Below, one piece after another: positions 1 through 32,981 of a stretch of DNA of 32,981 nt (position 1 is the stretch's first letter; each line of letters begins with the position of its first letter). Both the position numbers and the translations under genes were made by a program. The DNA is from an uncultured Collinsella sp. GTDB lineage: Bacteria; Actinomycetota; Coriobacteriia; Coriobacteriales; Coriobacteriaceae. The DNA is taken from positions 1-32,981 of the forward strand of contig CASEEV010000051.1 of assembly GCA_949287065.1 (NCBI GenBank). Direction: 5' to 3'. Under the pieces are notes generated by a model that saw only the letters and a list, made by a program, of their open reading frames with translations, searched no databases and had not been told where the DNA came from.

Positions 1-976
1 AGCCCGCCGCTACCGCAACGCGTCGCCCGACCGCGCGACCCGCCCACGGGCGCGCACCCGCTGCCGCACCGACCCCTGCGGCAGCGGGCGCGTCCTCTGC
101 GGGCATAGCAGACCCGGCCCCCGCAGCAGGCTCCGACGCACCCGCCTGCCCGGCCACCGACTCAGGGCCCGACCCCGCCCCATCGGCGCTCGCGGCAAGG
201 GCGCTCTCAAGAGCCTGGCCAAGCGCGGCGGCTGACTGGTAGCGCGCGCTCGGCTCGAAGGCGCACGCGCGTTCCACCACCGCGCGCAGCGCCGGCGCCT
301 CGGTCTCCCCGTCGGCAAGCAGGCGCTCGTACGCCTCGTCATCCGGGCGCGCCCCGGTGAGCATGTAACCCAGCAGTCTGCCAAGCGAGTACACGTCGGA
401 GCGGGCGTCCGTCTCGGCAAAGCCGTACTGCTCAGGAGCCGAGAAGCCCCATGTTCCGAAGTGCTCCTCCTCGCGCGCGCCGTTGCCATCGCCGATCTGA
501 GCGATCCCCAGGTCAATGAGGTGCGCGCCGTCGCGTGCCACGATCACGTTCTGCGGCGCGATGTCGCGGTGCACGATGCCGTGCTCGTGCAGCGCCTGGG
601 CCGCCTCGCACACCGTGCCCGCCAAGCGCACGGCCTCGGCAGCGCTCAGCGCGCCGCGCTCGGCCACATACTCCTCGAGACCCTCGCCGGGCACGTAGTC
701 GTACACCACCACAAACTGATCGGGCATTTCGTAGGTCGCCCACACCTTGGGGAGAAAGCGGCAGCGGCAGTCGGCCAGCGACGCCCACACGCCGCGATGC
801 GCGCGCTCGGCAGGTATGCGCTTGCGCACGAACGGCCCGGAGCCCTCTATGGTGACGCACTCCGTCACACCGCAGGCACCGCTCGCCAGCACGCGCTCCA
901 CGCGGTAGGCGTCATCGATGCTCATGGCGTGCATGAGCTGCTCCTCGTTCAAACTGTCCGTCCCCACCTGTGGCAT
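1..976 (-). CDS. Hanks-type Ser/Thr protein kinase, 3' end outside window
   Basis: Predicted cytoplasmic Ser/Thr kinase. Read from ATG at 976, the frame shows a degenerate glycine loop (LASGACGV), a likely beta3 lysine (FVRKRIP), the catalytic loop HRDIAPQN, DLG in place of DFG (IDLGIAQ), the activation end GTWGFSAPEQYG and a YSLGRLLGYMLTG helix. The kinase core occupies about residues 20-270. An Ala/Gly/Glu-rich linker follows and runs to an RRVAVAAG stretch at the window edge, which may begin a membrane segment. The open reading frame is not closed inside the window. It lies downstream of an HTH gene on the same strand, with a 141-bp gap containing a hairpin. No strong ribosome site precedes ATG 976, and an in-frame ATG (LMHAMS) lies about 15 codons in, so the start is uncertain. 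Kinase family is clear; substrate is unknown. Confidence 0.85.
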   Translation of the reverse strand, partial: MPQVGTDSLNEEQLMHAMSIDDAYRVERVLASGACGVTECVTIEGSGPFVRKRIPAERAHRGVWASLADCRCRFLPKVWATYEMPDQFVVVYDYVPGEGLEEYVAERGALSAAEAVRLAGTVCEAAQALHEHGIVHRDIAPQNVIVARDGAHLIDLGIAQIGDGNGAREEEHFGTWGFSAPEQYGFAETDARSDVYSLGRLLGYMLTGARPDDEAYERLLADGETEAPALRAVVERACAFEPSARYQSAAALGQALESALAASADGAGSGPESVAGQAGASEPAAGAGSAMPAEDAPAAAGVGAAAGARPWAGRAVGRRVAVAAG

Positions 977-1092
977 CTTGCTGTTAAGCCGCCTTCTTCG
1001 CGCGTCTTTCCTTGCCGGCGCAGGCGCGATAAGCGCCCTCCATCAGCCAAGCGATGAGAACAATTGTAGTTGAGCGCTCAGGGGCGCGCTTC

Positions 1093-1115
1093 AGCGGGCA
1101 ACTGAATTGCCCGCT
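1093..1115. repeat. Perfect 9-bp stem hairpin between HTH gene and kinase
   Basis: AGCGGGCAA and TTGCCCGCT form a perfect inverted repeat around a 5-nt loop. It begins 2 bases after the HTH stop codon in the minus direction. No T run follows on either strand, so it is not a standard intrinsic terminator. It could be an attenuator, an mRNA-stabilising hairpin or a protein site that sets the HTH:kinase expression ratio. Confidence 0.6.
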
Positions 1116-1117
1116 TC

Positions 1118-1558
1118 TCAGCGCAGACGGCCGGTAGCAAGCAGGGTCTTCTCGCCCAAGTTCCACAGCTGGTCGTCGCACTGCTCGCGCGTATAGCCCT
1201 GGTTGATGCACCAGATAATGATGGCGTCGCGGCGCACCTTGGCCCACAGCTCCGACACGCCGGCAAGCCGCAGCAGGCGCTGCGTCTCGCGCAGCGAGCA
1301 GCGCAGGCCAAACGCGAGCATAATGGCGTGGTCGCGCCCGGGAAGGCTCTTGCCGGCAAAGATGTCGTACACCACGGTAACGTTAATCCCTGAGGCGCGC
1401 ACCACGTCGGCCCGCTTGATCCCGCGGTCGAGCAGCAGCTCGCGCAAGTAGTCGGGCAGCGCGCGGTCGATGGTCTCGCCTTGGTCGAGATACGATTCGG
1501 GGCTCGTCGACGCGAGCAGGCGGGCGAGAAGGTCCTCGGTGAGTTTTTCGGTTGCCAT
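1118..1558 (-). CDS. Small helix-turn-helix protein paired with kinase
   Basis: A 146-residue soluble protein. The start is ATG 1558 because GAGGAG lies 6-7 bases upstream; the longer frame to 1645 has no such site. Residues about 45-85 read as an XRE-like helix-turn-helix (IKRADVVRASGINVTVVYDI), followed by a helical segment with LRETQRLLRLAG and then RRDAIIIWCINQGY. I recall similar 'RDAIIIYAL'-type proteins next to Ser/Thr kinases in clostridia and coriobacteria, so a conserved two-gene unit with the downstream kinase is likely, but the function is not established. The HTH may bind DNA or may act as a protein adaptor or kinase substrate. Confidence 0.75.
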   Translation of the reverse strand: MATEKLTEDLLARLLASTSPESYLDQGETIDRALPDYLRELLLDRGIKRADVVRASGINVTVVYDIFAGKSLPGRDHAIMLAFGLRCSLRETQRLLRLAGVSELWAKVRRDAIIIWCINQGYTREQCDDQLWNLGEKTLLATGRLR

Positions 1559-1728
1559 GACAAGCTCCTCAATGCTCAAGTGGCCCCATCCTACCAAACA
1601 AAGAACGCCTGGCGAAACGGCGCTCACCGCGGAGCGCCTCGACAAACCATGGTATTCTTCGACGATAAGCGGGCCGCTCCGCGCCGCCCGCCCACGTCCC
1701 GACCCCCCCCTAAGAGACAGGACGCATC

Positions 1729-2061
1729 ATGGACATCCAGGCCAGCATCGACCAGGTTCTCGCGACCGTGGGCAACGCCCCCGACAAGGCGGCTGAGCTT
1801 CTCCAGGACTCCCAGGCCGCCATTGAGGAGATCACCGGCCAGGCGCTGGGCGAAGGCGAGGTCTCGCAGGTCATCGACGGCGTCAAGGAGCGCATTGCCG
1901 GCGGCGGCTTTGACCTTGGCAACCTCGATCTGGGCAACCTTGACCTCGGCGGCATCGACCTCTCGGCCCTCGGCGGCCTGGGCGGCATCGGCGAGGCCCT
2001 GAGCGACTCGCCGCTCGGCGGCATCGGCAACATGCTCGGCGGCCTCTTCGGCAGGAAGTAG
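1729..2061 (+). CDS. Small glycine/leucine-rich repeat protein, unknown function
   Basis: A 110-residue acidic protein not assigned to any family. Residues 1-60 look helical (QASIDQVLATVGNAPDKAAE...). From about residue 64 there is a five-residue periodic segment (DLGNL DLGNL DLGGI DLSAL) that grades into GGLGGIGEALSDSPLGGIGNMLGGLFGRK. The repeat is visible in the DNA as near-identical 15-bp units. There is no signal peptide or membrane helix. A weak AGGAC site precedes the ATG. The gene stands alone and ends in a strong terminator. The low-complexity tail resembles pentapeptide-like folding or phase-separating segments, but this is speculation. Confidence 0.7.
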   Translation: MDIQASIDQVLATVGNAPDKAAELLQDSQAAIEEITGQALGEGEVSQVIDGVKERIAGGGFDLGNLDLGNLDLGGIDLSALGGLGGIGEALSDSPLGGIGNMLGGLFGRK

Positions 2062-2088
2062 CACCCGCTGGCGAGAAGAACCGCCCAC

Positions 2089-2120
2089 GCGCGCCGACCC
2101 CCCGGTCGGCGCGCTTTTTT
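2089..2120 (+). terminator. Intrinsic terminator of the 110-aa gene
   Basis: A perfect 10-bp GC stem (GCGCGCCGAC / GTCGGCGCGC) with a 6-nt loop is followed by six T. The last bases of the T run are shared with the TAA stop of the convergent PAP2 gene, so the two transcripts end back to back. Confidence 0.95.
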
Positions 2121-2685
2121 AGCCCGCTCCCCCGGCTCGGCGACCTTGCCCGCCGGCAACACCCCTGCGGCCCCGCTTTGCGAGCGTGCCGACAAGGCAC
2201 CCCGCCGCTACGCCGAGCAGCGCGCCTGCCGCAACGTCGGTCGGCCAATGCACGAAGAGGTACAGTCGCGAGAAGCCTATGCCTGCAGCGAGCAGCATCG
2301 CGGGCAGCCAGAGCGCCCACCGGCGCGCGCCCACGCAAACGGCGAGCGCGCTCGCGGCGGCAAACGCAACCATGGCATGCCCCGACGGAAACGACGCGTC
2401 GGCGGGAGGAGCAACGAGAAGCGTCACCGAAGGATCGACCTCAAAGGGCCGCGGGCGCGCAACCAGCGCTTTGATCACAGGAAAGACGGCCTCCGACATA
2501 AGCGCCGCGATCAAAACGGCCAGGCCGGCACGGCGCGTTTTGCGACAAGCAAACAGCGCCACCCCAACGACGAGCCACACGCGAGCGCCGCCGCCTATAT
2601 ACGAAAGCGCGCACATGCAGGCGTCGAGCCACGGAGCATGCAGCGCCTGAAGCGCATGGAGAACCTCGAGCTCCCATCCGCCCAT
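2119..2685 (-). CDS. PAP2-family membrane phosphatase
   Basis: A 188-residue polytopic membrane protein of the type-2 phosphatidic acid phosphatase family, which removes phosphate from lipid phosphates such as undecaprenyl pyrophosphate or phosphatidic acid at the membrane. All three signature motifs are present: K72-x6-RP (KALVARPRP), PSGH at 100-103 and SR-x5-H-x3-D at 139-150 (SRLYLFVHWPTD). Hydrophobic segments lie near residues 33-47, 54-70, 104-118 and 122-138, and again after 150. ATG 2685 is preceded by AGGAGG at the right distance. The C-terminal tail is Arg/Gly-rich. The exact lipid substrate cannot be told from sequence; BcrC-like undecaprenyl pyrophosphatase is one possibility. 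Confidence 0.9.
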   Translation of the reverse strand: MGGWELEVLHALQALHAPWLDACMCALSYIGGGARVWLVVGVALFACRKTRRAGLAVLIAALMSEAVFPVIKALVARPRPFEVDPSVTLLVAPPADASFPSGHAMVAFAAASALAVCVGARRWALWLPAMLLAAGIGFSRLYLFVHWPTDVAAGALLGVAAGCLVGTLAKRGRRGVAGGQGRRAGGAG

Positions 2686-2823
2686 CGCAACCTCCTCCCT
2701 TGCGGCGCACCGCCCGCGCCCGAGCGCAAAACCGCCGGCGGCGACCCAGCGTGCTATGCTCTGATGCGTTTACCCTACCACGCATCCTTACCCTCATGCG
2801 TCCAAGCCCTACCGGAGGCAGCC

Positions 2824-3594
2824 ATGCGCGCTTCAGAGCACGAACCCGCCGCAGACCAAAGCAATCCCGTGGCACCGGGAGTCGACCTCAAGCGTTTTGA
2901 GTACGCGTGGCACGTGCGCTACAGCGAGGTCGGCCACCGCGGCCTCATGACGCTCCCCGCCCTTGTCAACGCCTTCCAAGACTGCAGCACCTTTCAGTCC
3001 GAGGCGCTCGGCATCGGCATGGCCTGGCTCAAGCACGAGAAGCGCGCCTGGGTGCTCACGCACTGGCACATCGCCGTCGACCGCTACCCGTCGCTGTGCG
3101 AGGAGGTTTTTGTGGGCACCTTCGCCACGGGCTTCAAAGGCGTCGCGGGACTGCGCAACTTCTACCTCAAAGACGGCGCCGGCAAGCTCATCGCCCGGGC
3201 CAACTCGTCATGGGCCTTCATCGACCTCGAGAAGGGCCGGCCCTGCCGCCCCGCGCCGCGCTACACCGAGCCGTTCGGCACGCACGAGCCTCTTGAGCTG
3301 CCCGCCGAGGCCAGGCGCGTCGCCGTGCCCGACGAGCTTGCAGCAGCCGAGCCCGTTCAGGTGCGCCGCGGGCTCATCGACACCAACGAGCACGTGAACA
3401 ACTGCCAGTACGTGCAGCTGGCGCTCGACCTTCTCCCCCGCGAGGCCGCGCCGCGCACGCTCCGCGTAGACTACCGGCGCGCCGCGGTGCTCGGCGACAT
3501 CATCTACCCCAAGCTCGCCCAAACGAGCGAGCGCACCGTAGCGGCGCTCTGCGACGCCGACGGTGCGCCCTATGCCGTTGTAGAGCTTGCGTAG
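2824..3594 (+). CDS. Acyl-ACP thioesterase (FatA/FatB-like)
   Basis: A 256-residue cytoplasmic double hot-dog thioesterase that releases fatty acids from acyl-ACP. The N-terminal hot-dog (about 20-140) has the typical YSEVGHRGLMTLPALVNAFQD opening and the region around RAWVLTHWHIAVDRYP. The second hot-dog carries RGLIDTNEHVNNCQYVQLAL, whose D-N-H-V-N residues are the conserved active-site Asn/His element of bacterial acyl-ACP thioesterases. ATG 2824 follows GGAGG; the reading frame is open far upstream to 2146, but that part is antisense to PAP2. It is divergent from PAP2 with 138 bp between, and convergent with the DUF4203 gene with only 14 bp between the stop codons. Confidence 0.92.
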   Translation: MRASEHEPAADQSNPVAPGVDLKRFEYAWHVRYSEVGHRGLMTLPALVNAFQDCSTFQSEALGIGMAWLKHEKRAWVLTHWHIAVDRYPSLCEEVFVGTFATGFKGVAGLRNFYLKDGAGKLIARANSSWAFIDLEKGRPCRPAPRYTEPFGTHEPLELPAEARRVAVPDELAAAEPVQVRRGLIDTNEHVNNCQYVQLALDLLPREAAPRTLRVDYRRAAVLGDIIYPKLAQTSERTVAALCDADGAPYAVVELA

Positions 3595-3608
3595 CGCCGA
3601 GGACTGCC

Positions 3609-4220
3609 TTACTTCTCGCCCGTACGGCGCTGCACAACGGCGCCGACGATCGTGAGCACGAGCGTGCCGGCAAGAAGCGCCGAGCCGTGCGCGGCAGAGA
3701 AGGGCCCGCCGATGTAGGCGGAGAGCGCCTGGAAGGTCCCGAGCGGGTCGGCCGTATCGGCAAGGCGCACGAGGCGGTCAAAGGCGAGCGCGCCGGCAAG
3801 AGCGTTGGACACCACGAAGGTGGAGCCCGCGTAGGCGGTGCCCAGCCTCACGAAGAAGTCGCACCAGCGTACGGCCGCCAAACCGGCGATGAGGCCGGCG
3901 ACGACCACGACGATGCCGAGGTAGGCAGACGCCTCCTGCACGAGCAGCGCCACGATAAAGCCGAGCGAGGCCCCCGCCGCAAAGCCCGTGAGAAACACGC
4001 CCGCCTTGTAGGCGTACTTGGAGAGAAACGCCGCGGCGATGCCGAGCACCACCGCGATGAAGAGCGACAGCGCCGAGCCGTCGGTTGCCGCGAGCCCGAC
4101 GTTCAGCACGCCGAGAAACACGATCGACGCGAGCATGATGTAGAAGAGCCTCTTGCCAAAAAAGCACGTCACGGCACCGACCGCGATGTTGACGATCAGG
4201 TACGCAATTACCAGTTCCAT
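3609..4220 (-). CDS. DUF4203 (TMEM198-like) membrane protein
   Basis: A 203-residue multi-pass membrane protein with about seven hydrophobic segments. The pattern (AVGAVTCFFGKRLFYIML, then repeated Gly/Ala-rich helices, then VRWCDFFVRLGTAYAGS) fits the DUF4203 family, whose biochemical role is unknown. ATG 4220 is chosen because it begins the first membrane helix and follows AAAGG; the frame is open upstream to 4472 without support. A TACAAT element lies about 50 bp upstream. It is convergent with the thioesterase gene. Confidence 0.8.
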   Translation of the reverse strand: MELVIAYLIVNIAVGAVTCFFGKRLFYIMLASIVFLGVLNVGLAATDGSALSLFIAVVLGIAAAFLSKYAYKAGVFLTGFAAGASLGFIVALLVQEASAYLGIVVVVAGLIAGLAAVRWCDFFVRLGTAYAGSTFVVSNALAGALAFDRLVRLADTADPLGTFQALSAYIGGPFSAAHGSALLAGTLVLTIVGAVVQRRTGEK

Positions 4221-4268
4221 ACCGAGCCTTTCTTCCGCGCCGCAGCGGCGCGCGGCCATATGCCGGCT

Positions 4269-4274
4269 ATTGTA
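4269..4274 (-). promoter_or_regulatory. -10 element TACAAT for DUF4203 gene
   Basis: On the minus strand the sequence reads cggTACAATagc about 50 bp upstream of ATG 4220. No -35 close to consensus lies 16-18 bp further upstream. The same CGGTACA(A/C)T form precedes several other genes in this window. Confidence 0.45.
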
Positions 4275-4458
4275 CCGTGCCGACAAGGGCGCCGCAGCGC
4301 GGGCGCATCCGCTCGCGGAACAAGCGCAAGGAGACCGCATCTTCTCCACCGGATCTGCCGCGCGGCCTTTGTTACCGTCTGATGGCAGGCCGAGGGCGCG
4401 CGCAACGGCTGGGCTATGATGGCTCAAAGACTCGCCTCCCCTGGTCGAAAGGAGGCCC

Positions 4459-6042
4459 ATGGCCCTGATCAAACCTCTCAGCGAGAACTACGACGAGTAC
4501 CGGCGCGACGAGTCGCGCGCCCAAGGAAACGCCGAGACCATATCGTTCCCCACGAGCGAGGACGAGGTCCGCGCCATCCTGCGGGAACTCCACGCCGTGC
4601 GCACCCCCGTGACCGTGCAGGGAGCCCGCACCGGCCTCGCCGCCGGCGCCGTTCCGACGGGCGGCCACGTGATGAACCTCAGCCGCATGAACGCCTACCT
4701 CGGACTGCGCCGCAGCTCCGACGGACGGTTCTTCCTGCGCGTCCAACCGGGCGTGGTGCTCTCGGAGCTTCGCAAGCACCTGCGCGCCCGCGCGCTGCCC
4801 GCGCGCGACTGGGACAGCGAGAGCCTCGCCGCGGCGCAGGAGCTTGCGCAGGCGCCCGAGCAGATCTTCCCCACCGACCCCACCGAGACCTCGGCCTGCC
4901 TCGGCGGCATGGCCGCCTGCAACGCGTCGGGCGCGCGCAGCTACGCCTACGGCCCCATGCGCCCGCACGTGAGCGGCCTGCGCGTGGCGCTCGCGTGCGG
5001 CGACCTGGTGGCGCTGCGGCGCGGCGAGCTCAAGGCGCACGGGCGCACGCTCGAGCTCACGACCGAATCAGGACGCCGCATCGCGCTCGACCTGCCGACC
5101 TACGTAATGCCGCAGACCAAGAACGCCTCGGGCTACTTCGTCGAGGACGACATGGACGCCATCGACCTTTTCATCGGATCCGACGGCACGCTCGGCGTCA
5201 TCACCGAGCTCGAGCTCGAGCTCATGCCCGCGCCCGCCGCCACATGGGGCGTCAGCTGCTTCTTTACAACCGAGGCGGCCGCCGTCGCCTTCACCCAGGC
5301 GGCGCGCCCGGCGCTCGGCCTTGCCACGGCCTTCGAGTACTTCGACGCCGCCGCGCTCGACATCCTGCGCACTCAGCGCGAGAACTCGACAGCCTTCTCG
5401 GCCCTTCCTGCCATAGACCCCGAGGCCGCCTGCTGCATCTTCGTGGAGCTCTCCGGCACGAGCGAGGACGAGCTTCTCGACGAGCTCTACCGGCTCGGAG
5501 AGCTTCTCGACGAGACCGGCGGCAGCGAAAAGGCGACCTGGGTCGCGCGCACCGACGTTGACCGCGAGGCCCAGCGCTTCTTCCGGCACGCTGTGCCCGA
5601 AAGCGTCAATATGCTCATCGACGAACGACGCCGCACCGACCCCACCATCACCAAGCTCGGCTCCGACATGTCGGTACCCGACGACAAGCTCGCCGACGTC
5701 ATGGCGCTCTACCGCGCGAGCCTCTCCGAGGCGGGCCTCGAGTCGGCCGCGTGGGGCCACATCGGCAACAACCACCTCCATGTGAACGTCCTGCCCCGCA
5801 ACGCCCGGGACTACGCCCGCGGCAAGGAGCTCTTCGAGAGCTGGGCTGTGCGCGTGACCGCCATGGGCGGGGCCGTCTCGGCCGAGCACGGCGTGGGCAA
5901 GCTCAAGCGCAGCTTCCTCGCCGTCATGTACGGCGAGAACCACGTGCGCGAGATGGCGCGCGTGAAGCTGGCGCTCGACCCGTACGGCCAGCTCGGGCGC
6001 GGCAACCTCTTTGACCCTGCGTACCTGGAAGGAGGCGCGTAA
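4459..6042 (+). CDS. FAD-dependent D-lactate dehydrogenase/glycolate oxidase-like subunit (LctD/GlcD type)
   Basis: A 527-residue flavoenzyme predicted to oxidise D-lactate or another 2-hydroxy acid. The N-terminal FAD_binding_4 domain (about 30-215) holds TVQGARTGLAAGAVP for the FAD pyrophosphate, FLRVQPGVVLSELR, and DPTETSACLGGMAACNASG. The C-terminal FAD-oxidase domain (about 260-520) contains the active-site strands GHIGNNHLHVNVLP and AEHGVGKLKR. ATG 4459 follows AAAGGAGG. It is longer than typical GlcD (about 460-500). The etfB gene starts 3 bp after its stop and etfA overlaps etfB, so the three make one operon. That arrangement is the LDH-ETF complex, in which NAD+ reduction by lactate is driven by reduced ferredoxin (known for Acetobacterium woodii LctBCD). 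The gene order here is D-B-C rather than B-C-D. Glycolate as substrate cannot be excluded. Confidence 0.88.
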   Translation: MALIKPLSENYDEYRRDESRAQGNAETISFPTSEDEVRAILRELHAVRTPVTVQGARTGLAAGAVPTGGHVMNLSRMNAYLGLRRSSDGRFFLRVQPGVVLSELRKHLRARALPARDWDSESLAAAQELAQAPEQIFPTDPTETSACLGGMAACNASGARSYAYGPMRPHVSGLRVALACGDLVALRRGELKAHGRTLELTTESGRRIALDLPTYVMPQTKNASGYFVEDDMDAIDLFIGSDGTLGVITELELELMPAPAATWGVSCFFTTEAAAVAFTQAARPALGLATAFEYFDAAALDILRTQRENSTAFSALPAIDPEAACCIFVELSGTSEDELLDELYRLGELLDETGGSEKATWVARTDVDREAQRFFRHAVPESVNMLIDERRRTDPTITKLGSDMSVPDDKLADVMALYRASLSEAGLESAAWGHIGNNHLHVNVLPRNARDYARGKELFESWAVRVTAMGGAVSAEHGVGKLKRSFLAVMYGENHVREMARVKLALDPYGQLGRGNLFDPAYLEGGA

Positions 6043-6045
6043 GCG

Positions 6046-6843
6046 ATGCACATCGTCGTATGCATCAAGGCGGTCCCCGGCTCTACCGAAGTCAAGATGG
6101 ACCCCGAGACCCACACCATCGTGCGCGACGGGCGCGAAGCGGTCATCAACCCCTTCGACGCCTCGGCGTTCGAGCTCGCGCTCGAGCTCGCCGACGCGCG
6201 GCGTGCCGCCGACGAGGACTGCTCGGTCACCGTGGTCTCCATGGGCATCCCCGCCACCGAGCGCATCCTGCGCGACGCCTGCGCCCGTGGCGCCACAGAC
6301 GCGCTGCTGCTTTCGGACCGCGCGTTTGCCGGAGCCGACACGCTCGCCACCTGCCACGCCCTTGCGTGCGGCATCCGCGCGCTGCCCGCGGCAGACCTCA
6401 TACTCTGCGGCAAGATGGCCGTCGACGGCGACACCGCCCAGATCGGCCCCGAGCTGGCAGGAGCGTTTGACCTTCCCTGCGTCACCGACGTGAGCGAGCT
6501 TGTCAGCGCGGGCAACGGTGCCGTGGTCGTGCGCTGCGGCTCCGACGAGGGCCCCGTTGTCGTCGAGGCCCCAATGCCGTGCGTGCTCACCGTTACCAAG
6601 GAGGCGGCTCAGCTCCGCATGCCGAGCATCGCGGGCGTGCGCGCTGCCGAGCGCGCCCCGGTTGCCGTGCGCGGCGCCGAGGACGTCGGCGCCGACCCCG
6701 CGCGCATCGGCCTCTCGGGATCGCCCACCCAGGTCGTGCGTTGCTTCGTGCCCGACCGCTCGGGAGCAGTCGAGCTCTTCGACGGGACGGCCGCCCAGCA
6801 GGCAGAGGCCTTGGCGGGCATCATGGAGGGGGTGCGCTCATGA
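6046..6843 (+). CDS. etfB: Electron transfer flavoprotein beta subunit
   Basis: A 265-residue EtfB. It has the opening MHIVVCIKAVPGSTEVKMD, NPFDASAFELALELAD at 35-50 and DGDTAQIGPE at 127-136. The last two motifs are typical of ETFs whose beta subunit carries the bifurcating FAD rather than AMP. It should pass electrons between NADH, the partner dehydrogenase and ferredoxin. It starts 3 bp after the dehydrogenase gene and its TGA overlaps the ATG of etfA (ATGA), indicating translational coupling and a 1:1 complex. It is ordinary for the family in length. Confidence 0.93.
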   Translation: MHIVVCIKAVPGSTEVKMDPETHTIVRDGREAVINPFDASAFELALELADARRAADEDCSVTVVSMGIPATERILRDACARGATDALLLSDRAFAGADTLATCHALACGIRALPAADLILCGKMAVDGDTAQIGPELAGAFDLPCVTDVSELVSAGNGAVVVRCGSDEGPVVVEAPMPCVLTVTKEAAQLRMPSIAGVRAAERAPVAVRGAEDVGADPARIGLSGSPTQVVRCFVPDRSGAVELFDGTAAQQAEALAGIMEGVRS

Positions 6844-8039
6844 CCGGAATCGTCATCGACGCCGAGAAGTGCGTCGGCTGCAGGCAGTGCGAACGCGCCT
6901 GCGCATCGGCGGGCATCGTCGTCGAGAACCGCACGGCGCGCGTCACGGAGTCGTGCACGCTCTGCGGGGCATGCGTTGACGCCTGCCCCGTGGGTGCCAT
7001 CGAGCTCGTGCGCGGCGGCGCGGCGGCGCAGGCGGAAGACCTCGGCATCTGGCGTAACGTCTGGGTGTACTGCCAGCTCGACGCGAGCGGTGCGCCCCTG
7101 CCTGTTGCCTTCGAGCTTCTCGGCCGCGGACGCGAGCTCGCCTGTGCGCGCGGCGAGAACCTCGTGGCGCTTCTCGCCGGAACCCCCGCCCCCGGCAGCG
7201 CAGAGGCGCTCATTGCCGCGGGCGCCGACGAGGTGCTGCTGTGCGAGGACGAGCGGCTCGACCGTGCGGACGCCTCGCTGGAAGCGGAGCTTATCGCGCA
7301 GCTCGCCCAAGACCTGAAGCCCGAGATCATCCTGTACGGCGCCACCGCCTTTGGCCGCGAGCTCGCGCCGCAGGTTGCGGTGCGGCTCGAAACCGGCCTC
7401 ACCGCCGACTGCACCGTGCTCGAGATCAGCCCCGAGACCGGCCTGCTCGAGCAGACGCGCCCCGCCTTCGGCGGCAACCTCATGGCCACCATCACCTGCC
7501 CCGCGCACCGGCCGCAGATGGCCACCGTGCGTCCGGGCATCTTCAGCGCGCCTGAGGCCGACCCCGCCCGCACCGGCCGGGTGACCCGCGTCGCGCCCCC
7601 CGCGGGCGAGCCGCGCGTCCGCATCATCGAGAAGGCCTGCGCACAAGCCGGCCCCTCCATCGCCGAGGCGGAGCGCCTCATCGTGCTCGGACGCGGCATC
7701 GGGTCCAAGAAGAACCTGCCGCTCATGCGCCGCCTGGCCGAGCTTCTCGACGCCGAGATAGGCTGCACGCGCCCGCTCGTCGAGGCGGGCTGGCTCGAGT
7801 ATCCGCACCAGGTGGGCCAGACCGGCGTTGCCGTGGCGCCCAAGCTGCTCGTGAGCATCGGCGTGTCGGGCGCCATTCAGCACCTTGCCGGCATCGGCGG
7901 GGCCGAGACGGTCGTTGCCATCAACGAGGACCCCGAGGCGCCGATCTTCGGAGCCGCCCGCTACGGCGCCGTGGGCGACTGCATCGAGATCGTGGGCGCG
8001 CTCGTCGAGCAGCTCGAGAAGAGCCGCACTGAAGCTTAG
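6840..8039 (+). CDS. etfA: ETF alpha subunit with N-terminal two-cluster ferredoxin domain
   Basis: A 399-residue EtfA. Residues 1-55 are a ferredoxin-like domain with two [4Fe-4S] motifs, C11-x2-C14-x2-C17-x3-C21 and C39-x2-C42-x2-C45-x3-C49-P. The ETF domain follows (about 70-250), then the C-terminal FAD domain with GRGIGSKKN, CTRPLVEAGW, HQVGQTG, SIGVSGAIQHLAG and AINEDPEAPIF. The start is the ATG inside the ATGA overlap with etfB, which places the first cluster directly at the N terminus. Ferredoxin-fused EtfA is the hallmark of bifurcating or confurcating ETFs such as LctC and CarE. Cofactor content and direction of electron flow are inferred from the family. Confidence 0.93.
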   Translation: MTGIVIDAEKCVGCRQCERACASAGIVVENRTARVTESCTLCGACVDACPVGAIELVRGGAAAQAEDLGIWRNVWVYCQLDASGAPLPVAFELLGRGRELACARGENLVALLAGTPAPGSAEALIAAGADEVLLCEDERLDRADASLEAELIAQLAQDLKPEIILYGATAFGRELAPQVAVRLETGLTADCTVLEISPETGLLEQTRPAFGGNLMATITCPAHRPQMATVRPGIFSAPEADPARTGRVTRVAPPAGEPRVRIIEKACAQAGPSIAEAERLIVLGRGIGSKKNLPLMRRLAELLDAEIGCTRPLVEAGWLEYPHQVGQTGVAVAPKLLVSIGVSGAIQHLAGIGGAETVVAINEDPEAPIFGAARYGAVGDCIEIVGALVEQLEKSRTEA

Positions 8040-8100
8040 ACAGAGCCGGGCGTGATACCCTGAGATTCTCAGAGGACCGCCCGGCCGCACAGGGAGGAAC

Positions 8101-8865
8101 ATGCAGGAAGCCATAGCCGCCGTTCAGGCATTTGTCAGCGAGCCCTGGGTTCAGACCGCGTTCTGGTTCGTGGTGCTCACGGCCGTCACGTTCACGGCAG
8201 CGCGTATCGCCGCGCGCGTGACCTCGCATCTTTTGCGCCGCGACGAAACGCCTCTGCCCTCCTCGAGCATCCTCGTCAACATCGTGCGCGCCACGGTGTG
8301 GATCGTGGGCGGCAGCGCCATCCTCAACACCTGCTTCGGCGTCAACATCGACGCGGTCGTCACGAGCCTCGGGGTCGTCGGTATCGCCGTGTCGCTCGGC
8401 TTCCAGGACACGCTCTCCAACCTCATCGGCGGCCTGCAGGTCACGTTCATGAAGATCGTCAAACCGGGCGACAACATCGAGGTCGGCGCGGAGTCGGGCA
8501 TCGTGCGCGACGTGGGCTGGCGCCACACCACCATCACCAACACGCGCGGCGAGACCGTCGTGATCCCTAACTCGGTCATATCCACCACCGCACTCGTGCA
8601 TCTGCCGCCCGCCACGCAAGTCGTCGTGCCGTTCGCCGTTGTCTCCGACGAGCGCCCCATGGACGAGATCGCCGCAGAGATCTTCGAGCTCGCGCGCGCC
8701 GCTGCCGAGAAGGTCGCCGTTGTAGAGCAGGAGCCCAAGGTGTTCTTCTCCGAGATCACCGAGTACGGTTTCAAGGGCAAGATCTTCATGTACGTCGACG
8801 ACCCGCTCAAAGTCGCCGCGACCGTCGACGCCGTCATCCGCGCCATCGCCCCGGTCACAAGATAG
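8101..8865 (+). CDS. MscS-family mechanosensitive channel
   Basis: A 254-residue small-conductance mechanosensitive channel homologue. Membrane helices lie at about 18-38 and 58-78. The pore-lining helix (about 84-105) has the Gly/Ala-rich pattern VVTSLGVVGIAVSLGFQDTLSNLIGG, followed by the beta domain (VKPGDNIEVGAESGIVRDVGWRHTTI, VVIPNSVIS) and a cytoplasmic alpha/beta end. It is predicted to release solutes on hypo-osmotic shock. ATG 8101 follows AGGGAGG. A possible -10 (TACCCT) lies near 8056. The gene is monocistronic with an intrinsic hairpin downstream. Confidence 0.93.
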   Translation: MQEAIAAVQAFVSEPWVQTAFWFVVLTAVTFTAARIAARVTSHLLRRDETPLPSSSILVNIVRATVWIVGGSAILNTCFGVNIDAVVTSLGVVGIAVSLGFQDTLSNLIGGLQVTFMKIVKPGDNIEVGAESGIVRDVGWRHTTITNTRGETVVIPNSVISTTALVHLPPATQVVVPFAVVSDERPMDEIAAEIFELARAAAEKVAVVEQEPKVFFSEITEYGFKGKIFMYVDDPLKVAATVDAVIRAIAPVTR

Positions 8866-8893
8866 ATTCGCACGCGCTCCCTGCGCAAGAAAG

Positions 8894-8931
8894 AGGCGCC
8901 CTTCTTATGCCTCAGCACAAGAAGGGCGCCT
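8894..8931. terminator. 13-bp stem hairpin, probable two-way terminator
   Basis: AGGCGCCCTTCTT (8894-8906) pairs perfectly with AAGAAGGGCGCCT (8919-8931) around a 12-nt loop, between two convergent genes. On the minus strand a T-rich TCTTTCTTGC follows the stem, so it best fits termination of the zinc-ribbon gene. There is no good T run on the plus strand. Confidence 0.75.
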
Positions 8932-8970
8932 GCTCTGCGCTTCCCCGAGCCCTGCCTGGGACGAACCTGG

Positions 8971-9267
8971 CTACTCGCCGCCGAAGATCTCGAGAATGTC
9001 GCCCAAGGTCGACAGCGGGCTCTCCTTCTTTTTCTTCTTGCTGCGCTCGTAGCGCGCACGCTCCTCGGCCTCGTGGAAGCGCCCGTCGCGCGCGTCGCGG
9101 CCGCCGCGCCCGGTTCCCGAGAACTCCCCGCGGTTGGCGCGTTCGATGATCTTGTCGAGCTCGCCGCGGTCGAGCCACACGCCGCGGCACTCGGGGCAGT
9201 AGTCGATCTCAACGCCGTTGCGTTCGGCCATGATCAGGGTAACGTCTTTGCACACGGGGCACTTCAT
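8971..9267 (-). CDS. TFIIB-type zinc-ribbon protein
   Basis: A 98-residue protein. It opens with MKCPVCKDVTLIM and CPECRGVWLDRGELDKIIE, i.e. two CxxC pairs binding one zinc with the conserved GVWLDRGELDKI helix of the zf-TFIIB family. The charged middle (about 50-80) includes KKKKK and is followed by SPLSTLGDILEIFGGE. ATG 9267 follows GAGGAG. The same frame stays open to an ATG at 9423 directly after an AT-rich promoter-like stretch; a leader extension is possible but lacks a ribosome site. Cellular role is unknown for the family. Confidence 0.85.
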   Translation of the reverse strand: MKCPVCKDVTLIMAERNGVEIDYCPECRGVWLDRGELDKIIERANRGEFSGTGRGGRDARDGRFHEAEERARYERSKKKKKESPLSTLGDILEIFGGE

Positions 9268-9444
9268 CAAGAACTCCTCGGAACAACAAAGCGCGCGTCT
9301 TACGAACCCGTCGCGCGGCAAACTGGTCTTTTCGGTTTGATTGTCCATCACAAGAAGGCTGCAAAGAGCCAAACCGCCAGTGTTTACCATCCTGTGACAA
9401 CAGAACACTCCCTTGGTTCTCATAAAACTTTGTTCATATTAGTA

Positions 9445-9473
9445 CTTTGTCACACATAGTAATGTGGTACACT
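9445..9473 (+). promoter_or_regulatory. padR operon promoter with palindromic operator
   Basis: A -10 TACACT (9468-9473) is preceded at 17 bp by CTTTGT (9445-9450) as a weak -35. The spacer contains the inverted repeat CACAT-AGTA-ATGTG (9453-9466). PadR proteins commonly bind ATGT/ACAT half-sites, so this is a probable autoregulatory operator sitting between the two promoter elements. The -10 and the palindrome are direct observations; binding by the downstream PadR is inferred. Confidence 0.55.
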
Positions 9474-9523
9474 AGGCTCAGAGAGAAGGACAAGGGATCG
9501 ACGATGAGAAACGAGGTGATTGC

Positions 9524-9874
9524 ATGGCAGCGAGAGACACCGGGAGCGATCTCATCAGGGGCAACGTCGACGCGATCGTGCTGAACACGCTGCGCAAGGA
9601 AGACAGCTACGGCTACGAGATCCTCAAAGACATCGCCGCCAAGAGCCAAGGCGAGTACGAGATGAAGGAGCCCTCGCTGTACACGAGCCTCAAACGGCTC
9701 GAGAAGCAGGGCAACGTCGAGAGCTACTGGGGCAGCGAGTCCCAAGGGGCGCGCCGCAAGTACTACCACGTAACCGAGGACGGCACGCGCGAACTCGCTG
9801 ACGCCATCGACCGGTGGCATCGCGCCCGCCGCATCATCGACCGCCTTCTGGAGCAGGACGGAGGAGAGCAATGA
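9524..9874 (+). CDS. PadR-family transcriptional regulator
   Basis: A 116-residue winged-helix repressor. It contains the PadR pattern SYGYEILKDIAAKS, PSLYTSLKRLEKQGNVESYW, RRKYYHVTEDGTREL, followed by a C-terminal dimerisation helix. ATG 9524 follows GAGGTG. Its last codons overlap the next gene by ATGA. PadR followed by a membrane protein with an HAAS-type N-terminal domain is a common two-gene unit in Gram-positives; the ligand is unknown. It probably represses its own promoter at 9445-9473. Confidence 0.93.
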   Translation: MAARDTGSDLIRGNVDAIVLNTLRKEDSYGYEILKDIAAKSQGEYEMKEPSLYTSLKRLEKQGNVESYWGSESQGARRKYYHVTEDGTRELADAIDRWHRARRIIDRLLEQDGGEQ

Positions 9875-11052
9875 ACGAGCTTCGCATGTACGTCGAGCAC
9901 CTCTTCCGCGGGCACGTGCTCACGGACGAGACCATTGAGCTCAAAGAAGAGATCTACGGCAACCTGGTCGCGCGTTACGAGGACTACCGCGCCCAGGGCA
10001 TGAGCGAGGCCGACGCCCTCGCCAAGACCAAGGACAGCATCACGAGCGTCTCGGACCTCATGGGAGAAGACGCCGAGAAGGCCGACGCTGCGCCCGCGCC
10101 CGACGCCGCGCCCACCACGGTCCTCCCAAGCGCCGCGGCAGGCAGCGCCGCCGGCGTCGGAGCGACCTCCCCCGCCCCCGCCGCAGGCGGCGAGCCCTTC
10201 TCGCCCGCCGCATCCGTTGAGGCGCCGCGCAAGAAGCTCTGGCCCGTCGTCGTCGGCGCCGCGGCCGGCGTGCTCGTCATCGTCGTGGTCGCCATCCTTG
10301 CCATGAACCTCATTGCCGCCCCCGACAGCTCCTCTGAGCCCACGCAGACGGTCGTGACCGCCGAGACCGACAGCAAAACGGCCGACGCGCCCGCCTCCGA
10401 CAACGCAGGCGAAAGCACCTCCAACGACCAGGCAGACGCCAACAAGAGCACCAACGCCGCACAGGACGGCGCAGTCTCCGGCAAATCGGAGGGCGGCAAG
10501 AACGCCGCTTCGACCGCAACCCAGACACCCGCCCCTGAGCGCCCTTACTCCGAGATCGGGCGCCAGATCTACGACCTCACGGTCAACGACGTCAAACAGT
10601 ACGCTCAGACGGGCATCCTCGGCAACGCCACCAACACGGCGAGCCTCTTCAACGCCCTTCCGGGCAACCTGCTCGGCGTGAGCGTCGACAGCGTTGACGC
10701 AGGCTCCAAGACCATCAAGGTCTCGTACTCCTACCAAGAGGACACCGTTGACGACGACGAGCTGGACGAGGCCCTCGTGTACAACGCCGCGGTTGCCATG
10801 TGCGCAACCGACGCCCCTGACACCGTGCAGTACACCGTCTGCGACGAGCTCAAAGAGTACGACCACGACCACAGCCGCGGTTGGGACCACGACGTGTACG
10901 TGATCACGCGCCGGGACCTCGAGGACGTGCTCGGCGTCAAGCTCAACGCCGACTGCCTTGCCTCGCAGGACGCGCTCGAGAACAGCATCCGTAACCAGGC
11001 CCTCATCGAAGACCTGAGCGACCACGTCCTCGACCGCGCCGAGCGCAGCTAG
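9871..11052 (+). CDS. Membrane protein with HAAS/permease-prefix-like N-terminus, PadR partner
   Basis: A 393-residue single-pass membrane protein. Residues 1-65 (MNELRMYVEHLFRGHVL..., ELKEEIYGNLVARYEDYRAQGMSEADALAKT) resemble the HAAS or permease prefix domain often found next to PadR regulators. An Ala/Pro-rich linker follows, then one membrane helix at about 123-146. Next is a Ser/Thr/Asp/Asn-rich extracytoplasmic linker and a folded C-terminal domain (about 220-393) rich in Asp and Tyr with an HDHSRGWDHD segment. The start is the ATG of the ATGA overlap with padR. The outer domain is not recognised; a surface sensor or anti-sigma-like role is only a guess. Confidence 0.8.
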   Translation: MNELRMYVEHLFRGHVLTDETIELKEEIYGNLVARYEDYRAQGMSEADALAKTKDSITSVSDLMGEDAEKADAAPAPDAAPTTVLPSAAAGSAAGVGATSPAPAAGGEPFSPAASVEAPRKKLWPVVVGAAAGVLVIVVVAILAMNLIAAPDSSSEPTQTVVTAETDSKTADAPASDNAGESTSNDQADANKSTNAAQDGAVSGKSEGGKNAASTATQTPAPERPYSEIGRQIYDLTVNDVKQYAQTGILGNATNTASLFNALPGNLLGVSVDSVDAGSKTIKVSYSYQEDTVDDDELDEALVYNAAVAMCATDAPDTVQYTVCDELKEYDHDHSRGWDHDVYVITRRDLEDVLGVKLNADCLASQDALENSIRNQALIEDLSDHVLDRAERS

Positions 11053-11104
11053 GCTCGGCTCGCAGGTCGGCTCAGAGACCGCACCGCGCAACGCGCACAA
11101 AAGA

Positions 11105-11139
11105 GCGCCCGGCGACCGGAGCAAACCGGCGCCGGGCGC
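11105..11139 (-). terminator. Terminator hairpin downstream of arginase-family gene
   Basis: A 10-bp stem GCGCCCGGCG / CGCCGGGCGC is extended by an inner CCGG/CCGG pair. On the minus strand it is followed by TCTTTTG, fitting termination of the arginase-family gene; on the plus strand no T run follows. It may also slow read-through from the convergent membrane-protein gene. Confidence 0.75.
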
Positions 11140-11201
11140 ATTGCGTTCGCCGTGCTTCTCGCCCGCCCTGAGGCGCGCTTACCGCCGAGGCGGGGCGGGG
11201 C

Positions 11202-12086
11202 TCAGTCCTGGAAGATCGGCACGCTCGCGAGCTCGTTGCGCAGGCGGATAGCGTCCCAGGGCATGTGCTCGGCGAGCGTGAGCCCCACGATGTCGGCGTA
11301 AACGGAGACGTCGCGCAAGGTGCGCACCACCTGCGCAATGGTCATGCGGCCCACCGCGGCGCCGAAGTCGGCGGGGTCGGTGTGCGGCTCGCCCGGCAGG
11401 ATGCTGCGAAAGTCGCTCGGCGCGAGCACGTCGAGGTCCCAGTGCACGAGCACCTGCTTGAGCCCGCGCTCCTTGATCCACTCGCAGATGGCCATGCCCG
11501 TGCGCTCGAGATCCTCCGGCGCCACGACGCGCATGCCGAGATCGCGCACCGCATGGTCCATCGGGCGCAGGTCGCTCTCGACGAGGCCGGCAAAGAGCAC
11601 GTCCTCGGGCGCGAAGGGATGCTCCACGTAGGCGAGCACGCCCGGCGCCCCATCGCGCGCACCGCGACCCATGAGGTTCGCGAGCACCATCTCGTGCAGA
11701 TGGTTCGAGTCCTTTACCGAGGCAACGTCCGGGTGTGCGTCGAGCCAGATAAGGCCCGTGTGCTCCGGATAGCGGCCGTGCATGTAATCGAAGGGCACCT
11801 GGCTCACGGAGCAGTCGCCGCCGAGCACGATCGTGCGGTCGGGCGTGTGCATGTCGAGCACGATGCGGGCAACCTCGGCCTGCGTGAGCAGCCCGCGCGT
11901 TCCCGCGATCTCGGCATCGGGCTCGTCGCGCTCGTCAAAATCGCGCGAGCAGGGAATCTCGATCGTCTTGGCGTTTGACGAGGGAGGAACGATCAGCGCG
12001 AGAAGCTCGGCGCCGAAGGCGTAGTCGGGGTTCGCACCGCCCTGCCACTGGGGAAACACAAGGCGGATCGTCGCATGTCTGCTCAT
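11202..12086 (-). CDS. Arginase/agmatinase (ureohydrolase) family protein with altered metal ligand
   Basis: A 294-residue ureohydrolase-fold protein. Visible metal-site motifs are GGDCSVS (89-95), LDAHPDV (D116, H118, D120) and HWDLDVLAPSD (D217, D219). H131 sits in the position expected for the substrate-near His of arginases. The first motif is normally GGDH; here the metal-binding His is Cys92. The remaining ligands suggest a metal enzyme acting on a guanidino-type substrate, but activity as arginase is uncertain. ATG 12086 is chosen because the family begins near there; the frame is open to 12191. The gene is divergent from the SOS operon and has a TACAAT -10 upstream. Confidence 0.82.
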   Translation of the reverse strand: MSRHATIRLVFPQWQGGANPDYAFGAELLALIVPPSSNAKTIEIPCSRDFDERDEPDAEIAGTRGLLTQAEVARIVLDMHTPDRTIVLGGDCSVSQVPFDYMHGRYPEHTGLIWLDAHPDVASVKDSNHLHEMVLANLMGRGARDGAPGVLAYVEHPFAPEDVLFAGLVESDLRPMDHAVRDLGMRVVAPEDLERTGMAICEWIKERGLKQVLVHWDLDVLAPSDFRSILPGEPHTDPADFGAAVGRMTIAQVVRTLRDVSVYADIVGLTLAEHMPWDAIRLRNELASVPIFQD

Positions 12087-12132
12087 AAGCACTGCCCTTC
12101 TCTCGGCGCGCCGCGAGCGCGCACTTGCCGCT

Positions 12133-12138
12133 ATTGTA
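12133..12138 (-). promoter_or_regulatory. -10 element TACAAT for arginase-family gene
   Basis: The minus strand reads tcgTACAATagcgg about 47 bp upstream of ATG 12086. The hexamer CCGTCA 17 bp further up is a poor -35. It is the same form as at 4269, 17741 and 32058. Confidence 0.45.
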
Positions 12139-12217
12139 CGAGAACCGCATGGCTGTGACGGGCGCGACAGCCGCTCAATCGGCGTATGCACCCAAGATGC
12201 TCGCCAACCGCCCTCCC

Positions 12218-12246
12218 TTGACAGAACGGATGGATCTTCTCATACT
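12218..12246 (+). promoter_or_regulatory. SigA-type promoter of dinB/uvrX operon
   Basis: A perfect -35 TTGACA (12218-12223), a 17-bp spacer and -10 CATACT (12241-12246). The predicted transcript start falls at the LexA-like box just downstream, so repressor binding would block initiation. Confidence 0.7.
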
Positions 12247-12250
12247 AATA

Positions 12251-12264
12251 CGAACATGTGTTTG
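12251..12264 (+). promoter_or_regulatory. LexA (Cheo-type SOS) box
   Basis: CGAACATGTGTTTG matches the Gram-positive LexA consensus CGAACRNRYGTTYC at 13 of 14 positions. It lies 5 bp after the -10 and about 20 bp before the start codon of a Y-family polymerase, a standard LexA target. Confidence 0.82.
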
Positions 12265-12284
12265 TTTATGAGCAGGAGGTGGCT

Positions 12285-13604
12285 ATGGCGGGAAGGCGCA
12301 CGTACCTGTGCATCGACCTCAAGACGTTCTACGCGTCGGTCGAGTGCATCGACCACGGGCTCGACCCCTTTACTTCGCGCGTGGTCGTAGCCGACCTCGA
12401 CCGCACCGAGAAGACCATCTGCCTCGCGGTCAGCCCCGCCATGAAGGCGGCGGGCGTACGCAACCGCTGCCGCGTGTTCGAGATCCCCCCGGGGCTCACC
12501 TACACCGCCTTCAAGCCCCGCATGCGCCGCTACATGGAGGTCTCAGCCGAGATCTACAGCGTCTACCTGCGCTACGTGAGCCCCGAGGACGTGCACGTGT
12601 ACTCCATCGACGAGTGCTTCATCGACGCCACGCCCTACCTCGAGCTCTACCAGCAAACCGCGCGCGAGTTCGCGCGCACCCTCATGGACGCCGTTCGCGC
12701 CGAGACCGGCATCTTTGCCACGGCGGGCATCGGGCCCAACCTCTTTCTCGCCAAGGTCGCGCTCGACATCACGGCAAAGCACAGCCCCGAGGGCATCGGA
12801 TACCTCGACGAGGGACTCTTCAAGCAGCAGATCTGGCACCACCGCCCCATCACGGACATCTGGAACGTCGGCCCCGGCATCGCGCGGCGGCTCGAGAAGT
12901 ACGGCGTGCGCGATCTTGCCGGCGTGGCCGCCATGGACCCGAGCACGCTCTACCGCGAGTTCGGCGCCAACGCCGAGTACCTCATCGACCACGCCCACGG
13001 CATCGAGCCGTGCACCATAGCCGACATCCACGCCTACGTGCCCGAAACCTCGTCCTCGGCAAACGGCCAGGTCCTCAGCTGCGACTACACCGCCGACGAG
13101 GCGCGGGTCGTTCTCAAGGAGATGGTCGACGACGCGGTGCTCGACCTGGTGGCAAAGCACATGGTGTGCGAACACATCTCGCTCTACGTGGGCTACGCGC
13201 GCGAGAAGGGCGCTTCGTGGGACCTCGTTACCGGAGAGCACGGGACCCGGCCCGCCAACCCGCGCTCGGGCCCGCACGCCAACGCGTCGCGCAAGCTCTC
13301 CGAGCGCACCAACTCCCGCAAGAAGCTCCTCGCCTACGCCGAGGCGCTCTTCGACGAGATCGTCGACCCCGCGCGCCCGATCCGGCGCATCAACGTGAGT
13401 TTCGGCCTGCTCGTACCCGAGGAGTTCGCGACCACGGACCTCTTTACCGATGTCGCGGCCGAGAAGCGCGAGCACAAGCTGCAGGAGGCGGTTCTCGCCG
13501 TCAAAGACCGCTTTGGCAAGAACGCGCTCATCAAGGGCATGAGCCTCACCGACAAGGCCACGGCGCGCGAGCGCAACGAGCTCGTGGGAGGCCACCATGG
13601 CTGA
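12285..13604 (+). CDS. Y-family error-prone DNA polymerase (DinB/UvrX/UmuC type)
   Basis: A 439-residue translesion polymerase. The first catalytic motif is LCIDLKTFYASVE (D11; Tyr16 at the steric-gate position that excludes ribonucleotides) and the second is YSIDECFID (D109, E110). The helix-hairpin-helix region (about 200-235: DIWNVGPGIARRLEKYGV) and a little-finger domain follow. Length and the following YolD-like gene place it with UvrX-type polymerases of Firmicutes rather than short DinB. ATG 12285 follows AGGAGG; the upstream in-frame start at 12258 lies inside the LexA box and is rejected. Expression should be SOS-induced through the box at 12251. The next gene overlaps by 8 bp. Confidence 0.93.
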   Translation: MAGRRTYLCIDLKTFYASVECIDHGLDPFTSRVVVADLDRTEKTICLAVSPAMKAAGVRNRCRVFEIPPGLTYTAFKPRMRRYMEVSAEIYSVYLRYVSPEDVHVYSIDECFIDATPYLELYQQTAREFARTLMDAVRAETGIFATAGIGPNLFLAKVALDITAKHSPEGIGYLDEGLFKQQIWHHRPITDIWNVGPGIARRLEKYGVRDLAGVAAMDPSTLYREFGANAEYLIDHAHGIEPCTIADIHAYVPETSSSANGQVLSCDYTADEARVVLKEMVDDAVLDLVAKHMVCEHISLYVGYAREKGASWDLVTGEHGTRPANPRSGPHANASRKLSERTNSRKKLLAYAEALFDEIVDPARPIRRINVSFGLLVPEEFATTDLFTDVAAEKREHKLQEAVLAVKDRFGKNALIKGMSLTDKATARERNELVGGHHG

Positions 13605-13971
13605 GACGCGCAGCACCCTGTTTGACGACCGTCTGCCTCCGCGCGGGCAGATCCTCGGCCGCCCGAGCCCCGAGCGCGCGCGGCAGTTCATGCCGTTCGC
13701 GGCGCTGCGCGGCTACTACGACCTCATCCGCGAACGCGAGCGCGTGCCCGAGAAGCGCCGCGACCTTGCGCAGGAAGACATCGAGCGCCTGTCGGAGGTT
13801 CTCGCTCGGCTCACGAAGGGGCAGATGGTGCGGGCACGCTACTACGACCGCGACGCCTACGTAACCCGCGAGGGCGTGGTAACGCGCATCGACCCCGTGG
13901 CGCACGAGCTTACCGTCGTGACCACCCGCATACGCTTCGAGGATCTCCTGGAGATCGAGGCCCTCCCCTAG
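13597..13971 (+). CDS. YolD-like protein
   Basis: A 124-residue protein with the YolD-like core RQFMPFAALRGYYDLIRERE at about 29-48, a charged helix, then an SH3-like beta region (GQMVRARYYDRDAYVTREGVVTRID...). YolD-like proteins accompany UvrX/ImpB-type polymerases in Gram-positive bacteria and are proposed to act like UmuD as polymerase partners. ATG 13597 follows GGGAGG inside the end of the polymerase gene (8-bp overlap). Family assignment rests on the motif and the neighbour. Confidence 0.85.
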   Translation: MAETRSTLFDDRLPPRGQILGRPSPERARQFMPFAALRGYYDLIRERERVPEKRRDLAQEDIERLSEVLARLTKGQMVRARYYDRDAYVTREGVVTRIDPVAHELTVVTTRIRFEDLLEIEALP

Positions 13972-13985
13972 CGCGGGCCAGATGC

Positions 13986-14007
13986 GGCGCACTGCGCGCG
14001 GTGCGCC
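13986..14007. repeat. Hairpin between convergent yolD-like and tatD genes
   Basis: GGCGCAC and GTGCGCC form a 7-bp stem with an 8-nt loop in the short gap between the two stop codons. No T run follows; a transcription-end role is plausible but unproven. Confidence 0.4.
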
Positions 14008-14008
14008 C

Positions 14009-15052
14009 TCACCCAAAGAGGCGCAGGCTGTTCTCCCACGCTGCCGCGAGCACGTCCTCGGCGCGCTCGCCGGTGCGCTCCGCGCGGTCGTGCGCGAGCG
14101 CGCTTGCCGTGAAGGCGATCATGGCAGGCTCGCACTCGACGCCGCGCAGAGGCTCGGGCGCCATGTAGGGGCAGTCCGTCTCAAAGAGAATCCGATCGAG
14201 CGGGCAGGCGGCAAAGGCTTCGCGCAGATGCTCGTTACGTTTGAACGTTGCCGCGCCGCCGAAGGCAATAGAGCAGCCGAGGTCCGCAAAGCGCGCCATG
14301 GTTACCCGGTCCTCGCCAAAGCAGTGCAGCACGCACCCCGCCGCAGGAATGCCCGTCGAGCGCAGCACTCGGTAGGCGTCCTCGTGGGCCGAGCGTCTCT
14401 CGTCGGTGTCGGCGTTGCGCAGATGGAGCTCCACCGGCACGCCCAGGCGCACCGCCACCTCGAGCTGGCGCTCCATACAGGCGATCTGCACGTCGTGCGG
14501 CGCAGGCGCCACATCGTCGTCGTAGTCAAAGTGGTAGTCGAGCCCGATCTCGCCGACACCTATGCACAGCGGGTCCGCAAGCGCGCCTTCAACCTGCTTG
14601 TGCACTTCGTCGGTGTACGCGGGGGCGCCGTAGGGGTGCACGCCCGCCAGATAGCGCACGCGCTCAAGCAGCTCCGCAGGAGCTTCGCCGCCCTCCCGCT
14701 GGTCCCGCGGCGGCACTTCCGCTTTTGCGAGAAGAACGCGGGCCTCCTCGATCCATGCGCGGAGCTGGTCGCCAAAGGCGCGCGGGTCGACCTTGTCGCC
14801 CACCGGGTCGGCGAGCGTGGTCAGCTGCCGCACGCCGGCCTCAGCCGCGCGCGCCAGCACCGAAGCGGGGTCCTTGGTCCAAAACGACGTCAGGTGCGCG
14901 TGCGTGTCGGCAACGGGGACCCCGAGCACGGGCACTTCGTAGCGGCGCACCTTCTTCTTGACGCGTTTCTCAAACGCCAGGCGCTGCGCGCCCGCGGGCT
15001 CGGGTGCGTCGCCGCTGTTCACCGTGTTGTTCTCAGAAGCTCCGCCTGCCAT
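14009..15052 (-). CDS. tatD: TatD-family metal-dependent nuclease/hydrolase
   Basis: A 347-residue TIM-barrel hydrolase of the TatD family (3'-5' exonuclease or deoxyribonuclease activity is known for members). Visible metal-site motifs are ADTHAHL (about 48-54), GEIGLDYH, VELHLRNADTD, LHCFGED and LFETDCPYM. A roughly 45-residue N-terminal extension ending in the basic KRVKKKVRRYEV is longer than in E. coli TatD (about 260 residues). ATG 15052 follows GGGAGG, which sits just after the rsmA stop, so the gene is translated in the metG-rsmA-tatD operon, a common order in Gram-positives. Confidence 0.92.
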   Translation of the reverse strand: MAGGASENNTVNSGDAPEPAGAQRLAFEKRVKKKVRRYEVPVLGVPVADTHAHLTSFWTKDPASVLARAAEAGVRQLTTLADPVGDKVDPRAFGDQLRAWIEEARVLLAKAEVPPRDQREGGEAPAELLERVRYLAGVHPYGAPAYTDEVHKQVEGALADPLCIGVGEIGLDYHFDYDDDVAPAPHDVQIACMERQLEVAVRLGVPVELHLRNADTDERRSAHEDAYRVLRSTGIPAAGCVLHCFGEDRVTMARFADLGCSIAFGGAATFKRNEHLREAFAACPLDRILFETDCPYMAPEPLRGVECEPAMIAFTASALAHDRAERTGERAEDVLAAAWENSLRLFG

Positions 15053-15063
15053 GGCGCCTCCCG

Positions 15064-15989
15064 CTAGGCAAGCTCGCCGAGGGCGCGCGCAATGCGCACG
15101 AAGTCGGCGGTCGAAAGCGTCTCGGCACGCGCCGTCGGCGCCACGCCGGCTTCGGCAAAGGCGGCGTCGAGCGCAGCCTTGTCAAACCCTGACGAGCTCA
15201 TGGAGTTGCGGATGGTCTTGCGGCGCTGCGCGAACGCGGCGTCGATCACGTGGGCGCACGCGGCGCGCTCCTCCCCGGAGAGCGGCGCGATGCCCTCGGG
15301 CGCGCTGCCTGCCGCCCAGCGCTCGATGCGCACTACGGCGGAGTCAACATGGGGCGCGGGCATAAAGCAGCTCGGCGGTACCTCAAAGCGGCCCGTGACC
15401 TCTCCGTAGAGGCCGAGCTTTGCCGTGTAGGCACCGTACTGCTTGGTGCCGGGCTGCGCCGCGATGCGGTCGGCGACCTCCTTCTGCACCATGACCACCG
15501 CCCGCTCAATGGTGGGAAGCTCCGAGAAGTACCCCAAGATGAGCGTCGCGGCAACGTTGTAGGGAAGGTTCGCCACAAAGGCGGTGGGCGCAAGGCCGCA
15601 GGACTCCTCGGCAGCGGCACCGCGGGCGCCTTCAAGCCGGCGCGCAACGCGGCCGAACGCCTCGGCCAGATCGTCAGGGCCCACCTTGAGGGCATCCCCC
15701 ATGAGGTAGGCAAAGTTCGCGTGCTCCATGGCGTGCCCCTCGAGCACGGGCTCGAGCTCGGCGTCGGCCTCGATGGAGACGACCGCGCCCGCGTCCTGGA
15801 CGAGCGCGAGGGTGAGCGTGCCGAGACCCGGCCCGACCTCGACGACGCGGCTCGCGCCGTCGAGGCAGGCAAGGTCCATGATCTTCTCGATCACATGGTT
15901 GCTCACCAAGAAGTTCTGTCCCAAGCGGTGCTTGGTCGCCAGCCCGTAGCGCTCGAGCGCTACGGGCTGGCGAGCGGAGAGGTGGTCAT
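15064..15989 (-). CDS. rsmA: 16S rRNA dimethyladenosine transferase RsmA/KsgA with disrupted start
   Basis: Dimethylates two adjacent adenines in helix 45 of 16S rRNA. The body from about 15950 is intact: LGQNFLVSNHVIEKIMDLA, VVEVGPGLGTLTLAL (SAM motif I), VSIEADAEL, FVANLPYNVAATLIL (the NLPY catalytic motif), VQKEVADRI and the C-terminal domain. The only well-placed start, ATG 15989, ten bases after the metG stop, opens a frame (MTTSPLASP) that stops after nine codons inside a 38-bp perfect palindrome. The KHRLGQNF frame is +1 relative to it. No ATG/GTG/TTG lies in the KHRLGQNF frame between the metG end and the TTG of RLGQ. The gene is therefore frameshifted at its N-terminus, or uses an unusual start (for example CTG of GLATK), or the assembly has an artefact here. 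Confidence 0.8.
15936..15973. repeat. 38-bp perfect palindrome at rsmA start
   Basis: The 19-bp arm TCGCCAGCCCGTAGCGCTC (15936-15954) is followed with no loop by its exact reverse complement (15955-15973). Read on the minus strand, the 15936-15954 arm encodes the conserved ERYGLA segment before KHRLGQNF, so the arm nearer metG (15955-15973) is the added inverted copy. This is what a template-switch mutation or a fold-back sequencing/assembly artefact produces. Confidence 0.95.
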
Positions 15990-15998
15990 GCGCGCTGC

Positions 15999-17612
15999 CT
16001 AGTCGACGAGGCGCGGGAAGAGCGCCTGGCCCTTCTCGACCGGGCTGCCACCGGCAAGGCCGCCCCAGCGGCAGAGCTCCTCGAGCGTGCCCTCGGGCTC
16101 GGCGGGCAGCGAGAGGCGGCGGCGCACCTCGGCAGAGATCTCGGGCATGAAGGGGGCGTAGAGCTCGGCGGCGATGCGGATGACCTCGAGGATGTTCCAG
16201 ATCACGAACGCGAGCTCGTCGGCCTTCTCGGGATCCTTGGCAAGGGCCCACGGGGCGCTGTTCTCGATGTAGAGGTTGGCGGCGGCAACGATGGCGTGCA
16301 CGTCGGCAGCGGCGTCCTGGTAGTCAAACGATGCCATATGGGCGGCGTAGGCGTCGTACACGCCCGCGCACGCCTCCTTGAGCGGGCTCTCGTCGTCGTA
16401 GTTTGCCGGGCGCGCGGGCGCGCAGCCGTCAAAGTACTTGGCGCTCATGTTGAGGGCGCGCGACACGAGGTTGCCCCAGCTGTTGGCGAGGTCGGCGTTG
16501 TAGACCTGGCGCATGCGGCTCCAGCTGATGGGCGCGTCGGTGCCGTGCACCACGTCGCTCATGAAGTAGTAGCGGTACGCGTCGACGCCGAGAAGCTCCA
16601 CGACCTCCTCGGGGGCGATCACGTTGCCGCGGCTCTTGCTCATCTTCTCGATCTTGCCGGTCTCCTCGTTGCGGACCGTGAGGAAGCCGTGCACGAAGAC
16701 CTTCTCGGGCAGCGGCAGGCCGGCGGCCATGAGCAGCGCGGGCCAGATGACGCAGTGGAAGCGGATGATGTCCTTGCCCACCACGTGGACCTGCGCCGGC
16801 CAGCGGCGGCAGAACTCCGACTCGTCGTCGGAGCCGTAGCCGAGCGCCGTGATGTAGTTGATGAGGGCGTCGACCCACACGTAGGCCACGTGCTTCTCGT
16901 CAAACGGGAAGGGCACGCCCCAGTCGAAGGTCGAGCGGCTGATGGAGAGGTCCTTGAGGCCGCCCTTCACAAAGGAGAGCACCTCGTTCTTGCGCGTCTC
17001 GGGCTGAATGAAATCGGGATGAGCCTCGTAGAAGTCGAGCAGGGGCTGCTCGAAGGCAGAGAGCTTGAAGAACCAGCTCTCCTCCTTGATGCGCTCGAGC
17101 GGACGGTCGCAGTCGGGGCAGAGCGGATGCTCGGGGTCGGCAGGCGCCTCGCCGGCTGCAACGCGCTCCTCCTCGTGATGGCGCACCTGGGTCTCGGTGA
17201 AGTAGGTCTCGTCGGGGCGGCAGTACCAGCCGTCGTAGGCGTCCTTGTAGATGTACCCGCGGTCGAGAAGCACCTTGAGGAACTTCTGGACGCCGGCGAT
17301 GTGGCGCGGCTGCGTGGTGCGGATAAAGTCGTCGTTAGAGATCTCGAGTGTCTTCCACAGGTCGGCGAAGGCCGGCTCCATGGAGTCGCACCAGGCCTGC
17401 GGCGAGTCGAAGCCGTTCTTCTCGGCCGCCTCGGCGACCTTCTCGCCGTGCTCGTCCATGCCGGTGAGGAACTTCACGTCCATGCCGCAGGCGCGACGGA
17501 AGCGCGCCTGCACGTCGGCCATGACCGTGCAGTACGCCGTGCCCAGGTGGGGCTTGGCGTTGACGTAGTAGATGGGCGTGGTGATGTAGTAGGAAAGCTT
17601 GTCTTCAGACAT
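15999..17612 (-). CDS. metG: Methionyl-tRNA synthetase
   Basis: A 537-residue class Ia synthetase charging tRNA-Met. It opens with YYITTPIYYVNAKPHLGTAY, where the HIGH motif reads HLGT. The zinc-binding CPDC lies near residue 155, the VWVDALINYITALGYG helix follows, and IEKMSKSRGN is the KMSKS signature. An anticodon-binding domain ends the protein; the C-terminal EMAP tRNA-binding domain found in longer MetG is absent. ATG 17612 follows AAAGGAG, and a TACACT -10 lies about 130 bp upstream, at the end of rsmI. No T-box motif (AGGGTGGTACCGCG-like) was found in the leader. Confidence 0.96.
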   Translation of the reverse strand: MSEDKLSYYITTPIYYVNAKPHLGTAYCTVMADVQARFRRACGMDVKFLTGMDEHGEKVAEAAEKNGFDSPQAWCDSMEPAFADLWKTLEISNDDFIRTTQPRHIAGVQKFLKVLLDRGYIYKDAYDGWYCRPDETYFTETQVRHHEEERVAAGEAPADPEHPLCPDCDRPLERIKEESWFFKLSAFEQPLLDFYEAHPDFIQPETRKNEVLSFVKGGLKDLSISRSTFDWGVPFPFDEKHVAYVWVDALINYITALGYGSDDESEFCRRWPAQVHVVGKDIIRFHCVIWPALLMAAGLPLPEKVFVHGFLTVRNEETGKIEKMSKSRGNVIAPEEVVELLGVDAYRYYFMSDVVHGTDAPISWSRMRQVYNADLANSWGNLVSRALNMSAKYFDGCAPARPANYDDESPLKEACAGVYDAYAAHMASFDYQDAAADVHAIVAAANLYIENSAPWALAKDPEKADELAFVIWNILEVIRIAAELYAPFMPEISAEVRRRLSLPAEPEGTLEELCRWGGLAGGSPVEKGQALFPRLVD

Positions 17613-17738
17613 GCCCGCTCCTTTGCTCGAGATCATGCGCGCCGCGTGCCCGCGCGCTGCCGCGGACGAGGTCTCGCCCCGCCTGCGCTGCGCCTGCATG
17701 CGACGCATGCGGGCTCCGGGCCCGCCATGCAACGTTCG

Positions 17739-18635
17739 TTAGTGTACCGCACCGGGACCTTCCGCGTCCGGACGCTCCAACGAAAGCGCGAGGTCGTACA
17801 CCTGGCGCTTGCGCATGCCAAAGCGCTGCGAGAGCCGCTTGGCCGCCGCCGACACGCTCTCCCCCGCATCGAGCGCGCGGGTGAGCTCGCCCACAAGAAG
17901 CTCCTCGGGCGACTGGTCCGGCGCAGCGCCGGGCGCGGCGGCAAGGCGCGCGCGGTTCTGCTCGTCGGGCGTGGGCGGAGCGATGACGATAACGATCTCG
18001 CCTTTGAGCTGCTCCCGCTCGGCTACGAGGCGCGCCAGATCGGGCGCCGGGGCGCGAAGCACCTCCTCATGGAGCTTCGTGAGCTCGCGGCAGAGCGCCA
18101 CCTCGCGCTCGGAAAAGACACGGGCGATAACCTCGAGCGTTGCCGAAGCGCGATGCGGCGACTCGTAGACGAGCAGCGCGCCCGGAACCGCGGCGAGCTC
18201 GCGCAGGCGCTTCTCCTGCTGCTCGGGCTTGCGCGGCAAGAAGCCCTCGAAGAAGAAGTGCTCCGAGGCAATGCCGCTCAGAACGAGCGCCGTCACGCAG
18301 GCCGTGGGCCCCGGCACAACGGTCACCGGCAGGCCTTCGGCGCGCGCGGCGTCAACAAGCGCCTGCCCCGGGTCCGAGACGCCGGGCATGCCCGCGTCGG
18401 ACGCGTAGGCAACGTGCTCGCCGGCGCGCAGGCGCTCGAGAAGCTCGGGCACGCGGCGGGCGATGACGTTCTCGTCGCAGCGCACGAGCGGCTTGGACAC
18501 GCCGATGTGCTTGAGGATCTTTCCGGTTACGCGCGTATCCTCGCAGCAGACCACGTCGGCCTCCGCCAGCGCTGCGGCGGCGCGGGGCGAGAGGTCGCCG
18601 AGGTTGCCGATGGGCGTTCCCACTACGGTCAGCAT
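17739..18635 (-). CDS. rsmI: 16S rRNA 2'-O-methyltransferase RsmI
   Basis: A 298-residue SAM-dependent enzyme of the tetrapyrrole-methylase fold that methylates C1402 of 16S rRNA. Signature segments are VVGTPIGNLGDLSPRA, CCEDTRVTGKILKHIG, ASDAGMPGVSDPG, PGPTACVTALVLSG, FFFEGFLPRK and VYESPHRASATL. The C-terminal part (ESVSAAAKRLSQRFGMRKRQVYDLAL) is the usual helical tail. ATG 18635 is 4 bp after the stop of the GH5-like gene, so the two are co-transcribed; the ribosome site is weak. Together with rsmA this gives two 16S rRNA modification genes around metG. Confidence 0.96.
   Translation of the reverse strand: MLTVVGTPIGNLGDLSPRAAAALAEADVVCCEDTRVTGKILKHIGVSKPLVRCDENVIARRVPELLERLRAGEHVAYASDAGMPGVSDPGQALVDAARAEGLPVTVVPGPTACVTALVLSGIASEHFFFEGFLPRKPEQQEKRLRELAAVPGALLVYESPHRASATLEVIARVFSEREVALCRELTKLHEEVLRAPAPDLARLVAEREQLKGEIVIVIAPPTPDEQNRARLAAAPGAAPDQSPEELLVGELTRALDAGESVSAAAKRLSQRFGMRKRQVYDLALSLERPDAEGPGAVH
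17741..17746 (-). promoter_or_regulatory. -10 element TACACT for metG operon
   Basis: The minus strand reads gcggTACACTaacg; the element overlaps the TAA stop of rsmI. This implies metG-rsmA-tatD have a promoter of their own in addition to read-through from rsmI. No clear -35 is present. Confidence 0.4.
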
Positions 18636-18639
18636 GCGC

Positions 18640-19722
18640 TTATCCCATCATGCCGCGCTCGAAGGACGAGAGCGAGGCGCGCGCGTCCCAGGCGGGCAGG
18701 CGCTTCTCGGTCTTCCATGTCTGGAAGAACCAGCCGTCGGTCTTCTCGAAGGAGGCGAGCTGGTTGGAAACGAACACGCGCTCGTAGGCAATGCGCCCCT
18801 CGGGCGTCATCATCGAATCGGGCAGGACCGCCGCCGCGGACCACTCGCCCACCATGACCTTGAAGCCCGTCGAGAGCGCCTCGCGCAGGACGCGCTTGTT
18901 GCGCGCGAGCGCACGCGAGAGCCCGTCGGGGGTGGAGATGTCCTGGGCGGTTTCGCCACGGTAATGGTACAGGTGCACGTCCATCCAGACGTTCTTGTAG
19001 CGGCCGTGACGCATGAAGTGGCGCCAAGCGCCCGGATACCCCGACGAGGAGAACACCACGGCCTTGTCGTCGCCCATATGGCTGCGCACGTGGTCGTACG
19101 CCTCGCGGTAGAAGTTGCGCAGGTAGTGGGCGGGAATGCCGTCGGTGACCGAGAGGCCGCGGCGCACGCGCATGAGCGGGGTGTCGAGCAGCTCGATGCC
19201 AAAGAGCGCCGGATTGGAGCCGTAGCGCGAGGCCAGGCGGTCGAGCACGTGCAGGGCGATGGCGCGGCCGCGCGTGGACGCATGCCAGTCGGCCGTGGTC
19301 TCGGGCGTTGTAGCGGAGCCGTTGGAATCGCCCTGGCCGCCGGGGACCGTCGCGAGATCGAGCAGCACGCCGATACCGTGCTTGCCCGCCCATTCAAGGG
19401 CCTTGTCAACGTAGTCGGAGCATGGGAGAAAGTCGCCGGCAGCTCCTTCGGCCTCAAAGGTATGCCAAGGAACCGGAAGCCGCACGGCGTTGAGCCCCAG
19501 GATCTCCATGCGTGCAAAATCGTCCTCCGAAACGAACGTATCGTAGTGCTTCCGGATCCTCTCGTGGTACGCCTCGGCGCCGAGCGCCTTGATGAGCTCG
19601 TCTTCGTTAGACGCCCCCGTGGCAGAGAACAGCGAGGGCGTAACCCACGGCTCGGCGATGAGCCAGCCCGAAAGGTTCACGCCGCGCAAACGCGTTGCTG
19701 AGGCCTGGTCCTTCTTCTTCAT
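18640..19722 (-). CDS. GH5-like (exo-beta-glucanase family) protein with altered active site
   Basis: A 360-residue protein with the fold signature of glycoside hydrolase family 5: RGVNLSGWLIAEPWVTPSLF at 13-32, NAVRLPVPWHTF at 78-89, DVHLYHY at 248-254 and the nucleophile strand VGEWS (E293). The acid/base motif, normally LNEP, reads LDTP (D180-T181-P182), and the usual DLHGAPGSQ reads DLATVPGGQ. The general acid Glu and a conserved active-site His are therefore missing, so normal hydrolase activity is doubtful. There is no signal peptide: the N-terminus is MKKKDQASATRL. ATG 19722 follows AAAGGA. It is followed within 4 bp by rsmI. A carbohydrate-binding or otherwise repurposed role is possible. 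Confidence 0.8.
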   Translation of the reverse strand: MKKKDQASATRLRGVNLSGWLIAEPWVTPSLFSATGASNEDELIKALGAEAYHERIRKHYDTFVSEDDFARMEILGLNAVRLPVPWHTFEAEGAAGDFLPCSDYVDKALEWAGKHGIGVLLDLATVPGGQGDSNGSATTPETTADWHASTRGRAIALHVLDRLASRYGSNPALFGIELLDTPLMRVRRGLSVTDGIPAHYLRNFYREAYDHVRSHMGDDKAVVFSSSGYPGAWRHFMRHGRYKNVWMDVHLYHYRGETAQDISTPDGLSRALARNKRVLREALSTGFKVMVGEWSAAAVLPDSMMTPEGRIAYERVFVSNQLASFEKTDGWFFQTWKTEKRLPAWDARASLSSFERGMMG

Positions 19723-20092
<370 letters not shown>

Positions 20093-20113
<21 letters not shown>

Positions 20114-20207
20114 CATGAATGCCTAAGCCCTGCAGCGATGCGGGGCTTTCTTCTTAGCAATCCACCCCCATGGGGAGTCGAACCCCGTTGGGGGCGCGAG
20201 CGTCAAG
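20093..20207 (+). repeat. Tandem repeat copy A: tRNA-Phe 3' end, terminator, inverted T-arm
   Basis: The unit consists of a 28-bp segment (20093-20120) with the last 21 nt of tRNA-Phe plus CATGAAT, a terminator, and a 41-bp segment (20167-20207). That segment contains GGGGAGTCGAACCCC, the reverse complement of the tRNA T-arm, and ends GGCGCGAGCGTCAAG. Copy B lies 189-190 bp downstream. Confidence 0.85.
20126..20156 (+). terminator. Terminator after tRNA-Phe
   Basis: AGCCCTGC pairs with GCGGGGCT (one G-T pair) around a 6-nt loop, followed by TTCTTCTT. Confidence 0.85.
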
Positions 20208-20280
20208 CGGATGCGGAGCATCCGCAGCGAGCGCGCGAGGGCGCAGCGCGCCCGAGCGTGCCGCCTGCCGCAAGGCAGGC
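20207..20280 (+). repeat. Hairpin-rich spacer between the two tRNA-tail copies
   Basis: Two perfect hairpins are visible: GCGGATGC-GGA-GCATCCGC (20207-20225) and GCCTGCC-GCAA-GGCAGGC (20263-20280, a GNRA-type loop). The GC-rich stretch between them (GGCGCAGCGCGCC) can also fold. No coding sense is seen. Confidence 0.7.
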
Positions 20281-20281
20281 G

Positions 20282-20397
20282 CGACTCCCCCTCTGGCCAC
20301 CACATGAATTGAGAAGCCCCGCTACCCGCGGGGCTTTTTATCTAGCAGCCCGACTCCCATGGGGAGTCGAACCCCGCTGGGGGGCGCGAGCGTCAAG
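20282..20397 (+). repeat. Tandem repeat copy B: tRNA-Phe 3' fragment, terminator, inverted T-arm
   Basis: 20282-20309 is identical over 28 bp to 20093-20120, including the tRNA CCA end but not the tRNA 5' part. It is followed by its own terminator and by 20356-20397, which matches 20167-20207 apart from one substitution and one inserted G. The pattern fits a tandem duplication or an att-like direct repeat flanking a degraded insertion in the tRNA 3' end. Confidence 0.85.
20315..20340 (+). terminator. Terminator in repeat copy B
   Basis: AGCCCCGC / GCGGGGCT, an 8-bp perfect stem with a 5-nt loop, followed by TTTTTA. Confidence 0.85.
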
Positions 20398-20555
20398 GAC
20401 ATCGGCCTTTGGGCAAAACCTGCGTCGATACGGGCGTCATGTGCTAAAACAAACATAGTACGGGCAGGCTGCGCAAAATCCCCGTCGATACGGGCATGCT
20501 GCGCAGAAACGCATCCGATACGGGCGAGCCTCGCAAAAACGAACGCGATACGGCT
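20396..20555 (-). repeat. Left arm of mirrored 30-bp repeat array
   Basis: CGATACGGGC-type cores recur at 20426, 20456 (TAGTACGGGC), 20486, 20516 and 20546 (CGATACGGCT): an exact 30-bp period. A degenerate unit is detectable at 20396. Most units also carry GCAAAA or GCAGAAA at the same phase. There are no unique CRISPR-like spacers. The same unit occurs in opposite orientation at 20670-20789. Confidence 0.9.
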
Positions 20556-20571
20556 GCCTCGCCTCTATCTT

Positions 20572-20601
20572 TTGGCACAATATTCCACATAACATAACAA
20601 T
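20572..20601 (+). promoter_or_regulatory. Possible promoter in AT-rich core between repeat arms
   Basis: TTGGCA (20572-20577) is followed after 17-18 bp by TAACAAT (20595-20601). It is weak at the -10, but lies in the only AT-rich stretch between the two repeat arms. Confidence 0.35.
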
Positions 20602-20606
20602 CTGAA

Positions 20607-20688
20607 GAGCAACTAGGCTCCACAGGCTGGACTGTTTGCCCGCAGAGCGGCGACAAGCCGTAACACCGCCCGTCTTGCGGGCCTTTTT
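20607..20688 (+). ncRNA. Candidate small RNA in core of mirrored array
   Basis: A transcript starting about 6 nt after the weak promoter would run some 80 nt and end at the hairpin GCCCG-TCTTG-CGGGC followed by CTTTTT (20668-20688). The segment has no ribosome site or convincing frame. The first right-arm repeat overlaps the terminator. Promoter and terminator are seen; the RNA itself is inferred. Confidence 0.3.
20668..20688 (+). terminator. Intrinsic terminator inside array core
   Basis: GCCCG / CGGGC stem, 5-nt loop, then C and five T. Confidence 0.65.
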
Positions 20689-20789
20689 GCGCAGCTGTCC
20701 CGTATCGAGGGTCGTTTTGCCCAGTCAGTCCGTATCGCAACACTTTTGGCGCAGTCCGTCCGTATCGTGGGCTGTTTTGCGCCGCCGAC
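20670..20789 (+). repeat. Right arm of mirrored 30-bp repeat array
   Basis: CCGTATCG at 20700, 20730 and 20760, with a degenerate CCGTCTTG at 20670: again an exact 30-bp period. Units share TTTTGCGC or TTTTGCCC at a constant offset. The sequence is the reverse complement of the left-arm unit, so both arms read outward from the core. The arm ends at the stop codon of the DUF192 gene. Confidence 0.9.
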
Positions 20790-20790
20790 G

Positions 20791-21249
20791 TCAGCGGCAG
20801 CCGAGGGTTACGACGCGGATGCGGGAGCCCACGGCAAACCACGGGGACTCGGACGAGACGCGCTCGAGCACGGCGCACGCGCGGGAGCAACGCACCATGC
20901 GGCCGGGCGGCAGGCGCCGAACGGTCTCGATCACGCGGTTGCGCTCGTCGACAAACGCCAGATCGATGGGCCGGCGCATGCCCCAGGTGTGCACCGACGA
21001 GCACGCCGGAAAGAGCAGGCAGTCGCAGAGGGGCGCCCTCTCGCGCCCGATGAGTCCGCGCAGCCTCGTCACAAAGCGCCGGGCGACAAGCACCGTCATC
21101 ACCCGCGACGCGCAGGCCACGAGCACCACGCGGTCGGCGCGCGGCGCAGCCGTATGCGGGCGCGGCGCGGGATGTATCCGCGAAATGCCGGACGAGGCGC
21201 CTCGCCCCGTCGGTGCGCCGTCAATGTGCGCTGCGGTCCCTCTCATCAT
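20791..21249 (-). CDS. DUF192 family protein at end of Tad operon
   Basis: A 152-residue protein whose second half shows the DUF192 pattern: ARRFVTRLRGLIGRERAP, CDCLLFPACSSVHTWGM, RPIDLAFVDERNRVIETV and SPWFAVGSRIRV. The family is uncharacterised but recurs at Tad pilus loci of actinobacteria. The first 55 residues are low-complexity Arg/Pro/Ala. ATG 21249 overlaps the stop of the upstream gene as ATGA. It is the last gene of the operon; the 30-bp repeat arm begins directly after its stop, and no strong terminator is seen there. Confidence 0.82.
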   Translation of the reverse strand: MMRGTAAHIDGAPTGRGASSGISRIHPAPRPHTAAPRADRVVLVACASRVMTVLVARRFVTRLRGLIGRERAPLCDCLLFPACSSVHTWGMRRPIDLAFVDERNRVIETVRRLPPGRMVRCSRACAVLERVSSESPWFAVGSRIRVVTLGCR

Positions 21250-21752
21250 GCAATCACCCCCGACCTCCACGGATCGATCGTGACGGCGCGCTCCCGAACG
21301 AGAACCGCCGGGATCCCGGCGCGCACCCCCGCAACCGCAAAGTTATGCGGCCACGGGCTGAAGCGCATCACGCACGTATAGGTACGCGGCGCTGCCACGA
21401 GCGAGAGAACCGACGCACCGGCCCCCTCTTCCCCGCTCTCTTCGCGCACCTCGATCTCGACAGGGTAGCCGCCCATAGCGCGCTGGAGCTCCTCGGCAAC
21501 GGCGTCGGCCGCCGATGATGCAGCGTCCCCTGAAGGAGACGCAGCCTGAGCGATCACGACGTCGGGGGCGACGCGGTCAAAACGCGCCGACGCCGCCGAG
21601 AACAGCGCGAGGTTGTACGCGATCAACGCGCACACCAGCAGCACGGGCATGGCGATCGCCATTTCGATCACCGCCTGCGCCCGGGCCTCTTGCAAGCGGG
21701 CTGCCGCACGATGTCCGATCGCCTTTTGCCGCACGCACCTCACCCCGGTCAC
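21246..21752 (-). CDS. TadE-like minor pseudopilin
   Basis: A 168-residue protein with an N-terminal basic leader and a prepilin-like hydrophobic segment: RAQAVIEMAIAMPVLLVCALIAYNLALF at about 24-51. The E of VIEMA is the conserved Glu after the processing site of TadE-type pilins. The remainder is a soluble domain with a single Cys (YTCVMRF). It starts with GTG 21752 in a GTGA overlap with the TadG-like gene. It is probably processed by a TadV/CpaA peptidase encoded elsewhere and acts as a minor pilin or assembly factor. Confidence 0.82.
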   Translation of the reverse strand: MTGVRCVRQKAIGHRAAARLQEARAQAVIEMAIAMPVLLVCALIAYNLALFSAASARFDRVAPDVVIAQAASPSGDAASSAADAVAEELQRAMGGYPVEIEVREESGEEGAGASVLSLVAAPRTYTCVMRFSPWPHNFAVAGVRAGIPAVLVRERAVTIDPWRSGVIA

Positions 21753-23824
21753 CTTCCCCTCCCCGCGCCCGCGATATCGCGCAGGCGCACCGTCAACGGA
21801 ACAGACCCGAGCCCTGGAATCGGAATCTCGGCAATCGTGACCTCGGTCGCCAGGATCTCCTCCCCCGCCTGGTAGCCCAGCGCGCGCAAAAGCGCATCCG
21901 GATCGGTCGTGCCGATCGGAAGATCCCTGAGCTTGTCCTGCACGTCGGCTACCGACCCCGCGCCGCCCGCCTCGAGCACGTTGGACGAGTTGGTCAGCAC
22001 GGGCTTCTTGAGGCGCAAGTCGGCGGGCTCGAACCCCAGCGCGCCGACGATGCCCTCAAGCCGATCCGCGAGCCATTCGGCAACCGCGCCGCCGCCCAAG
22101 CCGTCAAGCCCTCCCAGCAGCTCGCTCATGAGCTCGTCAACCCCTGCGGCAGCATCTCCGTACGAGACGAGCAGGCGGCCCCAAAGACCCATGACCGAGT
22201 CAACGAGCCCGACTGCGCCGCCGCTGCCGCAGCGCTCCTCGAGACTCGAGAAGAACGAAGAGAGCACGTTGTTCTCGGCCGTCGCCTCGTCCGGGGCGAG
22301 TACGGCCGCGGCAACGGCGCCCCGCTCTGGCACACGGGCCTGCGCCGCAAGCGATCCGCCGCCGACCTCGGGGCTTTCGACCTCGCCCGAAGCGACGAGC
22401 GCCACGCACCCGTAGCGACCGGGCGGCGCGATCTGCGGCCGTTCGACCGCGAGCGACTGAAACGCGTCCTCGAACGCGTCGCCCGTATCGGCCGCGTCGT
22501 CCCGAGCCGCCTCTTCCAGCGCGATCTCGTCGAGACGCGCCCGCTCGTAGGCTTCGAGCGCCTGCGTGTAGGCGCGCAGGTGATACTCGAACCCGTTGTC
22601 GATCGAGGTGGACGCCGCGGGCACCTTAGCCACGTCGCCGATGCTGAAACCGCACACCGAGCATTCGCGCGCCTTCCCCTCGTCGATGTCGCTGAGCGAG
22701 ACCAGCGGCCCTGCCTCCCCCGTGGCACCCGGGCAGTCGGTGCCGTAGTGAAGCGTGCGCTTGCCGTCCTTCACCGTCGACGGCCAACGGGCGTCGGTAT
22801 AGGCGGCGGTCTCGCGCATCTCCTCGGCGTTGCGCGGCAGGTACGGCATGTCGATGGCGCACGTGGACGCCTCGTCGACGATCGTCGCCTCCTCGAGCGC
22901 ATCGACCGCAAGCTCGTAGAACACCGCGCGCGCCGCCGAGTCCGCCCTCTCCTCGACGCTCTCGCCCTGCGGGGCCTCGTGATCGAGGCGCCAGCGATAG
23001 TACGCCCGCGCGCGTTCGAGCCCCGCATCGACGCGCCACGTGATGCTCGAGGCGTAATCGGGGTTCTCGGCGTCAGAAAGCTCGGTGAGCGAAGACGCGC
23101 GCTCGCGCATCGACGGCCCCTCGGAACCGCAGTCTGCCAGCCACGCCTTCTCGCGAGCGCGCGCGACCTCCCCCTGGGCATCGTCGAGCGACGCCGCCGC
23201 CTCGGCGAGATCGCCCGCCGCGTCCTCGAGCGCGCCCGCGTCGATCTGGTCCTCGTCAATAACCGAGAGGTCGGACGCCGAGGTGGCAGGCACCGCGAGC
23301 GCCACGCCCGTGTACGAAACCGTGTCGGAGCCCTGGGCGGCGCACACCCGCGCCGACTGTGCGGCAACGAGCGCGGGCAGGCCCTTCTCGAGCGTTGCCA
23401 GCCCGTCTGCTGCCGATGCGGCAAAGCGGTTGCGCGTCTGGATCATCTTGAGACCGCTCTCGATCATCGTTTCGGCCGCCGCTTGGGCGCCCGGCACAAA
23501 CAGGGCGACCGTCCCGACCGCCGCCGTACTCATGCCCGCGAGCCCGAGGCTCAGCACGCTCGCGTCGACGACCGTCGCCGCCGTAACGTAGGACGACACC
23601 ACGTTTGACCCGGCAAGCGCCGTTGCGTCGGCGCTCGACTGCACGTCGCCCGCGCGCGAAAGGCTCCAGCACGCCACCGCAACCGAGAAGGTCAGGGCGA
23701 GCACGACGAGCATCGCGACGGCGGACGCGACCGTGGTGTACGCACCGTTCTCGCCGATGAAGACGCCGATGGCGTCGGGAAACCGGGCCTCGCTTTCCTT
23801 ACGACCACAGGGCGATCCAGTCAC
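21749..23824 (-). CDS. Large TadG-like pilus protein
   Basis: A 691-residue protein. One membrane helix lies at about 30-53, directly followed by the TadG-type motif SRAGDVQSSADATALAGSNVVSSYV. The rest is a large extracytoplasmic region rich in charged helices. It has a Cys-containing block (HYGTDCPG about 45 residues before the end of AST-S-IDNGFEYH, with CSVCGF between) that could bind metal or form disulfides. The start is GTG 23824, preceded by AAGGAG and overlapping tadE by 26 bp; the frame is open further upstream without support. TadG-like proteins are thought to anchor or cap Flp pili; the function of this one is inferred. Confidence 0.82.
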   Translation of the reverse strand: MTGSPCGRKESEARFPDAIGVFIGENGAYTTVASAVAMLVVLALTFSVAVACWSLSRAGDVQSSADATALAGSNVVSSYVTAATVVDASVLSLGLAGMSTAAVGTVALFVPGAQAAAETMIESGLKMIQTRNRFAASAADGLATLEKGLPALVAAQSARVCAAQGSDTVSYTGVALAVPATSASDLSVIDEDQIDAGALEDAAGDLAEAAASLDDAQGEVARAREKAWLADCGSEGPSMRERASSLTELSDAENPDYASSITWRVDAGLERARAYYRWRLDHEAPQGESVEERADSAARAVFYELAVDALEEATIVDEASTCAIDMPYLPRNAEEMRETAAYTDARWPSTVKDGKRTLHYGTDCPGATGEAGPLVSLSDIDEGKARECSVCGFSIGDVAKVPAASTSIDNGFEYHLRAYTQALEAYERARLDEIALEEAARDDAADTGDAFEDAFQSLAVERPQIAPPGRYGCVALVASGEVESPEVGGGSLAAQARVPERGAVAAAVLAPDEATAENNVLSSFFSSLEERCGSGGAVGLVDSVMGLWGRLLVSYGDAAAGVDELMSELLGGLDGLGGGAVAEWLADRLEGIVGALGFEPADLRLKKPVLTNSSNVLEAGGAGSVADVQDKLRDLPIGTTDPDALLRALGYQAGEEILATEVTIAEIPIPGLGSVPLTVRLRDIAGAGRGR

Positions 23825-24329
23825 GGTAGTCTCCTTCCACCCATTCCGGCCGATAGGCGACCTCGGTGCGCGCCGACAGGCGCAGGTTCCCATAGGCGTC
23901 CGTAGTGCCGCCAAAGCCCGCAAACGCCCCGATCACCGGAAGCGGGCGCAGAGCGCCGGATATACTCACGGCAACGGCCCTTTCCGTTCGCTCGACGGCA
24001 ATATCCCACGCAAGCGGGCCGCCCTCGTGAAAGATCGCGAGGTCGGGTATGGCGGCAAGCCTCCGCTGCGCGAACGCCACAACCGCCTCGTCGTCCGGCG
24101 CGCCCTCCCAGAGCGCCGCGACCCGGGCAGTCTCGGCAGCAGCGCTCTCCATGACCGTACGGGTGTAGAGCATGCACACCGGCTGCAGGGCAAGCAAAAG
24201 CACCGTGAGAAACACCGGTACGAGCACCGCGGCCTCGACCGTTGCCTGCGCCGCACAGCAGCGGCGCGGCGCATCAGGCGCCGCGCTAGTACAGCGCCAC
24301 GTCGAGAAGACCCAAGCCGTCAAGCGCAT
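23799..24329 (-). CDS. tadE: TadE-family pseudopilin
   Basis: A 176-residue protein with an N-terminal segment CAAQATVEAAVLVPVFLTVLLLALQPVCMLY at about 25-55; VEAAVLVPVF is the typical TadE helix with its Glu at the pilin +5-like position. The soluble C-terminal domain carries the family-like VMESAAAETARVAAL helix. ATG 24329 lies inside the previous gene (44-bp overlap) and follows GAGGAGG. It is flanked by the second pilin-like gene and the TadG-like gene in the operon. Confidence 0.88.
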   Translation of the reverse strand: MRLTAWVFSTWRCTSAAPDAPRRCCAAQATVEAAVLVPVFLTVLLLALQPVCMLYTRTVMESAAAETARVAALWEGAPDDEAVVAFAQRRLAAIPDLAIFHEGGPLAWDIAVERTERAVAVSISGALRPLPVIGAFAGFGGTTDAYGNLRLSARTEVAYRPEWVEGDYRDWIALWS

Positions 24330-24546
24330 GGGACGTCCCCTCCTCTATCGCGTCGGCAAAGACGCCCTCGGCGCCTGCGTGCCAAAGGGCAGCGAGACCG
24401 GCGAGGAGCCCGAGAAACGCGAGCAGCACCAACGCATATTCGAGCGTTGACTGCGCCCCCTCAAAGCCGAGCATGCGCCCGATGCCGCGCGCCGTGCGCC
24501 GACTCCTCCGATCGCCGCGCCGCCCACGCGTCTTGCTGCGCGCCAT
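24286..24546 (-). CDS. Second short pilin-like protein (Flp/TadE type)
   Basis: An 86-residue protein with a long basic leader (MARSKTRGRRGDRRSRRTARGIGRM) and a single class III prepilin-like helix: EGAQSTLEYALVLLAFLGLLAGLAALW at about 30-56. The Gly before AQSTLEY is a likely peptidase site. It is slightly longer than Flp, with a short acidic C-terminus. ATG 24546 sits 5 bp after the upstream stop with GAGG nearby. Confidence 0.78.
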   Translation of the reverse strand: MARSKTRGRRGDRRSRRTARGIGRMLGFEGAQSTLEYALVLLAFLGLLAGLAALWHAGAEGVFADAIEEGTSHALDGLGLLDVALY

Positions 24547-24551
24547 GCGCC

Positions 24552-25202
24552 TCACACCCCCTGCTGCTCCAACACCTCGGCCGAGAAGCGCGCAACCGTG
24601 ATCTCGGCCCCTTCCCCATCCCGCAGTTCCTGGGCAACGAGCAGGTCGACCCACGCGCCGGGACAGGCGAGCAAGGCGCCCCACACATTGCCCGAAACAT
24701 CCAGGTATCCGTACGCGAGCAGCGAGACGCCCGCGTCCTCCCGATACGCCTCGAGCGCCTCGCGCGCGCCCTCTACCAGCCCCTCGGCGCAAACCCAGCG
24801 CTGAGCCGACTCCGCCTCCCCGCGCTCCGCCGAGCGCGCGAGCGCATCTAAGGCCCGGCGCGCGCCCGACGCAGGCGCATCGGGCTCGTCCGCGCCCCTG
24901 CCGCCGTCGTCAGGCGCGCCCGACTCGTCGTTCTCGCCCGTTGCCCCAGCACCCTCTGCTACACCTCCGGCTCCGGAGGCGACGGTTGCGCCATCTTCTC
25001 GAAAAGCGCTGACGCTCGCATCGCTCCCGAGCGCCTGCGCCGCGCCCGAAGGGCCCGAGCCGCCGCCCTCGTCGCGAGGCGCCGCCGCGCGCCACAGGGC
25101 AAGGCCGGCCACCGCGAGCACGACGACAAGCACGGCGTAGGGCACCCAAACGGGCGCACGGCGGCCTACAGGCTGTTGATGGCGGATGAGATCTCGTCCC
25201 AC
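24552..25202 (-). CDS. Unknown single-pass membrane protein in Tad operon
   Basis: A 216-residue protein not recognised as any Tad family. One membrane helix lies at about 18-40 (VWVPYAVLVVVLAVAGLALWRAAA). A Gly/Ala/Asp/Glu-rich linker (45-105) follows, then a folded domain (about 107-216) with AESAQRWVCAEGL, SLLAYGYLDVSGNVWGAL and AEITVARFSAEVLEQQGV. The proposed start GTG 25202 overlaps the flp gene by 37 bp and has a close GGAG; no ATG is available. Its place between the main pilin and the minor pilin suggests an extracytoplasmic accessory factor. Confidence 0.65.
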   Translation of the reverse strand: MGRDLIRHQQPVGRRAPVWVPYAVLVVVLAVAGLALWRAAAPRDEGGGSGPSGAAQALGSDASVSAFREDGATVASGAGGVAEGAGATGENDESGAPDDGGRGADEPDAPASGARRALDALARSAERGEAESAQRWVCAEGLVEGAREALEAYREDAGVSLLAYGYLDVSGNVWGALLACPGAWVDLLVAQELRDGEGAEITVARFSAEVLEQQGV

Positions 25203-25414
25203 AGCTCCGACACCTTGTCCCTAAAAGCCACGATCGCCAAGATCGCAATAACCACGAGCACGCCCACCAGAATCGCGTACTCGGTCGTACCCTGTGCGGC
25301 GGACCCCGCCGCCACCTCCTTGGCGCGCGCTTGCACCCGCGCGCCGCAGAACCGCATGCGCGCGAGCACCGCATGTGCCTGCATCGTGTTCCGACGCTCG
25401 ATTACCTGACCCAT
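25166..25414 (-). CDS. Flp-type major pilin
   Basis: An 82-residue prepilin. A long leader of about 35-40 residues precedes the hydrophobic helix QGTTEYAILVGVLVVIAILAIVAF (about 41-64), with the Glu-Tyr pair typical of Flp pilins. A short tail (RDKVSELWDEISSAINSL) follows. The Glu is three residues after the nearest Gly rather than the usual five, so the cleavage site is uncertain. ATG 25414 follows GAGGAG; the gene sits directly after tadC. Confidence 0.85.
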   Translation of the reverse strand: MGQVIERRNTMQAHAVLARMRFCGARVQARAKEVAAGSAAQGTTEYAILVGVLVVIAILAIVAFRDKVSELWDEISSAINSL

Positions 25415-25423
25415 GTCTCCTCC

Positions 25424-26089
25424 TCAGATCATTCCGCTTGCCGCAAGCAGCGGACCCACTATGGCCAACAGCAAAGCCGGCAGAATGAGCGTGCCGGTCG
25501 GGATGAGAATCTTCACCGGGGCGCGCTCGATCGCCCGCTCGACGCGCGCAACGTTCTCGAGACGCACTTCTCGCCCGAGGTTCATGAGCGCCTCGGACAC
25601 CGGGGCGCCAAACCGCAGCGCCTGGCACACCGTCGTCCCAAAGCGGGCCAGGGAAGGCGCCTCCAAATCGCGCGCCGCCTCAAGCAGCGCGTCCTCGCGC
25701 GGAGCGATGCCCACCTGCCACGAGAAGCGCGCCTCGGCCATGCGGCGCGACAGCGCCGACGACGTGCGCTCGCAGTACATCCCGAGCGCCGCATCAAACG
25801 AGAGGCCCGCCGTAAGCCCCAGGCTGACGATCTCGACCATATCGGACACCTCGCCGGGCCTGAACGCCTGCCGAGACCGGTTGTGCACAACCTCCTGAAC
25901 CGCGAGAAACCGCGCGGCAACCGCCGCCCACACACGCCTCAGGAGCGGCAACGCAACGCGCGCAGCATCGCGCACACGCCCCGCGAGATACGCCGCCGCG
26001 TCGCGTGCATCGGCGCCGCCGAGACCTGCGGCAAACCACGCGCACGCGCCCACCAGGACCCCGACGCCCCCTATCGCCACCGCCCTCAC
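25424..26089 (-). CDS. tadC: Tad pilus inner-membrane platform protein TadC
   Basis: A 221-residue T2SSF-domain protein. The N-terminal helix is AVAIGGVGVLVGACAWFAA. The conserved core SDMVEIVSLGLTAGLSFDAALGMYC, the central helices and the last membrane segment ILIPTGTLILPALLLAIVGPLLAAS follow. The start is GTG 26089, overlapping the tadB stop as GTGA and preceded by GGAGGT within tadB. It forms the membrane platform with TadB on which the CpaF ATPase acts. Confidence 0.9.
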   Translation of the reverse strand: MRAVAIGGVGVLVGACAWFAAGLGGADARDAAAYLAGRVRDAARVALPLLRRVWAAVAARFLAVQEVVHNRSRQAFRPGEVSDMVEIVSLGLTAGLSFDAALGMYCERTSSALSRRMAEARFSWQVGIAPREDALLEAARDLEAPSLARFGTTVCQALRFGAPVSEALMNLGREVRLENVARVERAIERAPVKILIPTGTLILPALLLAIVGPLLAASGMI

Positions 26090-27018
26090 AGCTCCACCTC
26101 CATGATCTTGCGAATGATCAGCCAGGCGCACAGATCGAGCGCCGCAGCTGCCATCACCGACCCCGCACCGGCAGCCGTGCCAAGGCCGGCGCGAAAATCG
26201 GGCGAGAAGCACCCGAGAAACGCCACCATGACGAGCGGCATGGCCGCCACCACCCGCGCCGACATGCGCGCCTGAGCGGTTCTCACGTCGAGCTTGCGCT
26301 CGAGCGCTACGCGGTCCGCGACCATGTTGGACGCCTCCTCGAGAAGCCGCTGCAACGGCGCTCCGGTGCGCTGGGATACCCCGAGCGCCGTGGCGACCAG
26401 GTCGACCCCGGGAACGCTCAGGTTGCGCTCCAGGCGCTCGAGCACCTCGGTAAGCGCCTCTCCGTACTCAAGGGCAAACGCTGCGCTCGTGAACTCCTGC
26501 GCAACAGGGTCCTCGCAGCGCTCGCCCACGTAGCGCAGCGCTTGGGCAAGCGACCTGCCCGACCCGAGCGTTACCGCGAGCGCCTGAAACGCCTCGGTTG
26601 CCGCCGTCTCGAGGCGCGCCCGCTCCGCGCGGGCCCCCGCATGGGCGCGGCCCGCGAGAAGCACCGCCGTAACCGCGCACCCGATAAGGGCCCCGTACCA
26701 CGATGCCGCGAGCACGATGCCCGCCGCAGCGCCCGCGCACAGCAGCAAGGCTGTCGCGGCAAGCGCCTGCTCGCACTCGCGCATGCCCTCGGGAAGCGCG
26801 AGGGCAACCGCCCCCGCCACGCGCTCCCCCGCAGGGGATGCGGCGGCGCGCGCCGCAAAACCGGTGCGTGACAACGCCGCGACCAGCCCGTCTGCCACCG
26901 TGCGCGGGTCGCGCGGCAGAGCCTCGACCAACGGGCGCAGCGGAACCCATGCGTCGGCGGCAAGCAACGCGGCGCACGCTGTGAGCACGCCGATCACGAC
27001 GGCAGCTCCGCATACCAT
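26086..27018 (-). CDS. tadB: Tad pilus inner-membrane platform protein TadB
   Basis: A 310-residue protein with the T2SSF core in its second half: ETAATEAFQALAVTLGSGRSLAQALRYVGE, LEYGEALTEVLERLERN, ALGVSQRTGAPLQRLLEEA and LDVRTAQARMSARVVAAMPLVMVAFLGC. Hydrophobic helices lie at about 3-22, 85-118, 250-270 and near the C-terminus. ATG 27018 follows GGAGGAGG and overlaps cpaF by 25 bp. A much longer open frame upstream is antisense or shadow sequence. Confidence 0.9.
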   Translation of the reverse strand: MVCGAAVVIGVLTACAALLAADAWVPLRPLVEALPRDPRTVADGLVAALSRTGFAARAAASPAGERVAGAVALALPEGMRECEQALAATALLLCAGAAAGIVLAASWYGALIGCAVTAVLLAGRAHAGARAERARLETAATEAFQALAVTLGSGRSLAQALRYVGERCEDPVAQEFTSAAFALEYGEALTEVLERLERNLSVPGVDLVATALGVSQRTGAPLQRLLEEASNMVADRVALERKLDVRTAQARMSARVVAAMPLVMVAFLGCFSPDFRAGLGTAAGAGSVMAAAALDLCAWLIIRKIMEVEL

Positions 27019-28313
27019 GCGAGCACCTCCTCCTCGTCGAGCGCGCCGCGGCGCACTGCCTCGGCAACGAAGGGCGGCTCCTCCTCGAGGCGCCACGCGC
27101 AATCGCGCCGGTCGAAGACCACGTAAGGCTTGAGGTCCACGCCGCCGCTCTTCGCGCGGCAGACCCCCGTGTACGACCCCACATAGCGCTCGCCCCGCGC
27201 CGTGCGCACCGTCATGACCACGCCGTCCAAGGCCGAGGCGATCTGGGCCTCGATAAGCTCTGACGGCAGGTCGATGCCGTAGCGCGCAAGCAGGGTGAGG
27301 CGCACGACCGCCTCCTCCGCCGTGCCCGCGTGAAGCGTCGTGAGCGACCCGTCGTGCCCCGTGTTCATGGCCTGGAGCATGTCGATCGCCTCGGCGCCGC
27401 GCACTTCTCCCACGACGATGCGGTCGGGGCGCATGCGCAGCGCGTTTGCCACGAGCGTGCGGATCGTGATCTCGCCCTCGCCCTCGATCGACGCCTCGCG
27501 GGCCTCGAGGCGCACGACGTGCGGATGGCGCGCGAACTTGAGCTCCGCCGAGTCCTCGATCGTGACGATGCGCTCGCCCTCGCCGATCTCGCACGACAGG
27601 GCGTTCAGAAGCGTCGTCTTGCCGGAGCCCGTGCCGCCCGCCACCGCCAGGTCCTCCCTCAAACTCACCGCCCACGAGAGCAGCTGCGCGTACCACGCGG
27701 GAAGCGAGCCCAGGCTCACCAGCTCCTCGAGCGAGCTGATGCGGTCCGAGAACTTTCTGATCGTGAGCGCGGGCCCGTCAACCGCGACCGGAGGGATGAT
27801 GGCATTCACGCGGAACCCGTTTTTAAGGCGCGCGTTGACGATGGGGCTGCGCTCGTCGACGCGCCTGCCCAGAGGCGAGATGATGCGGTCGATCGCCACC
27901 ATGATCTGCTCTTCGGACTCGAAGACGCGCTCCATCCGGTGCAGCGTGCCCTCGCGCTCGAAGTAGCACGACGTGAGCCCGTTTACCATGAGCTCGGTCA
28001 CGCTGTCGTCCTCGAGCAGGGGCTGCAGGGGCCCGAGCCCTACGATCTCGTCGAGAATCTCGCGCTCGAGCCGGTCGCGCTCCTCGGGCGCGAGGTCCTG
28101 GCATCCGGCGGTGTTGAGAACGGCGGCCAGCGCCGGACGGAGCTCGGCGCGCGCCTGCGCCACGTCGGGTATGGCGGCGATGCGCGCCGCCTCCGCATAG
28201 CCCACGCGCTCCATGAGGTCGCGCTTGACGCGCGCCTTGCGCTCCGACCGCTCCGGCGCGACCGCAACCGCATCCGCGGCGCCGAACTGGCGGATGCGTT
28301 CGAGCAGGCTCAT
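26994..28313 (-). CDS. cpaF: CpaF/TadA-family pilus assembly ATPase
   Basis: A 439-residue secretion ATPase that powers Flp pilus assembly. The N-terminal domain carries LDEIVGLGPLQPLLEDDSVTELMVNG. The ATPase domain follows with Walker A GGTGSGKTT (226-234), TIEDSAELKF, Walker B region RPDRIVVGEVRGAEA and the His box NTGHDGSLTTLHAG. ATG 28313 overlaps the cpaE-like stop as ATGA. Confidence 0.95.
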   Translation of the reverse strand: MSLLERIRQFGAADAVAVAPERSERKARVKRDLMERVGYAEAARIAAIPDVAQARAELRPALAAVLNTAGCQDLAPEERDRLEREILDEIVGLGPLQPLLEDDSVTELMVNGLTSCYFEREGTLHRMERVFESEEQIMVAIDRIISPLGRRVDERSPIVNARLKNGFRVNAIIPPVAVDGPALTIRKFSDRISSLEELVSLGSLPAWYAQLLSWAVSLREDLAVAGGTGSGKTTLLNALSCEIGEGERIVTIEDSAELKFARHPHVVRLEAREASIEGEGEITIRTLVANALRMRPDRIVVGEVRGAEAIDMLQAMNTGHDGSLTTLHAGTAEEAVVRLTLLARYGIDLPSELIEAQIASALDGVVMTVRTARGERYVGSYTGVCRAKSGGVDLKPYVVFDRRDCAWRLEEEPPFVAEAVRRGALDEEEVLAWYAELPS

Positions 28314-29746
28314 ACCGCCGCCTGCTTCCAGGGAAACCGTATGCGCAGGCGCCCCTGAGGAGCAGGCTCGCGCGGCGGAGCCTCGATCGGGGCGATAACG
28401 CACCCCAACTCGCGCGCGAGCGTCCTGCCGAACTGCTTCACGTCCGCCGCGAACCCCGCCTGGGCCCCGAGAACCTCGCTCATGCGCCCGATCCGCATGA
28501 GCTCGACCGCCTCGTCGCTCGCCACGCTGATGCGCGTCATCGATGAGAGCCCCGCCTCCATCTCCATGCGCAGCGCCGCCTCCTCGGCAGGGGGCTTCTC
28601 CTCAAAGCGGTTCGTGACGCAGACCATCTTGGCGCGCGGCACGCCGAGCTTTGCCGCCAGGCCTATCGCCCGCTTGGTCGCGGCAACCGCGCCGGTCCTC
28701 CGATCGCTGACCACGAGGCACCGATCGGCCTGCGCGACGGTCTCGGCAACCGCGTCGCCCCACGAGGACGACGTGTCGGCAAAAACGATGTCGGCCTCGG
28801 CACGGAGAAGCTCGATGAGCCTGCCCACGCACGGGGCGACGAGCTCGGCCTGCTCGGGAACGGCGCACGGGCCCCAAAGCGTGAGCCCCGGGCACACGCG
28901 CTGCGCCGAGCGCTCAACCGCCGCCTCAAAATCGGCCTCCCCCGCCTGGGCTATGGTCGCGATATCCGCTGCGAACTCGGCGCCGAGCAAGGCGTGCGCG
29001 TTGCCGAACATCAGGTCCACGTCAACGAGAGCCGTGCGCAGGCCCCATGCGGCCATGCAGTAGGCAAGCGCCGCCACCAGCGTGGTCTTTCCCGCGCCGC
29101 CGCGCCCCGATATCGCGGTGACGAGCGGCGCTCGCGCCCACGGGGCCGCCACGGTGCGGGCCACGGGATGCGCCGTCTGCGCGCCTTGCGCCGCGGCGCG
29201 CGGCACCTTCACGGGTCTCTCCTGCAGCACGATCCCCCGAGAAGCGTCCTGATCCCTCGGTGCGACGGCCGCCTCGTCGACGGTGTCGCGAGGTTCGGGC
29301 GCAGCCGCGTCCGCAGAGTCCGCCGCGGCCACCGTCGGCGCTGAGGGCGGCGCATCGCGTCCGGACACAGCAAGAACCCCTTCCGCACGCTCCGACGCCG
29401 TATTTCGAGGAATGCGCGCGCCCTCACCGACGGCGATGACCTCGGTCGCCCCGGCCGAGAAAAGGCTGGCTACGTTGTCGGGGTCCACAATGCGCGTCAT
29501 CACGACGATCTGCTGCGCGCACCCGTCCTTGGCCAGGCCTTCGACGACCCTCTCGACCGAACCCGTGCGTTCGCTCTCGACGAGAGCCACGCGCGCCGCG
29601 CCGAGCGGCAGCGCGCGCACCATGCGCCGCGCGCCGTCGGGATCGTTCATGCGCAGCAGCTGCGCCGAAGCGTCGCGCTTCTCGATCTCACGCTCGACCT
29701 GACGGTTCTCCGCCTCGCTGCAGCACGCCAACCAGATTGCGCTCAT
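28310..29746 (-). CDS. cpaE: CpaE-like MinD/ParA-type ATPase
   Basis: A 478-residue protein. The N-terminal region (1-110) resembles the degenerate receiver domain of CpaE. A Pro/Ala-rich linker (110-200) follows, then a MinD/ParA ATPase domain with deviant Walker A SGRGGAGKTT (213-222), ALVDVDLMFGNAHALLG and FADTSSSW in place of the usual D-x-x-x. It is thought to localise Tad assembly. ATG 29746 overlaps the cpaB-like stop as ATGA. Confidence 0.9.
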   Translation of the reverse strand: MSAIWLACCSEAENRQVEREIEKRDASAQLLRMNDPDGARRMVRALPLGAARVALVESERTGSVERVVEGLAKDGCAQQIVVMTRIVDPDNVASLFSAGATEVIAVGEGARIPRNTASERAEGVLAVSGRDAPPSAPTVAAADSADAAAPEPRDTVDEAAVAPRDQDASRGIVLQERPVKVPRAAAQGAQTAHPVARTVAAPWARAPLVTAISGRGGAGKTTLVAALAYCMAAWGLRTALVDVDLMFGNAHALLGAEFAADIATIAQAGEADFEAAVERSAQRVCPGLTLWGPCAVPEQAELVAPCVGRLIELLRAEADIVFADTSSSWGDAVAETVAQADRCLVVSDRRTGAVAATKRAIGLAAKLGVPRAKMVCVTNRFEEKPPAEEAALRMEMEAGLSSMTRISVASDEAVELMRIGRMSEVLGAQAGFAADVKQFGRTLARELGCVIAPIEAPPREPAPQGRLRIRFPWKQAAV

Positions 29747-30516
29747 GACCTCTCCCTCCCCGAAGCCGCGGGCTTCTTCTCGTCGTCCTCGTCCTTCTCG
29801 TTTTTCTCGTCTTCCTTGGCTTCCTTTGCGTTGCCCTCGTCCTTGGCGTCGGCGTCCGCCTCTTTGCCCTCCGCGCCGAGCGTTACGCCCTTGCCGGGAA
29901 CGACCAGCGACACGACCCCCTTGTCGGCGGCCGCCATGAGCTCTTCGGCCTGACCAGGATCCACGGCGAGCGTGACCCAGCTCAGGCCCTCGGCGTCGCC
30001 CGACCCAAAAACGCTCGCGTCGACCACGCGCGCATCCGACACGAGAAGGTCCGCCACGCCGTCCTTGGAGACGTAGGCGCCCACGCTCTCGCCCTGGGTC
30101 AGCGCGCCGCCCACCGCAAAGGACGCCTGCACGGGAATCGATACGGCAACGCGCCCAGCAGGCACCTCGACCGCGCCGCGCGCCTCCTCGAAGTATGCTG
30201 AGGCAAGAGGCGCCCCTTCGGGCACGCGCGACGTCACCTCCGCAGACGCAAGGTCGTCAAGCGACGTCACCGCGCCTGCGGGCAGAAGCTCCGCCGCCCA
30301 TTCCTCGAGCGCGGTGTTGGAAGATCCCGCCACCTCGCCGGGCTCAAGGTCGCGCGCCGCAACGACCACCGTCACCACGTCGTCTCCGTACGCCGCCAAA
30401 GCCTCGGTACGCGCGCGGTCGACCTCGGCCTCAAGAGAGCTGAAAAGGGCCCACGCCAAAACGCCCGCCGCAAGGCCGCATCCCGCGCTCGCCATGATCC
30501 GTGTCCTTCGCTTCAT
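29743..30516 (-). CDS. cpaB: CpaB/RcpC-like SAF-domain pilus protein
   Basis: A 257-residue protein. One membrane helix lies at about 9-25 (ASAGCGLAAGVLAWALF), then a SAF domain beginning VVTVVVAARDLEPGEVAG, and a RcpC-like domain with VAVSIPVQASFAVGGALTQGESVGAYV. The C-terminal 45 residues are an unusual Lys/Glu/Asp-rich tail (EADADAKDEGNAKEAKEDEKN...). It is the first gene of the Tad operon. ATG 30516 is chosen because the helix starts there; the frame is open to 30639. Actinobacterial Tad loci lack a secretin, and none is present here. Confidence 0.87.
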   Translation of the reverse strand: MKRRTRIMASAGCGLAAGVLAWALFSSLEAEVDRARTEALAAYGDDVVTVVVAARDLEPGEVAGSSNTALEEWAAELLPAGAVTSLDDLASAEVTSRVPEGAPLASAYFEEARGAVEVPAGRVAVSIPVQASFAVGGALTQGESVGAYVSKDGVADLLVSDARVVDASVFGSGDAEGLSWVTLAVDPGQAEELMAAADKGVVSLVVPGKGVTLGAEGKEADADAKDEGNAKEAKEDEKNEKDEDDEKKPAASGRERS

Positions 30517-30594
30517 GCAGCCCCCGCTTTCGTCCGAGCCCCAAGCGCCCCGCCGATCCTCGACGAGCGCCGCTGCATCAATTGTCGAAAGCAA

Positions 30595-30618
30595 AGATCG
30601 CCCCGCGGGCATCGATCT
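30595..30618 (-). other. Hairpin in the Tad operon leader
   Basis: On the minus strand AGATC-GAT-GCCC-GCG-GGGC-GATCT can fold with a 3-nt bulge and is followed by TTTGCTTT. It lies about 80 bp upstream of the cpaB-like start and may act as an attenuator. No known riboswitch consensus (c-di-GMP included) was recognised. Confidence 0.3.
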
Positions 30619-30660
30619 GAGTTTCTCGGGCACGGTCAAACAAAACGCTGGTCGCCCGGC

Positions 30661-30697
30661 AAAAAAAACGACCTGCCGAAGACGTATCGGCAGGTCG
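30661..30697 (-). terminator. Strong terminator between rsgA and Tad operon
   Basis: CGACCTGCCGA / TCGGCAGGTCG, an 11-bp perfect stem with a 7-nt loop, is followed on the minus strand by eight T. It isolates the Tad operon from rsgA read-through. Confidence 0.95.
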
Positions 30698-30822
30698 GAG
30701 AGGTGCTGTGGATATCTTTGTAAGATCGGGAACAGTCAGGCGCACATGTTGGCAACCGCGCGTACAGACGTCTGCGGCGCAAAACCCGCCGCTCACCGAT
30801 GCACGGAAACAAAAAAGCGGCG

Positions 30823-32022
30823 CTACGCCTTCACGTCGGGGTCGAGCTCGCGCGCGCTCACGCGCAACTCGTGCGCCAAGGTGGAAAACGTTTCGTAGCG
30901 CAGGTCATCCAGCTCGCCGGCGGCAAGACCGGCGCGCACCGCGCACCCCGGCTCGTGCGTATGCGTGCAGTCGTTGAACCGGCACGCCCTTGCCGCCTGA
31001 ACGATCTCGGGAAACAGCCGCGCGAGCCCGCGCTCGTGCCCCAGGAGCGGCAGGCTTCTGAGCCCGGGCGCATCGGCGATCACGCCCGCGCCCGGCAGCT
31101 TGATCATGACGCGGGCGACCGTGGTGTGGCGCCCCGCGTCGTCGCGCTCGCGCACAGCGCCCGTCTCGAGCGCCTCGTGGCCGAGTAGGTTGTTGAGCAG
31201 CGTCGACTTGCCGGCGCCCGACGCACCGAGGATCATGCCCACCGACCCGGCGGGCAGGCAGCCGCGCACTTCCTCGAGCCCCGAGCCGCGCGCCGACGAG
31301 GTCGTGAGCACGCGTACGCCCGCGCCCGCCAGACGCTGCACGCGACGCACATCGGCCGCAAGAGAAGCGTCACTGGGCTTGCGGTCCGCCTTGGTGAGCA
31401 CCACCACCGGGCGCGCGCCGCAGTCAAAGCTCAGCACGAGGGCGCGTGCAATGCGATCGACCGGAACGTCCCCCTCGCCCAGCGCCTGCACGATAAGCAC
31501 GGTATCGACGTTTGCGGCGAGCGTCTGCTTCTCGCCGCGCGCCAAGCGCCCGCGCGGGCGCTCAAAGGCTGTGCGGCGCGGCAGCACGCGCTCGATAACG
31601 CCCATCTCGTGACCGGGCGCGCGGCGCACCGCCACCCAGTCTCCGATGGCGGGCAACAGTAGCTCGTCTTTCTCCTTGTCGAGCTTGGCAAACGCGACCG
31701 CATGCTCCGCTCGGAAGAGCTCGTCCTCGGTCACCACGAGCGGAAAGCCTCGGTCCAGGCGCACCACGCACCCGAGGCACATCTCGTCGGGCGCCTCGCA
31801 CGAGTCCAGAAACTCCTCGTACGCCGCACGCTGGCGCGTGTCGGCCGCTAGGTCGGCAAAGGCGGGAACGTCTTCGAGCGCGTCGACGCGGGGCAGCTGG
31901 GCTACGAGCGCATCCGTGTTTTGCCCGGCGTCCGCGCCGGCCCTCCTCGCCTTAACGGCCGCCCTCCGCGCGCGCTTGTCGCCCTTTGCCTTGCTGCCCG
32001 TGCGCTTGGCCCTCTTTGCCAT
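30823..32022 (-). CDS. rsgA: Ribosome small-subunit-dependent GTPase A
   Basis: A 399-residue circularly permuted GTPase that acts in late 30S maturation. An N-terminal Lys/Arg/Ala-rich extension (MAKRAKRTGSKAKGDKRARR) is followed by an OB-fold region, then G4 VVLTKADRK, G1 LGASGAGKSTLLN and G3 DAPGLRSL. The C-terminal zinc site is CRFNDCTHTHEPGC (C-x4-C-x-H-x3-C-like spacing). It is longer than typical RsgA (about 300-350) because of the N-terminal 85 residues. ATG 32022 follows AAGGGG. A TACAAT -10 lies about 40 bp upstream. Confidence 0.95.
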   Translation of the reverse strand: MAKRAKRTGSKAKGDKRARRAAVKARRAGADAGQNTDALVAQLPRVDALEDVPAFADLAADTRQRAAYEEFLDSCEAPDEMCLGCVVRLDRGFPLVVTEDELFRAEHAVAFAKLDKEKDELLLPAIGDWVAVRRAPGHEMGVIERVLPRRTAFERPRGRLARGEKQTLAANVDTVLIVQALGEGDVPVDRIARALVLSFDCGARPVVVLTKADRKPSDASLAADVRRVQRLAGAGVRVLTTSSARGSGLEEVRGCLPAGSVGMILGASGAGKSTLLNNLLGHEALETGAVRERDDAGRHTTVARVMIKLPGAGVIADAPGLRSLPLLGHERGLARLFPEIVQAARACRFNDCTHTHEPGCAVRAGLAAGELDDLRYETFSTLAHELRVSARELDPDVKA

Positions 32023-32057
32023 ATACGACGCCCCTTACGTCCCAGTTTGCTTGAGCC

Positions 32058-32063
32058 ATTGTA
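32058..32063 (-). promoter_or_regulatory. -10 element TACAAT for rsgA
   Basis: The minus strand reads tgcggTACAATggctc about 36 bp upstream of the start codon. No clear -35 is present. Confidence 0.45.
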
Positions 32064-32085
32064 CCGCACGGACTCGCGCGCCCCT

Positions 32086-32113
32086 GCCTATCGGCTGCGC
32101 GCAGCCGATAGGC
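32086..32113. repeat. 28-bp perfect palindrome upstream of rsgA
   Basis: GCCTATCGGCTGC-GC-GCAGCCGATAGGC is perfectly self-complementary. It sits about 22 bp upstream of the rsgA -10, where a -35 would lie, and 13 bp from the ATPase terminator. It may be an operator or a dispersed palindromic repeat; no T run follows. Confidence 0.9.
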
Positions 32114-32126
32114 TTCCGGTCGGCAT

Positions 32127-32162
32127 AAAAAACGAGCCGCCGCCCAAAAGGGCGACGGCTCG
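32127..32162 (-). terminator. Terminator of the P-type ATPase gene
   Basis: On the minus strand CGAGCCGTCGCCC pairs with GGGCGGCGGCTCG (one mismatch-like G-T) around TTTT, followed by six T. Confidence 0.93.
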
Positions 32163-32190
32163 CGATGCCGTGCTGAATCGAAGCGGGACC

Positions 32191-32981
32191 TTACTGGTTC
32201 TTCTCGATCGAGCGCATGATAGCCTTGTAGACCTCCATGATCGGGATGATCAGGAACGCCAGGCCGAGCGCGGCGGCAAGCGCCTCGAGCGGGAGCTCCA
32301 TGAAGCCGAACATAACGGCAAGCGGGTGGAACTCGACGACCACGACGGTGAGCACGAGTGCGAGAAGCGCGGCGCCCCAGAGCCACTTGTTCTGCTTCTT
32401 CATGCTGAACAGCGACTGACGACGGCTGCGCATGTTGAAGCAGTGGAAGATCTCGACCATGGACAGCGTGATGAACGCCATGGTGACGCCTTCCTCGTCG
32501 GCGGTGCCGGCGATCATGTCGGCGATGTCGATGTAGCCCATGTCGAAGTACACGCCCACGAAGAACGAGGCGAGCACCAGGATCGTGATGATGACGCCCT
32601 GGAAGACGATGTCGACGCCCATGCCGCCCGCGAAGACGCCGTCGGTGGCGTTGCGCGGCTTGCGCTTCATGATGTCGCCCTCGGCCTCCTCCATGCCGAG
32701 CGCGAGCGCCGGGAAGCAGTCGGTGATGAGGTTGATCCAGAGGAGCTGCACCGGCTGGAAGATCGTGAAGCCGACCATCGTGGCCACGAAGACCGCGAGA
32801 ACCTCGGCGATGTTGGCGGAGAGCAGGAACTGGATGACCTTGCGGATGTTGTCGTAGATACGACGGCCTTCCTCCACCGCGTTGATGATGGTGGCGAAGT
32901 TGTCGTCGGCGAGCACCATGTCGGCGACGTTCTTGGTGACGTCGGTGCCGGTGATGCCCATGCCCACGCCGATGTCGGCGC
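32191..32981 (-). CDS. Ca2+-type cation-transporting P-type ATPase, C-terminal part
   Basis: The last 263 residues of a P2-type ATPase; the N-terminus lies beyond the window edge. Visible are the end of the P domain (ADIGVGMGITGTDVTKNVADMVLADDNFATI), the M5 helix region (RRIYDNIRKVIQFLLSANIAEVLAVF), the M6 cation site LLWINLITDCFPALALGME, and M7-M10 with a conserved AFITLSMVEIFHCFNMRS. It predicts ATP-driven Ca2+ (or related cation) export. A strong terminator follows. Confidence 0.93.
   Translation of the reverse strand, partial: ADIGVGMGITGTDVTKNVADMVLADDNFATIINAVEEGRRIYDNIRKVIQFLLSANIAEVLAVFVATMVGFTIFQPVQLLWINLITDCFPALALGMEEAEGDIMKRKPRNATDGVFAGGMGVDIVFQGVIITILVLASFFVGVYFDMGYIDIADMIAGTADEEGVTMAFITLSMVEIFHCFNMRSRRQSLFSMKKQNKWLWGAALLALVLTVVVVEFHPLAVMFGFMELPLEALAAALGLAFLIIPIMEVYKAIMRSIEKNQ

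Follow-up and report, generated by a model that had tools for sequence, protein, structure and literature searches.

Mirrored rows of two-box sites form a dispersed intergenic element family in one uncultured genus of Coriobacteriaceae

What kind of element is built of two rows of 30-bp units that mirror each other around an AT-rich core, between a tRNA-Phe gene and a set of Tad genes? The locus lies in the window, i.e., the whole stretch of 32,981 nucleotides that was analysed (contig CASEEV010000051.1 of assembly GCA_949287065.1, an uncultured Collinsella sp.). From this single copy, the initial annotation described exact 30-bp repeats reading outward from a core of about 110 bp and offered three hypotheses, i.e., a multi-site protein-binding platform, a decayed gene for a repeat peptide, or a mobile repeat family, with a local accident as the fallback. 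A single copy cannot reveal that the family spans four species, that there is a core operator, that the arms are phased at 10.5 bp, or that the boxes change between species.

The mirrored array and its neighbours

The window array comprises 5 + 4 sites in two mirrored rows, and its 30-bp register is exact in both arms. Each site was framed as 26 bp, consisting of box 1 (TGCGCAAAA), a linker, and box 2 (CGATACGG). Scanned with a profile built only from other loci, the 33 kb of the window yield exactly these nine sites, at 22.9-32.7 bits, and nothing else of at least 12 bits, compared with an average of 0.35 such matches in shuffled windows. The features are the following, with site scores in bits.

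20038..20113, + strand: tRNA-Phe gene (ARAGORN), left neighbour, outside the element
20410..20435, + strand: left arm site 1, outermost (TGGGCAAAA...CGATACGGGC), 26.2 bits with the other-loci profile
20440..20465, + strand: left arm site 2, box 2 partly decayed (TAGTACGGGC at 20456), 22.9 bits
20470..20495, + strand: left arm site 3, 31.2 bits with the other-loci profile
20500..20525, + strand: left arm site 4, 32.7 bits with the other-loci profile
20530..20555, + strand: left arm site 5, innermost, terminal box CGATACGG at the core edge, 27.2 bits
20556..20667, no strand: core, 112 bp between sites, containing an AT-rich stretch; arm-to-arm distance 163 bp, in the 10.5-bp series
20578..20615, + strand: operator of the core, an imperfectly palindromic sequence at a distance of 22 bp from the left arm, motif present in 13 of 15 type A cores
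20668..20693, - strand: right arm site 1, innermost, decayed box 2 (CAAGACGG), 26.5 bits
20698..20723, - strand: right arm site 2, 28.5 bits with the other-loci profile
20728..20753, - strand: right arm site 3, 27.3 bits with the other-loci profile
20758..20783, - strand: outermost site of the right arm (site 4), separated by 8 bp from the DUF192 gene end at 20791, 26.3 bits
20791..21270, - strand: DUF192 gene (PF02643, E 5e-9), right neighbour, outside the element

The mirrored arms and their spacing, as first described, are thus recovered by an independent profile, the minus-strand sites of the right arm starting at 20693, 20723, 20753, and 20783. The unit coordinates given earlier also hold, but the repeats are not exact: despite the exact spacing, the units of the left arm are merely about 67-77% alike, and the boxes at 20456 and 20670 (the latter reading CCGTCTTG) are decayed. 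In both arms it is the CGATACGG box that lies innermost. The AT-rich segment ascribed to the core lies at 20576-20605 (GC 0.30), and the operator reads TCCACA-N13-TGAAGA, where the consensus is TCTACA-N13-TGTAGA. The neighbours had been named correctly as tRNA-Phe tail copies and a Tad operon; the DUF192 gene precedes the Tad genes (TadE, T2SSE ATPase, and RcpC).

The 3' end of tRNA-Phe and its terminator-like tail recur about 189 bp downstream (window 20093-20397, segments 88-94% identical). This duplication, which also occurs in the sister genome G001, has the appearance of a relic left by integration or slippage at the tRNA.

Copies, distribution and placement

Genomes of a single uncultured genus, g1, contain about 15-20 look-alike elements apiece, of which the window array is one. 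The window's own genome (G000, 2.08 Mb) carries at least 14 of them at unrelated intergenic spots, the further ones, at least 13, being located on contigs C12, C23, C26, C31, C37, C38, C49, C50, C60 (two), C65, C70, and C71, where one arm only was scored. About 20 arrays each were found in G002 and G003, while G001 is a fragmented assembly and is under-sampled; these three sister genomes are metagenome-assembled genomes (MAGs) of uncultured bacteria. The scored arrays and sites number 13 and 102 in G000, 19 and 230 in G002, and 17 and 111 in G003. The local-accident fallback is refuted by the look-alike arrays in these four species.

A search of relatives for the unit had been proposed at the outset. 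Sequence-model and pattern searches of 60 and 150 relatives confine the arrays to the four genomes of g1 and detected none in the 146 other relatives. In a scan of the genomes of 84,980 species, three g1 genomes matched, namely the uncultured Coriobacteriaceae MAGs CALUOB, CALUOP, and CALULH; the only match outside the genus, two weak same-direction sites without a mirror arm in a Clostridia bin (L110), was set aside. No matching array was present in 50,697 phage records, 72,556 plasmid records, or viral contigs. A 400-kb sample of two other genera contained no mirrored 30-bp array of the g1 kind, where about three would be expected at the density of G002. In G002 and G003, sites of at least 14 bits are nearly absent outside the arrays (2 in 70 kb of G002 and 1 in 64 kb of G003).

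The window array has a same-place counterpart in G001 (L052), with a left arm about 90% identical and a core and right arm that are much diverged. In G002 and G003, the tRNA-Phe/DUF192 interval exists without an array; in G002, other sequence fills it (L170, 832-1500). Across elements, the arms comprise 2-13 sites. Linkers are not common to different loci, and adjacent units within an arm resemble each other somewhat more closely, which fits local duplication of units.

The position relative to genes, a further check suggested from the single copy, was determined with a simple codon-usage gene finder built for the analysis. The arrays lie between genes, and the gene pairs around them are tandem in 36 cases, convergent in 10, and divergent in 5. 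Arrays also occur between genes that we take, by eye from their sequences, to be purF/purM and hypF/hypC, the neighbours being presumably housekeeping genes. The placement between genes is almost indiscriminate, so structural or selfish roles fit better than a particular regulon, and a strong transcription block is hard to accept. In a single long gap on contig C60 of G000 (L013), two complete arrays lie about 1.5 kb apart; its flanks are presumably a glucosamine-6-phosphate deaminase-like gene and an S9-like ribosomal protein gene, both named by eye.

Helical phasing, boxes and core operator

In general form, the element consists of one arm, in which asymmetric two-box sites (TGSGCRAAA-N9-ATACG) recur every 30 bp, then a core, and then a mirrored arm. 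The spacing within arms (spacings up to 62 bp) is exactly 30 bp in 335 of 367 cases; the deviant values are 25, 28, 29, 31, 32, 41, and 42 bp or doubles (59-62), and none of the 367 is 27 or 33. The distance between the innermost sites falls into classes of 68, 78-79, 109, 143, 151-153, 160-164, 172, 182-183, 193, and 205-206 bp among 54 elements in the four genomes, with one outlier at 175 bp. Its best-fitting period is 10.5 bp for G000 (R 0.93), 10.45 bp for G002 (0.80), and 10.5 bp for G003 (0.83). Some arrays are orthologous, and the counts per genome are therefore not fully independent; the safer test takes each distinct distance class once and still gives R 0.83, a value reached by 0 of 5000 random sets. 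The period equals one turn of B-DNA, so the arms keep a fixed rotational relation on double-stranded DNA; since 30 bp is about three turns, the sites within an arm all point to roughly the same side of the helix.

The box pair of G000 and of most G001 arrays (type A) is TGCGCAAAA-N7-CGATACGG, and that of G002 and G003 (type B) is TGGGCGARAA-N6-TCATACGA. The information per position is mostly 1-2 bits in the boxes, and in the linkers mostly 0.1-0.4 (type A) and partly up to 0.8-1.4 (type B). In orthologous arrays, the boxes change about half as much as the linkers (0.21 v 0.43 and 0.33 v 0.55). Two G001 arrays (L054 and L055) have CGATCCKGG as box 2, whereas CGATACGG takes this position in the G000 arrays next to the same genes (L016 and L048). 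One flanking gene is common to arrays L049 in G000, L137 in G002, and L163 in G003, which suggests that arrays may be rewritten in place.

A 38-bp motif, c.ATg.TCTACAtaA..aa..tatCtGTAGAG.AAatg, is common to 13 of 15 type A cores (G000 and G001). It forms the inverted repeat TCTACA-N13-TGTAGA and scores 479, against 223-237 in shuffled cores. The operator lies 21-22 bp from one arm, or 52 bp in one array with a longer core, and type A cores that deviate in length do so by 10 or 30 bp. It is found in either orientation, and the element is therefore polar, reading arm, 22 bp, operator, about 52 bp, arm. Eight G003 cores (L150, L151, L152, L154, L155, L156, L160, and L166) carry a CGCATTATGTGCTTATCGCA-type motif 26-29 bp from one arm that is unlike the type A operator, and in the G002 cores a strong single common motif was not found. 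Most type B arrays have an extra inverted half-site at one core edge, with box 2 in common with the innermost site; one type B array has it, weakly, at both edges, and it is absent in the type A arrays.

Known systems, rival readings and a proposed mechanism

Several described systems share part of this architecture. The REP/BIME elements, RIB/RIP among them, are dispersed extragenic mosaics of units in opposite orientation with an IHF-bound segment (BIME-1), are species-specific, and have a suggested chromosome-organising role (PMC2817692). The array family is likewise extragenic, multi-copy, and species-specific, and BIMEs are a precedent for a dispersed mosaic with a protein-bound centre, but the TGCGCAAAA-N7-CGATACGG unit is an asymmetric two-box site and not a palindrome, and the arms run head-to-tail and do not alternate. 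Besides the missing palindrome, the type A species have no cognate RAYT: the search for the RAYT domain (Y1_Tnp) gave 0 in G000 and G001 and 1 each in G002 and G003, where it also occurs in array-free relatives. The stoperators of cluster A mycobacteriophages are asymmetric sites read by a repressor monomer (that of L5) with two DNA-binding domains (PMC9283540), a precedent for such reading of an asymmetric site by one monomer. They block transcription in one orientation. They resemble the arrays in being many asymmetric sites in intergenic gaps, but they are single 13-bp sites, oriented with transcription in a phage genome, while the arrays are phased mirrored rows around an operator in a bacterial chromosome.

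Iteron origins and parC-like partition arrays combine helically phased direct repeats beside an AT-rich segment with an inverted dyad of the half-site. The arrays share the phased tandem repeats, the AT-rich segment, and the inverted half-site dyad, but differ in the mirrored arms, in their number of about 20 per chromosome, scattered over unrelated loci, and in that no initiator gene was found; a Rep_3-type initiator, the only type covered, was present in 0 of 15 genomes and matched in 2 controls. At the ends of Mu, Tn7, and IS21 and at phage attP, rows of bipartite sites are inverted between the two sides with a phased core. The arrays have such inverted rows and a phased core, but no fixed termini or target duplications, arms of variable length, and nothing carried between the arms, so the defined termini and target-site duplication of MITEs or transposon ends are lacking. 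CRISPR, dismissed already in the initial annotation, would have near-identical repeats with unique spacers of similar length, whereas here the units abut at 30 bp and differ among themselves, and the arms are inverted. Given these comparisons and a limited search of the open-access literature, in which no relevant account of Coriobacteriia or Collinsella repeats was found, the element appears to fall outside the described categories.

Site-specific recombination is the main rival, although we consider it unlikely that the arrays are the arm-type sites and inverted core site of a recombination or transposition machine and move or are exchanged as a unit. Integrase attachment sites and Mu/Tn7-like ends have arm-type sites with an inverted core site or multi-site ends, and the requirements of such complexes, namely bipartite sites in mirrored rows, constant distances from arm to core, and helical phase, are seen here. 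Moreover, elements are gained or lost between species, as at tRNA-Phe/DUF192 (present in G000/G001, absent in G002/G003), and the core operator, which occurs in both orientations, consists of inverted repeats flanking a variable centre. However, no conserved outer end was found, the outer 60 bp holding almost no information; direct repeats of 5-8 bp just outside the arrays exceed shuffled pairing by at most 1.7 sd; arms vary between 2 and 13 sites, and copies have no common linkers. Mu-transpos_C (PF09299), used to look for transposases of the TnsB/MuA/IstA type, has no match in the four genomes, nor in the controls, which makes the control a weak one. A mobile repeat family in the sense of the initial annotation is thus borne out as to dispersal and gain or loss between species, but not as to termini, target duplications, or shared linkers. 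It is more doubtful still that the arrays are decoys for immunity, i.e., copies of plasmid or phage operator or iteron sites titrating an initiator or repressor. The direct-repeat sites of type B with an inverted dyad of the same half-site resemble iteron/operator pairs, and the array sequences differ between species as the specificities of mobile elements do. Against this stand the lack of a matching array in the phage and plasmid records and viral contigs and of a Rep_3 initiator in the genomes, and mirrored arms and a phased core would be superfluous for a decoy.

Two further readings place the function in a transcript or a product, and both are improbable. As RNA, e.g., a two-way terminator or processing site, the mirrored arms of the intergenic elements would form a long, imperfectly paired stem (-191 kcal/mol, z -9.1), but the mirrored boxes alone account for this fold. 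The complementarity of linkers is no higher in mirrored units than in units from different loci (0.33 v 0.35, 0.40 v 0.38, and 0.45 v 0.43), permutation tests of cross-arm covariation were negative save 2 of 16 at p about 0.02, and a 10.5-bp quantisation of the core length is characteristic of B-DNA. The compensatory changes between paired arms expected of a structured RNA element were thus not found; in Rfam, no family reaches its gathering score for the array, the tRNA alone passes, and a sub-threshold match to Xoo8 (15.5 bits, cut-off 90) was rejected. Least probable is that the arrays encode, or once encoded, a peptide with a 10-residue repeat (R-I-x-x-V-F-A-Q in the outward direction). 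Of 108 arms, 104 have one open outward frame, but the conserved letters by themselves keep this frame open; the peptide R-[IM]-x-x-x-[FL]-A-Q persists through the box change between species, and the changes in the consensus boxes fall mostly at third positions of that frame. But information is about equal across the three codon positions, substitutions between orthologues have no clear third-position excess, and the spacing errors, ±1 and never ±3, break the frame, so neither a kept frame nor free third positions were found. Both strands would also have to code outward from every core, whose length follows 10.5 bp and not 3.

The quantisation at 10.5 bp, the ±1 errors, and the linkers that drift without cross-arm complementarity point instead to a protein assembly on double-stranded DNA. 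We hypothesize, with confidence that is about evenly balanced, that the arrays are a dispersed, polar, composite DNA element at which a sequence-specific protein assembles. The three initial hypotheses are thus supported in part: the multi-site platform is favoured by the helical phasing, the conserved boxes with drifting linkers, and the absent coding signal, the peptide gene is rejected, and the mobile family is right in some respects. The phased double-stranded-DNA geometry, the constraint on the two boxes, and the type A core operator at a fixed offset can be read from the sequences themselves. A protein carrying either two DNA-binding domains or a pair of linked modules might place one subunit on each site; the subunits would assemble along each arm, and the two filaments would meet across the looped core. 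The core palindrome may be bound by a second, dimeric protein or by the arm-binding protein itself. In the least certain step, the complex could act as a bridging or anchoring element of the chromosome, as a two-way roadblock insulating the neighbouring genes, or as both.

If the specificity of the trans-acting protein drifted and the sites followed, this would account for the box differences between sister species. It is conceivable, and we propose it only tentatively, that one or a few proteins reading the two-box site form phased mirrored filaments at about 20 chromosomal stations and shift their specificity rapidly between sister species, giving a species-specific code for scaffolding or insulation of the chromosome, as a bacterial counterpart of a fast-evolving DNA-recognition system. 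Sister species would then not share the sequences of a hundred or more sites per genome, as in type A, type B, and the mixed state of G001. Most of the dispersed repeats described in bacteria are palindromes or remains of transposons; in this family, the geometry follows the DNA helical repeat in four species, and the site sequences differ as a set between species. This raises, in one genus, the questions of what organises or insulates the chromosome and how a binding protein with a hundred sites changes its specificity. The presence of both CGATCCKGG and CGATACGG boxes within G001 is hard to explain simply by a single trans factor, and a second array type with a different unit in G002 also counts against the favoured reading.

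This second type (L201, 3945-4104; contig C3 of G002, about 83.9-84.1 kb) is a mirrored 30-bp array with the unit GTTCCGCATGCGTTTTGTATCAGCTGC in three copies plus inverted copies. In another genus of the family (G008), an inverted pair of CCCCGTCCCATTTTGA-like repeats (L195, 170-278) constitutes a different intergenic repeat.
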